Shown here piece after piece: positions 1-64,000 of a stretch of 64,000 nt of DNA. Location of the stretch: NCBI GenBank assembly GCA_020850355.1, contig JADZEX010000018.1, positions 62,001 to 126,000 of the forward strand. Direction: 5' to 3'. This DNA comes from Fimbriimonadaceae bacterium. GTDB lineage: Bacteria; Armatimonadota; UBA10988. The translations under genes were made by a program, and so were the position numbers. Under the pieces are notes generated by a model that did not search any database, had not been told where the DNA came from, and saw only the letters and a program-made list of their open reading frames with translations. How positions within the stretch are numbered: position 1 is the first letter of the stretch; each line of letters begins with the position of its first letter.

Positions 1-1
1 C

Positions 2-586
2 GGGAGTTTCCTGGAAGTACTCGGCATCCCGGCGGCGCTCGGCGTGTCGTTCGCCCTGATGGCCTTCACGACATTTGTCTACGACACGCTTGATGTCTGC
101 ACGCGGTTGGGACGTTACATCATCGAGGAGCTGCTGCACCTGCGCAGCAAGGCCGGCCGGGTGCTCTGCACCGCGCTGACCGCCGGGGCGCCCCTGCTGT
201 TCGTGACGCGCACCACGCTCGACCCGAAAGGCAACGCGATCCCGGTCTGGAAGACCTTCTGGGCGCTGTTCGGGGCCAGCAACCAGTTGCTGGCGGCGTT
301 GACCCTGCTGGGCGTGACCGTCTGGCTGTGGCGCACGCGGCGCGAGCGGTGGGTCTGGCTGGTGACCGGTGTGCCGACGGTGCTGATGTATTGCATGAGC
401 GTCTGGGCGCTGGTCGCGATGATCGGCAAGGAGTTCGCCGGCGGGCTGACCAGCAACCCGGTGCCCTGGGTGGCGGTGGTGCTGGTGGCGCTGGCGGCGC
501 TGATGCTGGTCGAAGCGGTGCTGATCTTCGTCGGTGACGGCGGCCGCGGCCGTCCCACCGGCGACGAGCTGGCCGTGCCGGCCTGA
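2..586 (+). CDS. cstA: Carbon starvation protein CstA family, C-terminal part
   Basis: Partial gene whose start lies left of the window; reading is open from base 2. CstA proteins are many-pass inner-membrane peptide/pyruvate transporters induced on carbon limitation. The visible part carries the conserved block FTTFVYDTLDVCTRLGRYI (about residues 21-39 of the visible part), and the conserved FWALFGASNQLLAALTLL segment of the family, followed by three hydrophobic helices. It ends with a short polar tail GDGGRGRPTGDELAVPA. The stop is followed after about 6 bases by a promoter for the next lipoprotein gene, so the two need not be cotranscribed. The family call is firm; substrate (peptides versus pyruvate) cannot be told from this fragment. 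Confidence 0.9.
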   Translation, partial: GSFLEVLGIPAALGVSFALMAFTTFVYDTLDVCTRLGRYIIEELLHLRSKAGRVLCTALTAGAPLLFVTRTTLDPKGNAIPVWKTFWALFGASNQLLAALTLLGVTVWLWRTRRERWVWLVTGVPTVLMYCMSVWALVAMIGKEFAGGLTSNPVPWVAVVLVALAALMLVEAVLIFVGDGGRGRPTGDELAVPA

Positions 587-592
587 CAGCCC

Positions 593-621
593 TTGCGGCC
601 AGGCCGGGCGGCGGCTAGAAT
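593..621 (+). promoter_or_regulatory. Sigma70-type promoter for the beta-propeller lipoprotein
   Basis: A -35 TTGCGG (593-598) and -10 TAGAAT (616-621) are separated by 17 bases. Transcription would start near 628, only about 7 bases before the ATG at 635. A very similar TTGCGG/TAGAAT pair occurs at 22266-22295, which supports both. Confidence 0.55.
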
Positions 622-634
622 CGGAGCGGGGACG

Positions 635-2062
635 ATGATGCTGAAGCGTCTGCTGAAGATGGTCCTGGGCCTGTCGCTGCTGGCGCTGCTGAGCGCCTGC
701 GGGGAGGGCGTCGCCGGGTCGCAGCGCGAGACCCGTAACGAGCAGAGCATCAGCGACAACACTCAACTCGCCGACGGCTCGCGCGGCGAGACCGGCAAGG
801 CCGCCCAGCAGGACACCACGCCCCGGCTGCCGCTGCTGCGCGACCTGCAGATCCGCGGTGAGACGGCCTACGCCCTGCTGCCCGAGGCGCTCGCGCTGGT
901 CAGCCTGGCCGACCCGGCGAAGCCCGTGCTGGTCAGCCGCCAAGTGGTCGCCAAGACGCCGCGGCGGCTGGTCTTGGACGGTCCCCACGCGTTCATCGCC
1001 TGCGACGCCGGGGGTCTGCAGGTGGTCGCCGTCGGGCAGCCCCTGAAGCTCAGCGTGGTCGGCACCTACGCCCCACAGGCCGGCAGCGTCAGCGCCGTGG
1101 CCGTGCGCAACGGCCTGGCCGTGGTGCTGATCCCAGGCACCGGCGCCGCTGTGCTGGACGTCAGCGACCCGGCCCAGCCGCAGGAGCTGAAGGTGGTGCC
1201 GCTGAAGGGTACCCTCAGCGATGTCGCCATCGGCGATGACCGGGCGCTGGTGCTGGGCACCGAGCTGAGCCTGATCAGTCTCAGCAAGCCGAAGGAAGCG
1301 GCGGTCGTCGGGACCTGGTCGCTGAAAGAAGCGCTTTGGGCGCTGGCCCCGCGCGACGGCTTCACCGCGCTGCTCGGCGCCGGGGGCCTGCGGCTGCTCA
1401 ACCTGACGGTCCCCGAACGCCCGCAGCGCACCGCCGAGTTGACGCTGGCCGCCTTGGATAGCGCCCTGACGCCCGCACCCGTCGAGACGGCCGCCGCCGG
1501 ACACGCCTCGGGGGCCGCGCTGATCAATGTCGAGGAAGCCCCCGCCAAGGAGCCGGCCTCCGCCGCCAGCGCCGACGCGGCAGCCGCCCCCGGCACCAGC
1601 GCCAGCCCGGCCACTGCGGCCACCCCTGGGGCGGCCCAGCCAGCGGCCGCCGCCGACCCGGCCAAGGCGGCGACGCCGGCCGAAGCACCGTTCGCACCGC
1701 GGCTGGTGGCGGCCGGCGAGCGGCTCTTCGTGTTGCGCAGCGAGACGCTGGACGCCGTGCTGGTGGTCGACACCAAGCAACTCCGGCCGGCCTGGCGGCT
1801 GAGCGGGGCCCCTCAGCCGCGCTGCCTGGCGGTGGCCGGCGACTTGCTGGCCGTCGGCCAGTTCGACGGCGAGCTGAGCCTTTGGCGGCTCGGCGCCGAG
1901 GCCCCCACGCGGCTCGGCAGCCTGGCCCTGGCGAACCAGGAGCCGGCCAATCCACCCGCCGCCGCGACCCCCGCCCCGCCCGCGCCGAAGGAGTCCGTCG
2001 CCGCGATGCTGGCCGCTCCGCAGCCCACCACCGCCCGCCCCGCCGGCGCCCCGCGGCCGTAA
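635..2062 (+). CDS. Lipoprotein with LVIVD-type beta-propeller repeats
   Basis: About 475 aa. The start at 635 is chosen over an upstream in-frame GTG/TTG because GGAG at 623-626 is correctly spaced and the product then begins with a signal peptide MMLKRLLKMVLG and lipobox LLSAC (Cys22). Residues about 80-270 hold repeated units of the type 'VLDVSDPAQPQELKVVPL', 'LVSLADPAKPVLVSRQVV' and 'LISLSKPKEAAVVGTWSL', which match the LVIVD repeat, a bacterial surface beta-propeller. A long Ala/Pro/Thr-rich low-complexity linker (about residues 285-350) splits the propeller, and the C-terminus is again Pro/Ala-rich. It is probably anchored in the outer or cytoplasmic membrane and exposed outside. No enzymatic motif is visible and its ligand is unknown. 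Confidence 0.75.
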   Translation: MMLKRLLKMVLGLSLLALLSACGEGVAGSQRETRNEQSISDNTQLADGSRGETGKAAQQDTTPRLPLLRDLQIRGETAYALLPEALALVSLADPAKPVLVSRQVVAKTPRRLVLDGPHAFIACDAGGLQVVAVGQPLKLSVVGTYAPQAGSVSAVAVRNGLAVVLIPGTGAAVLDVSDPAQPQELKVVPLKGTLSDVAIGDDRALVLGTELSLISLSKPKEAAVVGTWSLKEALWALAPRDGFTALLGAGGLRLLNLTVPERPQRTAELTLAALDSALTPAPVETAAAGHASGAALINVEEAPAKEPASAASADAAAAPGTSASPATAATPGAAQPAAAADPAKAATPAEAPFAPRLVAAGERLFVLRSETLDAVLVVDTKQLRPAWRLSGAPQPRCLAVAGDLLAVGQFDGELSLWRLGAEAPTRLGSLALANQEPANPPAAATPAPPAPKESVAAMLAAPQPTTARPAGAPRP

Positions 2063-2087
2063 CGCCGCACGCTGCCCCACGGCGGGA

Positions 2088-2137
2088 ACCTCCGCCGCCC
2101 TGGCGGTGTGATATGATGGCAGACCCTCGGCGGAGGT
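2088..2137 (+). promoter_or_regulatory. Extended -10 promoter between arms of an SD-masking inverted repeat
   Basis: Left arm ACCTCCGCCG (2088-2097) is a perfect complement of CGGCGGAGGT (2128-2137), which contains the Shine-Dalgarno GGAGG of the TM2 gene. Between them lies an extended -10, TGATATGAT (TATGAT at 2112-2117), with no good -35. Transcripts starting near 2124 would lack the left arm. Transcripts reading through from the lipoprotein gene would contain both arms. Confidence 0.5.
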
Positions 2138-2144
2138 GTGTGGC

Positions 2145-2723
2145 GTGAAGGACAAGACCGTCGCTGGGCTGCTGGCCGTCTTTTTCGGCATGTATGGCAT
2201 CCATGCGTTCTACCTCGGTGACCACCGCGGCGGCTTGCTGCGACTGCTGTTTGGGCTGTTCCTCAGCCCGTTGATGATGATCGGCGGTTGGGTCGAAGGG
2301 CTGCAACTGCTGCTGATGCCGCAGGAGGTCTTCAACCAGCGCTTCAACGAGGGGGCGCGGCCGGCGATCTCCGGTGAGGTTCGGGCCAACAGCCCCTATC
2401 AGGCGCGGACGCAAGCCACGCTGCCGGCCGATTGGTGGCGCACCTGGCGGCCGCGCTCGCGGGCCGAGCAAGAGCAGGTGCTGCTGTCCTACATCCACGC
2501 CGGCAGCGGCTCGGCGACCGCGGCCGAGGTTTCGCTGAACACCACGCTCAGCCTGCAGCAGTCGCAGGCGCTGCTGGAGTCGATGGAAGCGGTCGGCGCC
2601 TGTCAGACGGTCTACGACCCCCAGAGCGGGCTGGCGCGGTACGTCTTCCCCGAGTTGCGGCGCGAGCCGGGCGCCGCGCAGCCGGCCTACGATGAGGTGC
2701 CCCTTGGACAGCGCCTCTCCTGA
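2145..2723 (+). CDS. TM2 domain membrane protein
   Basis: About 192 aa. The GTG at 2145 is preferred because GGAGG (2132-2136) sits 8 bases upstream; an earlier GTG at 2136 overlaps the ribosome site. Residues 1-60 form a TM2 domain: a KDKTVAGLLAVFFGMYGIH-type first helix, the YLGD turn, and a second helix with LLFGLFLSPLMMIGGWVEG. TM2 proteins are small membrane proteins of poorly known function. The remaining 130 residues are soluble and end in a winged-helix-like stretch (ATAAEVSLNTTLSLQQSQALLESM), which could act as a sensing or regulatory extension. The 3' end overlaps the following gene by about 30 bases, so translation is likely coupled. Confidence 0.75.
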   Translation: MKDKTVAGLLAVFFGMYGIHAFYLGDHRGGLLRLLFGLFLSPLMMIGGWVEGLQLLLMPQEVFNQRFNEGARPAISGEVRANSPYQARTQATLPADWWRTWRPRSRAEQEQVLLSYIHAGSGSATAAEVSLNTTLSLQQSQALLESMEAVGACQTVYDPQSGLARYVFPELRREPGAAQPAYDEVPLGQRLS

Positions 2724-3669
2724 CGCCCGGCGGCCCCTGCACGTCGTCAGCGTTAGCCTCGGCTCGTCCGAGCGCGACAAGACCGTCGAGGTCGACTTCG
2801 ACGGGCGGCCCATCCGGCTGGAGCGCCGCGGCACCGACGGCGACCTGGCGCGGGCGATGGCGCTGGTGCGCCAACTCGACGGCCAGGTCGACGCCTTCGG
2901 CCTGGGTGGGACCGACCTCTACGTCGTGGCCGCCGGCCGGCGCTACGTGATCCGCGACGCCGCCCGGATCGCCGCTGCTGCGCGGCAGACGCCAATCCTC
3001 GACGGGTCCGGGCTCAAACACACCCTCGAGGCCGAGGCGATTCGCCGGCTGGCCGCTACCGGAGCCGTGCAGTTCGCCGGCCGCCGCGCGTTGCTGGTGG
3101 CGGCGGTCGACCGCTTCGGCATGGCCGAGGCCCTCTGGGAGGTTTGCGGCAGCGTCTGTTACGGCGACCTGATGTTCGGGTTGCAGGTCCCGCTGGGGAT
3201 CCACCGCCTCAGCACGCTGCGCCGCGCCGCCCGCGTGCTGCTGCCCTTGGTGGTACGGCTGCCGTTCCATTGGATCTACCCGACCGGCGAGAAGCAGACG
3301 CAGATCACCCCGAAGTTCGGCGCGGCCTACGCCGCGGCCGACATCATCGCCGGCGACTTCCACTTGATCCGCCGCTTCCTCCCCGCCCCGGCCGACCCGC
3401 CGCCGCTGGCCGGGAAGGTGATCCTCACCAACACCACCACCCCAGCCGATGTCGAGCTGCTCCGCGAGCGCGGCGCCGCCACCCTGGTCACCACCACCCC
3501 GCGCTTCGACGGCCGCAGCTTCGGGACCAACGTCCTGGAAGCCTGCTTTACCGCCCTCGCCGGTGCTCGGCAGCCGCTGCCGCCGGCCGAACTGATGGCC
3601 CGCCTCGATGCCCGCGGGTGGCAGCCCGAGGTGCTCGCGCTGACGCCTGTCGAGAAGATCGCCGTATGA
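2692..3669 (+). CDS. Quinate/shikimate 5-dehydrogenase-like protein (partner of an AAR-like reductase)
   Basis: About 325 aa; soluble, no signal peptide. Members of this family are usually annotated 'quinate 5-dehydrogenase', though no biochemical proof is implied here. Visible segments are an N-terminal VSLGSSERDKTVEVDFDG strand region, GLGGTDLYVVAAGRRY (about 65-80), GEKQTQITPKFG (about 205) and a C-terminal half containing LTNTTTPADVELL and RSFGTNVLEA that looks like a degenerate Rossmann-type fold. The ATG at 2692 lies inside the TM2 gene; a TTG at 2704 with GAGGTG just upstream is an alternative start that shortens the protein by four residues. Its stop overlaps the ATG of the next gene (ATGA), so the two are translationally coupled and probably form one enzyme system. 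Confidence 0.6.
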   Translation: MRCPLDSASPDARRPLHVVSVSLGSSERDKTVEVDFDGRPIRLERRGTDGDLARAMALVRQLDGQVDAFGLGGTDLYVVAAGRRYVIRDAARIAAAARQTPILDGSGLKHTLEAEAIRRLAATGAVQFAGRRALLVAAVDRFGMAEALWEVCGSVCYGDLMFGLQVPLGIHRLSTLRRAARVLLPLVVRLPFHWIYPTGEKQTQITPKFGAAYAAADIIAGDFHLIRRFLPAPADPPPLAGKVILTNTTTPADVELLRERGAATLVTTTPRFDGRSFGTNVLEACFTALAGARQPLPPAELMARLDARGWQPEVLALTPVEKIAV

Positions 3670-4760
3670 ACCGTTTCGCCTTCATCATCCACCCGATCTC
3701 GGTTTCTGACATCGCTCGGAAATACCCCATCGCCGCGAAGCTGCCGGCGCGGCTCGTCGAGTGGGGCGCCCGGACCTTCATCAAGCCGAAGGTGGTCAGT
3801 CGGATCAGCGGCATCCAGAGCACGCTGGATGGCAGCACGGTGGAGGGCTGGTTCATCGCCTGTCCGCTGACCAGCCGGATTCTGCTGCACGAGCCGGCGG
3901 AGCAGACCTTGCCGGCGGTGATCGCGGCGGCAGAGGTGGCGCAGGAGCTGGGGGCGCAGGTCGTCGGGCTGGGGGCGATGACTTCGGTGGTCGGCGATGC
4001 CGGGGTGACCGTCTCGAAACATGTCGACATCGCGGTCACCACCGGCAACAGCTACACCGTGGCGACCGCGCTGCAGGGCGTCGAACGCGGCGCGGCGCTG
4101 ATGGGCGTTGAACTGGCCACGGCCGAGGTGGCCGTGCTGGGGGCGACCGGTAGCATCGGCCGGGTGGCCGCCGAGATCCTTGCCGACCGCGCCGCCGTGG
4201 TCTGGCTGCTGGTCCGCGACCTGGCCAAGGGCGAGGCGCTGGCGGCGCAGCTCCGCCCCGGCGCGCGCGCCGAATTGCGGGTCGCCACCGACCTCGCCAC
4301 CACCCTGCCACGCTGCGCCGCGGTGGTCTGCGTCAGCGCCTCGACCGAGACCCTCGTCGAGCCGCAACACCTGCGGCCCGGCGCGGTGGTCTGCGACGTC
4401 GCCCGGCCCCGCGATGTTTCGGTCGCCGTCGCGCAGCAGCGCGACGATGTCCTGGTGATCGAAGGGGGCGTCGTCAAGCCGCCAGGCGAGCACGTCGACT
4501 TCGGCTTCAACTTCGGCTTCCCCCCCGGACTCAGTTACGCCTGCATGGCCGAAACTGCGCTGCTGGCGCTGTCCGGCCGGATCGAGTCGTACAGCCTCGG
4601 CCGGGACCTCAACCGCGCCCAGATCGACGGCATCGCCGCCCTGGCAGCCCAGCACGGCTTCCAGTTGGCCGGCTTCCGGAGCTTCGAACGAGCCCTCGAC
4701 GAGACCGCCATCGCAGCCATCCGCGCCAACGCCGACGCGCGCCCACCCGCCATCCAGTGA
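3666..4760 (+). CDS. Predicted amino-acid/acyl dehydrogenase of the COG5322 (acyl-ACP reductase-like) family
   Basis: About 364 aa, starting at the ATG that overlaps the previous stop. The N-terminus FAFIIHPISVSDIARKYP and the block GWFIACPLTSRILL resemble cyanobacterial long-chain acyl-ACP reductase and the related 'predicted amino acid dehydrogenase' family. A nucleotide-binding loop VLGATGSIGRVAAEIL is at about residues 157-172, followed by a DLAKGEALA segment and VCDVARPRDVS (about 240-250). The C-terminal half has GGVVKPPGEHVDFGFNFG and CMAETALLAL. Acyl-ACP reductase uses a Cys nucleophile and NADPH to make fatty aldehydes; whether this homologue does so cannot be decided by reading. No aldehyde-deformylating oxygenase gene is nearby. 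A shikimate/quinate-type dehydrogenase is the alternative. Confidence 0.7.
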   Translation: MNRFAFIIHPISVSDIARKYPIAAKLPARLVEWGARTFIKPKVVSRISGIQSTLDGSTVEGWFIACPLTSRILLHEPAEQTLPAVIAAAEVAQELGAQVVGLGAMTSVVGDAGVTVSKHVDIAVTTGNSYTVATALQGVERGAALMGVELATAEVAVLGATGSIGRVAAEILADRAAVVWLLVRDLAKGEALAAQLRPGARAELRVATDLATTLPRCAAVVCVSASTETLVEPQHLRPGAVVCDVARPRDVSVAVAQQRDDVLVIEGGVVKPPGEHVDFGFNFGFPPGLSYACMAETALLALSGRIESYSLGRDLNRAQIDGIAALAAQHGFQLAGFRSFERALDETAIAAIRANADARPPAIQ

Positions 4761-4830
4761 CATCGCCGAGCCTGCCCGACTCAGCATGTTACGGGAACAT
4801 TTTGCGGGCCGGTGTCGCGTTGTTACCAAT

Positions 4831-4849
4831 ACTGCGGTATGATAGCAGT
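4831..4849 (+). promoter_or_regulatory. -10 element within a short dyad, upstream of the OmpR-type regulator
   Basis: TATGAT (4838-4843) is flanked by ACTGC (4831-4835) and GCAGT (4845-4849), a perfect 5-bp dyad centred on the -10. No convincing -35 is present, which would fit an activator- or self-regulated promoter. The start codon is at 4882. Confidence 0.35.
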
Positions 4850-4881
4850 GTCGGTGGACACCGCAACGCGGAGGTGGAGTC

Positions 4882-5556
4882 GTGATCCGGATCTACGTGT
4901 TCGGCGATCGTGAGCCGATGATCGAGGCCTGCCGCTATTCGTTGGGGCGCCTCGGGTACGTGGTCTACACGCCGCCCGAGGTGACGGCGTTTCTCGAAGG
5001 GGTCTACTCGCAGCCGCCCAACCTGGTGATCATCGACCTGGTCGCCGACGGACTCGGCGGGCTGCGGCTCTGCCGTGAGCTGCGCAGCGACCCGAAGTTT
5101 CGGCAACTGCCGGTGATCGCCGTGGCCACCCCGCCGCTGCTCAGCGGGCTGCGCCCCGAGGCCGGGTATGATGATCTGCTGGTCGAGCCGTTCACGCCCG
5201 AAGAGGTCGAAGCACGGGTGCGGCTGGTGCAGTTCCGGCTGCAGTCGGTAGCCAGCGACGATACCGTCCAGGTCGGCCCGTTGCGGCTGGACCTCGCCGC
5301 CTACCAGGCCAGCGTCGAGGGACAGCGGATGGAGTTGACGCATCTCGAGTTCGAGTTGCTGAAGTTCCTGGCGACTCACCGCGGCGTCGCCTACACCCGC
5401 GAGATGCTGCTCAGCCTGGTCTGGGGCGAGGACTATTACGGCGGTACCCGCACCGTCGACGTCCACGTCCGCCGCCTCCGCGCCAAGCTCGGAGCGCAGC
5501 ACGAAGACCTGATCCAAACCGTTCGCGGCGTCGGCTACCGCTTCGAAGAGTCCTAG
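4882..5556 (+). CDS. OmpR/PhoB-type response regulator with degenerate receiver
   Basis: About 224 aa; GTG start with a strong site GGAGGTGGAG just upstream. Residues 1-118 form a receiver-like domain and 125-224 a winged-helix DNA-binding domain (motifs LTHLEFELLKFLATHRG, TREMLLSLVWG, RTVDVHVRRLRAKLG, RGVGYRFEE). The phospho-acceptor position is kept (Asp52 in IIDLVADGLGG). However, the acidic pair near residue 8-10 is reduced to FGDRE, and the invariant switch Lys before Pro-Phe is Glu (VEPF), with Ala at the usual Ser/Thr. It may therefore work without phosphorylation. No histidine kinase lies next to it. It is followed by 143 bases without a gene before the arsR-type operon. Confidence 0.85.
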   Translation: MIRIYVFGDREPMIEACRYSLGRLGYVVYTPPEVTAFLEGVYSQPPNLVIIDLVADGLGGLRLCRELRSDPKFRQLPVIAVATPPLLSGLRPEAGYDDLLVEPFTPEEVEARVRLVQFRLQSVASDDTVQVGPLRLDLAAYQASVEGQRMELTHLEFELLKFLATHRGVAYTREMLLSLVWGEDYYGGTRTVDVHVRRLRAKLGAQHEDLIQTVRGVGYRFEES

Positions 5557-5660
5557 CCACTGCGAAGAGTCCCGGCCAGCACCCCGGCCGCACCGCCCGC
5601 CGTCGCCGCCCACCGACGCCAGCCCCGCAACGTCACCGCCTTTCCGTCACGCCGGGAACA

Positions 5661-5688
5661 TTCGCTTATGCACATGCGTTGATATACT
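5661..5688 (+). promoter_or_regulatory. Promoter of the arsR/CoA-disulfide-reductase operon
   Basis: -10 TATACT (5683-5688) with a weak -35 TTCGCT (5661-5666), spacing 16. The surrounding stretch CATTCGCTTATGCACATG is the most AT-rich of the area and is where an ArsR operator would be expected. I see no clean dyad. The ATG is only 11 bases after the -10, so the leader is extremely short. Confidence 0.45.
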
Positions 5689-5699
5689 GGGAGGCGGTG

Positions 5700-6035
5700 A
5701 TGCTCAACGAACTGGAGCCGGCGCTCTTGCCGTTGCTGGCGGCGCGGTTGCGTGCGCTGGGCGAGCCGCAGCGCCTGCGGCTGATGCAGGCGCTGACGGC
5801 GGGGGAGCGGACGGTGGGGCAGTTGGTGGGCGAGTGCGGTCTGACGCAGCCGAATGTCTCGCGGCATCTGGCGGTGCTGGAGCAGGCCGGCTGGGTGACC
5901 CGGCAGCGCGACGGCCAGCGGGTGCTGGTGCGGATCGCCGACGAGGTCGGGCACGAGTTGTGTGCCTGCGTCTGCCGGGTGGCCCGGCGGCAGGCCGCGG
6001 TGGTGGCGGCGATGGAAGGTGAGGTGGTGTCGTGA
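5700..6035 (+). CDS. ArsR/SmtB-family transcriptional regulator
   Basis: About 111 aa, start chosen at the ATG with GGGAGG (5689-5694) upstream. The winged helix-turn-helix is plain: LGEPQRLRLMQALTAG, then the recognition helix LTQPNVSRHLAVLEQAGWV and the wing RQRDGQRVLVRI. Cysteines are at 46 (in the recognition-helix region, ECGLTQ) and at 88, 90 and 92 (ELCACVC). This could bind thiophilic metals or sense persulfide, as known for some ArsR proteins (BigR/SqrR class). Its stop overlaps the start of the CoA-disulfide-reductase-like gene (GTGA), so the two are cotranscribed. The regulator most likely represses its own operon. Confidence 0.88.
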   Translation: MLNELEPALLPLLAARLRALGEPQRLRLMQALTAGERTVGQLVGECGLTQPNVSRHLAVLEQAGWVTRQRDGQRVLVRIADEVGHELCACVCRVARRQAAVVAAMEGEVVS

Positions 6036-7693
6036 AGCACGGTCTCGTGATCATCGGTGGGGTAGCGGCAGGGCCGAAAATGGCGGCCAAGGCACGGCGC
6101 GAGGATCCCGACGTGCCGATCACGCTGGTCACCGACGAGGCGGTCATCAGCTACGCCGGGTGCGGGACGCCCTACTACCTGGGCCGGACCTTCGACCAGC
6201 GTGAGAAGCTGCTGGTCCGCCGGCCCGAGGACTTCGGCGCCCAGAACAAGGTCACGATGCTGACCGGCCACCGCGCCACGCAGATCGATCCGGCGGCCCG
6301 CACGGTGACCGTCGTCGAGCTGGCCAGCGGGACCGTCAAGGTGCTACCGTACGATCAGCTTGGCCTGGCGACCGGCGCCCGGCCCTTTGTGCCGCCCCTG
6401 CCGGGCTTGCCGGCCGAGGGGGTCTTCACGCTGCGCAGCGTCACCGACGCCTTCGCCATCGACGACTACATCGACCTTCACCACGCCCACCGCGTCGTCG
6501 TGGTCGGCGGCGGCTACATCGGCCTGGAAGTGGCCGAGCAGTTCCGCGAGCGCGGCCTCGAGGTCACCCTGGTCGAGCTGATGGACCAGGTGATGCCGCG
6601 CTTCGACGTGCCGCTGGCGCATGCCGTGAAGGCTGAGCTGGAGCGGCTCGGCGTCGAGGTGCTGGTCGACACCAAGGTCGAGGCGATCGACGTCGATCAC
6701 CGCAACCGGGTGACCGGCGTCAAGACCAGCCGCGGCCCGGTCTCGGCCGACCTGGTGATCCTCAGCATCGGTGTGCGCGCCAACAGCGAACTGGCCAGGG
6801 AAGCCGGCCTGGCGATCGGCCCGACCGGCGCGATTGCCGTCAACGAGCGCCAGCAGACCAGCGATCCACGGATCTTCGCCGCTGGTGACTGCGCCGAGCA
6901 GCGGCATCTGGTGGACGGTCAGCCCTGTTGGATCCCGCTCGGTTCGACCGCCAACAAACAGGGCCGCGTCGCGGCGGTCAACATGACTGGCGGCCACGAG
7001 ACCTTCCCCGGCGTGGTCGGCACGTCGCTGGTGCGGATCGGCCAGCTCAACGCCGGCGGCACCGGGCTGCTGGAATCGCAACTGGTCCGCGCCGGCCACG
7101 ACTACGAGACGGTGATTGTGCCGCAGGCCGACCGGCCGGGTTACATGCCGGGCGTCGGCGAGGTGACCCTGATCCTGCACGCCGACCGGGCCACCCGGCG
7201 AGTGCTCGGCGCCCAGGCCTTCGGTCCAGGAGTAGTCGACAAGCGGATCGACATCCTGGCCGTCGCGGTCACCGCGCAGATGACCGTGGATCAGGTCGCC
7301 AACCTCGACCTGGGCTACGCCCCGCCGTTCTCGCCGGCGCTGGACGTCGTGATCACCGCCGCCAACGTGATGCGGAACAAGCTCGACGCCAAGACCGCGT
7401 CGGTCACGCCGCACAAGCTGCTGGCCGAGCCCGCCGACCCGCAGCGCGTGCTGCTCGACTGCCGCGAGGTCACCGAATGGAACGGCGGCCGCCTGCCCGG
7501 GGCCCGGCTGATGCCGCTGGGCAGCCTCAGCGAGCGCTGCGGCGACCTCGATCCGAGCTGTGCGGTGGTGGTCTACTGCAAGGGCGGCCTGCGCAGTGCC
7601 GAAGGGTACCGCAAGCTGCGCCGCGCCGGCCTGAAGAAGGTGCGCTACCTCGACGGCGGCATCACCGCCTGGTGCGGCGACGTCGAGCATTAG
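6032..7693 (+). CDS. CoA-disulfide reductase-like flavoprotein fused to rhodanese
   Basis: About 553 aa, GTG start overlapping the arsR stop. Residues 1-440 are an FAD/NAD(P)H pyridine-nucleotide disulfide oxidoreductase: FAD-binding GLVIIGGVAAGPKMAAKA, redox Cys44 in SYAGCGTPYYLG, NAD-binding VVVVGGGYIGLEVAEQF, and FAD motif RIFAAGDCAE, plus a dimerisation domain. Residues about 470-553 are a rhodanese domain with Cys516 in VVYCKGGLRS. This architecture matches CoA-disulfide reductase/NADH-dependent persulfide reductases, which reduce CoA- or protein-bound persulfides and polysulfide using NADH. Pairing with a Cys-rich ArsR regulator points to reactive-sulfur or thiol stress. A simple NADH oxidase role is the main alternative. 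Two parS sites follow directly downstream. Confidence 0.85.
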   Translation: MKHGLVIIGGVAAGPKMAAKARREDPDVPITLVTDEAVISYAGCGTPYYLGRTFDQREKLLVRRPEDFGAQNKVTMLTGHRATQIDPAARTVTVVELASGTVKVLPYDQLGLATGARPFVPPLPGLPAEGVFTLRSVTDAFAIDDYIDLHHAHRVVVVGGGYIGLEVAEQFRERGLEVTLVELMDQVMPRFDVPLAHAVKAELERLGVEVLVDTKVEAIDVDHRNRVTGVKTSRGPVSADLVILSIGVRANSELAREAGLAIGPTGAIAVNERQQTSDPRIFAAGDCAEQRHLVDGQPCWIPLGSTANKQGRVAAVNMTGGHETFPGVVGTSLVRIGQLNAGGTGLLESQLVRAGHDYETVIVPQADRPGYMPGVGEVTLILHADRATRRVLGAQAFGPGVVDKRIDILAVAVTAQMTVDQVANLDLGYAPPFSPALDVVITAANVMRNKLDAKTASVTPHKLLAEPADPQRVLLDCREVTEWNGGRLPGARLMPLGSLSERCGDLDPSCAVVVYCKGGLRSAEGYRKLRRAGLKKVRYLDGGITAWCGDVEH

Positions 7694-7703
7694 GATGGCG
7701 CGC

Positions 7704-7719
7704 TGTTTCACGTGAAACG
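7704..7719. promoter_or_regulatory. parS-like ParB-binding site 1
   Basis: TGTTTCACGTGAAACG, identical over 15 of 16 bases to the conserved bacterial chromosomal parS palindrome TGTTNCACGTGAAACA. The inner 14 bases are a perfect palindrome. It lies in the 106-bp gap after the rhodanese gene. Confidence 0.8.
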
Positions 7720-7748
7720 CCGCCCCGGTGGGACCCGCCGGGGGGGCT

Positions 7749-7764
7749 TGTTTCACGTGAAACA
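7749..7764. promoter_or_regulatory. parS ParB-binding site 2
   Basis: TGTTTCACGTGAAACA, a perfect 16-bp palindrome and an exact match to consensus chromosomal parS. It is 45 bp from site 1 centre to centre. ParB loaded at parS spreads along the DNA and recruits SMC; parS sites normally cluster near the replication origin. No parA or parB is in the window, but smc is at 40232-43834. Confidence 0.9.
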
Positions 7765-7817
7765 GCAACCGCGCGGCTCGCGCGGGGCTCCAACCACCCA
7801 TGGAGTGGCTGGCGACG

Positions 7818-9848
7818 ATGCGCACCTTGGTGCTGGGCTGGCTGGCGCTCACGATGCTGGGCGCGGAGCCGCTCTGGCGCGACGACTTCCGGGACCATGT
7901 CGAGGTCGCCGGACTCTCGACCGCCGGTTGGCTGCCGGTCCCACCAACGCGCCTGCTGCGCCGACCGCGCGCCACGGCAGTCGGCCTCTGCGCCGCCGGG
8001 CCGCGCCACGCCACGGCGCTCACGCGGCTGCTGCCGCCGGCGGCCTGGCTGGTCCTTGAGGCCGCTGGCGCCGAGCCCGAGGCCTGGGCCGGCCTGACGC
8101 TGCGCGGCGACACCCGCCAGCCCGGGCGCATCCTGCTGGCCGACGCCGGCAGCCCCGGCCGCTACACCGTGCCCCTCGACCTGGCGCTGCCCGAGATGGT
8201 GGGTCGCCAGGAGCCCTGGCCGTTGACCCTGCTGCTGCACGGTGGCACCGCCGAGGCGCCGGGCCCAGCGACCTGGGTTCGCGAGCTGCGCTTGGAGTCC
8301 GCCCCGACCACCTGGCTGCGACTGACGCCGCTGGCCCGCGGCAGCGCGCTGCGTCCGGGGGATCGCCTCCAGCTTGCCGCGGCGCTGCCGCCGGCCACCA
8401 CGGCGGTGGCGGTCGACTTCACGCTGGCCGGACAGCCCGCCACACCCTTCAGCCTGGACGGTCGCGAGCGGGTCGATCTGGTCCGACGCGCCGGCTCGAC
8501 GACGGTCTGGGAAGCAACGATCGACGTCACCACCGCGGGCACGCCCTGGGCTGGTGAGGGCGGCTGGATCCGCGCCCGCGCCAGCAGTCCCGGTCAGCCG
8601 GACCTCTGGTCGGCGCTGCCAGGGCGCGTCGAGACGGCGGGTCCCGTGTTGGCCCGGCCGACCGCCAGTCTCGGCGGCGCCGCCGCGCTGCTGCCGAGCC
8701 TCGACGGTCGGCTCGACGATCCGGCCTGGCGGCAGGTGCCGGCCCTGGGCCAGTTCACGTTACTTGGCGGCGGCCCGCCGACCGCCGGCACGCAGGTCCG
8801 GCTGCTGGCCGGCCCCGACCAGCTCTACCTGGCGGCGCTCTGCGAGGAGCCGCACCTGGCCGGTCTGCGCACGGCGGTGGTCGAGCGTGACGGACCGCTC
8901 TGGACCGACGACTGCCTGGAGGTCTTCCTGGACCCACAGCACGCCGGGCAGCGCTACCTGCATCTGGTGGTCAACGCCGCCGGGCAGGTCTACGATGCGG
9001 CTGTCGCCGGCGGCCAGACCGACGCGGCCTGGGACGGGCCGTGGCAGGCCGCGACGGGTCGGACCACCACCGGCTGGACCGTCGAGCTGGCGGTGCCCTG
9101 GGCGGTGCTGGGCCTGGCCGCCGGCAGCGATCCGGTCTGGGGGCTCAACCTGGCCCGCGAGCGGTACGCCGCGCCAGCGCCGGAGCGCAGCAGTTGGGCG
9201 CCCTTGCAGGCGTCGTTCCACGAACCGCAGCGCTGCGGTCTGCTCACCGCGGTACCCGACCTGACCGCCTTCGGCATCGACCTGCCGCCGCCCACGGTGC
9301 AACTGCAGCGCACCGCGGGCGGGCTCCGCGCGGTGCTGCTGAGCACGGTCACGAATCGTAGCCGGGCGACGGTGACGCTGGACCTGCGGGCGAACCTCCT
9401 GCCGGCCGGCCGACTGCGCTCGGTCCCGACGCTGCGGCTGGCCCCCGGCGCGGCCCACGCGGTGCGCTGGGAGGTGGACCTGCCCGGCGACGGCCGTTAC
9501 GAGCTGGTCTGGCAGGCGACCACCGTCAACGCCCCGGAGCTGCGCTGCACCGGCCGCCGGCCCTACGAAGCACGCTGGATGCCGGTGACCGTCGAGCTGA
9601 CCCCGCGCGGCGACCGCATCGGGGCCGTCGCCACGGTCTACCCGCATCTGACCAGCCGCTCACGGCTGATCGCCGAACTGCGGCGCGGTGAGGAGGTGGT
9701 CGCCGCCCAGGCGGTCGATGCCGCGGCGCGTGTCGAGTTCAGCTTCGCCGCGGCCGATCTGCCGGCCGGCGAGCTGGCCCTGGTGGTCACGCTGCGACAG
9801 GGCGACGAGGTGCTCGGGCGAGCCCTGACCAGCGTCCACCGGCCCTGA
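7818..9848 (+). CDS. Secreted protein with family-9 carbohydrate-binding-like (DOMON-type) domain
   Basis: About 676 aa from the ATG at 7818, which gives a clean signal peptide MRTLVLGWLALTMLGAEP; an ATG at 7800 would add six residues. The N-terminal half is beta-rich with no recognised domain (about residues 20-290). Residues about 290-475 resemble the CBM9-like domain common in exported proteins of Planctomycetes, Armatimonadota and Bacteroidetes: PSLDGRLDDPAWRQVPAL, LYLAALCEEPHL, LWTDDCLEVFLDP, RYLHLVVNAAGQVYDA, GWTVELAVPWAVLGL, WGLNLARER. The C-terminus is a further beta-sandwich. There is no catalytic motif. It precedes a GH42-like enzyme by 48 bases, so it probably helps bind polysaccharide or is part of the same degradation unit. 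Confidence 0.7.
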   Translation: MRTLVLGWLALTMLGAEPLWRDDFRDHVEVAGLSTAGWLPVPPTRLLRRPRATAVGLCAAGPRHATALTRLLPPAAWLVLEAAGAEPEAWAGLTLRGDTRQPGRILLADAGSPGRYTVPLDLALPEMVGRQEPWPLTLLLHGGTAEAPGPATWVRELRLESAPTTWLRLTPLARGSALRPGDRLQLAAALPPATTAVAVDFTLAGQPATPFSLDGRERVDLVRRAGSTTVWEATIDVTTAGTPWAGEGGWIRARASSPGQPDLWSALPGRVETAGPVLARPTASLGGAAALLPSLDGRLDDPAWRQVPALGQFTLLGGGPPTAGTQVRLLAGPDQLYLAALCEEPHLAGLRTAVVERDGPLWTDDCLEVFLDPQHAGQRYLHLVVNAAGQVYDAAVAGGQTDAAWDGPWQAATGRTTTGWTVELAVPWAVLGLAAGSDPVWGLNLARERYAAPAPERSSWAPLQASFHEPQRCGLLTAVPDLTAFGIDLPPPTVQLQRTAGGLRAVLLSTVTNRSRATVTLDLRANLLPAGRLRSVPTLRLAPGAAHAVRWEVDLPGDGRYELVWQATTVNAPELRCTGRRPYEARWMPVTVELTPRGDRIGAVATVYPHLTSRSRLIAELRRGEEVVAAQAVDAAARVEFSFAAADLPAGELALVVTLRQGDEVLGRALTSVHRP

Positions 9849-9896
9849 CGGCAGGACGTCGGGGCCACGGCCCGAACACCGTCGGCGGAGCAAGCG

Positions 9897-12857
9897 ATGC
9901 GGGGCCTCTGCTGGATGCTATGGGTCGGTGCGGCGTGCGCCGCTCCCGGCGACCTGACGCTGGAACTGCAGCCCTTGCCGGCGACCCGCAACCTGCTGCC
10001 CAACGCCAGTTTCGAGCAGCTTGCCGCCGGGCAGCCCCGTGGCTGGGTCTTCGACCGGCGCAACACCGACGCCACCTGCACGCCGGCGCCCGGCCACTCC
10101 GGGCAACAGGCCCTGCGGTTCACCAACGGCACCGCCTTCGGGGCCCATGTCTATGGTCAACTGCGGCTGGAGCAGGAGCTGGTGGTCCAGCCCGGCCGCC
10201 CCTACGTGCTGTCGTTCTACACCCGCAGCGAAGGTTCGCCCGGCCACGCCTGGGTCGGCGGCGCCACCGGCTGGCGGTTCCGGGTCGGCGTGCCGGCCAC
10301 CCAGGGCCGCTGGGTGCGGGTCAGCGCCACCTTCCAGACCCAGGCCGACGAGACCCGCATCCCCCTGATGGTCAATACCGACAGCCCCACCAGCGGCTTC
10401 GAGATCGACGATCTGCAGCTCGAGCCGGGCACCCAGCCGACGCCCTTCGACGCCCCCGACACGCCGCTGCCCGCCGCGATCAGCGTGCTGCCCGCCTCCA
10501 AGGTGCAGGCCGCCCCTTGGAAGCCGGCGACCTACCCGCCCGACGCCTGGTGCTTCGCCGACCGCGAGGCCTGGTTTGAGGGTGGCCTGCGCCTGCCGGC
10601 GGCCGAGCCCGCCCGGCTGACCGCCACCCTGCGGCACGGTGCGACGGTCCTCGCCACCGCGCGCCGCGACGGCGACGCTCCGCCGCGGGCCGCGATTCGT
10701 CTCCGCTATGAGCTGCCCAGCCCGCCGCCAGAAGCAGTCGACCTGCACCTGCAACTGTCCGACGCCGCCGGCCACCTGCTCTGCGAGGAACGTCGAGCTT
10801 GCCGGTTGGTGACCCGCGGCCTGGTCGAGGCCCGCCTGGCGGCCCTCGAACCGCGCCTGCCCGCCCTCGAGGCCCGCGCGCGTGACGACGACTACCTCCG
10901 CGTCAGCGCCACGGTGCTGCGTCGTTTTGGGCGCTACGTGCGTGAGGACCTGGAGTCCGGGGCCCTGGCCCGCGCCTGGGACACGGTCCTGGAACTGGAT
11001 CGTCTGGCGACGGCCGCGGCCGCCGCACCGACCCGGCAGCGCGTGCCACGGTTCGTCACCTCGCCGGTCCAGACCGCCGGGGCAGCGCAGACGGCCACCG
11101 TTGCCCTGCCGGACGGCACGCGCCGCCAGCAGCCGGTCTACTTCGTGGGCTACGGTCACTTCGCCCAGGTCAAGCGCGACGTCGAGGAGTTCCCGAGCTT
11201 TGGCCACAACCTGATCCAGGTCGAGTTCGGTCCGCGCAGCGTGCTGCCGGCCGAAGGTCAGGTCAGCACCGCCGAGATCGAGGCCTTCCGCCAGCTCTGC
11301 GCCCGCGCGGCGGCCGCCAACGTGCAGGTCAACCTGCTGCTCTCGCCGCACTACTTCCCCGACTGGGCCCTCGCCAAGTGGCCCCACCTGCGCGAGTTCG
11401 ACGGCGGCTTCCTGCGCTACAGCGTCTACGCACCCGAAGCCCGGCAGGTCTTGGAGGCGTCGATTCGGGCCACCATCCGCGGCATCCGCGACCTGCCCGC
11501 GCTGCACAGCGTCTGCCTCAGCAACGAGCCGCTCAGTATCGACCTGACCCGCTGCCGCTTCGCTGCCGACCTCTGGCGGCAGTGGGTGGAGCGGCGTTAC
11601 CGCAACATCGCCGCCGCCAACGCCGTCTGGGGCACCCGCTTCGAGAGCTTCGCTGCGCTCACCGTGCCGCCGCCGAAGTTCGAGGCCAGCCCGCTGCTGG
11701 TCGACTTCATCGCCTTTCACCAAGAGGCCTTCGCCGACTGGCACCGTTGGATGGCCGACCTGGTGCGGCAGGAGGCGCCTCAGCTCGCGGTCCACGCCAA
11801 GATCATGATGAGCGCGCACTTCACGCCCAACCTCCACGGCTGCTGGAGCGTCGCCCCCGAGCTGTTCGCGCAGTTCTCGCAACTCAACGGCAACGACTGC
11901 TGCAAGTGGCCCCGCAGCGCCGACTGGGCCTGCGACTGGCTCGGCGAGAACATGGGCTACGACTACCAGCGCAGCGCCGCTGATCGACCGGTGTTCAACA
12001 GCGAGAACCACCTGATCCTTGACCGCGACGTCGGTGAGGTCGATCCGGGCTTCGTCCGCAACGTCTACTGGCAGGGCGCCCTGCACGGCCAGGCCGCTAC
12101 CACCACCTGGGTCTGGGAGCGCACCAACGAGGCCGGCAGCGACTTCACTGGCAGCATCCTGCACCGTCCGGCCTGCGTCGAGGCCGCGGGGCAGGTCACC
12201 CTCGACCTGAACCGCGCCGCGCCGCAGGTCGCCGCGCTGGCTGCCGCCCCGGCGCCCGTCGCCTTGCTCTGGTCGCAGAGCAGCACCATCTGGCGTGGCT
12301 CGCCGCACGTCGCCGAGCTGACCCGCGCCTACGCCGCCGCCAGTTTCAGCGGCCATGCCGTCGGCTTCATCAACGAGCGCGACTGCGCCGCCTTCGCCAG
12401 CGGGCAGCCCAACCGGGCCTTCGGTCAGGCCAGGCTGATCCTGATCCCTGGCGCGACGCATTTGCCGCAAACGGCGCTGGACGCCCTGCGGCGGTTCGCC
12501 GACCTGGGCGGCAAGCTGCTCTGGTTGGGCCCAGGCGGCAGCCATGACGAGTATGGCCAGGCCCGCCGCGGCAGCGCGCCGGCCCACGAGCCGGCGCCGG
12601 CCGACTGGGCGGCGACTCGCGAGCTGGCCGCCACGATCAGCCGCCTGCTGCCGCCGGCCGCCGTGCCGTTGGCGGTCTGGGGCGTCGAGGCGCGCAGCGC
12701 CCTCCTCGACGGCCGCCGCCTCGCTAACGTCTGCAACTATCTGCCGGAGCCAGTCCGCGTCGACCTGCCGCCCGGTGCGCAGGACCTGCTCCGCGGCACC
12801 CCGGTCGGCGAGTCCCTCACCTTGGCCCCTCTGGAATCACGTCTGCTGGGCTGGTAG
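9897..12857 (+). CDS. Secreted beta-galactosidase-like glycoside hydrolase (GH42-type fold) with N-terminal CBM
   Basis: About 986 aa with a short signal peptide (MRGLCWMLWVGAACA) and GGCGGAG ribosome site. Residues about 30-185 form a beta-sandwich carbohydrate-binding module (LLPNASFEQLAAGQPRGW, GFEIDDLQLEPG). Residues about 415-730 form a TIM barrel of clan GH-A. The acid/base is probably Glu544 in VCLSNEPLS, and the nucleophile Glu703 in VFNSENHL. The region after 760 looks like the Rossmann-like trimerisation domain of GH42 (LWSQSSTIW, LGGKLLWLGPGGSH). It should hydrolyse beta-linked sugars outside the cytoplasm; the exact linkage is not readable. The Gfo/Idh/MocA gene begins 20 bases downstream, consistent with a sugar-catabolic operon. 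Confidence 0.75.
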   Translation: MRGLCWMLWVGAACAAPGDLTLELQPLPATRNLLPNASFEQLAAGQPRGWVFDRRNTDATCTPAPGHSGQQALRFTNGTAFGAHVYGQLRLEQELVVQPGRPYVLSFYTRSEGSPGHAWVGGATGWRFRVGVPATQGRWVRVSATFQTQADETRIPLMVNTDSPTSGFEIDDLQLEPGTQPTPFDAPDTPLPAAISVLPASKVQAAPWKPATYPPDAWCFADREAWFEGGLRLPAAEPARLTATLRHGATVLATARRDGDAPPRAAIRLRYELPSPPPEAVDLHLQLSDAAGHLLCEERRACRLVTRGLVEARLAALEPRLPALEARARDDDYLRVSATVLRRFGRYVREDLESGALARAWDTVLELDRLATAAAAAPTRQRVPRFVTSPVQTAGAAQTATVALPDGTRRQQPVYFVGYGHFAQVKRDVEEFPSFGHNLIQVEFGPRSVLPAEGQVSTAEIEAFRQLCARAAAANVQVNLLLSPHYFPDWALAKWPHLREFDGGFLRYSVYAPEARQVLEASIRATIRGIRDLPALHSVCLSNEPLSIDLTRCRFAADLWRQWVERRYRNIAAANAVWGTRFESFAALTVPPPKFEASPLLVDFIAFHQEAFADWHRWMADLVRQEAPQLAVHAKIMMSAHFTPNLHGCWSVAPELFAQFSQLNGNDCCKWPRSADWACDWLGENMGYDYQRSAADRPVFNSENHLILDRDVGEVDPGFVRNVYWQGALHGQAATTTWVWERTNEAGSDFTGSILHRPACVEAAGQVTLDLNRAAPQVAALAAAPAPVALLWSQSSTIWRGSPHVAELTRAYAAASFSGHAVGFINERDCAAFASGQPNRAFGQARLILIPGATHLPQTALDALRRFADLGGKLLWLGPGGSHDEYGQARRGSAPAHEPAPADWAATRELAATISRLLPPAAVPLAVWGVEARSALLDGRRLANVCNYLPEPVRVDLPPGAQDLLRGTPVGESLTLAPLESRLLGW

Positions 12858-12876
12858 CCTGGAGCTGGGAGAAGTC

Positions 12877-13941
12877 ATGAGCAAGTATCGCGTCGGCATC
12901 ATCGGAACCGGGCGACGGGTGCTGCCCGACGGCAACATCCGCCGCGGGATCGCCTACCAGCACGCGCCGGGCTACCTGGCGCTGCCGGACTGCGAGATCG
13001 TCGCGCTGGCCGACATCGTGCCGGAAGCGGCCGCCGCCTATGCCGAGCACTTTCAGATCAGCCCACGCTGCTACACCGACTACCGCGCGATGCTGGCCGC
13101 CGAGCAGCTCGACATCGTCTCGGTCTGCGCCTGGCCCGCGCTGCACGCCGAGATGACCATCGCCGCCGCCGCCAGCGTCAAGGCGGTGCACTGCGAGAAG
13201 CCGATGGCCCCTACCTGGGGCGAGGCCCAGGCCATGGCGCGGGCCTGCGCCGAGCGTGGGGTGCAGCTCACCTTCAACCACCAGCGCCGCTTTGGGGCGC
13301 CGTTCCAGCGGGCCAAAGCGCTGCTGCAAGACGGCGCGATCGGCGAGCTGCTGCGCCTCGAGGGGCAGTGCCCCAACCTGATGGACTGGGGCACCCACTG
13401 GTTCGACATGTTCTTCTTCTACAACGACGACACCCCCGCCGAGTGGGTGCTGGGACAGATCGACAAGCGTACCGACAAGGCCGTCTTCCACCTCCTGCAA
13501 GACGACCAGGGGATCGCCTGGGTCGGCTTCGCCAACGGTGTCCAGGCCGAGCTGCGGACCGGCCACGGCGCCGAGCGGCTGGGGGCCAGCAACCGCCTGA
13601 TCGGCAGCCGGGGGATCCTCGAAGTCGGCGGCGCCGAGGGCCAGTCGTTGCGCCTCTGGAACGACCAGGCCTTGGGCTGGCAGACGGTCGACGTGCCCGA
13701 CGGGATCCACGGCGGGAACGCCTTCAAAGCCGCCATCGCCGACGTCGTGAGCTGCCTCAGCAGCGGTGCCGAGCCCCTGATCTCAGCCCGCCGGGCGCTC
13801 CAACCGACCGAGGTGGTCTTCGCCACTTACGAGTCCAGCCGCTACCGTGGCCGCATCGACCTGCCCCTGCAGCCGACTGACTCCGCCTTGCTGACGATGG
13901 TCGAGCAGAAGTTGATCGGCCCGGATCGGACGGGCTGTTGA
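12877..13941 (+). CDS. Gfo/Idh/MocA family NAD(P)-dependent oxidoreductase
   Basis: About 354 aa; start set by GGAGCTGGGAG 6-16 bases upstream of the ATG. N-terminal Rossmann domain with YRVGIIGTGRRV (residues 4-15), ADIVPEAAAAYAEHF and the conserved EKPMAPTWGEA (about 103-113; Lys is the usual catalytic residue). The C-terminal alpha/beta domain has TFNHQRRFGAPFQRAK and WGTHWFDMFFFYNDD, where the WGxHxxD pattern supplies the substrate-binding His and Asp. These enzymes oxidise or reduce sugars, inositols or amino sugars. Its place behind a secreted glycosidase suggests it acts on the released sugar. The substrate is unknown. Confidence 0.85.
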   Translation: MSKYRVGIIGTGRRVLPDGNIRRGIAYQHAPGYLALPDCEIVALADIVPEAAAAYAEHFQISPRCYTDYRAMLAAEQLDIVSVCAWPALHAEMTIAAAASVKAVHCEKPMAPTWGEAQAMARACAERGVQLTFNHQRRFGAPFQRAKALLQDGAIGELLRLEGQCPNLMDWGTHWFDMFFFYNDDTPAEWVLGQIDKRTDKAVFHLLQDDQGIAWVGFANGVQAELRTGHGAERLGASNRLIGSRGILEVGGAEGQSLRLWNDQALGWQTVDVPDGIHGGNAFKAAIADVVSCLSSGAEPLISARRALQPTEVVFATYESSRYRGRIDLPLQPTDSALLTMVEQKLIGPDRTGC

Positions 13942-13945
13942 GCCC

Positions 13946-15022
13946 ATGACCATCCGCCAGCGACTCGAACAACAGGAGGCTGCCACCCTCTCGCCGCTCG
14001 CGGCGCGGGCCGTGGAGTCGCGGGGGCGGCAGGTGGCGGAGGCGGCCTGCCCCACCCGCACCTGCTTCATGCGCGACCGCGACCGGATCATCCACCAGGC
14101 CAAGGCGTTTCGGCGGCTGGCGCACAAGACGCAGGTCTTTGTCTCGCCGCGCGAGGACCATTACCGGACGCGGCTCAGCCACACCCTCGAGGTCGCTCAG
14201 ATCGCGCGGACCCTGGCCAAGGCGCTGCGCCTCAATGAGGACCTCACCGAGGCCATCGCCCTGGCGCACGACCTTGGTCACCCGCCGTTCGGCCACGCTG
14301 GCGAGGAGGGTCTCGACGAGACCCTCACACGGCTCGGCCAGCCGGGCGGCTTTCACCATGCGCTGCACAGCCTGCGGGTGGTCGACCGCCTGGAGCGCGA
14401 CGGGCATGGGCTCAACCTGACCTGGGAGGTCCGCAACGGCATCGTCGCGCACAGCAAAGGCCGGCAATCCCTCGACGCTGCCCTGGCGCGCGAACCCGCG
14501 ACGCTGGAGGCCGCGCTGGTCAAGGTCAGCGACCGCATCGCCTACCTCAACCACGACATCGACGACGCCATCCGCGCTGGCGTGCTGCGGGTCGACGATC
14601 TCCCGGCCGACGCGCTGGGCGTGCTGGGCCGCAGCCACGGCGAGCGGGTCGACCGGATGGTCGCCGACGTCCTCGCCAGCAGCCTCGAGCAGCCGCGGAT
14701 CAGCCTCTCGGCCGAAGTCGCCGCGGCCACCGAGGCCATCAAGGAGTACCTCTACGACGAGGTCTACCTCAACGCCCGCGCCGCCAATGCCGACCGCGCC
14801 AGCATCAAGCGGCTGATGGCTGAACTGGTCGGCCACTTCCTGGAGCAGCCCGACAAGCTCGGCGCGCACCACCCGGCGCTGGACCTGGCCGACCCCGCCG
14901 ACCGGCTGCGCGCGGTCACCGACTGGGTCGCCGGGATGACCGACCGGTACGCCAAACAGACCTACATCGACGCTTTCCTACCCCACGACTGGCACAGCCC
15001 CGACCAGGATCCCCGCGGCTGA
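13946..15022 (+). CDS. dgt: Deoxyguanosinetriphosphate triphosphohydrolase-like protein
   Basis: About 358 aa, cytosolic, only 4 bases after the previous stop. HD-domain hydrolase that splits dGTP (or dNTPs) to the nucleoside plus triphosphate. Signatures: RDRDRIIHQAKAFRRLAHKTQVF (residues 32-54), SPREDHYRTRLSHTLEVAQIAR with the metal-binding His, AHDLGHPPFGHAGE (HD motif), and VSDRIAYLNHDIDDA with the last metal Asp. The length matches the short 'type 2' dGTPase class rather than the 500-aa E. coli form. It has no evident link to the sugar genes upstream, although spacing suggests the same transcript. Confidence 0.9.
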   Translation: MTIRQRLEQQEAATLSPLAARAVESRGRQVAEAACPTRTCFMRDRDRIIHQAKAFRRLAHKTQVFVSPREDHYRTRLSHTLEVAQIARTLAKALRLNEDLTEAIALAHDLGHPPFGHAGEEGLDETLTRLGQPGGFHHALHSLRVVDRLERDGHGLNLTWEVRNGIVAHSKGRQSLDAALAREPATLEAALVKVSDRIAYLNHDIDDAIRAGVLRVDDLPADALGVLGRSHGERVDRMVADVLASSLEQPRISLSAEVAAATEAIKEYLYDEVYLNARAANADRASIKRLMAELVGHFLEQPDKLGAHHPALDLADPADRLRAVTDWVAGMTDRYAKQTYIDAFLPHDWHSPDQDPRG

Positions 15023-15031
15023 GTCCACCCC

Positions 15032-15078
15032 TTGACGTCCGCCGTGCGCTACCCCACACTGATTTAGGCTCGGCTAAA
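15032..15078 (+). promoter_or_regulatory. feoAB promoter region with DtxR/IdeR-like operator
   Basis: -35 TTGACG (15032-15037) is followed 17 bases later by a poor -10 (CACACT). The dyad TTTAGGCTCGGCTAAA (15063-15078; 6 of 7 arm positions pair) covers the expected transcription start. It resembles the TTAGGNTNGNCTAA-type boxes of DtxR-family iron or manganese regulators. That location would allow Fe-dependent repression of feoAB. Confidence 0.5.
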
Positions 15079-15097
15079 CCCGAGCGGGAAGAGTGGC

Positions 15098-15376
15098 ATG
15101 GTGGAGACGAGGGTACCGGAGGCGGCGCCGCAGGCGGCGGTCCGCGGGCTGCATCAGTTGGCCGAAGGACAGGCCGCGCAGGTGCTTTCGCTGGACTGTC
15201 AGGGCTATGTACGGCGGCGGCTGCTCGACCTGGGCCTGGTGCCGGGGACGCGGGTTGAGGCCGTGCTGAGCAGCGCCGCTGGCGATCCGCGGGCTTACCG
15301 CGTGCGAGGCACGCTGGTGGCCCTGCGGCAGAGCGACGCCTGCCAAATCCGCGTCACCTTGGAGGACTGCCCATGA
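15098..15376 (+). CDS. feoA: Ferrous iron transport protein A
   Basis: About 92 aa, a small SH3-like cytosolic protein needed for FeoB activity. The family pattern is clear: LHQLAEGQAAQVLSLD at the start, then the conserved RRRLLDLGLVPGTRVEAVL, and a C-terminal strand YRVRGTLVALRQSDACQIRV. Its stop overlaps the ATG of feoB (ATGA), so the two are translated together. It is preceded by a DtxR-like operator. The N-terminus is about ten residues longer than in minimal FeoA. Confidence 0.92.
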   Translation: MVETRVPEAAPQAAVRGLHQLAEGQAAQVLSLDCQGYVRRRLLDLGLVPGTRVEAVLSSAAGDPRAYRVRGTLVALRQSDACQIRVTLEDCP

Positions 15377-17628
15377 AGCGCCGTGGTGACGCCGGACTGG
15401 TGACCCTTGACGCCCTCGCCGCGGAGCGCATCGTGGCGTTGGCTGGCAATCCCAACGTCGGCAAGAGTTGCGTTTTCAACCAGCTCACCGGGCTCCGCCA
15501 GCACGTCGGCAACTGGCCAGGCAAGACCGTGCAGCGCGCCGAGGGCCGCTTCATGCACGCCGGCCGGCCCTACAAGATGGTCGACCTGCCGGGCACTTAC
15601 TCTTTGCTGTCCACCTCCACCGACGAGGAGATCGCCCGCGACTTCCTGCTCTTCGGTCGGCCCGACGTGACCATCGTGGTGATCGACGCCACGGCGCTGG
15701 AGCGCAACCTCAACCTGGTGCTGCAAGTTCTCGAGATCACCGACCGCGTGGTGGTCTGCCTGAACCTGGTCGACGAAGCGCGCCGCAAGGGGCTGGTGGT
15801 CGACGCGGCGCAGCTCAGCCGGGAGCTTGGGGTGCCGGTGATCCCAACCGTCGCCAACGCCGGACAGGGGCTCGACGAGGTGGTCGCCACCGTCGCTGCG
15901 GTGGCCGCCGGGCAGCAGCAGCCGGCGCCGTTGGCCGTGCCGGCCGCTGGCGAACTGCTGGCGGCCGCCGACCGGCTGGCGCCGATGGTGGACGCCGCCA
16001 TCGCCGAGGTCAGCAACGCCCGCTGGATCGCGCTGCGGCTGCTGGAGGGCGATCCCCGCGTGCGCGAGGCGGTGGCGACCGGTGAGCTGGAGCGGCAGGC
16101 CGGCGAGCTGGCGGGCCGGCTGCCCGACCACGACCAGGGCGAGGGCGCGGCGCACGGGCATCCCCACTTTCACAGCCACGCGCACGGCGACCGCGGCGCG
16201 GGGGTCCAGCGGCCGCAGGCCGTGGCCCAACTTCTGGCCGCCGCCGATGCCGAACGCGCCAACCTGGCGCCCGGTCTGCTCGACGATCTGGTCGGCCGCC
16301 TGTACGCCACCGCCGCCGAGATCGCCGGCCGGTGCGTCACGCAGCGGAGCGACCGGCGGCGGGACCTTGACCTGCTGGTTGACCGGCTGGTCACCAGCCG
16401 CACCTACGGTTTCGGCCTGATGCTGCTGTTGTTGGGGCTCGTCTTCTGGCTCACCATCAGCGGTGCCAATGTCGTCAGTGCCGCCCTGGCGCGCGGGCTC
16501 TTTGCGCTGGAAGCGCCGCTGGCCGGCCTCGGCGATTGGCTCGGCGCGCCGTGGTGGCTGACCGGCGTGCTGGTCCACGGCGCCTACCGCGCGCTGGCCT
16601 GGGTGATCGCGGTGATGCTCCCACCGATGGCGATCTTCTTCCCGCTCTTCACCCTGCTCGAAGACCTCGGCTACCTGCCGCGCGTCGCCTTCAACCTCGA
16701 CCGCTTCTTCCGCGCCGCCAACGCACACGGCAAGCAGTCGCTGACGATGGCGATGGGCTTCGGCTGCAACGCTGCCGGGGTCACCGCCTGCCGCATCATC
16801 GACTCGCCCCGCGAGCGGCTGATCGCGGTGATCACCAACAACTTCGTGCCCTGCAACGGCCGCTGGCCGACCTTGCTGATGCTCTCCGCGGTGTTCGTCG
16901 CCCCGCTCGCCTCACCGGGCGTCGGGGCCCTCGCTGGCGCGGCCACGCTGGTTGGCGTGGTGCTCTTCGCCGTCGCCACGACACTCTGCGTCTCGGCGCT
17001 GCTCAGCCGCAGTGTGCTCCGCGGCGAAGCCAGTGCCTTCGCGTTGGAGATGCCCAGCTACCGCCGGCCGCGGATCTGGCAAGTGCTGTACACCTCGCTG
17101 ATCGACCGCACGCTGTTTGTGCTCTGGCGCGCGATGATCTTCGCGGTGCCCGCCGGGCTGGTGATCTGGATCCTCGGCAACGTCGCCCCCGGAGGCGTCT
17201 CGCTGTTCGAGCAACTCGCCGGCATCCTCGATCCCCTGGGCCGCGCGATCGGCCTGGACGGTGTGATTCTGCTGGCCTACGTGGTGGCCATCCCCGCCAA
17301 CGAGATCGTCGTGCCGACGATCTTCATGGGCTACAACGTGCTCTCGACCACCGGACTGCACGCCGGCCAGCGGGTGATGGTCGAGCTGGAGAGCCTCGAC
17401 GCGGTGCGCCATCTGCTGGTCGACCAACAGGGCTGGACGCTGCTCACCGCGGTCTGCCTGATCCTGTTCGTGGTGCTGCACAACCCCTGCAGCACGACCA
17501 TTTGGACCATCTACCGCGAAACCAAGAGCGTGCGCTGGACCGCCCTGGCCACCTTCCTGCCGCTGGCCCTCGGCTTCGCGGTCTGCTTCCTGGTCGCCCA
17601 GACGGCCCGCCTGCTGGGCTGGGCGTAG
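15373..17628 (+). CDS. feoB: Ferrous iron transporter B with His-rich insert
   Basis: About 751 aa; GGAGG ribosome site within feoA. N-terminal G domain: G1 LAGNPNVGKSCVFN (about 21-34), G2 around NWPGKTVQRAEG, G3 DLPGTYSL, and G4 NLVD. A helical GDI region follows, then about ten membrane segments with the two Gate motifs (MGFGCNAAGVTACRI; IPANEIVVPTIFMGY). FeoB imports Fe2+ across the cytoplasmic membrane. Unusual is a His-rich segment at residues about 252-277 (PDHDQ, then AHGHPHFHSHAHGD) in the linker between the GDI helices and the membrane part. It could hold metal ions on the cytosolic side. A GC-rich hairpin at 17629-17656 lies between it and the convergent pirin gene. Confidence 0.95.
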   Translation: MKRRGDAGLVTLDALAAERIVALAGNPNVGKSCVFNQLTGLRQHVGNWPGKTVQRAEGRFMHAGRPYKMVDLPGTYSLLSTSTDEEIARDFLLFGRPDVTIVVIDATALERNLNLVLQVLEITDRVVVCLNLVDEARRKGLVVDAAQLSRELGVPVIPTVANAGQGLDEVVATVAAVAAGQQQPAPLAVPAAGELLAAADRLAPMVDAAIAEVSNARWIALRLLEGDPRVREAVATGELERQAGELAGRLPDHDQGEGAAHGHPHFHSHAHGDRGAGVQRPQAVAQLLAAADAERANLAPGLLDDLVGRLYATAAEIAGRCVTQRSDRRRDLDLLVDRLVTSRTYGFGLMLLLLGLVFWLTISGANVVSAALARGLFALEAPLAGLGDWLGAPWWLTGVLVHGAYRALAWVIAVMLPPMAIFFPLFTLLEDLGYLPRVAFNLDRFFRAANAHGKQSLTMAMGFGCNAAGVTACRIIDSPRERLIAVITNNFVPCNGRWPTLLMLSAVFVAPLASPGVGALAGAATLVGVVLFAVATTLCVSALLSRSVLRGEASAFALEMPSYRRPRIWQVLYTSLIDRTLFVLWRAMIFAVPAGLVIWILGNVAPGGVSLFEQLAGILDPLGRAIGLDGVILLAYVVAIPANEIVVPTIFMGYNVLSTTGLHAGQRVMVELESLDAVRHLLVDQQGWTLLTAVCLILFVVLHNPCSTTIWTIYRETKSVRWTALATFLPLALGFAVCFLVAQTARLLGWA

Positions 17629-17656
17629 GGCCGGGCTGCGCCGCCGCCGCCCGGCC
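17629..17656. terminator. Weak bidirectional hairpin between feoB and pirin gene
   Basis: GGCCGGGC (17629-17636) pairs with GCCCGGCC (17649-17656), loop 12 bases. No U-run on either side, so it would be a poor intrinsic terminator. It does sit exactly between two convergent genes. Confidence 0.35.
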
Positions 17657-17666
17657 ACCAGACGCC

Positions 17667-18356
17667 TCAGCCCAGGTCGAAGACCAACGCCTCGGCGGGT
17701 GCGGTGCTGCTCAGCCGGACCGCCTCTTCGTCGCTCAGCGCCGCCCCGTCGCCGGCCGTCAGGACGGTGCCGTTGACCGTCACCGCGCCGCGGGTGACCT
17801 GCACCCAGGCCTGCCGGCCCGGCGCCAGCGGCAGCTCGGCCGCCAGCACGCCGTCCAGCGCCGCCACGTAGAGCCGGTTGTCGGTGTGCATCGTCAGCGA
17901 ACCGCACTCCCCACTGGGCGAAGCCAGCAGCGTCAGCCCGGGCTGCGGCGGCACCGGCTGCTGCTGGTACTCCGGCTGCCGGCCGCGCACACCGGGGAGC
18001 AGCCAGATCTGCAGCAGATGCACCGCCTCGTCGTCTGAAGGGTTGAACTCGCTGTGCAGAATGCCCCGCCCCGCGGTGATCCGCTGAGCCTCACCGACCC
18101 CAATCGTGCCGCGGTGGCCCAGGCTGTCCTGGTGCTCCAGGCGGCCCTCCAGCACCCAGGTGACGATCTCCATGTCACGATGCGGGTGCATTCCGAAGCC
18201 CTGCCCCGGCGCCACCCAGTCCTCGTTGATCACCCGCAGCGCCCGGAACCCCATCTGAGCGGGATCCTGGTACCCGGCGAACGAGAAGCTGTGATGGGTC
18301 TGCAACCAACCATGGTCGAAATAGCCGCGCTCAGCGGCCGGTCGAACTGTGATCAC
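17667..18356 (-). CDS. Pirin family protein (YhhW-type bicupin)
   Basis: About 229 aa, GTG start with GGAG upstream. N-terminal cupin with the pirin signature FDHGWLQTHHSFSFA, ALRVINEDWVAPGQGFGMHPHRDMEIV (His57, His59 and His101 region as metal ligands), GRLEHQDSLGH and HSEFNPSD. The C-terminal cupin is degenerate (LYVAALDGVLAAELPLAPG, AWVQVTRGAVTVNG). Bacterial homologues such as E. coli YhhW have quercetin 2,3-dioxygenase activity in vitro; the natural role is often oxidative or xenobiotic stress. Together with the FMN reductase and MarR regulator that follow on the same strand, it forms a small redox cluster. Confidence 0.88.
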   Translation of the reverse strand: MITVRPAAERGYFDHGWLQTHHSFSFAGYQDPAQMGFRALRVINEDWVAPGQGFGMHPHRDMEIVTWVLEGRLEHQDSLGHRGTIGVGEAQRITAGRGILHSEFNPSDDEAVHLLQIWLLPGVRGRQPEYQQQPVPPQPGLTLLASPSGECGSLTMHTDNRLYVAALDGVLAAELPLAPGRQAWVQVTRGAVTVNGTVLTAGDGAALSDEEAVRLSSTAPAEALVFDLG

Positions 18357-18416
18357 TGTCGGTCTCCAAGCAAGTCTGCTACGCTGTCTCGCGTCCGCCC
18401 CAACCCCGCCGCTCGC

Positions 18417-19016
18417 TCAGGCCGCTGCACCGCGGGCCAGTGACTCCAGGATCAGCGCCGGGCAGACCGCGCCGTGGATGTACTCGAGCAACGACTGCGC
18501 CAGTTGCCGCAGCCGGCGCTCGGTGGCCTCGTCGGTGACGGCACCGTCGGCGTCAAACAGCCCGTGCACGCCAGCCAGGCTGGTCACGCCGGGCAGCACC
18601 AGGGCTCCCACGTGCGACAGCACGCTGCGCAGATGCTCCAGCGCCTTGACCGCGCCCAGCGCACCCGCCGCGACCCCCAGCAAGGCCACCGGCTTGCCCG
18701 CCAGCGCCGACGGGAAGCCCAGGTTGTCGATCAGCAGCTTGCTGGTGCTGCTGTAGCTGCCGTGGTACTCGGGCGTCGCAAAGACCACGCCGGTTGCTTC
18801 GCGCACTGCCGTCTGCAACCGCTCGACGTCGGCCTCGCGGCTGCCCAGGCCCGGCACCCCAAGCTGCAACTCACGCGGGTCGATCACCGTCACCTCCGCG
18901 CCCCGCTGCCGCAGCTCGTCAACCACCACCCGCAGAGCCCGCGCCGTGGCGCTGGCCACTTGCGCACTCCCGGTCACGGCCACTATCCGAATCGGTCGCC
19001 TCGCCTGCTGTGCCAT
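18417..19016 (-). CDS. NAD(P)H-dependent FMN reductase (flavodoxin-like fold)
   Basis: About 199 aa. Flavodoxin-fold flavoprotein: phosphate-binding loop VAVTGSAQVASATARAL (residues about 12-28), VVFATPEYHGSYSSTSKLLIDNL (the PEYxxxxxxxLKNxID-type FMN-ring motif), GKPVALLGVAAGALGAVKAL (second FMN loop) and LEHLRSVLSHVGALVLP. Such enzymes reduce FMN or quinones with NAD(P)H, and some act on azo or chromate compounds. The promoter region holds a near-perfect 21-bp dyad between -35 and -10, as expected for control by the nearby MarR protein. Pirin, encoded 60 bases downstream on the same strand, may be cotranscribed. Confidence 0.88.
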   Translation of the reverse strand: MAQQARRPIRIVAVTGSAQVASATARALRVVVDELRQRGAEVTVIDPRELQLGVPGLGSREADVERLQTAVREATGVVFATPEYHGSYSSTSKLLIDNLGFPSALAGKPVALLGVAAGALGAVKALEHLRSVLSHVGALVLPGVTSLAGVHGLFDADGAVTDEATERRLRQLAQSLLEYIHGAVCPALILESLARGAAA

Positions 19017-19038
19017 GCCACTTCTCCATCGTTGCCTC

Positions 19039-19067
19039 AGTATGTGTTGTCACGACTATCGTGTCAA
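19039..19067 (-). promoter_or_regulatory. FMN-reductase promoter with MarR-type operator
   Basis: On the minus strand, -35 TTGACA (19067-19062) and -10 CATACT (19044-19039) are 17 bases apart. The -35 and the 5' half of the spacer form the dyad TTGACACGA-TAG-TCGTGACAA (19067-19047) with a single mismatch. An operator in this position would block RNA polymerase. The MarR-family gene 160 bases upstream is the obvious candidate regulator. Confidence 0.6.
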
Positions 19068-19176
19068 TGGCAACCTGCCAAGGGGTCGTCGTGGGGCGGG
19101 CGTCGGGTGCGGCCGTGCCAGGCGTGGGGTGGCGCGCGCGAGGCTGGCTGGCTGCGCAGGAGGAGCGGGGGGCAGC

Positions 19177-19659
19177 TCAGACTTCGTCGTCGTCGGCGGC
19201 GCCGTGGGGCACTTCGCCGAGCAGGCGCTGCAGCGTTTCGAGCAGCTTGCGGAGGCGCTTCTCGCCGAGCACCGCAAGTTCGGCGGCATGGGCCTCGCGG
19301 ACCGGGGTGTCGAGCTGGGCCAGCAGGTCGAGGCCGGCCGGGGTGATCACCGAATGCACCGCGCGCCGGTCGGTCCGGCTGCGCTGGCGGGCGATCCAGC
19401 CGGCGGTCTCCAAACGGTCGAGCAGCCGCGTGATGTCCGGGTCGCGGTTGATCAGGCGCTCCCGCAGGTCGGTGCAGCGCAGCCCGGCGGGCCCCGCACC
19501 GCGCAGGATCCGCAGCACATTGTACTGCGGCGCCGACAGCCCGGCCGGCCGCAGCACCTCCACCACCGCCGCCGTCAAGCCTTCGCTGGCCCGCGCCAAC
19601 GCCGCGTAGACCTGCTCTTCCAGTTGCCCCGGCCGGGCCGGCTTGTCCTTCGTGCGCAT
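19177..19659 (-). CDS. MarR family transcriptional regulator
   Basis: About 160 aa; the ATG at 19659 is chosen because it is the first after a strong promoter. Winged helix: YNVLRILRGAGPAGLRCTDLRERLI, then DPDITRLLDRLETAGWIARQRSRTDRRAVHSVITPAGLDLL, which contains the classic DRR wing. Helices at both ends would make the dimer interface. The C-terminus is acidic (GAADDDEV). The gene order MarR - FMN reductase - pirin on one strand suggests the three form an oxidative or phenolic-stress regulon. The -10 ends 7 bases before the ATG, so the mRNA would be almost leaderless. Confidence 0.88.
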   Translation of the reverse strand: MRTKDKPARPGQLEEQVYAALARASEGLTAAVVEVLRPAGLSAPQYNVLRILRGAGPAGLRCTDLRERLINRDPDITRLLDRLETAGWIARQRSRTDRRAVHSVITPAGLDLLAQLDTPVREAHAAELAVLGEKRLRKLLETLQRLLGEVPHGAADDDEV

Positions 19660-19666
19660 ACCCGCC

Positions 19667-19695
19667 AGTATTGTCGTTGCCCCAGCCAGTGTCAA
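19667..19695 (-). promoter_or_regulatory. Promoter of the MarR gene
   Basis: -35 TTGACA (19695-19690) and -10 AATACT (19672-19667) on the minus strand, spacing exactly 17. A weak dyad TTGTC...GACAA spans it. The sequence TTGACAC at the -35 is shared with the FMN-reductase operator, so autoregulation is possible. Confidence 0.6.
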
Positions 19696-19707
19696 GACAA
19701 CACCACC

Positions 19708-19764
19708 AAAGGGGTCAGGACCCTTTTCTGCGGCGAAGCACCAGAAAATGGTCCTGACCCCTTT
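19708..19764. repeat. Long REP-like inverted repeat
   Basis: Left arm 19708-19730 (begins AAAGGGGTCAGGACC) and right arm 19742-19764 (ends GGTCCTGACCCCTTT) pair over 22 of 23 bases around an 11-base loop. The GGGGTCAGGACC core resembles REP elements spread by RAYT (Y1) transposases in many bacteria. Only one copy is in this window and no transposase is present. It lies between the divergent MarR and dipeptidyl-peptidase promoters. Confidence 0.7.
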
Positions 19765-19806
19765 GCTGCTTGCCAGCGCTGGTAGAATGGCGGCACGGAG
19801 GGCTTG

Positions 19807-22251
19807 ATGGAGTGGACCTGGCTGGTGGCGATGGCGGCGTTGGCGGCGGCTCCACGGAGTGCGGAGGAGGTGGCGGCGGCGTACCGGCGGGCGGAGGAGG
19901 CGGTGGCGCCTGAGACGGTGCGGTTGATTGGTCGCCTGAATGTCGATCCGCGCTGGCTGCCCGACGGCACTTGCTGGTACCGGGTCGAAGCTCCGAACGG
20001 CCGCGAGTTTGTGTTGGTCGATCCGGCCGGGCCGCGGCGCGGGCCGGCGTTCGACCACGCCGCGGTCGCCGCGGCGCTCAGTGCGGTCAGCGGCCAGCGC
20101 TACACCGCCGGACGGCTGCCCTTCGACGAGCTGCAGCGGTTGCCCGCTGGCCAGCTCCTGCTCGGGGCTGGCGAGCGCTGGTGGCAGTGGGACCCGGCCG
20201 CCCGGACGCTGGTCGCCGCCAGCGCCCCCAAGGCCACCCCGGCAGCGCGGCCGGCGGGGCGCCCGCAGCCCCGCGGTGACCGCTCGCCCGACGGCCGCTG
20301 GCAGGTTGCCAACGACGGACCGAACTTGCTGCTCCGTCCGACCGGCGGCGGCGAGCCGCGCCGCTTGACCGACGATGGCACCAAGGAGGCGAGCTGGTTC
20401 GCGTTGAGCTGGTCGCCCGACAGCCAGCATCTCGTCGTGGCCCGCAGCACCCGCGGCGCCGACCTGCCGATGACGCGCCTGGAGAGCGTCCCGGCCGACA
20501 GCTATCGGCCGAAGGTCCATACCGCCGTCTACCCCTTGCCAGGCGATCCCGTGGCGCAGCACACCTTGGCCGTGATCCATCTCGCCGACGGGCAGCGGCA
20601 GATGCTGGCCGCCGAGAGCATCGACTACGAGGGCCGCCCCGCCCTGTTCTGGCGCCGCGACGGGCGGCACTTCCTCTACGAGCGCCGCTGGCGCGGCTAC
20701 CAACGGGCTGCTGTGATCGAGGGCGACGCCGTGACCGGCGCCACCCGGCTGGTGATCGACGAACGCTCGAAGACCTTCGTGGCGCCGATGAAGCACCACT
20801 GCCAGTTCCTCCGCGACGGCGACGAGATCCTCTGGATGGCGGAGCGCGACGGCTGGAATCACCTCTACCTGGTGAACGTCGACAGCGGCCAGGCGCGCCA
20901 ACTCACGCGGGGGGAGTGGGTCGTGCGCAGCGTCGAGGCGGTCGACGAGGCGGCGCGGACGATCCTGCTGACCGCCGGCGGCCGCGAGCCGGGCGATCCC
21001 TATCTGAAGCACTGGTACCGGCTGCACCTCGACAGTGGGGAGCTGGTGCAGCTGACTCCCGCCGACGGCAACCACGAGATCAGTTTCTCGCCCGACGGGC
21101 AGTATCTGCTCGACCGCTCCTCCCGGATCGACCTGCCGCCGGTCACCGCGCTACGCCGCAGCCGCGATGGCAGCCTGGTGCTGCCGCTGGAGCAAGCCGA
21201 CCTGAGCGCCTGGCAACGCGCCGGATGGAGCGTGCCCGAGCCCTTCGTCGCTCCCGGGCGCGATGGGCGGACGCCGATCTACGGCGTCGTCTGGCGCCCC
21301 CGCAACCTCGATCCCAGCCGCAAGTACCCGGTGGTCGAACGGATCTACGCCGGCCCCCAGGGCTTCTTCGTGCCGCACGGCTTCACCGCGAGCGACGAAC
21401 TCCAAGCGGTCGCGGAGTTAGGCCTGATCGCCGTGCAGATCGACGGCATGGGCACCAGTGGCCGCTCGAAGGCCTTTCACGACGTCGCCTGGCAGAACCT
21501 CGCCGACAGCGGCTTCCCCGACCGGATCGCCTGGCTCCGCGCCCTGGCGGCGAAGTACCCCTACGTCGACGCGACCACCGTCGGCATCTTCGGCGGCAGC
21601 GCCGGCGGCTACAATGCGGCGCGGGCGGTGATCGATCACCCCGAAGTCTACCGCGCTGCAGTCGCCAACAGCGGCAATCACGATCATCGGACCGACAAAC
21701 TCTGGTGGAACGAGTGTTGGATGGGCTACCCGGTGGGCGACCATTACCGCCAGCAGTCCAATATCGAGTGCGCCGCACGGGTCGGTGGTGCGTTGTTCCT
21801 GATCCACGGCGATCTGGACGACAATGTCTACCCGGCGGCCTCGACGTTGCGCTTCGCCAAGGCGTTGATGGAAGCCAACAAGGACTTCGACCTGCTCTAC
21901 GTCCCGGGCGGCGGCCACGGCGTTGGTGGACCGTACATCACCCGGCGGATGTACGACTTCTGGCTGCGCCACCTGCTGGGCGAGACTCCGCCGCACGAGT
22001 ACCGCCTGCGGGCCGGCTCCGGCGCCAGCGTCAACATCACCATCGTCAACCGCACCAAGGCCACCTTAAGCATCTCCTGGGTCTCTGGCGATGGCACGCG
22101 CCGCAAGTACCACGACCTGGCGCCGGGCAAGGAGCTGGTGCAGCACACCTTCGTCGGCCACTCCTGGCTGGCCGAGGATGGCGACCGCGTGGTCGGCCGG
22201 TACACCGCTGCCGAGGACCAGTTGCGCTGGGAGATTGGCGCGGTGGAGTGA
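19807..22251 (+). CDS. Secreted S9B dipeptidyl-peptidase IV-like protease with C-terminal VHL-beta domain
   Basis: About 814 aa. The ATG at 19807 follows GGAGGG (19797-19802); TAGAAT at 19783-19788 may be its -10. Short signal-like N-terminus (MEWTWLVAMAALAAA). Residues about 100-470 form the beta-propeller typical of DPP-IV (SPDGRWQVANDG, FALSWSPDSQHLVVARS, EISFSPDGQYLLDRSS). Residues about 490-735 are the alpha/beta hydrolase with catalytic triad Ser598 (GGSAGGYN), Asp671 (HGDLDDNVYP) and His704 (GGGHGVGG). The last 75 residues (about 740-810) are an added domain whose VNITIVNRTKATLSISWV ... DLAPGKELVQHTFVGHSWL resembles the beta domain of the von Hippel-Lindau protein. Expected to release N-terminal Xaa-Pro dipeptides outside the cytoplasm. 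Confidence 0.85.
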   Translation: MEWTWLVAMAALAAAPRSAEEVAAAYRRAEEAVAPETVRLIGRLNVDPRWLPDGTCWYRVEAPNGREFVLVDPAGPRRGPAFDHAAVAAALSAVSGQRYTAGRLPFDELQRLPAGQLLLGAGERWWQWDPAARTLVAASAPKATPAARPAGRPQPRGDRSPDGRWQVANDGPNLLLRPTGGGEPRRLTDDGTKEASWFALSWSPDSQHLVVARSTRGADLPMTRLESVPADSYRPKVHTAVYPLPGDPVAQHTLAVIHLADGQRQMLAAESIDYEGRPALFWRRDGRHFLYERRWRGYQRAAVIEGDAVTGATRLVIDERSKTFVAPMKHHCQFLRDGDEILWMAERDGWNHLYLVNVDSGQARQLTRGEWVVRSVEAVDEAARTILLTAGGREPGDPYLKHWYRLHLDSGELVQLTPADGNHEISFSPDGQYLLDRSSRIDLPPVTALRRSRDGSLVLPLEQADLSAWQRAGWSVPEPFVAPGRDGRTPIYGVVWRPRNLDPSRKYPVVERIYAGPQGFFVPHGFTASDELQAVAELGLIAVQIDGMGTSGRSKAFHDVAWQNLADSGFPDRIAWLRALAAKYPYVDATTVGIFGGSAGGYNAARAVIDHPEVYRAAVANSGNHDHRTDKLWWNECWMGYPVGDHYRQQSNIECAARVGGALFLIHGDLDDNVYPAASTLRFAKALMEANKDFDLLYVPGGGHGVGGPYITRRMYDFWLRHLLGETPPHEYRLRAGSGASVNITIVNRTKATLSISWVSGDGTRRKYHDLAPGKELVQHTFVGHSWLAEDGDRVVGRYTAAEDQLRWEIGAVE

Positions 22252-22265
22252 GCACGGACGGCCAG

Positions 22266-22295
22266 TTGCGGGCGGCCACTAGACGGTTGTAGAAT
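22266..22295 (+). promoter_or_regulatory. Promoter of the heparinase-like gene
   Basis: -35 TTGCGG (22266-22271) and -10 TAGAAT (22290-22295), spacing 18. Same hexamers as the promoter at 593-621. Lies just after the stop of the peptidase gene. Confidence 0.5.
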
Positions 22296-22341
22296 GGACC
22301 GGATGGCCACCACCCGACGGCGCTGGTCCAGGAGCCACCCG

Positions 22342-24771
22342 ATGCCCGCCCTGACCCTCCTCCTGTCGCTGCTGCCGCTGGCGGCCGAGCCGGCGGGGAG
22401 TTGGACCTTCGAAGCCGACGCCCAAGGCTGGCGACCGCGCGCGGCGAGCTTGACGGTCGGGCGCGAAGCTGGCGGACGCGCGGGCTCGGCCGGCGCGCTG
22501 CGGGTACGGGGGCCGATCCGCGAGGGCTTCAACTACGCCAGCGGCCCGCAGTTTGGGCTGGTCGCCGGGCAGCTCTACCGCCTCAGCGCCTGGCTGCGGG
22601 TGGACCGCGTCGGAGAGGGCACGCCGGGACCGTTCCTGAAGTGCGAGCTGCAGGCCGGGCCGACCGAGACCCTGGGCCGGGTTAACACCAACTCCTACGA
22701 ACTGACCAGGCTGGGGCAGTGGCAGCAGCTTGAGGTCGAGTTCAAAGCCCCGGCTCGCGCTGTGCTGGGCTGGCTGGCCATCGAGAAGGGCACCGCCGAG
22801 GCCGAGGTCGACCTGCTGCTGGACGACGTGCGGGTGGAGCTGATTCCGCGGCTGAGTGCTTTGGAGCGGTACGCGTTGACGCCACCAGCGGCGCTGCAGG
22901 CGGTGCGCCGGCAGCATCCCCGGCTCTACTTCACCGCGGCCGGGCTGACGGCGTTGCAGGCGCGCCTGACCGGTGACCTGCGCCCGACCTGGGAGCGGCT
23001 GCGGCCGACGCTGGAACGGTATGCCGCCAGCCCGCCGCCGGCCTATCGCGCCGAGCCCGACGGCAGCGGCGACGAGCAACTGTGGCAGCGCGAAGTCGGC
23101 AACGCGATGCCCTACCTGGCGCTGGGCTGGGCGGTGACGCGGGAGCAACGTTACCTCGACGCCGCCGGGGCCTGGGCGCTGGCCAGTTGCAGCTACCCCA
23201 CCTGGGGGCTCAAGGGCATCGATGGGATGGACCTCGCGACTGGCCACCAGACCTTTGGCCTGGCGACGATCTACGACTGGTGCTACGCCGACCTGCCCGC
23301 GGCGACGCGGCAGACCATCCGCGAGACCCTGCTGCGGCGCGGCGGCCGGCAGTTCGAGGCGGCGGCCACCGGGGCCGCCTGGTGGCAGAAGAGCTACCTG
23401 CAGAATCACCTCTGGGTCAACCTGACCGGGCTCGCCGCGGCCGGCCTGGCCCTGTTTGACGAAGCGCCCGAGACGCTGCAGTGGGTCGGCCTGGCGCGTG
23501 AGAAGTATCGCCAGACCTGGACCGCCCTCGGCAGCGACGGCGCGTCGCACGAGGGGGTCGGCTACTGGGGCTACGGGGTCGAGTACCTGCTGAAGTACCT
23601 GGCCCTGGCTCGCGACCTGCTGGGTGAGGAGCTCTACGACCATCCCTGGTGGCGGCAGACCGCGGCCTACCGGTTGTACGCCAGTCTGCCCCGGGCGGCC
23701 TGGACCCGCGCCAACCACGTGGTCGACCTGGCCGACTGCCCGCGCACCAACTGGTACGGCCCGGAGTTCCTGCTGCGGCGGCTGGCGGCCGAGTACCGCG
23801 ACCCGGTGGCGCAGTGGCTGGCGCTGCAAGTCGAAGAGTCGAACACCAGCTCAGCCTCGGCGCAGTGGCTCAATCTGCTGTGGCACGATCCCAGCCTGGT
23901 TCCGCGGCCGCCCACCGCGCTGCCGACGCTGCGCCACTTCGCCGACCTCGGATTGGTTTCGGCGCGCAGCGACTGGTCGGGCACGGAGAGTCTGCTGTTC
24001 CTGCGCTGCGGTCCGCCGCTGGGTCATGAGGCCCGCGGGAAGTTCCCGCATGACCCCGGCAGTGGGCATGTCCACCCCGATCTGAACCACTTCGTGCTGT
24101 TTGGCGCCGGCAGTTGGCTGCTCCGCGACGACGGCTACGCCGCGAAGTGGACCAAACAGCACAACACCTTGCTGGTCAATGGTCAGGGCCAGCTCGGCGA
24201 GGGGCAGCTCTGGTTCGATGGCAGTGCGTTCCTCAATCTCAACCCAGGCCCGCGGGTGCTGCGGGCCGCCAGCACGCCGGAGGTCGACTGGATCACCGCC
24301 GATGCCACCGTCGGCTATCCCAAGGCGGCGGGCCTGCGCCGCTTCGTGCGGCACTGGCTGTTCGTCAAACCGCAGGCCCTGTTGGTGCTCGACGACATCG
24401 AGACGGCGGCCCCGGCGGACCTGACGCTGCACTTCTTCCCCGAGCAGCCGCTACAGGGCGGGGCGCCGGTCTTCGAAGGCGCGATCAACCAGGCCCGCTT
24501 GCGGATCGCCAGCCTTACCCCGGGCGCCGCGATGGCGTTCGAGCCGGTCGGCGGCGAGGATCGCCACGGCGGGCAGGGACAGACCCGCGCAGCGGTGGTG
24601 CTGCGGCAACGCGGCACCCGCTGGCGGCAGATCACCGCCCTCACCTGGAGCCCGGCGGCGCAGCGGCCGACCGCGCCGAGTCTGACCGCCACGGATCCCG
24701 CGGCGACGATTCAGATTGGTGAGCGCCGGCTGGAGTGGCGCTGGGACCCGGGCGAGTACAGCTTGCGCTGA
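22342..24771 (+). CDS. Secreted heparinase II/III-family polysaccharide lyase-like protein
   Basis: About 809 aa from the ATG at 22342 (AGGAG 7 bases upstream, signal peptide MPALTLLLSLLPLAAEP); an upstream ATG at 22294 gives a poorer N-terminus. Residues about 20-175 form a carbohydrate-binding beta-sandwich (SWTFEADAQGWRPRAASL ... LLLDDVRVEL). Residues about 185-540 form an alpha/alpha toroid (NAMPYLALGWAVTREQRYLDAA, IYDWCYADLPAATRQTIRE, QKSYLQNHLWVNLTGLAAAG, DGASHEGVGYWGYGVEYLLK). The C-terminal half is the heparinase II/III beta-sandwich (FPHDPGSGHVHPDLNHFVLFG and NTLLVNGQGQLGEG). Lyases of this fold use Tyr/His to cleave uronate-containing glycans. The Asn-His and Tyr-rich segments are compatible with activity, but substrate is unknown. 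Confidence 0.78.
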   Translation: MPALTLLLSLLPLAAEPAGSWTFEADAQGWRPRAASLTVGREAGGRAGSAGALRVRGPIREGFNYASGPQFGLVAGQLYRLSAWLRVDRVGEGTPGPFLKCELQAGPTETLGRVNTNSYELTRLGQWQQLEVEFKAPARAVLGWLAIEKGTAEAEVDLLLDDVRVELIPRLSALERYALTPPAALQAVRRQHPRLYFTAAGLTALQARLTGDLRPTWERLRPTLERYAASPPPAYRAEPDGSGDEQLWQREVGNAMPYLALGWAVTREQRYLDAAGAWALASCSYPTWGLKGIDGMDLATGHQTFGLATIYDWCYADLPAATRQTIRETLLRRGGRQFEAAATGAAWWQKSYLQNHLWVNLTGLAAAGLALFDEAPETLQWVGLAREKYRQTWTALGSDGASHEGVGYWGYGVEYLLKYLALARDLLGEELYDHPWWRQTAAYRLYASLPRAAWTRANHVVDLADCPRTNWYGPEFLLRRLAAEYRDPVAQWLALQVEESNTSSASAQWLNLLWHDPSLVPRPPTALPTLRHFADLGLVSARSDWSGTESLLFLRCGPPLGHEARGKFPHDPGSGHVHPDLNHFVLFGAGSWLLRDDGYAAKWTKQHNTLLVNGQGQLGEGQLWFDGSAFLNLNPGPRVLRAASTPEVDWITADATVGYPKAAGLRRFVRHWLFVKPQALLVLDDIETAAPADLTLHFFPEQPLQGGAPVFEGAINQARLRIASLTPGAAMAFEPVGGEDRHGGQGQTRAAVVLRQRGTRWRQITALTWSPAAQRPTAPSLTATDPAATIQIGERRLEWRWDPGEYSLR

Positions 24772-24848
24772 GGTTGCGAGCACTGCCTAACGGTCCTTGA
24801 CAACCCTGGCGCCAATCTGGCACGCTATCGGCGACAGGGAGTCAACCA

Positions 24849-26051
24849 ATGTGGCGCTGGTGGGTCTTGGGAGTGGTGTCGGTGGTGGCCGGGTGGGCCC
24901 AGGCCGAGCTGCCGCTGCCGCCGGCCGACGAGGTGGCGGCGGCGTTGGAGGCGCGGCTGGCCGACCGCCCGCGCGGGCTGGAAGCCTATGCCGCGGTCGA
25001 CTTTCTGGAGCAACTCGACTGGACGGGTGCCGTGGTGCCCTGGCCGACGATGGGCCCGCCGGACCGCGATGGCCGACGCCTGCTGCTGAGCGCCACCTTA
25101 CCGTGCGAGCCGCTCCGCGGCGCGCAACCCACAAAGCTCGAGTTCCTCGAAGACGAACCCCTCGGGCTGCCGCCGGCGCTGACCTTGGGGCGGTACCAGG
25201 CCGGGCCGGGAATGGCCTCTCGGGCCGAGTACCTGCACTGGTGCCCCGAGGCCCCGCTCAGCTTCCGGGCGGCCCTGGTGACCCGGCAGTGGCCGCCGCC
25301 GACGGACTCGACTCGCCAGGGAGCAGCGCATCCCGACAACGCCAGCCGGCACTACCGGCCGCTGCATGGCCAGACGGGGCCGGGAGAGGCGGCCGCCCCC
25401 TGGCGAGTGGTGCCCGAGCGGCGGCTGCTGCCCGACCCGGACCTGGTGGCGGGCTACCCGACGCGCTGGCGGATGCTCTGCCTGGCCCTGCGCGACGGTA
25501 GCGCCGAGGTGCTGCGGTGGGAGCCGCATCCCGAGGGGCCGGCGCTGGTGGTCGGCACCGCGGTCGAGCAGTGGTGGCTGGCGCCCCAGCGCGAGTGGAT
25601 CCCGCTGGCGCACCAGGTTGTCCCGCAGGCCGCCGTCCTCTTGGCGGCGCTCGCCGGCAGCCGGCCGGAGCACCAGCCGATCGCCTGGCTCGAGCAGTGG
25701 CGCTACCACCGGGTGGGCGAGCTGCGAACCGTCGCCAGCGTGCGCACGGCGCAGCTCAACTTGACCCGGCCGGAGCTGCGGCCGGCCCTCGCCCCGCTGC
25801 AGCTCTCTTGGAAAGTGCTCCAGCCGCAGCCGCTACCTGACCAGACGGCGTCCGCCTGGTTCTCCGACGCCTCGCCAATCGCCGCCGCTGCCGCCACCTC
25901 GCCGGTCCTGGCGGCCAAGCTGGTCGAGCAGCACCGCGCCGCCTTCGATGACCTCGCCCGCCTGGCCGCCGCGCCCGAGCCGGGCGGCTGGCGCCCGCCG
26001 ACGCTGCCGGAACTGATCCCAGCGGCGCTGCGGCCCGTCCGCCTGCGCTGA
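24849..26051 (+). CDS. Secreted protein of unknown function
   Basis: About 400 aa. I do not recognise the family. It begins with a signal peptide (MWRWWVLGVVSVVAGWAQA, cleavage before ELPLPP). The rest is Pro/Trp/Ala-rich and soluble, with conserved-looking stretches AAVDFLEQLDWTGAVVPWPTMGPPDRDGRRLLLSATLPCEPL, YLHWCPEAPLSFRAAL and RWRMLCLALRDGSAEVLRWEPHPEG. There are no transmembrane helices after the signal and no catalytic signature; three cysteines (about positions 86, 131 and 214) could form disulfides. TTGACA at 24797-24802 may be a -35 but no -10 at proper spacing is seen. A strong hairpin (26069-26092) follows the gene, so it may be a single-gene unit. Confidence 0.6.
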   Translation: MWRWWVLGVVSVVAGWAQAELPLPPADEVAAALEARLADRPRGLEAYAAVDFLEQLDWTGAVVPWPTMGPPDRDGRRLLLSATLPCEPLRGAQPTKLEFLEDEPLGLPPALTLGRYQAGPGMASRAEYLHWCPEAPLSFRAALVTRQWPPPTDSTRQGAAHPDNASRHYRPLHGQTGPGEAAAPWRVVPERRLLPDPDLVAGYPTRWRMLCLALRDGSAEVLRWEPHPEGPALVVGTAVEQWWLAPQREWIPLAHQVVPQAAVLLAALAGSRPEHQPIAWLEQWRYHRVGELRTVASVRTAQLNLTRPELRPALAPLQLSWKVLQPQPLPDQTASAWFSDASPIAAAAATSPVLAAKLVEQHRAAFDDLARLAAAPEPGGWRPPTLPELIPAALRPVRLR

Positions 26052-26068
26052 GCCTGCGACCGACCGCC

Positions 26069-26092
26069 GAGTCGACGCCCCAGCGTCGACTC
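26069..26092 (+). terminator. Hairpin after the secreted orphan gene
   Basis: GAGTCGACGC (26069-26078) pairs perfectly with GCGTCGACTC (26083-26092) around the 4-base loop CCCA. No U-run follows. Between this and the transporter start at 26208 there is also a small dyad CTGTCG/CGACAG (26114-26132) that may be an operator. Confidence 0.45.
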
Positions 26093-26207
26093 GCGGTGGA
26101 TTAGCCACACCCGCTGTCGCGTTTCTCGACAGGAAACTTCGCGCGTCTCTGGGCAGGTTGCAGGGACAGCATCGACGACCTTGGTCGGTGCCAAAGGCGA
26201 GGGTGTG

Positions 26208-27530
26208 ATGTCGTACCAAGAGCCGACCGGGCTGGCCGGGCGGCAGCGGCGGGAGCGCTGGCAGCGGGCCCGGGTGCTGGCCGGGGCGTTGCTGGTGATG
26301 TGTATGCTGGGCGTGGTGTATGGCTTCTCGGCCCTCACCGAGCCCTTGGCGCGGACGTTTCCGTCCTGGAGTCAGCAAGACATCCAGGCTGCCAATACGC
26401 TGGCTTTGTTGTTCTTCGCGTTGTCGATGGTCCCGGCGGGTTGGCTGCAAGACCAGTACGGCCCGCGGCTGACGCCGCTGCTGGCGGCGCTGTTCTTCCT
26501 GGTCGGCCTGCTGGGCGCCTCGCAGGCCACGCGGCCCGACCAGAAGATGCTCTGGTGGGCGTCCTACGGGGTGCTCAACGGGATCGGCGTCGGCCTTGCC
26601 ACGGTCAGCCCCTTGGCGGCGCTCAACAAGTGGTTCCCGGAGCGGCGCGGGCTGATCTCCGGGGTCGCCCTGATGGGCTTCGGCATCGGCGCGGCGATCT
26701 TCATTCCGACCGTCAGCAACTACCTGGATCCGGCCCGCGGCGGACACAGCCTGCAGCAGTTCTTCCAGCTCCACGCCCTGCTGGTGGCGGCCGGCGTGGC
26801 GCTGGGTGGCTGGCAGCTCCAGAACCCGCCGCGGCTGCGCGAACTGGCGCGGGCGGCCCATGCCGGCGTGCGGGACCGGGCGTGGGGCGAGATGCTCGGC
26901 ACGCCGCGCTTCTGGACGCTCTGGCTGATGATGGCGCTGAGCTGCACCGCCGGGCTGATGACGATTGCGGTGGTCAAGGCGGCGGTCAAAGAGAACCCGC
27001 TGCTGACCGCCGCGCAGGCCTCCCTGGCCGGCAGCATTCTGGCGCTCTGCAACGCCCTTGGTCGGCCGCTGTGGGGTCTGATCAGTGACCGCCTCGGCCG
27101 CCAGCGGGCCTTCGTCGCGCTGTTTGCGTTGCAGGCGACGGCGATGTTCCTGCTGGCACCGGGTCTGGCCGCCGGGGCCGGGCCGGCTTTCGTGCTGGTT
27201 GGCCTGATCGGCCTCAACTTCGGCGGCGCCTTCGGGCTGTTCGCCCCGGCCACCGCGGAGGCGTTCGGGACTCGCCACCTGGGCGTCAACTACGGCTTCG
27301 TCTTCACCGGCTACGGGGTCGCCGGGGTGCTCGGTCCGCAGGTTGCGGCCTACTACAAAGATACCCTCGGCGTGTTTGGTCCGGCCTTCCAGATCGGCGG
27401 GCTGCTGGCGGCGACGGCCTCGCTGACGGCGCTGGTCTGGACCTGGCGGACGCCGCGGGCACCCGGCGCGCCGGTGGTCGAGCTGCCTGACCGCGCCGAG
27501 GCGGTCGAGCTGGACCGCGCCGCCGACTGA
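26208..27530 (+). CDS. MFS transporter, oxalate:formate antiporter (OFA) type
   Basis: About 440 aa from the ATG at 26208 (AAAGGCGAGGG upstream); the open frame begins earlier but the upstream part has no ribosome site. Twelve hydrophobic helices are visible. Helix 1 VLAGALLVMCMLGVVYGFSALTEPLA has the pattern typical of OFA-family members, and the loop after helix 2 has WLQDQYGPRLT (MFS motif A variant). The second half repeats this as GLISDRLGRQRAF. Known OFA transporters exchange or import small carboxylates such as oxalate, formate, lactate or pyruvate. There is no neighbouring enzyme that fixes the substrate. A GC-rich hairpin (27541-27573) separates it from a convergent gene. Confidence 0.82.
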   Translation: MSYQEPTGLAGRQRRERWQRARVLAGALLVMCMLGVVYGFSALTEPLARTFPSWSQQDIQAANTLALLFFALSMVPAGWLQDQYGPRLTPLLAALFFLVGLLGASQATRPDQKMLWWASYGVLNGIGVGLATVSPLAALNKWFPERRGLISGVALMGFGIGAAIFIPTVSNYLDPARGGHSLQQFFQLHALLVAAGVALGGWQLQNPPRLRELARAAHAGVRDRAWGEMLGTPRFWTLWLMMALSCTAGLMTIAVVKAAVKENPLLTAAQASLAGSILALCNALGRPLWGLISDRLGRQRAFVALFALQATAMFLLAPGLAAGAGPAFVLVGLIGLNFGGAFGLFAPATAEAFGTRHLGVNYGFVFTGYGVAGVLGPQVAAYYKDTLGVFGPAFQIGGLLAATASLTALVWTWRTPRAPGAPVVELPDRAEAVELDRAAD

Positions 27531-27540
27531 CCACGCTGCA

Positions 27541-27573
27541 CCCGCCCCGGCCGCTGCGCACGGCCGGGGCGGG
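27541..27573. terminator. Bidirectional terminator-like hairpin
   Basis: CCCGCCCCGGCCG (27541-27553) pairs perfectly with CGGCCGGGGCGGG (27561-27573), loop 7 bases. It lies between the convergent transporter and metalloprotease genes and lacks a U-run. Confidence 0.5.
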
Positions 27574-27580
27574 CCGCTGC

Positions 27581-29002
27581 TCAGCCGGCCGGGGGCAAGC
27601 GGATCAGAATCGCCCGCACAGTCTCGTCGGTGCTGCTCAACCGCAGGGTCTGCCCGCCGGCTGGGGGCCCGGTCAGCCGCAGGAAGCGGGTCCCCCCGCG
27701 CGCCAGCCGGACGCGGAAGTTGGGGTTCGCGCCGCCGATGGGCACCGCCGTGGCCAACGGGCCGGCGATGGTCAGCGGGCCGCTGTAGGTGGCGGTCAGG
27801 TCAAACCCGCTGAGGCGGTAGCGCGGGTCGCTCGAGAGTCCGAAGGCGGTCAGCCAGAGGGCCGCCGTCCAGTCGTTCTGCAGGCTGTCAAAACTCGCCC
27901 CGGTGGCCGCGGCGACATTGGCCGGGCCGGTGGTGTCGCTGTCGACCAGGCTGGCCAGCAGGCCCTCGCCGTAGCGGTCGACCAGGTAGCGCACGAAGAG
28001 GTAGGCCGCACCGGCCTGGCCGTCGTTGTAATCGCCGGTCCGCTCGAGCAGCGTGTAGCGCTCCGGCGAGGCGAGGTAAGCGGCGACGTTCTCCGGCGAA
28101 CCGCCGGGGCTGTCGAGGTAGCCGTTGAGGTCCTCGGCGAGGAAGGAGAGCCCCTCGTTGAGCCAGGACTCCTCGCCGCCGAAAAGCCCCGCCGGGCCGG
28201 CCTTGTGGCTGTAGTTGATCAGATGCTGCAGCTCGTGGGCCAGCGTTGCCAGCAACCCGGGGCGCAGCGTCTCGTAGGGCCGGCCGCCGCCCGGCTCGGG
28301 GACCAGCAGATAGAGCAAGTCGATGCCGTCGCCGCTGAGCGAGCTGAGGTCACCGGGATAGAACACCCCATAGCCGCGCTGGTTGACGTAGGGGGTGAAG
28401 AGGCAGGTCACCACGCCGTTGCGGTCGGGATCGGCCGGCGTCCCAAAGGCCGCGGCGTTGCGGGCGTAGATCTGGCGGTCAAAGACGTCCGCCAGGTCGG
28501 CAAGCTGCTCGTCGGTCAGCGCCCCGGCCGGGGTGCTGTCGTCGACATACAGCCAGCAGTGCGTGCCGAGGCGCCGCAGCGTGGCGGTGACGGTGGTGCT
28601 GAAGCCGATGCCGCCGAGCCAGAAGTCGCGCTGGTCACCGACCACAGCCCGCCCGCGGCCGCCCTGGTTGCGGCCGTCGCCCGCGGCGGCCCGGTCGCGC
28701 CGCAGCCGCCCAACCGGCAGGGCGGCCAACTGCGGCAGCTCGGCCGCCCCGTCGTTGACGGTGACCACCGTCGCCGAGCCGCTGGCGCTGCTGGAGACCA
28801 GCGCCAGCAGCCACTCGCCCCCACTCGGCAGCGGCGCCAGCGCCAACGTGGCGCCGCGGCTGCCGAGCGCTGTGACCGCCGGCACGCCCACCGCTGGCGC
28901 GGTCGGCAACGGCGGGGCGTCGCTGCCACCCCCGCCAGCCCCGCCACCGCCGCCGCAGCCGGCCACCGCCATCGTCGCGCCGAGCGCGATCCACCACCGC
29001 AT
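27581..29002 (-). CDS. Lipoprotein zinc metallopeptidase (M30/hyicolysin-like)
   Basis: About 473 aa. N-terminus MRWWIALGATMAVAGC is a lipoprotein signal with Cys16, followed by a Gly-rich spacer. The middle has the zinc motif HELQH (His256, Glu257, His260) inside LLATLAHELQHLINYSH, and a downstream glutamate in EESWLNEGLSFLAEDL that fits the third ligand of gluzincins. This arrangement resembles the M30 family. Residues 150-240 (LYVDDSTPAGALTDEQ, DPDRNGVVTCLFTPYVN) also match that family. The C-terminal beta domain is probably for binding. It should act on extracellular or envelope proteins or peptides. Its promoter faces the rpsF promoter on the other strand. Confidence 0.75.
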   Translation of the reverse strand: MRWWIALGATMAVAGCGGGGGAGGGGSDAPPLPTAPAVGVPAVTALGSRGATLALAPLPSGGEWLLALVSSSASGSATVVTVNDGAAELPQLAALPVGRLRRDRAAAGDGRNQGGRGRAVVGDQRDFWLGGIGFSTTVTATLRRLGTHCWLYVDDSTPAGALTDEQLADLADVFDRQIYARNAAAFGTPADPDRNGVVTCLFTPYVNQRGYGVFYPGDLSSLSGDGIDLLYLLVPEPGGGRPYETLRPGLLATLAHELQHLINYSHKAGPAGLFGGEESWLNEGLSFLAEDLNGYLDSPGGSPENVAAYLASPERYTLLERTGDYNDGQAGAAYLFVRYLVDRYGEGLLASLVDSDTTGPANVAAATGASFDSLQNDWTAALWLTAFGLSSDPRYRLSGFDLTATYSGPLTIAGPLATAVPIGGANPNFRVRLARGGTRFLRLTGPPAGGQTLRLSSTDETVRAILIRLPPAG

Positions 29003-29091
29003 TGCGCTGCTCCTCCACGTCCAACGTCGCCGCAGCCCAGAAGCTTCGCACGGCAGCCCGACTCAGGCACCAAACATGTGTTCGGTTGGAG

Positions 29092-29120
29092 TTGACCGCC
29101 ACCGCGGCTGGTGCTATCCT
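29092..29120 (+). promoter_or_regulatory. rpsF-ssb promoter
   Basis: -35 TTGACC (29092-29097) and -10 TATCCT (29115-29120), spacing exactly 17. The 84-base leader to the ATG at 29204 contains GGGAAGGA as ribosome site. Confidence 0.7.
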
Positions 29121-29203
29121 GTGCTCTGGTTTGTCGCCCCCGGTGGCATGCCTTCTCGCTCCCGGCGCTGGGAGCCATAGTCCGTGGGAAGGATTCCTTG
29201 ACG

Positions 29204-29692
29204 ATGCGTGAGTACGAGTTGATGGTCATCATGCACCCCGATCTGGATGGGGCGCAGCTCACCGCCACGTTGGACGCGATGCGTGGTCACCTGACGGCCT
29301 GCGCCGAACTGACGGCCTGCGACCTGTTGGGCCGTCGCCGGCTCGCTTACGAGGTGCGGCGTTGCATGCAGGGCACCTACGCGCTGCTCAACTTCACGAC
29401 CGACCCGTCGAACATCCTGGAGCTGCGGCGCTTCCTGCGCGTCGATCTGCACGACCAGGTGATTCGGCACCTGCTGGTGAAGGATGAGAAGCGCGGCACG
29501 CGCCCGCCCTCGCAGCCGATGCCGGGTGAGGAGACCACCGAAGAGTTGAGCGAAGAGGACCGTCTGGCGCAGGCGGCGGCCGAGCGCGCGGCGCTCGAAG
29601 AGGCGGCCCGCGGCGAGGCGGAGCCGGTCGTGGCGGCGGAGCCCGCGGCGGTGGAAGCCGCGCCGGTGGCCGAGGAGCCCGCGACCGAGTAG
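29204..29692 (+). CDS. rpsF: 30S ribosomal protein bS6 with long acidic tail
   Basis: About 162 aa; start at the ATG after GGGAAGGA. The S6 fold covers residues 1-95: MREYELMVIMHPDLDGAQL, RRRLAYEVRRCMQGTYALLNF and NILELRRFLRVDLHDQVIRHLLVK. The remaining 65 residues are an Ala/Glu-rich extension (EETTEELSEEDRL ... EPVVAAEPAAVEAAPVAEE). This is longer than the poly-Glu tail of E. coli S6. bS6 binds bS18 on the small subunit. It is followed 36 bases later by ssb, the classic order, but rpsR and rplI do not follow here. Confidence 0.95.
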   Translation: MREYELMVIMHPDLDGAQLTATLDAMRGHLTACAELTACDLLGRRRLAYEVRRCMQGTYALLNFTTDPSNILELRRFLRVDLHDQVIRHLLVKDEKRGTRPPSQPMPGEETTEELSEEDRLAQAAAERAALEEAARGEAEPVVAAEPAAVEAAPVAEEPATE

Positions 29693-29728
29693 GCGAACCA
29701 CCCCGCGGCGGGGCTGGAGGGCAGCCGC

Positions 29729-30385
29729 ATGTTGAACCGGATTGTGCTGGTTGGTCGGCTGGTGGCCGACCCCGAAGAGCGTCACACCAACGACGGCAGC
29801 GTGCTCAGCAAGTTCCGGATCGCCGTCGACCGGCCCCGGCGGCGCGACCGTGACAAGGAGTCCGACTTCTTCAACGTGTCGTGCTTCGGGCGCTCGGCGG
29901 AGTTCGTCAACCGCTATCTCCGCCGCGGCGACCTGGTGGGGGTCGAAGGCCGTCTGCAGATCGACGACTATACCGACAAGAACGACCAGCGCCAGCGCTG
30001 GGTCGAGGTCCGGGCCGACAACGTCCAGAGCCTCGGCGGACGCAGCGACGGCGGCGGGCGCGGCGACGACCGCGGTGACGACCGGGCCCCAGCCCGCGAC
30101 CGCGACCGTGACGACGACCGTGGCCGCAGCGGCGGTGGCGGTGGCGGTGGCGGTGGCGGGCGGGGCGGACGCGACTGGCAGCACGAGCCGGAGCCGTTCG
30201 AGGGCGATGCCGCGGATCCCCGCGGTGCGGCGCCCCGGGCCCGCGAGAACGGTTCCCCGCATGACGAGCGGCCGGCCCCGCGCGACGATGCGCCGAGCCG
30301 CGACGGTCGCCGCCAGTCGTTCAGCCCACCCGGCGACGACGCCACCTTCGGTGACGACGACGGCGACCCGTTCGCCGACCATTAG
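29729..30385 (+). CDS. ssb: Single-stranded DNA-binding protein
   Basis: About 218 aa. The OB fold is complete in residues 1-110: MLNRIVLVGRLVADPEERHTNDGS, FRIAVDRPRRRDRDKESDFFNVSCFG, FVNRYLRRGDLVGVEGRLQIDDY and RWVEVRADNVQSLGG. The rest is a disordered tail very rich in Gly, Asp and Arg, including a run of ten glycines (about 135-144). The C-terminal tip is GDDDGDPFADH. The usual SSB tip ends in DDDIPF, which docks RecO, PriA and other partners. Here DPF is present but the Ile is replaced and three residues follow Phe. A strong hairpin downstream ends the operon before the convergent SOD gene. Confidence 0.93.
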   Translation: MLNRIVLVGRLVADPEERHTNDGSVLSKFRIAVDRPRRRDRDKESDFFNVSCFGRSAEFVNRYLRRGDLVGVEGRLQIDDYTDKNDQRQRWVEVRADNVQSLGGRSDGGGRGDDRGDDRAPARDRDRDDDRGRSGGGGGGGGGGRGGRDWQHEPEPFEGDAADPRGAAPRARENGSPHDERPAPRDDAPSRDGRRQSFSPPGDDATFGDDDGDPFADH

Positions 30386-30404
30386 ACCAGCCGTCACCAC
30401 CTGA

Positions 30405-30437
30405 CACCGCCCCGGACCAGCGCGGTCCGGGGCGGTG
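30405..30437. terminator. Strong hairpin between ssb and SOD
   Basis: CACCGCCCCGGACC (30405-30418) pairs perfectly with GGTCCGGGGCGGTG (30424-30437) around a 5-base loop. It serves two convergent genes. The U-tract (GTAGTTTGG on plus) is poor. Confidence 0.55.
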
Positions 30438-30459
30438 GTAGTTTGGGGCCCCGCGGGTG

Positions 30460-31170
30460 TCAGGCCGTCAGGCGGCTCGCCACGTAGGGCCAGTTGACGA
30501 TCTTCCACCAGGCCGCGACATAGTCTGCGCGGCGATTCTGGTAGAGCAGGTAGTAGGCGTGCTCCCAGACGTCGAGGCCCACCAGCGGGGTGTCGCCGGT
30601 GGTCAGCGGACTGTCCTGGTTGGGCAGGTTGTAGACGTCCAGCTGGCCATTGGGCTTGCGCACCAGCCAGGCCCAGCCGCTGCCGAAGCGGGTCATCGCC
30701 GCGGCGGTGAAGGCCGTCTGGAACGCCGCGAAGCTGCCCCAGCGGGCGTCCATGGCGGCCGCCAACGCGCCGCTCGGAGCGGCGCCGCTGGCCGGGGCCA
30801 GGGACTGCCAGAAGAGTGTGTGGTTGTGGTGCCCGCCGCCGTGGTTGCGGACCACGGTGCGCACGGCTTCGGGCAGGTCGGCCAGCCCGCGCAGCAGCTC
30901 CTCCAACGACTTGCCGGCCAACTCCGGAGCCGCTTCGAGCCCCTTGTTGAGCCCGGCGACGTAGGCCGCGTGGTGCTTGTCGTGGTGGATTTCCATGGTC
31001 CGCGCGTCGATCTGCGGTTCGAGCGCGCCGAAGGCGTAGGGCAGTGGCGGCAGCACAAACTTGCCGTCGGCCTTGGTGTCGGCCGGGCTGAGGTCGACGG
31101 CGCGGAGCTGCGTCGCCAGCAGTCCGCTGCCCAGCAGGGCCAGCGCGGCGCGACGAGTCGGTTCGGGCAT
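30460..31170 (-). CDS. sodA: Superoxide dismutase (Fe/Mn), probably exported
   Basis: About 236 aa. Mature domain from about residue 38: [36 protein letters not shown], with metal ligands His in HHDKHH, His in NHTLFW, and Asp/His in [21 protein letters not shown]. The [11 protein letters not shown] and GSGWAWLV motifs fit Mn-type more than Fe-type, though reading cannot settle the metal. The N-terminus ([26 protein letters not shown]) has paired arginines before a hydrophobic stretch, like a Tat or Sec signal. The enzyme may therefore act in the periplasm against external superoxide. It is separated from ssb by a terminator and follows dprA by 40 bases on the same strand. Confidence 0.93.
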
Positions 31171-31211
31171 CGTGGTCGTCTCCGCCCGTCAGCATGGTGC
31201 CGAATCGGCTT

Positions 31212-32129
31212 TCAGGCCGGATCGAAACCTGGCAGCACGGCCTGCTCGCTGGTCCCGCCCGCCGCCTCGGCGAAGCCCTGCATCACTTCCTCGCTGGCCA
31301 GCAGGGGATCGCCCGCCAGCGGTCGCGCGCCACGGGCCAGCAGCAGCGCCGCGCCGGGACTGTCGGGGGTGGCCCGCACATAGACCGCGCGGCCCTGATG
31401 CAACGCCTGCTGCGCGGCATTCAGGGTGCCGCCTTGAGCGCGGGCTTCGACCACCACCAGGCAGCGGCTCAAGGCGGCGACCAGCCCGTTGCGTTCCAGC
31501 GCCCGGTGGGCGGCCACCGGCGCGTGCGGGAAGTAGCTGCTGAGCACCAGCCGCAGGTCGGGGTTGCCCTCCCAGGCCAGCAGCCCGCAGGGCAGCACGC
31601 CGGTGGCCAGGCCGCCCCGCGCGGCCGCGCCGGCCTGGGCCGCGCGGTCGATCCCACGGGCGTCGCCGCTGACCACGTTGATCCGCGCCCGCGCCAGCCA
31701 GCCGGCCAGCTTGGTGGCGTACCGCAGCCCGTCGGGCGAAGCCTCGCGATTGCCGACGATGGCCACCATCGGTCGCTGCAAGGCGCGCAGGTCGCCCCGG
31801 CAGACCAGCAGCGGCGGCGGCCGGAAGCCGAGCGCGCGATGCAGCGCCGGCGGATAGTCGGCGGCGGTCACCGCCAGCAGCGTGGCCCCCGCCGCGCGGA
31901 GGGCCGGCAGCAGGTCAGGCGGCGGCTCCGGGCTGGCCGCCAGCACGGCCAGCCGGCGCAGCGGCAGGTCGAGGCTGCGCAACTCGTCGTCGCCGGCTGC
32001 GAAGAGCGCGCTCAGGGGCCGGCCCCGGGCCAACCAGCGGGTTGCCGCGGCGGCGGCCGTGGCCGGACGGAGGCCGCTGTACCAGACCAACCGCGCCCAG
32101 GCGGCCGCTTCGACGGCCTCGTTGCTCAT
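31212..32129 (-). CDS. dprA: DNA-processing protein DprA/Smf
   Basis: About 305 aa, starting at MSNEAVEAAAWARLVWYSG (the longer open frame upstream lies inside the next gene). N-terminal SAM-like helices, then the DprA Rossmann-like fold: YPPALHRALGFRPPPLLVCRGDL, VAIVGNREASPDGLRYATKLAGWL, VVSGDARGIDRAAQAGA and GTLNAAQQALHQGRAVYV. DprA loads RecA onto incoming single-stranded DNA during natural transformation. The usual C-terminal winged helix (DML1) is not obvious, so this is a short form. Some residues are changed from the common GSR/GxxxxGGLASGID pattern. Its ATG overlaps the stop of the preceding enolase-superfamily gene (ATGA), an odd partner for dprA. Confidence 0.88.
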   Translation of the reverse strand: MSNEAVEAAAWARLVWYSGLRPATAAAAATRWLARGRPLSALFAAGDDELRSLDLPLRRLAVLAASPEPPPDLLPALRAAGATLLAVTAADYPPALHRALGFRPPPLLVCRGDLRALQRPMVAIVGNREASPDGLRYATKLAGWLARARINVVSGDARGIDRAAQAGAAARGGLATGVLPCGLLAWEGNPDLRLVLSSYFPHAPVAAHRALERNGLVAALSRCLVVVEARAQGGTLNAAQQALHQGRAVYVRATPDSPGAALLLARGARPLAGDPLLASEEVMQGFAEAAGGTSEQAVLPGFDPA

Positions 32130-33181
32130 GGCACCTGGTAGCGCTCCACCGCCCCGAGGTCGAGCTCGACGCCCAGGCCCGGCCGATCGGTCACCGCGAT
32201 GTAGCCGTCGGTGACCGCCAGGTGCTCCGCCAGCAGGTCGTGCTCCCGCAGGATGTGGCCGAAGATGTCCGATGGCCAGAGCGTCGCCGGAGTCGCCGCG
32301 CAGCCCTGCACGAAGGCCGCGCCGCGGACCCCGAGGTCGTTGCCCGAACCGTGCCACACCGGGCAGCCCGCCGCGTGCGCCGCGCGGGTCGCGGCGACGA
32401 ACTCGGTCAGCGAGCCGTTCAGGTTGTAGACATCGGCGCAGCCCATTTCGAGGGCCGGGATCAGGTGCGTCAGGGTCCCCAGATGCAGCGCCAGCGGGAT
32501 CTGGATGGTGTCGCGCAGCCGGGCGTACCAGTCCAGCCGCTGCTGCGGCACGGGACTCTCGAACAGCAGCCCCGTGTAGTCGCGCAGGCTGCGCGCCAGC
32601 TCAACGGTCCCGGCCGGGGTGTAGAAGCGCTCGTTGGGGTCCAGGGTGATCGTCCAATCAGGCGCCACCGCTTTGATCGCCGCGACCCGCGCCGCGGGGT
32701 GCTGCTCCAGCTTGCACTTGAACTTGCAGCCGTGGTAACCGCCCGCCAGACCGCGCCGGGCGTGCTCCGCGGAATCGTCGACGGTGCAGAGGCCCATCCA
32801 GTAGTCGACCGGCACCCGGTCGTGGTAGCGCCCGCCCAACAGCATATGGGCCGGCACCTCGCGGGCCCGGCCGAGGGCGTCGAGGATCGCCATCTCGAAG
32901 GCGTCGTAGGCCCCGTTGTGCGGCAGCGGCAGTTGCTGTAGAGCGACCTTGTTGAGGTCCAGGTCGAGCAGTGCGCTGACCCCGGCATCGACCTCGGCGC
33001 GCGAGACGCCGCGGTTGGTTTCGCCGATCCCGCAGTAGCCTGAGCTGGTGTGCAGCCGCACGATGAACTTCGGGACGTCGGCGAAGGTGTCGAGCACGGC
33101 GTCGGGGTAGCAGGCGCTGCTGATGGTGCCGGGCCGGGCCGGCACGACCACTTTCCAGACATCCACCGCGGTCACGCGCAT
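32126..33181 (-). CDS. Enolase-superfamily (mandelate racemase/muconate lactonising-type) enzyme
   Basis: About 351 aa from the ATG at 33181 (AGGAG 8 bases upstream). The N-terminal capping domain includes VPKFIVRLHTSSGYCGIGETNRG. The barrel has the Lys-x-Lys pair in GCKFKCKLEQHP (about residue 173), metal ligands Asp in ITLDPNERF and Glu in LLFESPVPQ. At the third-ligand position, usually 'IA-Asp-Glu' or 'GE', this protein has IPLALHLGT, a His. These enzymes abstract a proton alpha to a carboxylate; many dehydrate or epimerise acid sugars. A role in uronate or aldonate breakdown would suit the polysaccharide theme, but substrate is unknown. Confidence 0.8.
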   Translation of the reverse strand: MRVTAVDVWKVVVPARPGTISSACYPDAVLDTFADVPKFIVRLHTSSGYCGIGETNRGVSRAEVDAGVSALLDLDLNKVALQQLPLPHNGAYDAFEMAILDALGRAREVPAHMLLGGRYHDRVPVDYWMGLCTVDDSAEHARRGLAGGYHGCKFKCKLEQHPAARVAAIKAVAPDWTITLDPNERFYTPAGTVELARSLRDYTGLLFESPVPQQRLDWYARLRDTIQIPLALHLGTLTHLIPALEMGCADVYNLNGSLTEFVAATRAAHAAGCPVWHGSGNDLGVRGAAFVQGCAATPATLWPSDIFGHILREHDLLAEHLAVTDGYIAVTDRPGLGVELDLGAVERYQVP

Positions 33182-33275
33182 CGCAGGAGCTCCTGCCGGC
33201 CGGATGCACCATCGCGCCGGCGGCACCTTCAAGAGGATTGGCGACCCAGCGCGAGAAGCCGCGACCGAGAGAGGG

Positions 33276-34337
33276 ATGTCCGAGAACTGCTCACCCCCGG
33301 CCCCGGCCGCCGGCAGCCGACTGGCCTACGCCGAGCCGCTCCGCCTGTGGGCCTGCGGCGCGGTGATTCTGATCCACGTCTGCTCCGGCCCGGTCGCCGA
33401 GTTCGGCCGGCTGGCGCCCCGCGACTGGTGGATCGCCGCCGGGCTGCGCGCCGCAGTGACCTGGGCGGTGCCGGTCTTCGTGATGCTCAGCGGTGCGCTG
33501 CTGCTGGATCCGCGCAAGGACGAACCGCTGCGGCAGTTCGTCGTCCGGCGCTGCTCCCGCGTCGGCTGGCCATTGCTGGCCGCCAGCACCGCTTACCTCG
33601 CCTGGCGGGTCTACTACCGCCAGGAGACGCCCACGCCGCTCTGGGCGCTGCGGCACCTCGCCTACGGCACCACCTGGGCCCACCTCTACTTCCTTTACCT
33701 GATCGCCGGCCTGTACGCCGTGACGCCCGTCCTGCGGCAGTTCACCCGGCACGCCAGTCGGCGCCAGCAGTGGGCGCTGGCGCTGGTCGCGCTGGCCGTC
33801 GGCATCCTCGACAAGTTGCTGCGCACCACCTTCCACAGCGGCGGCGCCAGCGGGCTGCTGCTGTTTGGGCCCTACCTCGGCTACTACGCCCTCGGCTGGC
33901 TGCTGCGCGACGTGGTCCTCTGTCGTCGACGTTGCGTCGCACTCGGGACCCTTTGGCTGGCCGCCACGGCCTTCACCACGCTGCTCTGCCGCGCCGCGAT
34001 GGACCTCGCCGACGGGCCCGGCTGGCGGTTCTATGCCTTCGAGTTCCTGACGCCGCAGATCGCCCTGCAGGCTGTCTGCACCTGGCTGCTGGCACAACAG
34101 CTCTGGCGCCAGGCGCGGAGTCGGCGGCTGACCCGGCTGCTCGGTGAGGCGACGCTGGGGGTCTACCTGCTGCACCCCGCCGTGCTCGACTGGCTGCGCC
34201 ACCAGGGGCTGACCAGCACCTGGCATGGCGCCGCCACCGGCATCGCGGTGTCGGCCCTGGTGGCCGCTGCGGTCAGCCTGCTCGTAACGCTGCTGCTGCT
34301 GGCGCTGCCGGGGCTGCGTCGACTGGTTGGCGGCTGA
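33276..34337 (+). CDS. Membrane acyltransferase 3 family (OafA-like)
   Basis: About 353 aa; ATG at 33276 with GAGAGAGGG upstream. About ten transmembrane segments. N-terminal LAYAEPLRLWACGAVILIHVCSGPV carries the family's R-x10-H signature (R in EPLR, H in LIHV). Then VPVFVMLSGALLL and FVVRRCSRVGWPLLAAS follow, also typical. These proteins transfer acyl groups (often acetyl) to sugars of envelope polysaccharides across the cytoplasmic membrane. It is divergent from the enolase-like gene and precedes a nucleotide-sugar epimerase and a glycosyltransferase, so it probably belongs to surface glycan synthesis. Confidence 0.85.
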   Translation: MSENCSPPAPAAGSRLAYAEPLRLWACGAVILIHVCSGPVAEFGRLAPRDWWIAAGLRAAVTWAVPVFVMLSGALLLDPRKDEPLRQFVVRRCSRVGWPLLAASTAYLAWRVYYRQETPTPLWALRHLAYGTTWAHLYFLYLIAGLYAVTPVLRQFTRHASRRQQWALALVALAVGILDKLLRTTFHSGGASGLLLFGPYLGYYALGWLLRDVVLCRRRCVALGTLWLAATAFTTLLCRAAMDLADGPGWRFYAFEFLTPQIALQAVCTWLLAQQLWRQARSRRLTRLLGEATLGVYLLHPAVLDWLRHQGLTSTWHGAATGIAVSALVAAAVSLLVTLLLLALPGLRRLVGG

Positions 34338-34367
34338 CTTTGCGCTGCCCGCTGCGGCCAACCGGTG

Positions 34368-34373
34368 TATAAT
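34368..34373 (+). promoter_or_regulatory. Consensus -10 TATAAT before the epimerase gene
   Basis: A perfect TATAAT. The nearest -35-like TTGCGC (34340-34345) is 22 bases away, too far for a standard promoter, so it may rely on an activator. Start codon at 34407. Confidence 0.4.
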
Positions 34374-34406
34374 GGTGCCGGCTCAGTGGAGGGCCCTCAG
34401 CCAGGC

Positions 34407-35420
34407 ATGGCCAGCGCAACCCCCATCGTCTTGACCGGTGCGGCCGGCTTCATCGGCTTCCACCTGGCGCACCGTCTGCTGGCGGCCGGCCACCGCGTGG
34501 TCGGCGTCGACGTGGTCAACGACTACTACCCGGTGGTGGTCAAGCAGCGTCGCCTGGCCCTGCTCCGCGAGCAGCCGGGGTTCAGCTTCGCAGCCCTCGA
34601 CCTGGCCGACGCGGAGGCCTTCGCCGACCTGGTGGCGCGCGAGCGGCCCAGCCGCGTCTGCCACCTTGCGGCGCAGGCCGGCGTGCGCTACTCGTTGACC
34701 CACCCGCGGGTCTACACTGCCAGCAACATCGAAGGGACGCTCAACGTCTTGGAGGCCTGCCGCCACCACGGCGTCGAGCGGCTGGTCTACGCCAGCAGCT
34801 CCAGCGTCTACGGCGGCAACACCAAAGTGCCCTTCAGCGAGGGCGATCCCGTCAACACGCCGATTAGCCTGTACGCCGCCACCAAGCGCGCCAACGAGCT
34901 GATGGCCCACACCTACACGCACCTGTTCGGTCTGCAGACCGTCGGCCTGCGCTTCTTCACGGTCTACGGCCGCTGGGGCCGGCCCGACATGGCGCTCTGG
35001 ATCTTCGCCGAGAAGATCCTCGCGGGGGAGGCCATTCCGGTCTTCAACCAGGGCCAGTTGAAGCGCGACTTCACCCACGTCAGCGACATCGTGGCCGGTC
35101 TTGACGCCTGCCTCTTCGCCGAGGGCCTGGCGCCCTACGAGGTGCTCAACCTCGGCAACCACCAGTCCGAAGAGCTGATGACGCTGATTGATCTGCTGGA
35201 GCAGGCACTCGGCCGACCGGCCCTCCGCAATCTGCTGCCGATGCAGCCGGGCGATGTCCCAGCCACTTACGCCGACATCGCCCAGGCCCAGACCAAGCTC
35301 GGCTTCCACCCCCGCACGCCGCTCGCGGTGGGCGTCCCGGACTTCGTCGAGTGGTACCGCAGCGAGCCGGAGATCGCCGCCGCCGTGGCCGCCTGGCGGG
35401 CCGCTGGCGGGGGAGGCTGA
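34407..35420 (+). CDS. NAD-dependent epimerase, UDP-glucuronate 4-epimerase-like
   Basis: About 337 aa; ATG at 34407 chosen (the frame is open from 34365). Extended short-chain dehydrogenase: GAAGFIGFHLAHRLL (NAD loop, residues 10-24), VVGVDVVNDYYPVVVKQRRLALL (matches the NDYYD...K...RL pattern of UDP-glucuronate/galacturonate 4-epimerases), HLAAQAGVRYSL, YASSSSVYGG and the catalytic SLYAATKRANELMAH (Tyr-x3-Lys). FFTVYGRWGRPDMALW is also characteristic of that subgroup. It would make UDP-galacturonate or a related sugar for envelope polysaccharide. The glycosyltransferase starts 1 base after its stop, so the two are an operon. Confidence 0.85.
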   Translation: MASATPIVLTGAAGFIGFHLAHRLLAAGHRVVGVDVVNDYYPVVVKQRRLALLREQPGFSFAALDLADAEAFADLVARERPSRVCHLAAQAGVRYSLTHPRVYTASNIEGTLNVLEACRHHGVERLVYASSSSVYGGNTKVPFSEGDPVNTPISLYAATKRANELMAHTYTHLFGLQTVGLRFFTVYGRWGRPDMALWIFAEKILAGEAIPVFNQGQLKRDFTHVSDIVAGLDACLFAEGLAPYEVLNLGNHQSEELMTLIDLLEQALGRPALRNLLPMQPGDVPATYADIAQAQTKLGFHPRTPLAVGVPDFVEWYRSEPEIAAAVAAWRAAGGGG

Positions 35421-35421
35421 A

Positions 35422-36537
35422 ATGCCTGAGCGGCCGAAGCTGGGCTATGTGATGGCCGTCCTGGAGGCCCGCTCGGGCGAACACGCGGCGCACATTCCCC
35501 GGCTGTTGGGCGAAATCGGCAAGGGCCTCGACATCGACGTGATCGTCTGGAACCAGAAGGACGAGGTGACCCTGCCCGGCGTGCAGGCGATGCAAATCGT
35601 CCCGCGGGGCAGTCTGTTCCGGAAGCTGCGCCACCTGCGGCGGCTGATCGTGGAGCAGCGCCGCGCCGGGTACCACCTCTGGTTCATCCGCGGCGCCGGC
35701 AGCGTGGTGCTGCTGTTCAACCTGGTCGGCGCCCGCACCGTCTTCTGGATCTGCGGCCGCACCCGCCCGCCGAGCAACTGGCGCGACCGGGTCGGGCAGT
35801 GGCTGTTCAAGCTCGCCTTGCGGACCAGCCGCTGGATCGCCACCGCGCCGGGGATGGATGCCTACAACACCGCCGCGCTGGGGGTGCCCGCCAGCAAGCA
35901 ACTGCTGCTCAACAACGACATCGACCTGACGGTCTACCAGCCGGCCTCGCCCGAACAGATTGCGGCGACCCGCGCCGAGTTGGGACTGGACCCCTCGCAG
36001 CGGGTGGTGCTGTTCGTCCACCGGCTGATCTACGAGCGCGGCGCCGATGCGCTGATCCCGCTGCTGGACGCCCTGGCCGCGGCCGGGCAGGCGGCCTGCC
36101 TGGTGGCCATCGGCGGGCCCGGCGAGCAGTCGGCCGCCCTCGAGGCTTACGCCGCGGCGCATCCCGAGCGGCTGCGGTTGTTGGGCCACCGGCCGAACGA
36201 CGAGCTGCCGCGCTACTACGGCGCGGCCGACGTCTTCATCATGCCGTCCCGCGTCGACGGTTTCCCGCGGGTGATGCTGGAAGCGATGGCCTGCCGGGTG
36301 CCGGTCGTCTCGACGCCCTGCGAGGCGGTGCCGCCGGTGCTGCCGGCCGACCTGCACCCCGAGCTGTTGGTGGACTTCGGCGACCATGCCGGGCTGGCGG
36401 CGCGGGTGCTGGCGCTGCTGCGCGACGAGCCGCGCCGGGTGGCGATCGGCGAACGGCTGCTGGCCCGGGCCGGCGACTACACCGTGCAGCGCGTCGCCGA
36501 GCAGTACATCGCCACCTTCAGCCGCACGGACCTCTAG
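35422..36537 (+). CDS. Glycosyltransferase family 4
   Basis: About 371 aa, cytosolic or membrane-peripheral, with GGGGAGG upstream of the ATG. C-terminal GT-B half: VVLFVHRLIYERGADALIPLLDAL, LVAIGGPGE, RLRLLGHRPNDELPRYYGAADVFIMPSRVDGFPRVMLEAMACRVPVVS, which contains the E-x7-E type nucleotide-sugar motif. The N-terminal half has KLGYVMAVLEARSGEHAAHIPRLL and RTVFWICGRTRPPSNWRDR. GT4 enzymes are retaining sugar transferases using UDP- or GDP-sugars. With the epimerase directly upstream, it likely adds a uronic acid or derived sugar to a lipid-linked glycan. Confidence 0.88.
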   Translation: MPERPKLGYVMAVLEARSGEHAAHIPRLLGEIGKGLDIDVIVWNQKDEVTLPGVQAMQIVPRGSLFRKLRHLRRLIVEQRRAGYHLWFIRGAGSVVLLFNLVGARTVFWICGRTRPPSNWRDRVGQWLFKLALRTSRWIATAPGMDAYNTAALGVPASKQLLLNNDIDLTVYQPASPEQIAATRAELGLDPSQRVVLFVHRLIYERGADALIPLLDALAAAGQAACLVAIGGPGEQSAALEAYAAAHPERLRLLGHRPNDELPRYYGAADVFIMPSRVDGFPRVMLEAMACRVPVVSTPCEAVPPVLPADLHPELLVDFGDHAGLAARVLALLRDEPRRVAIGERLLARAGDYTVQRVAEQYIATFSRTDL

Positions 36538-36543
36538 CAGCCG

Positions 36544-37197
36544 TTACCGCGGGATCACCACGCCATCGGCCAGCCAGCGCTGGTAGACCACGACCATCAG
36601 CGCCGTCAGACCGGCCGACAGCAAGCTGGCGATGATTCCCTGCGCCCAGTCGTGCCGTCGCCGCTGCACCCGCGCCCACATCACCAGCGGCAGCGCCAGG
36701 CAGGTCCACAACCAGATCCGGCCGACCACCATCCCCGCCAGCACGGCGCAGGCGGCCAACGTGCTGGGGTGCATCGAGATCTTCCAGCGGCGGCTGATCA
36801 GCGCGAAGGGCAGCCCGTTGATCGCCATCCCCAGCGCGCCGAGTTGCAGCTCCATCGGTGCCCCGGCCACCGCCAGGGCGAACGCCGTGAAGACCGCGCC
36901 GACGATGCCGACGAAGAACGGGCCCTGCCGTTGCTGCAGGCTGGCGACATGCACGTCGCCAATCTCGCCCCGCCGGATGCCCAGCAGGATGTACCCCAGC
37001 GGCAGCCCCACCAGCCCGACCGCCGCCAAGGCCCCCCACTGCGCCGCCTGCTGCCAGGTGAGGGTCGTCCCCGTGAGCAACACGCCAATGAAGATCGGCA
37101 GCACGACGAAGGGGCTGGAAACGGCCGAGATCAGCAACGCCAGCCGGTCAAGCCAGCGTGCGGTGGGTGGCGGCTCCGGACCGTCGGCGGCAGTCAC
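36544..37197 (-). CDS. Polytopic membrane protein, PAP2-like
   Basis: About 217 aa; start uncertain. The open frame extends through the tRNA-Ala gene, so the first plausible start downstream is a GTG at 37197, without a good ribosome site. Six hydrophobic segments are visible. The motif RRWKISMHPSTLAACA resembles the KxSxH-type signature of phosphatidic-acid-phosphatase-like (PAP2) integral membrane proteins. However, the usual second and third motifs (PSGH, SRxxxxxH) are not present, so catalytic activity is doubtful. It ends 6 bases from the convergent glycosyltransferase. It may be transcribed from the tRNA-Ala promoter. Confidence 0.55.
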   Translation of the reverse strand: MTAADGPEPPPTARWLDRLALLISAVSSPFVVLPIFIGVLLTGTTLTWQQAAQWGALAAVGLVGLPLGYILLGIRRGEIGDVHVASLQQRQGPFFVGIVGAVFTAFALAVAGAPMELQLGALGMAINGLPFALISRRWKISMHPSTLAACAVLAGMVVGRIWLWTCLALPLVMWARVQRRRHDWAQGIIASLLSAGLTALMVVVYQRWLADGVVIPR

Positions 37198-37220
37198 CGC
37201 CGGGTCGGAGTTCCGGGGAG

Positions 37221-37293
<73 letters not shown>

Positions 37294-37307
37294 AGGAACA
37301 AGCTGGG

Positions 37308-37336
37308 AGTCTAGCAACCGCAGCGCTTTGTGTCAA
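37308..37336 (-). promoter_or_regulatory. tRNA-Ala promoter
   Basis: Minus strand: -35 TTGACA (37336-37331) and -10 TAGACT (37313-37308), spacing exactly 17. The tRNA 5' end is 14 bases after the -10. Confidence 0.8.
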
Positions 37337-37371
37337 GCGTTCAAGGCCCGCGATTCGCGCTGGGGCGGCCG

Positions 37372-39486
37372 TCAGTCCAGGCGGATCACCCGCGCGTCGT
37401 AGGGCTGCAGCGGCAGTTCGCCGGCCACCGCCTGCCCGCCGGTCAGCTCCTGGCCGGTCCGTCCGGCCAGGTCGACCCGGCGCTCGGATCCGGCGAAGTT
37501 CAGGACGAACAGGTAGTCGCGCTGGCCGTCGCTGCGCACCGTCGCCGAGACGCCGGCGGGCAACGCTGGCAAGACGCCCGCGAGGCCAAGTTGCGTCAGC
37601 AGCGCCGCGCAGAGGCGATCGGTGAAGGCCGGCTCGCAGCGCGCCGCGACGTGATAGGCCGTGCCGGCGCCCCAACGGTTGGCGGTCAGCGCCGGCCGAC
37701 CCGCATAGAACTCACTACCGTAGGTCGCCAGCACCGTGGCCGTCTCGGCGTGGACCAGATCGCACAGCAGGGCCGCCTGCCAACTGCCTTGCAGTCCCAG
37801 AGGATTGCCCGCCACGGCGTTGATCAGCACCCGGTCGGCGTCGTACAGCGAGTCGGTCTCCTCCGCCCAGATCCCCAGCACGGGCCGCAGCTCGCCGGGC
37901 ACGCCGCCCAGCGTGCAGAGATCACTCTCGTTGACCAGGCCACTCCAGTAGGTGGTCACCAAGGTGCCGCCGCCCGCCACGAACGCTGCCAGCCGCGCCG
38001 CCACGCCGGGGCGCAGCAGGTACAGCATCGGCGCCAGCACCAGCCGGTAGCCGTCCAGCGCGCCGTCGCAGTCCAGCACGTCGACGGCCACGCCGCGGCG
38101 CCAGAACGGCCGGTAATGCTCGTGGCAGACCGGCAAGTAGTCGCGATGCGTGTGCCGCGGGCCGGCGGCGTGGTCGATCGCCCAGCGGTTCTCCCAATCG
38201 CAGATCAGCGCCACCGCGGGCCGGGTGGTGCTGCCGACCACCTCGTCCAGCCGCGCCAGCGCCTCACCCACTGCGCGCACTTCGGCAAAGACGCGCGTGT
38301 GCTCGTGGCCGACATGATCGACCACCGCCCCGTGAAGCTTCTCGGAGGCGCCGCGGCTCTTGCGCCACTGAAAGTACTGCACACTGTCGGCCCCATGGGC
38401 CACCGCCTGCAGCGAGGCCGCCAGGTGCAGCCCCGGCCGCTTCAGCTTCGCGGCATACTGCCAGTTGGTCACCGACGGCGTGCTCTCCATCAGCAGCCAC
38501 GGCCGCCCACCCTTCAGGCGCCGGTAGAGGTCATGCACGAAGGCAGTGTCGGCCGCCACCAGCGCGTCTGGGCCGGCCTCCTGCCACCAGTCGGGAGTCG
38601 CAAAGGGATAGAGCGGCGCCGCCGGCTCGTGCGGATGCCACTGCGGGTAGCTGTCCCAGCAGACCACATCGACCTCGGCCGCGAACTTGCCGTAGTCCAG
38701 GCCGGGGTAGAGCCCCATGAAGTTGGTGGTGATCGGCACGCTCGGATCGGCCGCCCGCAGCGGGGCGATCTCGGCGCGGTAGAAGTCGATGGTCTGCGCC
38801 GTCACGAAGCGTTGCCAGTCGAGCTGCAGGCCGTGGGTGCAGGTCTCGCCCAGTGGCGACGGCGACTCGATTTGCGACCAGGCGGTGTAGGTGTGGCTCC
38901 AGAAGGCGGTCCACCAGGCCCGGTTGAGCGCCTCCAAGGAGTCCCCATAGCGCTGCCGCAGCCACTGTCGGAAGGCGTGCTGACACAGCTCGCAGTGGCA
39001 CTCGCCGCCGTACTCGTTGGAGATGTGCCACAGCACCAGCGCCGGATGCGTGGCGTAGCGCTCCGCCAGCCGGCTGTTGAGCTCGGTGACCTTGGCGCGG
39101 TAGACGGGCGAGGTGTAGCAGAAGGTCACCCGCGCCCCGTGCAGGCGTCGCCGCCGGTCGCGCTCGACGCGCCGCACCTCGGGATAGGCGTGCGCCAGCC
39201 AGGCCGGCATCGCCGCCGACGGGGTCGCCAGCACGGCGTACCGCCCATCGGCCGCCAACTCATCGAGCAAGCGATCCAGCCAGTCGAAGCAGAACACGGC
39301 CTCGGCCGGCTGCAGCGCCGCCCACGCGAAGATCCCGACGCTCACGCTGTTGCAGCGGGCCTCGCCCAGCAGCCGGCGATCTTCCGCCAGGATTGCCGGG
39401 TCGTGCAGCCACTGATCGGGGTTGTAGTCGCCCCCGTGCAGCATCTGCGGACACGACGGACGAAGCGGCGGGAAGGGGCCGGGCAT
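37372..39486 (-). CDS. Beta-galactosidase, glycoside hydrolase family 42
   Basis: About 704 aa, no signal peptide, so cytosolic. Clear GH42: HGGDYNPDQW start, acid/base Glu158 in WHISNEYGGEC, and nucleophile Glu334 in WLLMESTPS. The zinc-type cysteine cluster is Cys123 plus Cys163, Cys165 and Cys168 (ECHCELC). The Rossmann-like trimerisation domain (VLAPMLYLLRPGVAARLAAFVAGGGTLVTTYWSG) and a small C-terminal beta domain (DYLFVLNFAGSERRVDL) follow. It hydrolyses beta-galactosides taken into the cell. It follows the smc-operon lipoprotein gene by 83 bases on the same strand. Its AGGAG ribosome site lies in a hairpin that overlaps its own -10, see the regulatory entry. Confidence 0.93.
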   Translation of the reverse strand: MPGPFPPLRPSCPQMLHGGDYNPDQWLHDPAILAEDRRLLGEARCNSVSVGIFAWAALQPAEAVFCFDWLDRLLDELAADGRYAVLATPSAAMPAWLAHAYPEVRRVERDRRRRLHGARVTFCYTSPVYRAKVTELNSRLAERYATHPALVLWHISNEYGGECHCELCQHAFRQWLRQRYGDSLEALNRAWWTAFWSHTYTAWSQIESPSPLGETCTHGLQLDWQRFVTAQTIDFYRAEIAPLRAADPSVPITTNFMGLYPGLDYGKFAAEVDVVCWDSYPQWHPHEPAAPLYPFATPDWWQEAGPDALVAADTAFVHDLYRRLKGGRPWLLMESTPSVTNWQYAAKLKRPGLHLAASLQAVAHGADSVQYFQWRKSRGASEKLHGAVVDHVGHEHTRVFAEVRAVGEALARLDEVVGSTTRPAVALICDWENRWAIDHAAGPRHTHRDYLPVCHEHYRPFWRRGVAVDVLDCDGALDGYRLVLAPMLYLLRPGVAARLAAFVAGGGTLVTTYWSGLVNESDLCTLGGVPGELRPVLGIWAEETDSLYDADRVLINAVAGNPLGLQGSWQAALLCDLVHAETATVLATYGSEFYAGRPALTANRWGAGTAYHVAARCEPAFTDRLCAALLTQLGLAGVLPALPAGVSATVRSDGQRDYLFVLNFAGSERRVDLAGRTGQELTGGQAVAGELPLQPYDARVIRLD

Positions 39487-39492
39487 CGGTGA

Positions 39493-39512
39493 CTCCTGCG
39501 CTGCGCAGGATA
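39493..39512 (-). promoter_or_regulatory. Beta-galactosidase -10 overlapping an SD-masking hairpin
   Basis: On the minus strand TATCCT (39512-39507) is a -10 like that of rpsF, without a clear -35. The arm TCCTGCG (39510-39504) pairs with CGCAGGA (39500-39494), which contains the AGGAG ribosome site. A transcript begun from this -10 would start inside the hairpin and lose most of the masking arm. Confidence 0.4.
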
Positions 39513-39569
39513 GCAGATCCGGCGGGTGCCGGCGGACCGGATTCGCCCGATCCGCCTACTCCGCCCGGT

Positions 39570-40220
39570 CTAGCCCGGCGCTGGCACCGTCGCCGGTGCT
39601 GGCGTCGGCAGCGCCGGGGCGGGGTGGGTGTAGCCAAAGCCGAGCGGCCCGCGGGCCTCGGCGACTTGGGCCAACAGCGCTGCGAACGCCTCGGGCGTGC
39701 CGGGGTTCTCGCGGCGCAGGGTGGCCAGCGCGGTCGCCCCAGCGGCCGCCGGGACACCGCCGGCCGGGAGCTGCGGCACGGCCCGCTCGAGCGCGGCCCG
39801 CGCGACGTCGACGTCCTCGGCGAGTCGTGCAAACTGCTTCGCCGCCAGCTCACCCCGCGCCTGCAGCAGCGCCCGGCGGGCGGTCTCGAAGTCGCGCTGC
39901 AGCGGGTCGCTGACGCTCTCGAGCGGCGGCAACGTGGCCAGGTCCTCGTCGGTGGCGGCCGGCGCCGCGACCGGGGCGGGCGGGGCGACCGCTGGCGCGC
40001 TGGCGGCCGCCGGCGCAGTGGCCGCCGGCGCCGCGGCCGGGGCGCTGGCCGTGGCCGCGCTGTCGGTCGGAGCGGCGGCCGGAGCCGCCACCGGCGGGGC
40101 ACTGGCGACCGGCGGTGGCGTCGGGGCGTCCTCCACCTCGGGCAGTTGCCCACATCCCGCCAGCGCCCACATGCCGGCGATCGCCAGCAGGCCAGTCCAC
40201 CGCGTTGCCTGTGTCACCAT
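39570..40220 (-). CDS. Ala/Pro-rich lipoprotein at the end of the smc operon
   Basis: About 216 aa from the ATG at 40220 (GAGGG 6 bases upstream); an ATG at 40232 overlaps the smc stop (TGATG) and is an alternative. Signal plus lipobox: GLLAIAGMWALAGC. Residues about 30-90 are an Ala/Pro/Val low-complexity spacer, like those that span periplasm or cell wall. After it comes a helical segment LQRDFETARRALLQARGELAAKQFARLAEDVDVARAALERAVPQLP and a Pro-rich end. I do not recognise a family. The tight linkage to smc suggests the two are cotranscribed, but no functional link is known. Confidence 0.6.
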   Translation of the reverse strand: MVTQATRWTGLLAIAGMWALAGCGQLPEVEDAPTPPPVASAPPVAAPAAAPTDSAATASAPAAAPAATAPAAASAPAVAPPAPVAAPAATDEDLATLPPLESVSDPLQRDFETARRALLQARGELAAKQFARLAEDVDVARAALERAVPQLPAGGVPAAAGATALATLRRENPGTPEAFAALLAQVAEARGPLGFGYTHPAPALPTPAPATVPAPG

Positions 40221-40231
40221 CGTCGCCCTCA

Positions 40232-43200
40232 TCAGTCTGCCGCGCGCACCGTGCCGTCCGGCCGATCCTCGTCCTCGGCGGGCGGGCGATAGCTGAACGC
40301 CCGCGACACCCCCGGCTCCGGCATCGTGATGCCGTACAGCAGGTCCGCCGCCCGTGTCGTCTCAGGATTGTGGGTGATCACGATGAACTGCGACTCCCGC
40401 GAGAACTCCCGGAGCAGCTCGCGGTACTTCCGCAGATTCGCCTCATCCAGCGGGGCGTCGAGCTCATCGAGCAGACAGAACGGCGACGGCTTGACCTTGA
40501 ACATCGCCAGCAGCAAAGTCACCGTCGTCATCGCCCGCTCGCCACCCGACAGCAGCAGAATGCTCTGCAACCGCTTGCCCGGCAGCCGGACCATCACCTC
40601 CAGCCCACTCTCCAGGATCGCCCGCGGGTCACACCAGCTCAGCCGCGCCTCGCCCGACGGTCCGAAGATGCGCTGGAACAGCGCTCCGAACTCGCGGTTG
40701 ACCGCTTCGTAGGCCGTCGCCAGCCGCCCCACGGTGAGTTCGTCGATCTCTTCGATCACCCGCAGCAGATCGCCGCGGGCGGTCTCCAGATCGGTGCGTT
40801 GCTGCTCGTAGAACTCGAGCTGCCCGCCGAGCCGCTCGCACTCTTCGACCGCTCCCAGGTTGACATCGCCGAGGGCCGTCATTTCGGCCCGGAGCATCGC
40901 CAGCTCTTCAGCCGCCTCCTGGCGGTTGGGGATCTCGATCGCGCGCTGCTCGGCCGCCTCGGGCGTCAGCCCGCCGAACTCCTCGCTGAGAGTCTGACGC
41001 AGTTGCTCTCGTTCGGCATCAACCGCGGCCTGCCGCAGTTCGACCCGGTGCAGCCCCTCGCGCGCTTCGACCACCGCCTCACGCGCCGCGCGGGCACGTT
41101 GCACCGCCGCTGCGACCAGACCGTCGGCGTCCTCGCGCATCGTGCGGCGGGCCGCCACTGCGGCCACCGCGGCGCCGTGCGAGGCGCGCCAGGACTCCAG
41201 CGCCTCGCGCTGCGTCTGCACCTCGTCGCCGGCGCGCTGCAGCTCGCGTTCCAGGGCGCCCGCCGCGGCGGTCAGCCGTTGCTGCTCGGCCAGGCTGGCG
41301 GCCTGCGCCCGGCGCTCCGCAGCGGCCGCCGCGCGGACCGCCTGCAGCCGGCCCGTCACCTCCGCCACCTGCACCCGGGCCCCGGCCACCTCGGCCTGCT
41401 CGGCCTCGCTCTGCCGCCGCGCCGCGGCGGCGATCTGCTCGGCCGCCGCCAGGCGCGTCGCCACGGCGTCGCGCTCCGCCGTGGCAGCGGTCTGCGCGGC
41501 CTCGGCCCGGCGGATTCGGGCGCCCAGCTCCTCCGCCTCGCGAGTCGTCTCGCCGACCGCCGCCGCCAGCCGCGCCGGTTCGCCACTGGCCTGCGCCAGC
41601 GCGGCCCGGGCGTCCAGGCGCCGTCGTTCGGCCGCCGCCATCTGCTGCCGCTGCTGTTCGAGCTCGCGGCGCGCCGCCTCAAGCTGCTCGCGCGCCCCGC
41701 GCTGCTGCCGGTCGAGCGCGTGCAGGTCGCCGCGGAGCGCGGCCAGCTCGGCGTCCAGGCGGTCGGCCTCGCGGTCGCGGGCGGCGACCTCGCTGCGCTG
41801 TTCCAGCAGATTCGGCCCCCCGCGCTCGCGGCTGCCACCGGTGATTGCACCGCTGGTGCGGATCACGTCGCCATCGAGTGAGACGATGCTGACCCGCTCG
41901 AACCCGGCCCGCCGCACCGCGATGCCCGCCTCGATGGTCTCGACGACCACCAGATTGGCCACCAGCAGCCGCCGTGCCAGGTCGAACTCGGGGGCGGTCT
42001 GCACCAGGTCGAGGCCCAGACCGACGACGCCCGGCAGCGCCCGCAGGCGGTCGCCCTGGCGCGGGCCCTCGGCGTATTCCAGCAGGTCCAGCGGCAGGAA
42101 GGTCGCGCGGCCGGAGCGATCCTGCTTCAGGAACTCCACCGCGGCCCGCGCGTCTTCGGCCGTTTCGCAGACCAGGTCCTGCAGCCGTGCGCCGAGCAAC
42201 GCGTCGACCGCGACCTCGCAGCCGTCGGCCACCCGCAGGAGGTCGGCCACCACCTGGTAGTCACCCCGCAGCCGGCCGCGGTCGCGAGCCTGCAGCACGG
42301 CGCGCACACCGCGGTAGAGTCCTTCGTACGAATCGATCGCCGCGCGCAGCAGTTGCAGGCGGGTGGTGGCCTCGGTCAGACGCCCCTGCCGCTCAGCGAT
42401 CTGCGCCTGCAGCGCGGTGCGCTGCCGGTCCGACTCGCGCAACGCCTCAACCTGCTCCTGCTCGCCGCCGCGGCCGGCGGCCAGGCTCGCCTGCACGGTC
42501 TCGAGGGCCGCCTCGGCGGTCGCCGCGGCGCTGCTCGCCGTCGCCAGGTGCGCGGCCGCGGCTGACTGTCGGCTGGCCAGCTCGGTGCGCCGCGTGACCG
42601 CCCGCTGCAGGGCCGCGCGGGCGGCGCTGACCTCGCCCTCCAGCGCGCTGACCTGGCGGGTCAGCTCGTGGTGCGCGGCGCGCTCCTGCGCGGCCGCCTG
42701 GGCCTCACCCTGTTCGGCGGCCTGCTGCGCTTCGGAGCGCTGCTGCACCTCGGCCAGCGCCGCCGCGGCGCCGTCCAACTCCGCCGCCAGCGCGTCCTCT
42801 TCGGCGGCGCGGTCGGCGGCACCGCCGGCCAGCCGGGCCAGTGTCGCGGCCTGCCGCGCCGCGCCGGCGCGGGTCTCGTCGAGCCGCTGCGCCAGGTGGG
42901 CGGCCTGCTGCTCGGCCAGTTGCAGCCGTCCGACCTGCTGCTCGGCCTGTCGCGCCGTCTCGCCCAGCTCCTCTTGCGCCGCTCGCAGCTCCTGCTCCAG
43001 GCGCTGCTGGTCCAGCCGGGCGGCACCCTCGCTGGCCTCGGCCGCGGCCAGGGTCGCCTCGGCGGCCTGCAGGGCAGTCTGCTGCTGCTGCTGCTCATCC
43101 CGCCCGCGGGCGGCGCGGCGGGCGGTCAACTGGTAATCCTTGACCGCCAGCCCCAGCCGCAGCTCGAGGGCGCGGTGCCGCAAAGCCAGGAAGCGTTCGG

Positions 43201-43834
43201 CGACCAGCCGCTGGGCCTGCAGCGGTTCGAGCTGCAGCGCCAGCCCCTGCATCAGGTCACCGAGGCGGGTCAGGTTGGTGTTGACCTCGCCCAGCCGCCC
43301 GAGCGTCTCGTCCCGCCGGGCGCGGTAGCGCTCGATCCCGGCGACCTCCTCCAACAGCCGTCGGCGGTCGACCGGATCGAGGCTCAGCAGCGCGTCGATC
43401 TCGCGCTGCGAAATCACCGTGAAGCTGTGCCGGCCGACGCCGGTGTCGAGGAACAGGTCGACAATGTCGCGGCGGCGGCAGCGGCGGCCGTTGAGCAGGT
43501 ACTCCTGCTCGCCGTTGCGGTAGGCGCGGCGGCAGACACTGACCTCGGTCAGCGCGATGGGCAGCGTGCCGGCTGAGTTGTCGACCGTCAGGGTGACCTC
43601 GGCGAAGCCCGTCGGTCGGCGCTGTTCGGAGCCGGCGAAGATCACATCGGCGGCTTCGGAGGCGCGGAGGGCCGAGAGCCGCCGTTCGGCAAGCACCCAC
43701 AGCAGGGCGTCGGCGCAGTTGGACTTGCCGGAGCCGTTCGGCCCGATGATGGCGGTCACCCCGGGCCCGAAATCGAGCACCGTCGCCTCGGCGAAGGTCT
43801 TGAAGCCGACCAACTCGAGACGCTTCAGGCGCAT
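40232..43834 (-). CDS. smc: Chromosome segregation protein SMC
   Basis: About 1200 aa, the full family length. N-terminal ATPase head: VGFKTFAEATVLDFGPGVTAIIGPNGSGKSN with Walker A GPNGSGKS (residues 31-38). A long coiled coil follows (about 170-500), then the hinge (about 510-665: EGLYRGVRAVLQARD-like start, GDVIRTSGAITGG end). A second coiled coil covers about 670-1015, and the C-terminal head has the signature LLSGGERAMTTVTLL and Walker B FCLLDELDAPLDEANLRKY. SMC forms condensin with ScpA/ScpB and is loaded at parS by ParB. parS sites occur in this window at 7704-7764. Four other genes lie in the same operon. The coiled coils are very Ala/Arg/Glu-rich. Confidence 0.97.
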   Translation of the reverse strand: MRLKRLELVGFKTFAEATVLDFGPGVTAIIGPNGSGKSNCADALLWVLAERRLSALRASEAADVIFAGSEQRRPTGFAEVTLTVDNSAGTLPIALTEVSVCRRAYRNGEQEYLLNGRRCRRRDIVDLFLDTGVGRHSFTVISQREIDALLSLDPVDRRRLLEEVAGIERYRARRDETLGRLGEVNTNLTRLGDLMQGLALQLEPLQAQRLVAERFLALRHRALELRLGLAVKDYQLTARRAARGRDEQQQQQTALQAAEATLAAAEASEGAARLDQQRLEQELRAAQEELGETARQAEQQVGRLQLAEQQAAHLAQRLDETRAGAARQAATLARLAGGAADRAAEEDALAAELDGAAAALAEVQQRSEAQQAAEQGEAQAAAQERAAHHELTRQVSALEGEVSAARAALQRAVTRRTELASRQSAAAAHLATASSAAATAEAALETVQASLAAGRGGEQEQVEALRESDRQRTALQAQIAERQGRLTEATTRLQLLRAAIDSYEGLYRGVRAVLQARDRGRLRGDYQVVADLLRVADGCEVAVDALLGARLQDLVCETAEDARAAVEFLKQDRSGRATFLPLDLLEYAEGPRQGDRLRALPGVVGLGLDLVQTAPEFDLARRLLVANLVVVETIEAGIAVRRAGFERVSIVSLDGDVIRTSGAITGGSRERGGPNLLEQRSEVAARDREADRLDAELAALRGDLHALDRQQRGAREQLEAARRELEQQRQQMAAAERRRLDARAALAQASGEPARLAAAVGETTREAEELGARIRRAEAAQTAATAERDAVATRLAAAEQIAAAARRQSEAEQAEVAGARVQVAEVTGRLQAVRAAAAAERRAQAASLAEQQRLTAAAGALERELQRAGDEVQTQREALESWRASHGAAVAAVAARRTMREDADGLVAAAVQRARAAREAVVEAREGLHRVELRQAAVDAEREQLRQTLSEEFGGLTPEAAEQRAIEIPNRQEAAEELAMLRAEMTALGDVNLGAVEECERLGGQLEFYEQQRTDLETARGDLLRVIEEIDELTVGRLATAYEAVNREFGALFQRIFGPSGEARLSWCDPRAILESGLEVMVRLPGKRLQSILLLSGGERAMTTVTLLLAMFKVKPSPFCLLDELDAPLDEANLRKYRELLREFSRESQFIVITHNPETTRAADLLYGITMPEPGVSRAFSYRPPAEDEDRPDGTVRAAD

Positions 43835-43841
43835 CGCGACC

Positions 43842-44213
43842 TCAGAGCTGGCGGCCCAGGATGATGTCGAGGCGGTTCAGCAGTTGGTTGCGGTCGAGCG
43901 GCTTGCTGAGGAAGTCGGTGGCCCCGCGGCGACGGGCCTCCTCGCGGTCCCAGGGCTGGTCGAGGCTGCTCAACATCAGCACCGGCGTGCTCTGCGTCCG
44001 GCGGAAGCGGCGCAGCTCGTCAAGCACCTGGAAGCCGTCTTTCTTGGGCATCATGACGTCGAGGATGATCAGGTCGGGGCGATGCTGCAGCGCCATCTGC
44101 ACGCCCTCGTCCCCGTCTTTGGCCAACAGCACGTCGTGCTTCAGGCTGCCGAGGAAGGCCTCGACGGTCTTCAGGGTGTAGATGTCGTCGTCCACCACCA
44201 GGATCCGCGCCAT
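43842..44213 (-). CDS. Stand-alone response regulator receiver
   Basis: About 123 aa, a single CheY-like domain with all key residues: acidic pair Asp8/Asp9 in ILVVDDD, phospho-acceptor Asp52 in LIILDVMMPKKDGF, Ser82 in LMLSSLD, and Lys104 in FLSKPLD. It has no output domain, so it must act by binding a partner. It lies 7 bases from smc and 30 bases from a HEAT-repeat gene on the same transcript. That context is unusual and suggests it may signal to one of these neighbours. No kinase gene is in the operon. Confidence 0.9.
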   Translation of the reverse strand: MARILVVDDDIYTLKTVEAFLGSLKHDVLLAKDGDEGVQMALQHRPDLIILDVMMPKKDGFQVLDELRRFRRTQSTPVLMLSSLDQPWDREEARRRGATDFLSKPLDRNQLLNRLDIILGRQL

Positions 44214-44243
44214 AAGCGGCTCACCTCGTCGCGTCGGGGCCCC

Positions 44244-45560
44244 TTACCGCAGCAGGTCGAGGGCGACTCGCGCGGCTTCACGGACCTCCTGGTCGGGGTC
44301 GCGCAGCGCGACCTCGATGGCCGGCCGCGCGCGCTGGTCACGCAGCTTGCCGAGCGCTTCGATGACGCGGGTCTTGACCGCCTGCCGTTCGTCGGCCGCG
44401 GCCAGGACCAGCGGGATCACGGCCTTCGCTTCGCCGATCACGCCCAGCGCCTCGGCACAGAAGCTGCGCACCGACCATTCGGAGTCGCGCAGTCCTTGCA
44501 CCAGCGGGTCGACCGCCTCGGGGTTGCCCAGGTCCAGCAGCGCCTGCGCCGCCTGCAGCCGGACCATCGCGTTGGCGTCGCTGAGGCGTTCGGAGAGCGC
44601 CTTGACCGCGTCCGGGCCGCCCAGCAACCGCAGCGCGTTGATCGCGACGCTGCGGATGTCGCGGTGGCTTTCCTGCAACAACGGCAGCAGCGCTCGGACC
44701 GCCGCGCCGCGGTCGACATGCCCGACCTTGCCCAGCGCCTCCGCGGCGTAGTGCTTGACCCGCGCGTCGTTGTCGGTCAGCGACTCCACCAGCGGCCCGA
44801 AGGAGCGCTCGTCGTTCAGCCGCCCCAGGGCGTCGGCGGCGTGCAGCCGGCCGTGGGGGTTGTCGTGGGTCAGCAGCTTGATCAGCTCGAGCGTCGATTC
44901 CTTGCCGATCTTGACCAGCGCCTGCACCGCGGTGTCGCGCAGGTCGCCCGAGGACGAGGTCAGCGCCGTGACGAGCTTCGGGATCGCGGCGGCGTCGGCG
45001 ATCTCGCCGAGCGCCTCGGCGGCGTAGCGGCAGATCTCGACGTTCTCGTCGTCGAGCATGTCGATCAGCCGTGGCGTCGCGCCGCTGGCGCGAATCTTGC
45101 CGAGCGCGCGGGCGGCCTCCTTGCGTACTTCGGCGTTCTCGTCACCGAGCGCCGCCACCAACGCGTCGAGGGCCCCCGCGTGCGCAATCAGGCCGAGCGT
45201 CTCGGCCGCCCGGCGGCGCATCTTGGGGTCCTTGTCGGCGAGCTTCTCGACCAGCGTCTCGACCGCGATGGGGCCCATCGCCGCGAGCGCCTCGACACCC
45301 GTCCGCTGAACGTTGACGCTGGCGTCGGCGAGGGTTTCGACCAGCGGCGCCAGGGCCTCCGGCGCGCCCAACGCCCCAAGCGCGCGGGCGGCGCCCATGC
45401 GGACCTGGTAGCTGCCGTCCTTGAGCGCCTCCATCAGCGGCGGCACCGCCCGTGGGCCGACGGCGACGAGGTCCAGATGGGCCTTGTCCAGCTCAGCCTC
45501 GCCGCGGGCGCGGAGCTTTTCGATCAGGTCGAGAACGTTGCTTTCTTCGGCGGGAGGCAT
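44244..45560 (-). CDS. HEAT-repeat (PBS-lyase-type) scaffold protein
   Basis: About 438 aa made almost entirely of about 13 HEAT-like repeats of roughly 31 residues. Examples are VPPLMEALKDGSYQVRMGAA, LAPLVETLADASVNVQRTGV, ALVAALGDENAEVRKEAA and PRLIDMLDDENVEICRYAA; each has the L..L.D....VR..A pattern. Such solenoids bind other proteins. In bacteria they may be phycobilin-lyase-like, but there is no catalytic feature here. It begins 6 bases after the helix-hairpin-helix membrane protein and is followed by the response regulator and smc. HEAT proteins are known partners of SMC-kleisin complexes in eukaryotes (HAWKs); a bacterial analogy is tempting but unproven. Confidence 0.85.
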   Translation of the reverse strand: MPPAEESNVLDLIEKLRARGEAELDKAHLDLVAVGPRAVPPLMEALKDGSYQVRMGAARALGALGAPEALAPLVETLADASVNVQRTGVEALAAMGPIAVETLVEKLADKDPKMRRRAAETLGLIAHAGALDALVAALGDENAEVRKEAARALGKIRASGATPRLIDMLDDENVEICRYAAEALGEIADAAAIPKLVTALTSSSGDLRDTAVQALVKIGKESTLELIKLLTHDNPHGRLHAADALGRLNDERSFGPLVESLTDNDARVKHYAAEALGKVGHVDRGAAVRALLPLLQESHRDIRSVAINALRLLGGPDAVKALSERLSDANAMVRLQAAQALLDLGNPEAVDPLVQGLRDSEWSVRSFCAEALGVIGEAKAVIPLVLAAADERQAVKTRVIEALGKLRDQRARPAIEVALRDPDQEVREAARVALDLLR

Positions 45561-45566
45561 TGCGCC

Positions 45567-46307
45567 TTAGCCTTTCTCTGGTTCGCCCTGCAGCGCGGCG
45601 ACGGCCAGCCGGAGGGCCTGAATCTGCGCTTCGATCTGCGCCTGGGTTTGCGGCTGCTCCAGCAGCAGCGTGGCCTGCACGGTGCCTGCCGCGGTGAGGG
45701 CGGCCTGCACCGCCGTCGCCCCGGCCGGCCCGTGGCCGCCATGTTCGGCCGGCCCGCCGCCCGCCCCGGCCGCGCCTTCCAGCGCGCGCAGCGTGCGCGT
45801 GACGTGGTTGAGATGCTCCAGCGCCAGTCCGTAGTTGCGGTCGCGGGCCTTCGCGAAGACCCAGTCGGCCTGCTCGGCGGCTTCCACCACCAGGTTGCCC
45901 TGGACCGTGGTGATCGCCTGATTGGCGCGGTCAGCCGCGGCCTGTGCGGCGTTCAGGTCGGCCTGCAGCTTGCGGGTATTGCCGTTGCCGCCCGCGAACA
46001 TCACAATCGCCACCAAGATGGCCAGCAGCAGCACAACCATCAGGAGCACCGCGGGGCCGCCGTTACCGGGTGCCGCCGGCTCCAGATAGGCGTCCGGCGC
46101 CGCCAGCGGCGGGGGCGGCGGATCGAGGACGTCGAGCTCGGCGAGGGCTTCTTGGATGCGCTGCCGCGACTTCGGGCCGATCCCGCCGAAGGCCTCGATC
46201 TCCGCCGCCGAGAGGCCGCGGAACTGCTCCAACGGGAGCTCGTCAAAGCCATACGTCTGGGCCTTCAGCTCTGCGCTGCGGGACGGAGTCTGCGGGTCTG
46301 TGGACAC
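45567..46307 (-). CDS. Membrane-anchored protein with helix-hairpin-helix-like N-terminus
   Basis: About 246 aa; GTG start with AGGAGG 6 bases upstream. Residues about 25-57 (LEQFRGLSAAEIEAFGGIGPKSRQRIQEAL) look like a helix-hairpin-helix DNA- or protein-binding unit with the GIGP turn. A Pro-rich linker (PPPPP, 62-67) leads to one transmembrane helix (about 85-105). The rest is probably outside, with a coiled-coil segment (KLQADLNAAQAAADRANQAITTVQ) and an Ala/Gln-rich helix at the end. It is the first gene of the smc operon. A cytosolic HhH plus membrane anchor would suit tethering DNA or a DNA complex to the membrane, but this is inference. Confidence 0.6.
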   Translation of the reverse strand: MSTDPQTPSRSAELKAQTYGFDELPLEQFRGLSAAEIEAFGGIGPKSRQRIQEALAELDVLDPPPPPLAAPDAYLEPAAPGNGGPAVLLMVVLLLAILVAIVMFAGGNGNTRKLQADLNAAQAAADRANQAITTVQGNLVVEAAEQADWVFAKARDRNYGLALEHLNHVTRTLRALEGAAGAGGGPAEHGGHGPAGATAVQAALTAAGTVQATLLLEQPQTQAQIEAQIQALRLAVAALQGEPEKG

Positions 46308-46356
46308 CCTCCACCTCCTCGGTCGAACGGCGCGTCAAGATCGCGGGATACCGCCT

Positions 46357-46385
46357 AGTATACCACGCCGACGGGCCGCTGCCAA
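46357..46385 (-). promoter_or_regulatory. Promoter of the smc operon
   Basis: Minus strand: -35 TTGGCA (46385-46380) and -10 TATACT (46362-46357), spacing exactly 17. It leads into the five-gene unit from 46307 down to 39570. No strong internal terminator is seen within that unit. Confidence 0.75.
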
Positions 46386-46446
46386 GGCCGCCAACCGGCG
46401 GCAGGAGGCCCCCGCGCGGCGGCGAAGCGCCGGCCTGGAGGGCGCC

Positions 46447-48633
46447 ATGGCGCAGCATGTTGCGGCGGTGCGGGACGTTGCCCCGGTGACCGACACCGGC
46501 GGTGCGCCCTGGTTCTGCGACCCCGACTCCGACGCCTGGCACGAGCCGTTCGACGACGCCTGGCAGGCCCACCCGGAGCTGCCCTACGTGCGCCGCCTGG
46601 CGGTCGCCCAGGCGGCCGAGATGGCGGCCGCGCGGCCGCGCCTCGTGGCGGGCGACCGGCTGGTCGGTGACTGGGGCGTCAACCCCGTCGTCTCGGGCCG
46701 CGCGACGCCCTTCGGCAACGGCATCCGGCTGGACCGCGAGCAGGCCGCCCGACGGCGCGCCGCGCAGCCCACGCGGGCCGCCGCGGTCGACGCCCTGCTG
46801 GCCTCCTGGGACGCCTGGCTGGCCGCGCACCGCGACCACTTCGCTCCGACCTGCCACGCCGCCCTGGCCTACCACAAGGTGCTCGGCGCGGGCTTCGACG
46901 GGTTGCGCGCCGAAGTCACCGCCGCCGCCGCACGGCCCGGCCAGGACGCCGCCACGGCCGACTGGTACGCCGCGCTGCTGACCGTGCTGGACGGCATGAC
47001 GGCCTTCGTGCTGGCGCACGCCACCGCCGCCGACGCCGCCGGCCTGCCCGCGGTGGCGGCGCGCTGCCGGCGGATTGCCGGCGGTCCGCCGGGCAGCTTC
47101 GCCGATGCCGTGCAGTTGGCCTACCTGCTGTTCCTGCTGGGCGGCCACGACTCCCCCGGCCCGCTGGACCGTTACCTCTACCCCGCCCTGGCCGCCGACC
47201 TCGCGGCCGGCCGCACGACGCTCGATGAGGCCCAGCAGTGGGTCGATGCGCTGTGGCTGCAGTTTGCCGGCAAGGTGGCCTACGGCGCCACGCTGGGCGG
47301 GCAACTACCGGACGGCAGCGACGCCGTCAACGAGCTCTCCTGGCTCTGCCTGAGCGCCATCGACCGCCTGCGGCTGCTCTCGCCACGGACCACGCTGCGG
47401 TGGCATCCCGGCATCGACCCGGCCTTCTGGCGGCGCGCTGTCGAGGTGATCGCCGCCGGGGCGGCCTATCCGGCGGTGGTCAACGACGGGCCGGTGATCC
47501 AGGCCGCCGTGGCCCGCGGGATGCGGCTGGAGCACGCCCGCGACTACACCTTCGTCGGCTGCGGGCAGGTCTATCCCTATGGCCGCGGCCACGGCAGCTA
47601 CGAAGACCTCGTCATGAACACGGCCTGGCCCCTGGAGCTGGCCCTCCACAACGGCCGCGACCCGCGTAGCGGGCAACAGGTCGGGCCACTCACCGGCGAA
47701 GTCGGCGACCTGGCCGACTACGCGGCGTTTGAGGCCGCCGTGCGTCACCAGATGGAGGCCCATCTGGCGGAGCAGATTGCCGCCGTCAACCAGCGCCGGG
47801 CGGCGGCCGTCGGACACGCCTTCGACCTGGTCCGTTCGCTGTTGACCGACTCCTGTGTCGCGCGCGGCCTCGACTGGCACGCTGGCGGCGCCGACTACAG
47901 CGAAGGGATGGTCGACGCGGTGGGCCTGGCCACCCTGACCGACTCCCTGCTGGCGATCCGGGTCGGCGTCTACGAGCAGCGGCTCGTCACCCTGCCCGCG
48001 CTGGTGGCGCACCTCGACGCCGACTGGGCCGACGCCGAACCGTTGCGGCAGCGCTTCCGGGCGTTGCCGAAGTACGGTAATGGCGACCCCGCGGCCGACG
48101 CCTTCACCGCCGCCCAGGCGGACTGGCTGCACGAGGCGATCGCCGCCCACCGCACGGTCTTCGACGGGCCCTGGGGGATGGACATCATCGGCTGGTCGGG
48201 CGCCCTGCTGCTGGGCGAACAGACCGGCGCCACGCCCGACGGCCGCCGGCGCGGCGAGTCGCTGGCCGACTGCGCCGGACCGGCTCAGGGCCGCAACCGC
48301 GCCGGGCTGTTGTCGACCCTCCAGGCGGTCGCCGGCCTGCCCCACGACCGGGCCCACGGACCGCTGGCGCTGAGCCTGCGGGTGACCCGCCAGAGCGTCG
48401 CCGACCCGGCCGGGATCAGCGCCCTGCAGCAGACCATCGAGCGCTACTTCGTGGCTGGCGGGCAGCACGTGCAGGTCAGTGTCGCGTCGACCGCCGACCT
48501 GCGCGCCGCGCAGCAACGACCGGACGATTACCGCTGGCTGGTGGTCCGCGTCGGCGGCTTCAACGCCTACTTCACCGAGCTCGACCGGCGCTGGCAGGAC
48601 GACCTGATCGCGCGCGCCGAGTTGAGTGTCTGA
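46447..48633 (+). CDS. Glycyl-radical (pyruvate formate-lyase) family enzyme of unknown substrate
   Basis: About 728 aa; ATG at 46447 with GGAGG 5 bases upstream. Family features: VQLAYLLFLLGGHDSPGPLDRYLYPAL, Cys372 in TFVGCGQVYPYG, GATPDGRRRGESLADCAGP and the C-terminal glycyl-radical loop VVRVGGFNAYF with Gly704. In most dehydratases and lyases of this family the active site is Cys-x-Glu; here it is Cys-Gly-Gln, so the general base is missing. PFL itself has Cys-Cys. No radical-SAM activating enzyme is nearby. Either it is activated elsewhere or it has lost radical chemistry. The sulfatase gene begins 11 bases after its stop, so the two are an operon and may act on the same sulfated compound. 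Confidence 0.75.
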   Translation: MAQHVAAVRDVAPVTDTGGAPWFCDPDSDAWHEPFDDAWQAHPELPYVRRLAVAQAAEMAAARPRLVAGDRLVGDWGVNPVVSGRATPFGNGIRLDREQAARRRAAQPTRAAAVDALLASWDAWLAAHRDHFAPTCHAALAYHKVLGAGFDGLRAEVTAAAARPGQDAATADWYAALLTVLDGMTAFVLAHATAADAAGLPAVAARCRRIAGGPPGSFADAVQLAYLLFLLGGHDSPGPLDRYLYPALAADLAAGRTTLDEAQQWVDALWLQFAGKVAYGATLGGQLPDGSDAVNELSWLCLSAIDRLRLLSPRTTLRWHPGIDPAFWRRAVEVIAAGAAYPAVVNDGPVIQAAVARGMRLEHARDYTFVGCGQVYPYGRGHGSYEDLVMNTAWPLELALHNGRDPRSGQQVGPLTGEVGDLADYAAFEAAVRHQMEAHLAEQIAAVNQRRAAAVGHAFDLVRSLLTDSCVARGLDWHAGGADYSEGMVDAVGLATLTDSLLAIRVGVYEQRLVTLPALVAHLDADWADAEPLRQRFRALPKYGNGDPAADAFTAAQADWLHEAIAAHRTVFDGPWGMDIIGWSGALLLGEQTGATPDGRRRGESLADCAGPAQGRNRAGLLSTLQAVAGLPHDRAHGPLALSLRVTRQSVADPAGISALQQTIERYFVAGGQHVQVSVASTADLRAAQQRPDDYRWLVVRVGGFNAYFTELDRRWQDDLIARAELSV

Positions 48634-48644
48634 AAGGACCCCGT

Positions 48645-50135
48645 GTGGCGACTCCCCGCACCAACTTGCTCCTGCTGATGACCGACCAGCAGCGCGGCGA
48701 CACGCTCGGTTGTGCCGGGCACCCGGTCTGCGAGACGCCCTGGCTCGACCAGCTCGCGAGCCAGGGCGCGCGCTTCGCCCATGCGTACAGCGCGGTGCCG
48801 TCCTGCATCCCGGCGCGGAGCATCCTGCACACCGGGATGACCGCCTGGAACTGCGGGCAGCTCGGTTACGTCGGCCTGCGCCACCGCGACTACCCGCACA
48901 CCTTGGCCGGCGAGCTGACCGCCGCGGGCTACCAGACGATTTGCGTCGGCAAGCTGCACGTCTGGCCGCAACGTGCTCACTGGGGCTTTGAGCGGACCGT
49001 GCTCGACGAGAGCAGCCGCGTCGAAACGCCCGGCTTCCAGAGCGACTACCTGCGCTGGTTCGAGGCCCACCGCGAGGGGGCCTACGGCTACCGCGACCAT
49101 GGCCTCGACTGGAACTCCTGGGTCAGCCGCCCGTCGCACCTGCCGGAGCACCTCCACCCGACGCACTGGACCGCGCAGCAGTCGCTCGAGTTCTTGCAGC
49201 AGCGCGACCCGACGCGGCCGTTCTTCCTGTTCACCAGCTTCGCCCGGCCACACTCACCCTTCGACCCGCCGGAGCCCTACTTCCGGATGTACGACGGCCG
49301 TGCCGACCTGCCGCCGGCGGCCGTCGGGTCCTGGGCCGACCAGGTCTACCCGTTCCCCGAGCAACGCGACCTCGTGAACGCCTGGCGGGCCGAGCGGACG
49401 CCTCGCGAGACCGCCCGCGCCCGCGCCGGTTACTACGGCTCGGTGACCTGCATCGACCACCAGATCGGCCGGCTGCTCTACGAACTGCAGCGCCTGCGGC
49501 TGGACCAGACCACGACGATCGTCTTCTGCAGCGACCACGGCGACATGCTCGGCGACCACCACCTCTGGCGCAAGACCTACGCCTACGAGGGCTCCGCCCG
49601 CGTGCCCTTCCTGGTCCGCCCGGCGCCGGTGCTGGGGCTCGCCGGCGGCCAGGTCGTGGAGCAGCCGGTCGAACTGCGCGACATCCTGCCGACCCTGCTG
49701 GAGTCGGCGGGGGTGCCGCTGCCGGACCTGGTCGACGGCCGCAGCGTGCTGCCGCTGCTGCGCGGTGAGACGGCCGGCTGGCGCGACTACCTGCACGGGG
49801 AGCACGCCACCTGCTACCATCCCGCCGCCGAACACCATTACGTCACCGACGGCTGCGAGAAGCTGGTTTGGCTGCCGCGCGCCGACCGGTTGCAGTTCTT
49901 CGACCTGACCGCCGACCCGTTGGAGACCCGCGACCTGGCCGCCGATCCCGCCTCCGCCGACCGCGTTGCGCGGTGGACCGGGCGGCTGGTCGCCGAGCTG
50001 GAGCCGCGCGGCCTGGGCCTCGTCGAGTCCGGGCGGCTGGTCGCTCAGACCGACCGCCCGGTGGTCCGCCTGAGCCCGCTGCACGAACGTTACGAGCGGC
50101 CGTTCGAGGCTCCGCCGCCGCCGCACCACCTGTGA
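48645..50135 (+). CDS. Arylsulfatase/choline-sulfatase-type sulfatase
   Basis: About 496 aa; GTG start with AGGA 6 bases upstream. No signal peptide is seen (MATPRTNLLLLMTDQQRGD), so it is probably cytosolic. The sulfatase motif is SCIPAR with Cys54, the Cys-type that is converted to formylglycine. Metal-site residues are Asp14 and Gln15 at the start and Asp/His in VFCSDHGDMLGDHHLWRK. HSPFDPPEPYFRMY and YYGSVTCIDHQIGRLL fit the choline/aryl sulfatase group. It removes sulfate esters from an organic substrate. A formylglycine-generating enzyme is not in the window. It is cotranscribed with the glycyl-radical-like enzyme. Confidence 0.9.
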   Translation: MATPRTNLLLLMTDQQRGDTLGCAGHPVCETPWLDQLASQGARFAHAYSAVPSCIPARSILHTGMTAWNCGQLGYVGLRHRDYPHTLAGELTAAGYQTICVGKLHVWPQRAHWGFERTVLDESSRVETPGFQSDYLRWFEAHREGAYGYRDHGLDWNSWVSRPSHLPEHLHPTHWTAQQSLEFLQQRDPTRPFFLFTSFARPHSPFDPPEPYFRMYDGRADLPPAAVGSWADQVYPFPEQRDLVNAWRAERTPRETARARAGYYGSVTCIDHQIGRLLYELQRLRLDQTTTIVFCSDHGDMLGDHHLWRKTYAYEGSARVPFLVRPAPVLGLAGGQVVEQPVELRDILPTLLESAGVPLPDLVDGRSVLPLLRGETAGWRDYLHGEHATCYHPAAEHHYVTDGCEKLVWLPRADRLQFFDLTADPLETRDLAADPASADRVARWTGRLVAELEPRGLGLVESGRLVAQTDRPVVRLSPLHERYERPFEAPPPPHHL

Positions 50136-50221
50136 GTAGAGCCTGGCGCAACCTTCAAGTTACCTGGCCTGCCGAGGTACCCGATCCAGGGGCCGATTGA
50201 CCTCTGCGAGGGAGTGGTACC

Positions 50222-51022
50222 GTGGCGCAACAGACGGTGGCCGGCGAGCAGTACCTGGTCTGCGTGCTGGACGAACAGTTCTACGGTCTGCCGGCGGCGG
50301 CGGTGCGGGAGGTGGTCTGTCCGCCGCCAGCGACGGCCCTGCCACGGCGAGATCCCGCGATGAGGGGCGTGATCAACCTGCGCGGCCAGGTCCTGCCGCT
50401 GATCGACCTGCGCACCCGCCTCGGACTGCAGGCGGACACTGCGCTGACCGGCCTGGCAGAGCTCCTGACCGCTCGCGAGGAGGACCACGTCCGCTGGCTG
50501 GCGGCCCTGGAGCGGGCGGTGCAGGAGGGCAGCGAGTTCACCTTGGCCCGCGATCCGCAGCGCTGCGCCTTCGGACAGTGGTACGACCAGTTCCGTCCGC
50601 GACAACGCGAGCTGAGCGAGCAGATGCGCAAGTTCGATGAACCGCACCGCCGCATCCACGGGTTCGCCGACCGGGTCTTGACGATGGCCGCGCAAGGCCG
50701 CCGCCAGACGGCCCAGGCCCTGCTGATCGAAGCGCGCCACGGGGCTCTGGCGCACCTCAAGCGACTCTTCGCCGCGACTCGCGAGATGGTCCTGCACCGC
50801 CGTGAGGTCGCCGTGGTGGTGCTGGTCAGTGGCCAGCCCTGCGCCCTGGGCGTCGACCGCGTGGAGGCCTTGGAGGAGATCCACGGCGAGATCCAGAGCG
50901 TCACGGGCGACCACGCCAACGAGCTGATCGGCTGCGTCGACCGCCCCCACGGCGGTGGGCTGCTGCAACTCTTCGCCGACCCCGCCACCTGGCTCCAGAC
51001 CGGCTGGTCCGGGCCTGACTGA
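50222..51022 (+). CDS. CheW-like protein with an inserted CZB zinc-binding domain
   Basis: About 266 aa; GTG start after GAGGGAG. Residues about 10-70 are the first half of a CheW fold (EQYLVCVLDEQFYGLPAAAVREV ... GVINLRGQVLPLIDLRTRLGL). Residues about 85-160 match the chemoreceptor zinc-binding domain: His89, then Cys115 in CAFGQW, and His142/His146 in PHRRIH. Residues about 195-260 resume the CheW fold (VAVVVLVSGQPCALGVDRVEAL ... LIGCVDRPHGGGLLQLF). CheW couples receptors to CheA; CZB domains bind zinc and in receptors sense zinc or hypochlorite. Here the sensor is built into the coupling protein. There are no other chemotaxis genes nearby. Confidence 0.85.
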   Translation: MAQQTVAGEQYLVCVLDEQFYGLPAAAVREVVCPPPATALPRRDPAMRGVINLRGQVLPLIDLRTRLGLQADTALTGLAELLTAREEDHVRWLAALERAVQEGSEFTLARDPQRCAFGQWYDQFRPRQRELSEQMRKFDEPHRRIHGFADRVLTMAAQGRRQTAQALLIEARHGALAHLKRLFAATREMVLHRREVAVVVLVSGQPCALGVDRVEALEEIHGEIQSVTGDHANELIGCVDRPHGGGLLQLFADPATWLQTGWSGPD

Positions 51023-51027
51023 CGCGC

Positions 51028-51219
51028 GGCCGCGTCGCTGGCGTCGGCAGGGCGCTCACACGTGCGACGGAGGCGAGCGGCGGGGCCGCGTCGCTGGCGT
51101 CGGCAGGGCGCTTGCGCGTGCGGCAGAGGCGAGTGGTGGGGCCGCGTCGCCGGCGTCGGCAGGGCGCTCACACGTGCGACGGAGGCGAGCGGCGGGGCCG
51201 CGTCGCCGGCGTCGGCAGG
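51028..51219. repeat. 56-bp tandem repeat, 3.4 copies
   Basis: Units begin at 51028, 51084, 51140 and 51196, each with GGCCGCGTCG at the start. Units 1 and 3 differ by one base in the parts compared; unit 2 has more changes (CTTGCGCGTGCGGCAGAGG in place of CTCACACGTGCGACGGAGG). The fourth is cut off by a hairpin GGCAGGC-GCAAG-GCCTGCC (51214-51232). No gene is visible here and the open frames are a by-product of repeat composition. CheW ends at 51022. Confidence 0.85.
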
Positions 51220-51265
51220 CGCAAGGCCTGCCGCTACGAGACGTCTGGAATCACTGGCCGGGGGC

Positions 51266-51505
51266 GGGGCCGGCTGCCAACTCGGCTACGGCGGCAGTGG
51301 AAAGACGAAGGCCCCGCTTGCGCGGGGCCGGCTGCCAGCTCGGCTACGGCGGCAGTGGAAGGACGAAGGCCCCGCTTGCGCGGGGCCGGCTGCCAACTCG
51401 GCTACGGCGGCAGTGGAAAGACGAAGGCCCCGCTTGCGCGGGGCCGGCTGCCAGCTCGGCTACGGCGGCAGTGGAAAGACGAAGGCCCCGCTTGCGCGGG
51501 GCCTT
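51266..51505 (-). repeat. 58-bp tandem repeat, four copies, each carrying the tRNA-Val terminator hairpin
   Basis: Units begin at 51266, 51324, 51382 and 51440. Units 1 and 3 read CCAACTC and units 2 and 4 read CCAGCTC, which points to duplication of a 116-bp dimer. Each contains GGCCCCGC-TTGC-GCGGGGCC; the copies start at 51310, 51368, 51426 and 51484. On the minus strand all lie downstream of tRNA-Val. Confidence 0.9.
51482..51505 (-). terminator. tRNA-Val terminator (first of four)
   Basis: On the minus strand AAGGCCCCGC (51505-51496) pairs with GCGGGGCCTT (51491-51482) around GCAA, then CGTCTTTCC follows. It begins directly after the tRNA 3' end at 51506. This is a good intrinsic terminator for the tRNA; three more copies follow at 58-bp spacing. 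Confidence 0.75.
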
Positions 51506-51577
51506 TGGGCGTGGGTGGTTTCGAACCACCGACCTCTTGAATGTGAGTCAAGCGCTCTCCCACTGAGCTACACGCCC
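51506..51577 (-). tRNA. tRNA-Val (anticodon CAC)
   Basis: Minus strand: acceptor GGGCGTG with CACGCCC and discriminator A; D arm GCTCAGTGGGAGAGC; anticodon stem CTTGA/TCAAG with loop CTCACAT (anticodon CAC); T arm GGTGGTTCGAAACCACC. No encoded CCA. Reads GUG codons. Confidence 0.95.
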
Positions 51578-51587
51578 GACGAGTGGG

Positions 51588-51616
51588 AGTATAGCCAGGA
51601 GGCCGGTCGGCGTCAA
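51588..51616 (-). promoter_or_regulatory. tRNA-Val promoter
   Basis: Minus strand: -35 TTGACG (51616-51611) and -10 TATACT (51593-51588), spacing exactly 17. The tRNA begins 10 bases after the -10. The -35 overlaps the loop and arm of the hairpin 51598-51634. Confidence 0.8.
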
Positions 51617-51634
51617 GCGCGCCGACCGGCCTCC
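51598..51634 (-). terminator. Terminator hairpin of the first prepilin-like gene
   Basis: GGAGGCCGGTCGGCG (51598-51612) pairs perfectly over 15 bp with CGCCGACCGGCCTCC (51620-51634), loop of 7. It lies 29 bases past the stop of the prepilin gene. No long U-run follows. It shares bases with the tRNA-Val -35 element. Confidence 0.7.
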
Positions 51635-51662
51635 GGTACTGGCTACGGGGCGACCGCCGCGG

Positions 51663-52361
<699 letters not shown>

Positions 52362-52480
52362 AGGGTCCTCCTGACACCCAACTCCGCTGCGTCTTGGCAG
52401 TCTGTCGCATGAGTATGACGCATCTGTCAAGGCCGATTCTTTGCGAAACCACTGCGGCCGGCGAGGTCATTACGCAACAG

Positions 52481-52508
52481 GCCTCCCGCCTGGCGGCAGG
52501 CGGGAGGC
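52481..52508. terminator. Hairpin downstream of prepilin copy 2
   Basis: GCCTCCCGCCTG (52481-52492) pairs perfectly with CAGGCGGGAGGC (52497-52508), loop of 4. It lies 46 bases past the stop of the gene ending at 52554. A second small dyad GCCGG/CCGGC lies beside it. Confidence 0.55.
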
Positions 52509-52553
52509 GCAGGTGCGGCCGGCGACCGGCCGGTGAGTTGGGGGCCCGCGGCG

Positions 52554-53258
52554 TTAGGGTGCGCCGAGGAACCAGGCGCGGTTGACCGGGGCGTCCGGGG
52601 CGAGCATCGAGTTGGTCGAGGCCCACTTGACGTGGCCGTCGACGAAGGTGATGTTCATGCCGCCGGCGTGGCGTGGGTAGCCGGTCTCACCAAGCTGGCC
52701 GCGCAGAATCAGCCCGTTGTTGTCGGTGGTGGTCTGCGCCCAGCCGGCGGTCGGACCGGGCAGCCAGTGGTTGTACCAGGCGTTGCTGCTCTCCAGCAGA
52801 AGCTGGAACTCGGCCGGGCTGTTGATCTGGCTGTCGTTGATCGGGTAGCCGTAGAGGCCGCTGTTGTTGGTCCCCTCGGGCCAGCACCAGCCGTGGGCCA
52901 TGTTCATCTGGTAGCGGGTGTTCTGAATGTTGGTGGCGGTGTCGATGTTGGCCGAGGGGCAGGCGTAGATCTGGTTGCTCTTGATGTAAGGCACGATCAC
53001 CTGGCCCCAGATCAGCCGCAGGCCGCTGCCGCTGTGGTCGTTGTAGACCGCCGGCCACTTCTCGTCGTAGTCCTGCTTGTACTGCTGGAAGGCCAGCCCA
53101 AGCTGCTTCTCGTTCGAGGCGCAGCTCGACTGCCGGGCCTTCTCGCGGGCCTTCGCGAAGACCGGGAAGAGGATCGCAGCGAGGATCGCGATGATCGCGA
53201 TCACCACCAACAGCTCAATGAGCGTGAAGCCCGTCGGGCGACGGAGCATTCGATTCAT
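52554..53258 (-). CDS. Prepilin-like H-X9-DG protein, copy 2
   Basis: About 234 aa from the ATG at 53258. Pilin signal [17 protein letters not shown] followed by the same anchor helix. The body is closely similar to copy 3 ([40 protein letters not shown]) and ends [19 protein letters not shown]. The ribosome site GGAGG (53270-53266) is part of a 14-bp hairpin. The copies probably arose by tandem duplication and then split in the middle (about 140-190), where the sequence differs most. They may be subunits of one surface fibre or processing-associated proteins. Confidence 0.88.
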
Positions 53259-53265
53259 GTGTTTG

Positions 53266-53330
53266 CCTCCGGCCCTCGCCGCACGGGCGAGGGCCGGAGT
53301 GTCTGTAACACCCTGCGACCCGAATGTCAA
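53266..53330 (-). promoter_or_regulatory. Promoter and SD-masking hairpin of prepilin copy 2
   Basis: Minus strand: -35 TTGACA (53330-53325), -10 TACAGA (53307-53302), spacing 17. Downstream CTCCGGCCCTCGCC (53299-53286) pairs perfectly over 14 bp with GGCGAGGGCCGGAG (53280-53267), which includes four of the five bases of the ribosome site GGAGG. A transcript from this promoter would start near 53295 and lack the part of the arm that pairs with the ribosome site. Confidence 0.5.
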
Positions 53331-53379
53331 GCCGCTGCGGCGCTGCATCCGGATCATCAGTTGCGCGGGACAGCCAGAC

Positions 53380-54078
<699 letters not shown>

Positions 54079-54105
54079 TTCGGGTTCCTCCAGGAACGTG
54101 CGGAG

Positions 54106-54134
54106 TCCATACCTGCTGCGGGGCGCGCTGTCAA
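54106..54134 (-). promoter_or_regulatory. Promoter of prepilin copy 3
   Basis: Minus strand: -35 TTGACA (54134-54129) and -10 TATGGA (54111-54106), spacing 17. The -35 overlaps the stop of the sirtuin gene. The leader contains the dyad GTTCC-TGGA-GGAAC around the ribosome site. Confidence 0.55.
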
Positions 54135-54886
54135 GTCCAGGGGGCCGAATCCTGCGTCGCCAACCGCCCGATCAGGCGCGGCAGCGCCTCCTCGGCGCGC
54201 TCGCGCAGCGACACGGTGGCCAACGCCGTCAGGGGCGTGGGCTCGGGGTTGACCTCGATCACCGGCCGCCCGCGGTGCAGGACGGTCAACGGCAGCCCGG
54301 CGGCGGGGTAGACCTGCGCCGAGGTGCCGACCACCAGACAGCCGTCGCAGGTCGCCGCCGCCGCCTGGGCAGCAGCCAGGGCCGCCGGGGGCAGCAGCTC
54401 GCCGAACCAAACCACGGCCGGGCGCAGCAGGCCGAAGCAGCGCGGACAGCGCGGCGGGACCTCGTCCTGGTCGTCCCACCGGTCGACGCCCAGGCCGTCT
54501 TCGGAGCAACGCACCTGCGCCAGGTTGCCGTGCAGCTCGATCACCTCGCGGCTGCCGGCGCGCTGGTGCAGGTGGTCGATGTTCTGGGTCACCACAGTGA
54601 CCCGCGGCAGCAGGTCCTGCAGCCCGGCCAGCGCCCGGTGCCCGGCGTTCGGCCCGAGCCGCTGCAACTGCTCGCGCCGCGCGGCGTACCACTCCCAGAC
54701 CAGCCGTGGGTTGCGCCGAAATCCCTCAGGCGTGGCGAGGTCTTCGACGCGGTGGCCTTCCCAGTAACCGCCGTTGCCGCGGAACGTCGGCACGCCGCTG
54801 GCGGCGCTGATCCCAGCACCGCTGAGCACCAGCAGGTGGCGGCATCTGGCCAAGGTCGCCAGCAGAGGCGCTGGGACATCCGACAT
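54131..54886 (-). CDS. cobB: NAD-dependent protein deacylase, sirtuin (CobB/SIRT5-like)
   Basis: About 251 aa. Sirtuin motifs: [19 protein letters not shown] (residues 19-37), [13 protein letters not shown] with QNID at 101-104, and catalytic His119 in ELHGNLAQV; then WFGELLPP and [11 protein letters not shown]. Tyr67 and Arg70 in WEWYAARR fit the Tyr-x2-Arg pair that lets SIRT5-type enzymes remove succinyl and malonyl groups. The small zinc module has only three of the four usual cysteines (Cys127, Cys147, Cys150); the second is Asp130. It uses NAD+ to remove acyl groups from lysines of cytosolic proteins. It is divergent from the large secreted gene at 54983. Confidence 0.92.
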
Positions 54887-54982
54887 CGCCTTCGCTCCCT
54901 CCGCGGTGCGGCGCAGGAGGCCGCCGGGTCGGCGCGAATCCCCTGCGGCCGGGCTGCCGCCAGCCGCGGGAGAGCTTCGCCG

Positions 54983-57900
54983 ATGATCACGCTTGCCCTG
55001 CTCAGTCTACTCGCCAGCGATCCCGCCTGGGCTACCGCTGCCCCCGCGCAGTTGCCGCCGGTGACGGTCCGCTGGCTGGACCACGCCCAGCAGGAGACCT
55101 TGCTGGTGCAGGGCGCGCGCTACGAGTGTCGGCTGGAGACGTTGCCCCTCAAGATCACGGCGCTGCGCGTCGATGGGCAGGAGCTCCTGCCGGCCGGCGG
55201 CACGGTCCCGACCGTGGTCGACGCCGCTGGCCGCCGCCTGACCCCAGCGCCGGCCGATCTGCTGCCGGCCTGGGATGTCTGGCGCGGCCAGCGCTGGCAG
55301 CCGGCCACCTCGGCGCGCGCCCGGATGAACGTCTGGAACGCGGGTCCCTATTACTGGGACGCCCACCTCTTGGACATCCCGCTGCTGGCGCCGGACGAGG
55401 TGGCGAAGTACCAGGCGCCGCTCGGCCCGCCGCTGCGGACCTTCGACGTGTCGCGGTCGCACGAGGGTTGGGGCAATCCCCACAACGTCACGCTGTCGCG
55501 CGGGCCGGACTGCCTGCGGCTGACCTTGACGGGTGAGGACCCGTACCTCAGCCTGCCCGCCTGCGACCTGCCCGGCCCGGTCAAGCTGACGGTGCGCCTG
55601 CGGACCGACCACGGCGGCGGCGGAGCCGTCTACTACGGCGTCAACGGCCAGCCGATCGACGGCCAGTTCGTGCTGACCTTCCCGGTCAACGGTGACAGCG
55701 CCTGGCACGAGTATGCGGTCAACCTGGGCCAGGCCGGGCAGCGGATCACCGCGCTACGCTTTGACCCGCCGGGCGAGGCGGGCGTGGTCGACGTGGCCGA
55801 GGCCCGGCTCAGCGCGGTGCCGCGGGCCGAGGAGCGACCGGCCCCCGCCCGCGGCGAGCTGGTGTTGCACGCGCAGCCCGACCGCCTGGCGCTCGAACTG
55901 CGGGTCGACCCGGTCGCCGGCCGCCCCGCGCCGCAGGGCTGGCAGCTTGACCTGGGCAGCGACCTGAGCAGCGTCAGCGCTGGCGGGCAGCCGCTGGCGA
56001 CGGTCGGCGGAGCGGCGCTGCTGGGCGGGCCGGGCGTGACCCTGACGGGGCGCCAGATCGGCGGCCGGCTGAGCGGCGCGCGGCCCGGCGCCTGGGTGGT
56101 CCTGCGGCCGACCGCCGGCCGGCCAGCCACTGAGGCGATGGCCGACGACCTGCGCCCGTTGGCCGACAGCGCGGCGCAGGTCAGTGACGGGCATTGGCTG
56201 GGCTACGACCCGATCGCCGGATTCTACCGCGCTGTGGTCGACCGTGAGGGCAGCGCCTTTTCGTTCGATCCCGCCTTCCACAACCCGACCCGCCGGATGC
56301 AGCTCGGCCTGCGGCTGACCGGCGACCAGCAACGGCGCCAGGTGTTGGTCAGAGTGGCGGCCGGCAACGGCAATCTGGAGGCCGCGGCGCTGGTCGATGC
56401 TCACGGTTTCCTGCTGCCGACCGCGGCCTTCGTCTGCAAGAACTTCGCGGGCGAGCGGGAGGAGCCCGACGACACCGGCTACGGTGATGTCTACTTCCCG
56501 TTGTCGCTGGCGCCCGGCGAGGTGAAGTCCTGCACGGTCCAGCCGCTGACCGCCAACTGGGGCATCTGGCCGCTGAAGCAGGTCTCCTCGATCCGCTTCT
56601 TCCTGATCTACTGGCACTGCTCCACCGGACCGTCGGAGACCACCTGCTGGTCGATCGACTCGATGACCACCAAGAACGCCTACTTTCAGATCCCCGACTT
56701 CCGACCGCTGAGCGGGCCGTTCTGGCCGGGCCAGCCGCAGCACGACTGTCAGCATTGGCCCGGCTGGCTGCAGTACAACGACCTGGCGGGCAAGCTGATC
56801 TACGAACAGACCACCTTCGACAGCATCGCGCCCAGCCTGGCGCGGTTCACGATGCACTACCACACCAGCGACCAGACCGCCAAGGCCAAGGTCGAGGTGG
56901 TCGAAGTCCCGCAGCGCGATGAAATGCGGACGCTGGTCCGGCTGCGCTACGACTGGGTCAAGCCGCTGACGATCACCGGCGACGCCCGGCGCAGCTTCCG
57001 GTGGCTCAACATGAGCCACTTCCGTGGCCGCAACGCCGAGCTGCTGTGGACCGCGCCCGACGGCAGCACGGCCCGGCGGGCCGTACCCGCGAAGGACGAC
57101 TTCGTGCTGCTGGGCGAGCCGATGTCGCCGCAGGCCCCATTCATGGCCAGTGAAGGGCCCGGCGAGAAGTACGGCGTGGTGACCCTGGTGCAGCGCTTCA
57201 AGGCCCGGCTGGGCGGCCGTGAGTACGACCGGCCAGCAGTCTCGGCCGCCTTCGACGCCAAGGACGCCAGCGCCTGGCTGACCGTTGCGGCGCAGCAGTT
57301 GGTGCTGCAGCCGGGCGACTACCTCGAAGCCGAGGTGCTGCTAATGCCGCACGGCGAGCCCAGCCCGGCCGGTTTCAAGGCCGCGCGCGAACGCCGGCGG
57401 TATGGTCTGGAGCCGCTCAAGCTGACCGTCAAGACCGGCACCAAGGTCGGCGACTACCCGCCGCAGGTGCGTGCCAGCAACGAAGTGGCGGCCTTCCGCG
57501 TCGAGGGCGGCCATGGCGACGTGCCGCTGCTGGTCGATGGCCTCAGCGGCTGGAAGCTGCCGTTGCTCTGGATCAACGGCGTCTGGCAGGACCACCAGGT
57601 TCACGGCGGCGACGGCTATCAGGTGCAACCAGACGGCGCGGGCGGCTACCGGGCGACCTTCATCGCCCCGCATCGCGACCAGCAGGCCTTCGAGGCGCTG
57701 GTGACCCGCGCCTCCTGCACCACCGACATCACCACCGCGCGCGACCGCAACGGGCGGCTGGAGCTGCTGGCGGGTGCCGTCGGCGACTGGACCTTGCAGG
57801 CCCCAGCGCCCTTCGCGCCGGGCACCAACAACGTCCGCCCCGGCGCGCCGACGATCTCCTTCCAGGGCCGCGCCGCGGCCGTGCGGCAGGTACCGCTGGA

Positions 57901-58123
57901 GATCAGCGCGGCGCAGCCGGTCGACGTCAGCATCACCGGCTGGGACGCCCAGGCCGTGCAACTGCGCAGCAGCGCCGCAGCCACCTTGACGGTCGGCGGG
58001 CTGCGCCCGGGCGGCAGCTACCGGGTCACCGTGGCCGGCCAGACCAGCACGCGGGTCGCCACGGGCGGCAGCCTGCAGGTGACCGTCCCGGCTGCCGGGG
58101 AGGTCAGCCTGACCGCCCCCTGA
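54983..58123 (+). CDS. Very large secreted beta-rich protein of unknown function
   Basis: About 1046 aa; start chosen at the ATG with GGGAGAG 8 bases upstream. Signal peptide MITLALLSLLASDPAWA. I do not recognise a catalytic family. Residues about 140-270 look like a carbohydrate-binding beta-sandwich (TFDVSRSHEGWGNPHNVTLSRG ... KLTVRLRTDHGGGGAVYYGVNGQPIDGQFVLTFPVNGDS). Later come WNAGPYYWDAHLLDIPLL, WPLKQVSSIRFFLIYWHCSTGPSETTCWSIDSMTTKNAYFQIPDFRP and SFRWLNMSHFRGRN. The end is a fibronectin-type tail (GLRPGGSYRVTVAG). Its stop abuts the stop of the next gene (TGATCA). The surrounding glycoside hydrolases suggest it binds or acts on polysaccharide; it may be a new lyase or hydrolase. Confidence 0.65.
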   Translation: MITLALLSLLASDPAWATAAPAQLPPVTVRWLDHAQQETLLVQGARYECRLETLPLKITALRVDGQELLPAGGTVPTVVDAAGRRLTPAPADLLPAWDVWRGQRWQPATSARARMNVWNAGPYYWDAHLLDIPLLAPDEVAKYQAPLGPPLRTFDVSRSHEGWGNPHNVTLSRGPDCLRLTLTGEDPYLSLPACDLPGPVKLTVRLRTDHGGGGAVYYGVNGQPIDGQFVLTFPVNGDSAWHEYAVNLGQAGQRITALRFDPPGEAGVVDVAEARLSAVPRAEERPAPARGELVLHAQPDRLALELRVDPVAGRPAPQGWQLDLGSDLSSVSAGGQPLATVGGAALLGGPGVTLTGRQIGGRLSGARPGAWVVLRPTAGRPATEAMADDLRPLADSAAQVSDGHWLGYDPIAGFYRAVVDREGSAFSFDPAFHNPTRRMQLGLRLTGDQQRRQVLVRVAAGNGNLEAAALVDAHGFLLPTAAFVCKNFAGEREEPDDTGYGDVYFPLSLAPGEVKSCTVQPLTANWGIWPLKQVSSIRFFLIYWHCSTGPSETTCWSIDSMTTKNAYFQIPDFRPLSGPFWPGQPQHDCQHWPGWLQYNDLAGKLIYEQTTFDSIAPSLARFTMHYHTSDQTAKAKVEVVEVPQRDEMRTLVRLRYDWVKPLTITGDARRSFRWLNMSHFRGRNAELLWTAPDGSTARRAVPAKDDFVLLGEPMSPQAPFMASEGPGEKYGVVTLVQRFKARLGGREYDRPAVSAAFDAKDASAWLTVAAQQLVLQPGDYLEAEVLLMPHGEPSPAGFKAARERRRYGLEPLKLTVKTGTKVGDYPPQVRASNEVAAFRVEGGHGDVPLLVDGLSGWKLPLLWINGVWQDHQVHGGDGYQVQPDGAGGYRATFIAPHRDQQAFEALVTRASCTTDITTARDRNGRLELLAGAVGDWTLQAPAPFAPGTNNVRPGAPTISFQGRAAAVRQVPLEISAAQPVDVSITGWDAQAVQLRSSAAATLTVGGLRPGGSYRVTVAGQTSTRVATGGSLQVTVPAAGEVSLTAP

Positions 58124-61066
58124 TCACGGCACCCGCCGCAGCACCACCGCCAGGTCGTGCCGCAACGGCGGCAGCGACAAGGTCAGGTCGCCCTGCACCG
58201 CGACCGGCGGGCCGGCGGTCGCGGTGCCGCTGGCGGTGTCCCACCATTCGACCCGCCAGGTGCCCGCGGCCAGACCGGGGATCGTCACCTGCACGTGGCG
58301 CAGTTCGGCGGGTGGTTGGGCGGCCAGGTCGGCTTCCCAGGTGCTGGCCTCGTGGCGCAGCCACAGCAGGGCGACCTGGTCGGCACGCAGCCCAAGGGCC
58401 TGCACCGGCGGGAAGCGGCTGCTGCGGTAGTTGCTGAGGGTCAGGCGGCTGAGGCTGAGCCAGTCGCCGGCTGCGTTGCGGACCACGATCGTGTGCTCCC
58501 CGGCCGGTACGGCGATGCTGTAGTCGCGGTCGTAGTCGCACTGGTAGAGCTGCCACTGTTCCAGGTAGCGCGAGCCCTTCCACGGTCCGGCGCCGGCCGG
58601 GCCGGTCTGGAGGGCCTCGTCAACCAGCGGCTGGCCGTCCAGCAGAACCTGCAACTGGGCGTTGTTGCTGACCGTGCCGAGCCGCGCCGTGAACTGTCCC
58701 GGTGCGCGGTGGTTGGTCTGCAGCGTGATGCTGCTGGCCAGCTCGCCCGGGTTGTGGCGAGTCGGACTGCCGAGCGTGCTGCCCACGGCGCCGCCTTCCA
58801 CCCGACCGTCGGCGTGACAGACGAAGCGGTCGCTCTTGGTGCGGCCCCAGCCCACGCCAGGGGTGATCAGCAGGTCGCTGAAGGTCTCTGCCTCGGCGCT
58901 GTCACGCCGCAGGCTGACGCCGCTGAGCGGCTCGAACGGGTGCTGTGCCCAGTCGATGCTCGCCGCCAATCTGGCGACCGGCCCGAACTGCGGCCAGAGG
59001 TCCTTGGAGCCGACGTAGTTGTCCCAGTACCAGAGCATCCCGGTCCCGGCGCTGCCGGCGGCGAGGCAGCTCCAGAGCCCGTTGTGCAGGTTGCGCCCCG
59101 TGCCGCGCGGGTCGTACTTGCTGTCCGAGGTGCGCCAGTCGATCCCAAACTCGGCCACCAGGTAGGGCTTGTCGTAGACCCGGTGCGCCACGCTGGACTC
59201 GGCGAACTGGCCACTGAAGTCGGGAACGCTGCCGCTGTCGCCGTAGTGGTGGGTCATCGTGAAATCGACCTCTGGCAGCCGCCAGACCTCGGGCGTGCCG
59301 TAGGTGTTGCTGACCAGGTGGCGGTGCGGGTCGTGGGCCTGCAGCCAGGCCGCCATCTCTTGCACCCAGGGCGCCGGCGCGGTGTACTCGTTCCAGAACT
59401 CCCAGGCAAAGAGGTGCGGACTGTAGCCCCAGCGGGCCACCAGGTAGCGCAGGCGCTGCTGGTAGAGCTGCCGTGCCAGCGGGTTGGTGAAGAACTCCTC
59501 AGGCTTGGCACAGGGCCCGCCGTTGGCGGCGTTGTAGGGGTTGCTGACCCACATCCCCTCGTTGAAGTAGCCGGCGTCGGCCTTCAGCTCGCCGTAGGTG
59601 CCCAGGCAGAACATCAACTGGATCTCGCGCGCCGCAGCATGGTCGAGGATCTGGTCCAGCCGCCAGGCGTTGTCGAGCGCGTAGCGCCCCAGGCCCAGGT
59701 AGCCGCCGCGGCCCGGTTTGGCGGTCGGTGCCGGTGTCCACTCCAGGCCCTTCTCGTTGTTCGCCAACCAGAGCCGCGCCCAGTTGCCGCCCTGGTCGGC
59801 CAGGCCGTCAAACCACTTCCTGAAGTCGGCCAACGGCTGCGGCCCGCCGGACCAGCAGACGTTCAACCCGACCGCGAAGTAGGAGCGGCCGCTGTCGTAC
59901 TGGAAGTAGCGCGGCGCGGCGCGGCTGACTCGCACAAAGCCCGGCTGCGTCGACGCGGTGGCAGTGAACCTGACCGGCGGACAGGTGGCCGTGCCGCGGG
60001 CCTCACGGATACTGACCACCACCCGATGTACGCCCGGCACGGTCGGCGTCAGGCGGACTCGCCAACTGGCCGCGCCGGCCACGGTCAGCCGCTCCCGGCC
60101 AGCGCTCTGGCTGGCGGCGTAGGGCAGGTAGTAGAACCCAGGCAGGCGGTAGCTCGGGCCGCTGGGCGGGGTCACCTCGGCCGAAACGTCGACCTGCGCG
60201 GGATCGAACGGGTTGTCCCAGCTTCCGCTGACGTCGGCGGTCAGCTCGACGCGCTCGAAGACCGGCACCTGCGCCCGGTCGACGCTCACCGCGCCGGCCC
60301 GCAGCGCCGCGGTCGAGCGGAGCGACTCGACGCTCACGCTACGCTGCGCAGCCCGGCGGGCCGCCTGTTCCACGTCGGTCGCGCTGCTGGCCGTGACAGT
60401 CAGCGCGAAGCGCACGGTCTGGCCGGCGGCCAGCGTCCGTGCCGGCCCGGAGGAGGCGTGCAGCGCGAAGGCCGGCGAGCCAAACTGCCGGTCGTCCTGC
60501 AGCGCCAACGCCAGCCCCTCGACATCGATCCGCAGCGCCCGGCCGCTGGGATCCAGCAGCGCCAGCCAGGTCGCGCTGGGGTCGTCCCAGAAGCGGTACC
60601 CGGCGGCGTTCAGCGTGGCCGGCAGCAGGCCCTGCCGAACCTCGTCGCCGACCCCGATGAAGCGGGTCTGCCCGGCGTGGGGCGTCGCTGGGATGCTGCC
60701 CATCAGCAGGATGTTCTCGATCGCCACCGGCGCGGCCGGAGTCAGGGCGTACTCCAGCCGCAGGCCGGCCGGCTGCGGCACGGCGCGCAGCTCGAGCTGC
60801 GTCCGGGTGTCGTCCTGCTGCAACTGCGCCTGGTAGACCGTCGCGGCGCCATCGCGGGTCATCCGTACGCCGGCCGGCTCCAACTTGCGCTGCGCGCCGC
60901 GGTCACCGTTCCAGCCGGGCGCCGTCAGCGTCACCGCCAGGTCGCGCAAGAAGGGCTGCCCGTCCAGCAGCACGTGCGGCAGGACGCCGCGTCCGTCCGG
61001 CGCGGCCTCCCAGGCCGGCGCGGTCAGGGCCAGGCTGCCGAGTGCCAGCAAGCTGCTCCAGAGCAT
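58124..61066 (-). CDS. Secreted GH5-like glycoside hydrolase (clan GH-A) with N-terminal beta domains
   Basis: About 980 aa from the ATG at 61066 (GGGAG upstream; a GTG at 61069 is an alternative). Signal peptide MLWSSLLALGSLALTAPA. Residues about 20-250 are beta-rich. Residues about 280-390 resemble the DUF5060-type Ig-like module (VELTADVSGSWDNPFDPAQVDV, RLPGFYYLPY, WRVRLTPTVPGVHRVVVSIRE). Residues about 390-700 are a GH-A TIM barrel: YFAVGLNVCWSGG, RLWLANNEKGLEW, acid/base in FAWEFWNEYTAP, and nucleophile in YLVAEFGIDW. The C-terminal part has a CBM-like segment with LQTNHRAPGQFTARLGTVSNNAQ. It probably cleaves a beta-glycan such as mannan or cellulose-like polymer outside the cell. Confidence 0.78.
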   Translation of the reverse strand: MLWSSLLALGSLALTAPAWEAAPDGRGVLPHVLLDGQPFLRDLAVTLTAPGWNGDRGAQRKLEPAGVRMTRDGAATVYQAQLQQDDTRTQLELRAVPQPAGLRLEYALTPAAPVAIENILLMGSIPATPHAGQTRFIGVGDEVRQGLLPATLNAAGYRFWDDPSATWLALLDPSGRALRIDVEGLALALQDDRQFGSPAFALHASSGPARTLAAGQTVRFALTVTASSATDVEQAARRAAQRSVSVESLRSTAALRAGAVSVDRAQVPVFERVELTADVSGSWDNPFDPAQVDVSAEVTPPSGPSYRLPGFYYLPYAASQSAGRERLTVAGAASWRVRLTPTVPGVHRVVVSIREARGTATCPPVRFTATASTQPGFVRVSRAAPRYFQYDSGRSYFAVGLNVCWSGGPQPLADFRKWFDGLADQGGNWARLWLANNEKGLEWTPAPTAKPGRGGYLGLGRYALDNAWRLDQILDHAAAREIQLMFCLGTYGELKADAGYFNEGMWVSNPYNAANGGPCAKPEEFFTNPLARQLYQQRLRYLVARWGYSPHLFAWEFWNEYTAPAPWVQEMAAWLQAHDPHRHLVSNTYGTPEVWRLPEVDFTMTHHYGDSGSVPDFSGQFAESSVAHRVYDKPYLVAEFGIDWRTSDSKYDPRGTGRNLHNGLWSCLAAGSAGTGMLWYWDNYVGSKDLWPQFGPVARLAASIDWAQHPFEPLSGVSLRRDSAEAETFSDLLITPGVGWGRTKSDRFVCHADGRVEGGAVGSTLGSPTRHNPGELASSITLQTNHRAPGQFTARLGTVSNNAQLQVLLDGQPLVDEALQTGPAGAGPWKGSRYLEQWQLYQCDYDRDYSIAVPAGEHTIVVRNAAGDWLSLSRLTLSNYRSSRFPPVQALGLRADQVALLWLRHEASTWEADLAAQPPAELRHVQVTIPGLAAGTWRVEWWDTASGTATAGPPVAVQGDLTLSLPPLRHDLAVVLRRVP

Positions 61067-61088
61067 CACCGTCTCCCGTGGCCGCTGG

Positions 61089-63731
61089 TCAGCGGACCGC
61101 CACCTCGTACCACAGCGTGCGGTAGCGCGGGCCGATCTCGAAAGTCGCCCGGCCTTCGGCGGCCGCCGTCACCGGCACGGGCTCGCGCCGCTGCCCGCGC
61201 TCGTCGAGCGCCCAGACCGCGGTGCGGGCGGCCGGGCTGGCCAACGTGAACTGCGCTGGGATCCCTTCAACCAAGGTCGGCGCCGTGCCCCAGTTGCCGT
61301 TGACCGAGCGACGGTCGGGCCCAGTCCATTGCCAGCCGCTGTTCTCGACATCGCCGGTGGCGGTCAGCAGCACGCTGGCCACCCCGCCGCGCAGGTCGCC
61401 CTGCATCGCCGTCACCGTCAGCGCGCTCCAGCCGTCCTGGCGGGTCGGGCCAGGCGCGACGGTCAGGCCGCTCAGCTCGTAGCGCTGCCCGGCGCCGTAG
61501 CCAACCACCATCTTTGAGCGCGGCGTGTCGCAGGTCACCACGCCGCGTTGCGGTTGCGTGCGGTCCCAGCATAGTTCGCCGGTGTCCGAGACGATCCGCA
61601 ACCCCGCCACCGCGACCTGGTCGGGCCGTAGCGCGCCGGCCGGCGCCTGGCCGCCCTCCGGCACCAGGCTGATGCGGTGCCGCAGCGCAGTTGCGGGAGC
61701 GATGGCCGCGGGGCCGAGGTCGATCAGGTTCCAGCGCTGCTGCTCGGGCAGCAACTCCAGTTCCTGGGCCAGCGGCAACGGCGCACAGACGGTCTGCTGC
61801 GCCACCGCCACGTCGCCTCGGAGGAAGATCGCCGCCGCCGGCAGCAGCGTGACCATCTTTGGCGGGTGCTGGTCGATGTCGAACCAGCCCCGGATCATCG
61901 CGCAGTCGAAGTTGTTGCTCTGCGCATAGCGCGATGTCGAGAGGTAGTCCCAGTCCTGCAGGCAGGCGTACGGCGCGCGCAGCAGGCTGCCCTCACTGCC
62001 GTAGGTGTTGGTGGCCGGGAAGCCGTACTCCGTGATCGCGAAGGGCTTGCCCTCGACGCGGTGCCGCGCCAGGTCGGGCAGCAGGCCGCCCACCGCGTTG
62101 ACCGCGCTGATGTTGTTGACATACCAGTTGCTGCGGTCCCACGGCCGGCCGGGAAAGGCCGGGTGCTGCCAGTAGCCGTGCGTGTCGATCACGTCCAGCC
62201 GCGCCATCAGGTTCGGCGTGCTGCAGCCGACGACGGTCCCGATCACCGGGCAGCGCACGCCGAGGTCCTGTTTCAGGTAGCGCTGCAGCCGCTGCCAATA
62301 GCGGTCTTCGGTCTCCCACAGGAAGCGCGTCCAGTCGAGCCGCACCTGCCGCGCCCGTTGGCTTTGGGTCGCCACTACCAGGTTACCGAGGCGGCCGCCT
62401 TCGAGGCGTTCACCGTCGAGCAGGCCGGCGGTGCCGCCGGGCCGCAGGCTGAGGCCGGCCAGCCAGACGCTGCCGACCCGTTGCGGCGGATCCAGGCATA
62501 GCCGCACCCGGTCGTCGTCGACCGGGGGGTAGACCAGCCACCGGAAGGGCTGCCAGGTGGTGCTCAGCTTGAGGCGCTGGTCGCTGCCCAGCGAGCGCCA
62601 CGGCTCGTGCGCCATCGCCAGGCTGCCGGTGAGCACCCCCTCGCCGTCGGCGCGGGCCCAGCCGCTGATGGTGTAGGGCTGCTGACCGCGCACCGCCAGC
62701 CCGTGCTGCACCAGGCGTACATGCCAGCTCTGGGTGCCCGCGGCAGTCAGGTCGATCCGTACCGCCGCGCCGCCGGCCGGCTCGGGCGGCCCGTCGGTGG
62801 TCAGCGCCACGGTGGCCTTGGCCGGCTCGTGCTGCTCCAGCTCCCAGTTGGCCAGCGCGCCGCGCGGACCCGGATTGCGCAGCAACTCGGCACCGACCGG
62901 CCGAGCGCCGCCGTCCCAGGCGGCGGCCAGTTTCGCGGTGCTGCCGTAACGCTGCCGCAGCCAGGTGTTCCACTGGCCCTGAAGCTGCTGTTGAAAGACC
63001 GCCGGCAGGCTGTCGACTGTGCCCGCCAGCCAACCGTGCAGCAGGCCGTTCTCGTTGTTGATCTCGACCATCGCCACCGCCGGGTCGGCGGCGTAGGTCA
63101 GCCCGCTGTAGGCGTTGCGATGGCTCAGCAGCAGCCGCGCGTACTCCTCCTGCAGCCGCTGCTGGGCGTCGTCCCAGAAGCCGATCAGGTGGCGCCCCTG
63201 GTAGGGGTTCGGGAGCTGCTCAATCTCCGCGGGCAGCCCGTCCGCGGCGTTGAAGGGGCGGTAGTTGAGCAGACAAAGGTAGCTGTAGATGCCACGCCGC
63301 CGGAGCTGGTCGGTGAAGTAGTCCAACCGGTCCAGCATCGCCGGGTCGAAGGTCCGGGTGTCCTTGACATCGGCCGCCAGCAATCCGTTGGGGGAGCGTT
63401 GCTGGTCGATGATGTGGAACCGCACGATGTTGTTGCCGAACTTGGCCAACCGCGCGGCGACTTTCTCAGCCTGCTCGTGGGTCGGCAGCGCGGCGCTGTA
63501 GGTGAGGTCGATGCCGTGAAGACGCAGCCGCCGGCCGCCGACCTGCAGGTGGCCGTCACGACCGACCACCACGAAGCCGGCGGCGCCGGCCGGCCGCGGC
63601 AGCCAGCCGCTGAGGTCAGTCACGCCGGGCGCGGCATCGTCCCACGGCAGCACGAAGGGGAACAACGGCTCCGGGACGGCCCCGGCCGCGGTGACCAGCC
63701 ACAGCGCCAACAGCAGCCAACCAGCGCGCAT
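61089..63731 (-). CDS. Secreted GH-A clan glycoside hydrolase
   Basis: About 880 aa; the ATG at 63731 (GGGAG 6 bases upstream) gives a signal peptide MRAGWLLLALWLVTAAGAVPEP; a GTG at 63755 would overlap the previous stop. The TIM-barrel part (about 70-270) has LHGIDLTYSAALPTHEQAEKVAARLAKFGNNIVRFH, AMVEINNENGLLHGW (acid/base Glu) and, further on, GKPFAITEYGFPATN (nucleophile Glu). Between these lies an inserted CBM-like beta-sandwich (about 300-445: WELEQHEPAKATVALT ... SVWLAGLSLRPGG). It may act on galactan or a related glycan. Its promoter region is shared with the gene upstream, which ends 21 bases before the start, so this is the middle of an operon. Confidence 0.75.
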   Translation of the reverse strand: MRAGWLLLALWLVTAAGAVPEPLFPFVLPWDDAAPGVTDLSGWLPRPAGAAGFVVVGRDGHLQVGGRRLRLHGIDLTYSAALPTHEQAEKVAARLAKFGNNIVRFHIIDQQRSPNGLLAADVKDTRTFDPAMLDRLDYFTDQLRRRGIYSYLCLLNYRPFNAADGLPAEIEQLPNPYQGRHLIGFWDDAQQRLQEEYARLLLSHRNAYSGLTYAADPAVAMVEINNENGLLHGWLAGTVDSLPAVFQQQLQGQWNTWLRQRYGSTAKLAAAWDGGARPVGAELLRNPGPRGALANWELEQHEPAKATVALTTDGPPEPAGGAAVRIDLTAAGTQSWHVRLVQHGLAVRGQQPYTISGWARADGEGVLTGSLAMAHEPWRSLGSDQRLKLSTTWQPFRWLVYPPVDDDRVRLCLDPPQRVGSVWLAGLSLRPGGTAGLLDGERLEGGRLGNLVVATQSQRARQVRLDWTRFLWETEDRYWQRLQRYLKQDLGVRCPVIGTVVGCSTPNLMARLDVIDTHGYWQHPAFPGRPWDRSNWYVNNISAVNAVGGLLPDLARHRVEGKPFAITEYGFPATNTYGSEGSLLRAPYACLQDWDYLSTSRYAQSNNFDCAMIRGWFDIDQHPPKMVTLLPAAAIFLRGDVAVAQQTVCAPLPLAQELELLPEQQRWNLIDLGPAAIAPATALRHRISLVPEGGQAPAGALRPDQVAVAGLRIVSDTGELCWDRTQPQRGVVTCDTPRSKMVVGYGAGQRYELSGLTVAPGPTRQDGWSALTVTAMQGDLRGGVASVLLTATGDVENSGWQWTGPDRRSVNGNWGTAPTLVEGIPAQFTLASPAARTAVWALDERGQRREPVPVTAAAEGRATFEIGPRYRTLWYEVAVR

Positions 63732-63751
63732 CAGCGGCTCCCGCGGCGCCG

Positions 63752-64000
63752 TCACCGCCGCACCCGCAGCACCGTCGCGTCATTCGCCGCCAGCTCGCCG
63801 AGGTGACCGTAGAGCACGTCCTGCAACGCCCAGTCCGCCGCCAGGTGCAGCCGTGGGGGGCGGTCCTGCGGCGACTGGTTGAGCGCCACGATCAGCCGCT
63901 CGTCCGGCCCCAGCTCGTGCTCGGTCAGGGCCACCAGGGGATCGGCGCAGGCGGCCGCCCGGCCCAAGCGAGCCTCGCGTGAGAACTCCTCGTAAACCCG
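63752..64000 (-). CDS. C-terminal end of a further gene leaving the window
   Basis: Partial: the reading frame is open from 64000 to the stop at 63752. The visible 82 residues include ADPLVALTEHELGPDERLIVALNQS, LHLAADWALQDVLYGHLGELAANDATVLRVRR. This looks like the C-terminal beta-sandwich of a glycosidase (an aggregation or Greek-key domain after a TIM barrel) because of the pattern 'LIVALNQS ... VLRVRR'. The identity cannot be fixed from this piece. It overlaps an alternative start of the next gene, so it is probably cotranscribed with the glycosidase. Confidence 0.5.
   Translation of the reverse strand, partial: RVYEEFSREARLGRAAACADPLVALTEHELGPDERLIVALNQSPQDRPPRLHLAADWALQDVLYGHLGELAANDATVLRVRR

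Follow-up and report, generated by a model that had tools for sequence, protein, structure and literature searches.

Five tightly packed genes lie on the minus strand between positions 46385 and 39570 of the window, i.e., the whole stretch of 64,000 nucleotides of Fimbriimonadaceae DNA analyzed here (Table 1). Behind a promoter-like site follow, in the direction of transcription, the genes for a membrane protein with a helix-hairpin-helix-like segment (HhH/TM protein), a HEAT-repeat protein, a stand-alone receiver, SMC and a predicted lipoprotein, the first four lying 6, 30 and 7 bases apart and the last two joined by a 1-base overlap between smc and the lipoprotein gene. The coordinates bear out exactly the genes, order, gaps and overlap given in a preliminary description, and a consensus scan recovered the promoter it had named (10/12, a consensus match only), located ~50 bases ahead of the start codon of the HhH/TM gene. 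Two such promoter-like sites occur in the 12.5 kb scanned, compared with 0.3 +/- 0.6 in shuffled sequences. The downstream neighbor of the gene run is an unrelated GH42 beta-galactosidase, and the upstream neighbor is a divergent gene for a pyruvate-formate-lyase-like enzyme. Two tRNAs, and nothing else, were found in the window with Rfam.

Table 1. Features of the smc gene run, with positions in the window.
Feature	Position	Strand	Characteristics
Sigma-70-like promoter, TTGGCA-17-TATACT	46357..46385	-	Consensus match only, 10/12; TG before the -10 element
HhH/TM protein, 246 aa	45567..46307	-	GTG start, GAGGAGG upstream; homologues in 5/5 class genomes
HEAT protein, 438 aa, full-length HEAT solenoid	44244..45560	-	HEAT_2 5e-74; model pLDDT 93.5
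Stand-alone receiver, 123 aa	43842..44213	-	D8/D9, D52, S82, K104; Response_reg 3.4e-26
smc, 1200 aa, housekeeping chromosome segregation ATPase	40232..43834	-	SMC_N 1.5e-62, SMC_hinge 2e-25
Predicted lipoprotein, 220 aa	39570..40232	-	Lipobox ALAGC, low-complexity linker, helical C-terminal part

Proteins Encoded at the Locus

The smc gene is an ordinary housekeeping bacterial smc. Its product scores 902.6 bits against the SMC_prok_B equivalog TIGR02168 (cut-off 567.35), has intact motifs (Walker A at residue 31, signature at 1095, Walker B at 1123) and a hinge at 523-640, and is the sole strong SMC match in the window's genome, so that the gene is single copy. In the same genome ScpA is encoded in two pieces on two contigs (C17 and C43) and ScpB at C43:97805-98275, and both proteins are encoded in 5/5 genomes of the class. 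With ScpA and ScpB present, the SMC complex is a normal bacterial Smc-ScpAB, and because both are encoded elsewhere in the genome the HEAT protein stands in for neither kleisin nor kite; its role as a replacement was therefore rejected. A defense-type SMC-like system (Wadjet, Lamassu) was likewise discarded, as the PADLOC matches were to a generic ATPase, receiver or HEAT only and no Wadjet or Lamassu partner genes were found at the locus.

The HEAT protein is modeled with high confidence as a regular solenoid (pTM 0.83), whose best fold matches are designed alphaReps, the PP2A scaffold A subunit, karyopherin beta2 and CAND1; the 50 best include nothing from cohesin or condensin. The sequence matches listed point the same way, comprising alphaReps, MTH187, CpcE/F and PP2A A and no cohesin or condensin Hawk. 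The receiver is of the single-domain response regulator type (CheY/DivK-like), with D52 as phospho-acceptor Asp, the conserved Lys K104 and no output domain.

At its N-terminus the HhH/TM protein has a short helical domain that contains a GIGP hairpin (residues about 10-61), followed by a single predicted TM helix (about 85-104) and a C-terminal four-helix domain (110-240). Its structural model (mean pLDDT 76) comprises a small N-terminal unit, a disordered linker, the TM helix and the four-helix C-terminal domain, with the hairpin segment forming a small helical unit at pLDDT about 88; a fold search with this model gave no match below E 0.001. Neither this protein nor the lipoprotein has a significant match in Pfam. 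The GIGP hairpin of the window's family is short and is matched by no Pfam HhH family, while the homologue in genome G004, from a sister family of the same class, matches HHH_5 (3.1e-11) and resembles the window's HhH weakly (P 0.004). Hairpins of the HhH type can have proteins rather than DNA as their ligands.

Conservation Within the Class

The collection holds five genomes of the class, distributed over two families, with 4/5 in one of them: that of the window (G000), G001 (locus L061, where the genes of the cluster were taken by hand from the ORF list), G002 (L062), G003 (L063) and G004 (L064 and L034). The order HhH/TM-HEAT-smc is found in all five, including G004, in which two contigs end inside the HEAT gene (L064, L034) and join by an exact 67-base overlap. 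The operon of the preliminary description is real, its gene order being kept beyond chance in both families, over a divergence of SMC to ~45-55% identity. The class HEAT proteins form one clade in the HEAT tree (support 100/99), and a search of the sequence collection with a 4-row HEAT alignment returned only the three relatives already known.

The two remaining genes are less constant. A receiver lies between HEAT and smc in 3/5 class genomes (the window's, G002 and G004, the latter two with 58% and 50% identity to that of the window), whereas the clusters of G001 and G003, two members of one genus, have none and leave only about 12 and 27 bases between HEAT and smc. Since it is missing there, control by the receiver would be optional at most. 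Directly after smc, a lipoprotein gene is kept in the window and in one relative, G002, whose product has a lipobox and is similar to that of the window (47% over 34 aa, E 1.2e-5). Its place is taken by another gene in G001 and by an RND-type gene in G003, and the lipoprotein was therefore rejected as a core member. Further downstream in G003 we noticed a lipoprotein gene whose product looks FKBP-like.

A Membrane Protein-HEAT Pair Across Armatimonadota

Orthologues of the HEAT protein occur in 59/291 Armatimonadota genomes (HEAT-family profile, E below 1e-90). Those of other families align collinearly with the class proteins through nearly all repeats, at 32-43% identity over their length, which argues for orthology and not just for shared repeats. 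At 34 loci from beyond the class that were inspected, HEAT in no case adjoins smc. Instead, the HEAT gene is followed by smpB in 10 loci (five families) and by a lipoprotein gene and dnaE in 12 loci (six families), one of which, L074, was counted as dnaE-type although the contig ends within its lipoprotein gene, with dnaE inferred from its relative L163. Most of the remaining loci have a TM gene alone in common. The HEAT tree separates these contexts into smpB-type, dnaE/TM-type and class clades. As HEAT adjoins smpB or dnaE outside the class, its basic job is not SMC-specific.

The neighborhood search across the phylum thus confirmed the HhH-TM/HEAT arrangement before smc in every class genome and found no smc neighbor at the loci inspected elsewhere. 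Not supported is the idea, raised in the preliminary description, of all five genes as a partner set for smc: one genus lacks the receiver, only one relative keeps the lipoprotein, and HEAT at the loci inspected outside the class adjoins smpB or dnaE, never smc. A phylum-wide smc partner set was rejected, since smc and HEAT lie apart outside the class, as was an ancestral lipoprotein-dnaE arrangement beside HEAT in the class, where dnaE has neither HEAT nor that lipoprotein upstream. Between the window's lipoprotein and those preceding dnaE elsewhere, nothing beyond low-complexity similarity was found. The smc linkage is real but local and, in the genomes examined, limited to the class.

The recurrent element is a membrane protein gene in front of HEAT. 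A bitopic TM protein of 150-380 aa, encoded directly upstream on the same strand, was found for 23/36 HEAT genes (12/18 families) compared with 8/345 other genes in the same loci (Fisher p 3e-21, a value that counts near relatives as independent, which they are not). The recurrence of this protein identifies a phylum-wide TM-HEAT pair as the core of the arrangement. The window's own genes belong to it, with an orthologous HEAT protein and a bitopic TM protein upstream on the same strand, and the linkage to smc and the HhH-like tail are class-specific additions to this pair. Outside the class the TM proteins of most families have an acidic tail before the TM helix; the part after it is a helical domain in which the pattern G-(D/N)-x-x-x-A-x-x-x-L recurs; HHH_5 was absent from the tail in five such proteins from other families. 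Among the proteins tested the HhH tail is thus seen in the class alone, and so coincides with the linkage to smc.

When the soluble parts after the TM helix are compared by profile alignment, the helix itself left out, those of the class match those of other families with P 3e-4 and a score of 30.2, against scores of 6-10 for ten column shuffles and 11 for the reversed profile. Full-length profiles reach P 4e-8, a value inflated by TM composition. We take the two groups to be homologous with fair, not complete, confidence.

We found no description of a HEAT protein with bacterial smc or of the TM-HEAT pair in the open-access literature, and none of this arrangement in that on HEAT with smpB or on Armatimonadota. 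The suggestion that the neighbor set of smc is undescribed holds to that extent.

A Possible Envelope Tether Beside Smc-ScpAB

The reading that we favor, tentatively, is that an envelope-anchored HEAT scaffold has been recruited beside Smc-ScpAB as an accessory tether. An old core pair, made up of a single-pass membrane protein and a probably cytosolic HEAT scaffold, extends through much of Armatimonadota, and in the window's class it stands before smc. There the presumably cytosolic tail of the membrane protein carries the HhH-type hairpin, which would add a DNA- or protein-binding element. The tail would hold the HEAT solenoid at the inner membrane, and the hairpin and/or the HEAT surface would contact DNA or Smc-ScpAB, making the scaffold an accessory envelope tether or positioning factor and not a subunit of the complex. 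The receiver, where present, might serve as an optional switch on HEAT docking, and the lipoprotein would be peripheral. The TM-HEAT pair may in this way anchor chromosome machinery to the cell envelope. That condensin is linked to the envelope under phospho-control, as the preliminary description had proposed, remains a hypothesis. A stronger version, in which the HEAT protein works together with Smc-ScpAB, being anchored through HhH/TM and docking on Smc-ScpAB or the DNA it holds, with the receiver switching this docking on and off, seems unlikely to us; if true, it would represent an envelope-tethered, HEAT-assisted bacterial condensin that evolved independently of the eukaryotic Hawks.

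Nearly as likely as an accessory tether is co-transcription without contact. The TM-HEAT pair would then serve the envelope in a role that has nothing to do with SMC and that it also fills beside smpB or lipoprotein-dnaE elsewhere, and would have landed before a steadily expressed housekeeping gene, steady expression being what suits the pair. Three different housekeeping neighbors (smpB, dnaE and smc) in three HEAT clades are what such a history would leave behind; moreover smc of other Armatimonadota families has other neighbors, ftsY in some, ScpAB is complete, and SMC function needs no added subunit. On the other hand, the linkage has outlived the divergence of SMC between the two families in 5/5 genomes, the class genes overlap or nearly do so, and the HhH tail is limited to this same class. 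A functional link is argued for most strongly by the occurrence of HhH tail and smc linkage in the same class, and argued against most strongly by the success of the pair beside smpB and dnaE elsewhere.

A bacterial Hawk, i.e., a HEAT protein in direct contact with Smc-kleisin and regulating it in the manner of eukaryotic Hawks, within a membrane-tied and receiver-switched condensin, is not supported and we regard it as quite improbable. It could draw on the shared operon in all class genomes and on a Pfam match to Cnd1 (2.5e-17, over the cut-off), but the latter is generic, Cnd1 being one of 30 overlapping HEAT-type families that match the protein. Kite ScpB and kleisin ScpA are both present, neither the 50 best folds nor the sequence matches listed include a Hawk, and many other families have the HEAT orthologue but no linkage of it to smc. 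An assembly error or a one-off rearrangement is very improbable: the relatives named in public records are metagenome-assembled genomes and all the genomes are drafts, but five assemblies agree, the break inside HEAT in G004 closes exactly, and the conserved gene order refutes it.

A bacterial lineage with HEAT and smc in one operon and with ScpAB kept lends itself to testing whether an SMC machine can take on HEAT scaffolds while its Kites stay in place. Independently of smc, the phylum-wide TM-HEAT pair is of interest as a conserved and uncharacterized envelope module in a poorly studied phylum.

Comparison With Known Systems

With the bacterial Smc-ScpAB the locus shares a full SMC member with hinge and ABC motifs, and ScpA and ScpB in the same genome; it differs in that the genes for HhH/TM, HEAT and receiver stand in one operon with smc. 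The TM-HEAT-lipoprotein-dnaE and HEAT-smpB loci of other families have the orthologous, collinear HEAT protein and, in the dnaE-type, a bitopic TM protein upstream of it as in the class, but in these loci we found no HhH in the tail, no smc and no receiver in between. The repeat type and solenoid fold are those of the PBS-lyase-type HEAT proteins (CpcE/F, NblB, MTH187) and of the PP2A scaffold A subunit, the latter with a TMq of up to 0.69 to our model. The HEAT protein nevertheless falls below every NCBIfam lyase cut-off (123 bits vs. 330 for CpcE), and its genomic context is unrelated to that of either group.

Hawk-Smc-kleisins appear to be uniquely eukaryotic, and the current view is that SMC complexes acquired HEAT proteins in eukaryotes only (Wells et al., 2017, PMC5228436). 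As with the Hawks of cohesin and condensin (PMC5228436), a HEAT-repeat protein is here genetically linked to an SMC. Hawks, however, replace Kites, while the class genomes keep the Kite ScpB (5/5), and since two Hawk features, Kite replacement and closeness to Hawks, are missing, we do not class the HEAT protein as one. A comparison by mode of action only can be drawn with RocS of Streptococcus pneumoniae (PMC11500499), which combines membrane attachment with a DNA-binding part and acts in chromosome segregation under the control of phosphorylation; RocS differs in being attached to the membrane through an amphipathic helix and in being phosphorylated by a Ser/Thr kinase.

Gene neighbourhoods of the HEAT family

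Outside the class of the window, orthologues of its HEAT-repeat protein are at many loci encoded near dnaE or beside smpB. The order TM protein (a single-pass membrane protein), HEAT protein, lipoprotein and dnaE is found in Armatimonadota loci L071, L073, L152, L153, L158, L159 (which begins at HEAT, at a contig end), L160, L163, L164, L165 and L166, and is preserved across several families of the phylum. This cluster is an uncharacterised envelope module adjoining the gene of the replicative polymerase. In a separate clade (L065, L066, L067, L068, L070, L072, L076, L078, L079 and L150) the HEAT gene lies directly upstream of smpB, and the often tiny gaps or overlaps between the two suggest either a tie to trans-translation or simple co-expression.

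Within the class, a D/E-rich acidic C-terminal extension of about 75-100 residues, absent from the HEAT proteins of the window and of genome G002, is found in L061 and L063, which represent both genomes (of one genus) without a receiver between HEAT and smc. The tail may substitute for the receiver, or may be without relation to it.

Genes surrounding the smc cluster

The gene of the glycyl radical enzyme precedes one that is sulfatase-like, and no activating enzyme was seen beside it. In its long form, ORF 36544-37317 runs through the tRNA-Ala gene (read-through AQLGERLNGIQEVRGSIPLGST), and its true start must therefore be later.

Coordinates of features in the window and in two related loci
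Feature	Location	Strand	Remarks
tRNA-Ala (GGC)	window 37220-37293	minus	
Pyruvate-formate-lyase-like glycyl radical enzyme, divergent	window 46447-48633		PFL-like 2.5e-95, Gly_radical 2.9e-18
tRNA-Val	window 51506-51577		adjoins prepilin-type tandem
Three similar prepilin-type protein genes in tandem	window 51663-54078	minus	
HEAT gene with acidic C-terminal tail	L061:9576-11105		
HEAT gene with acidic C-terminal tail	L063:3943-5541
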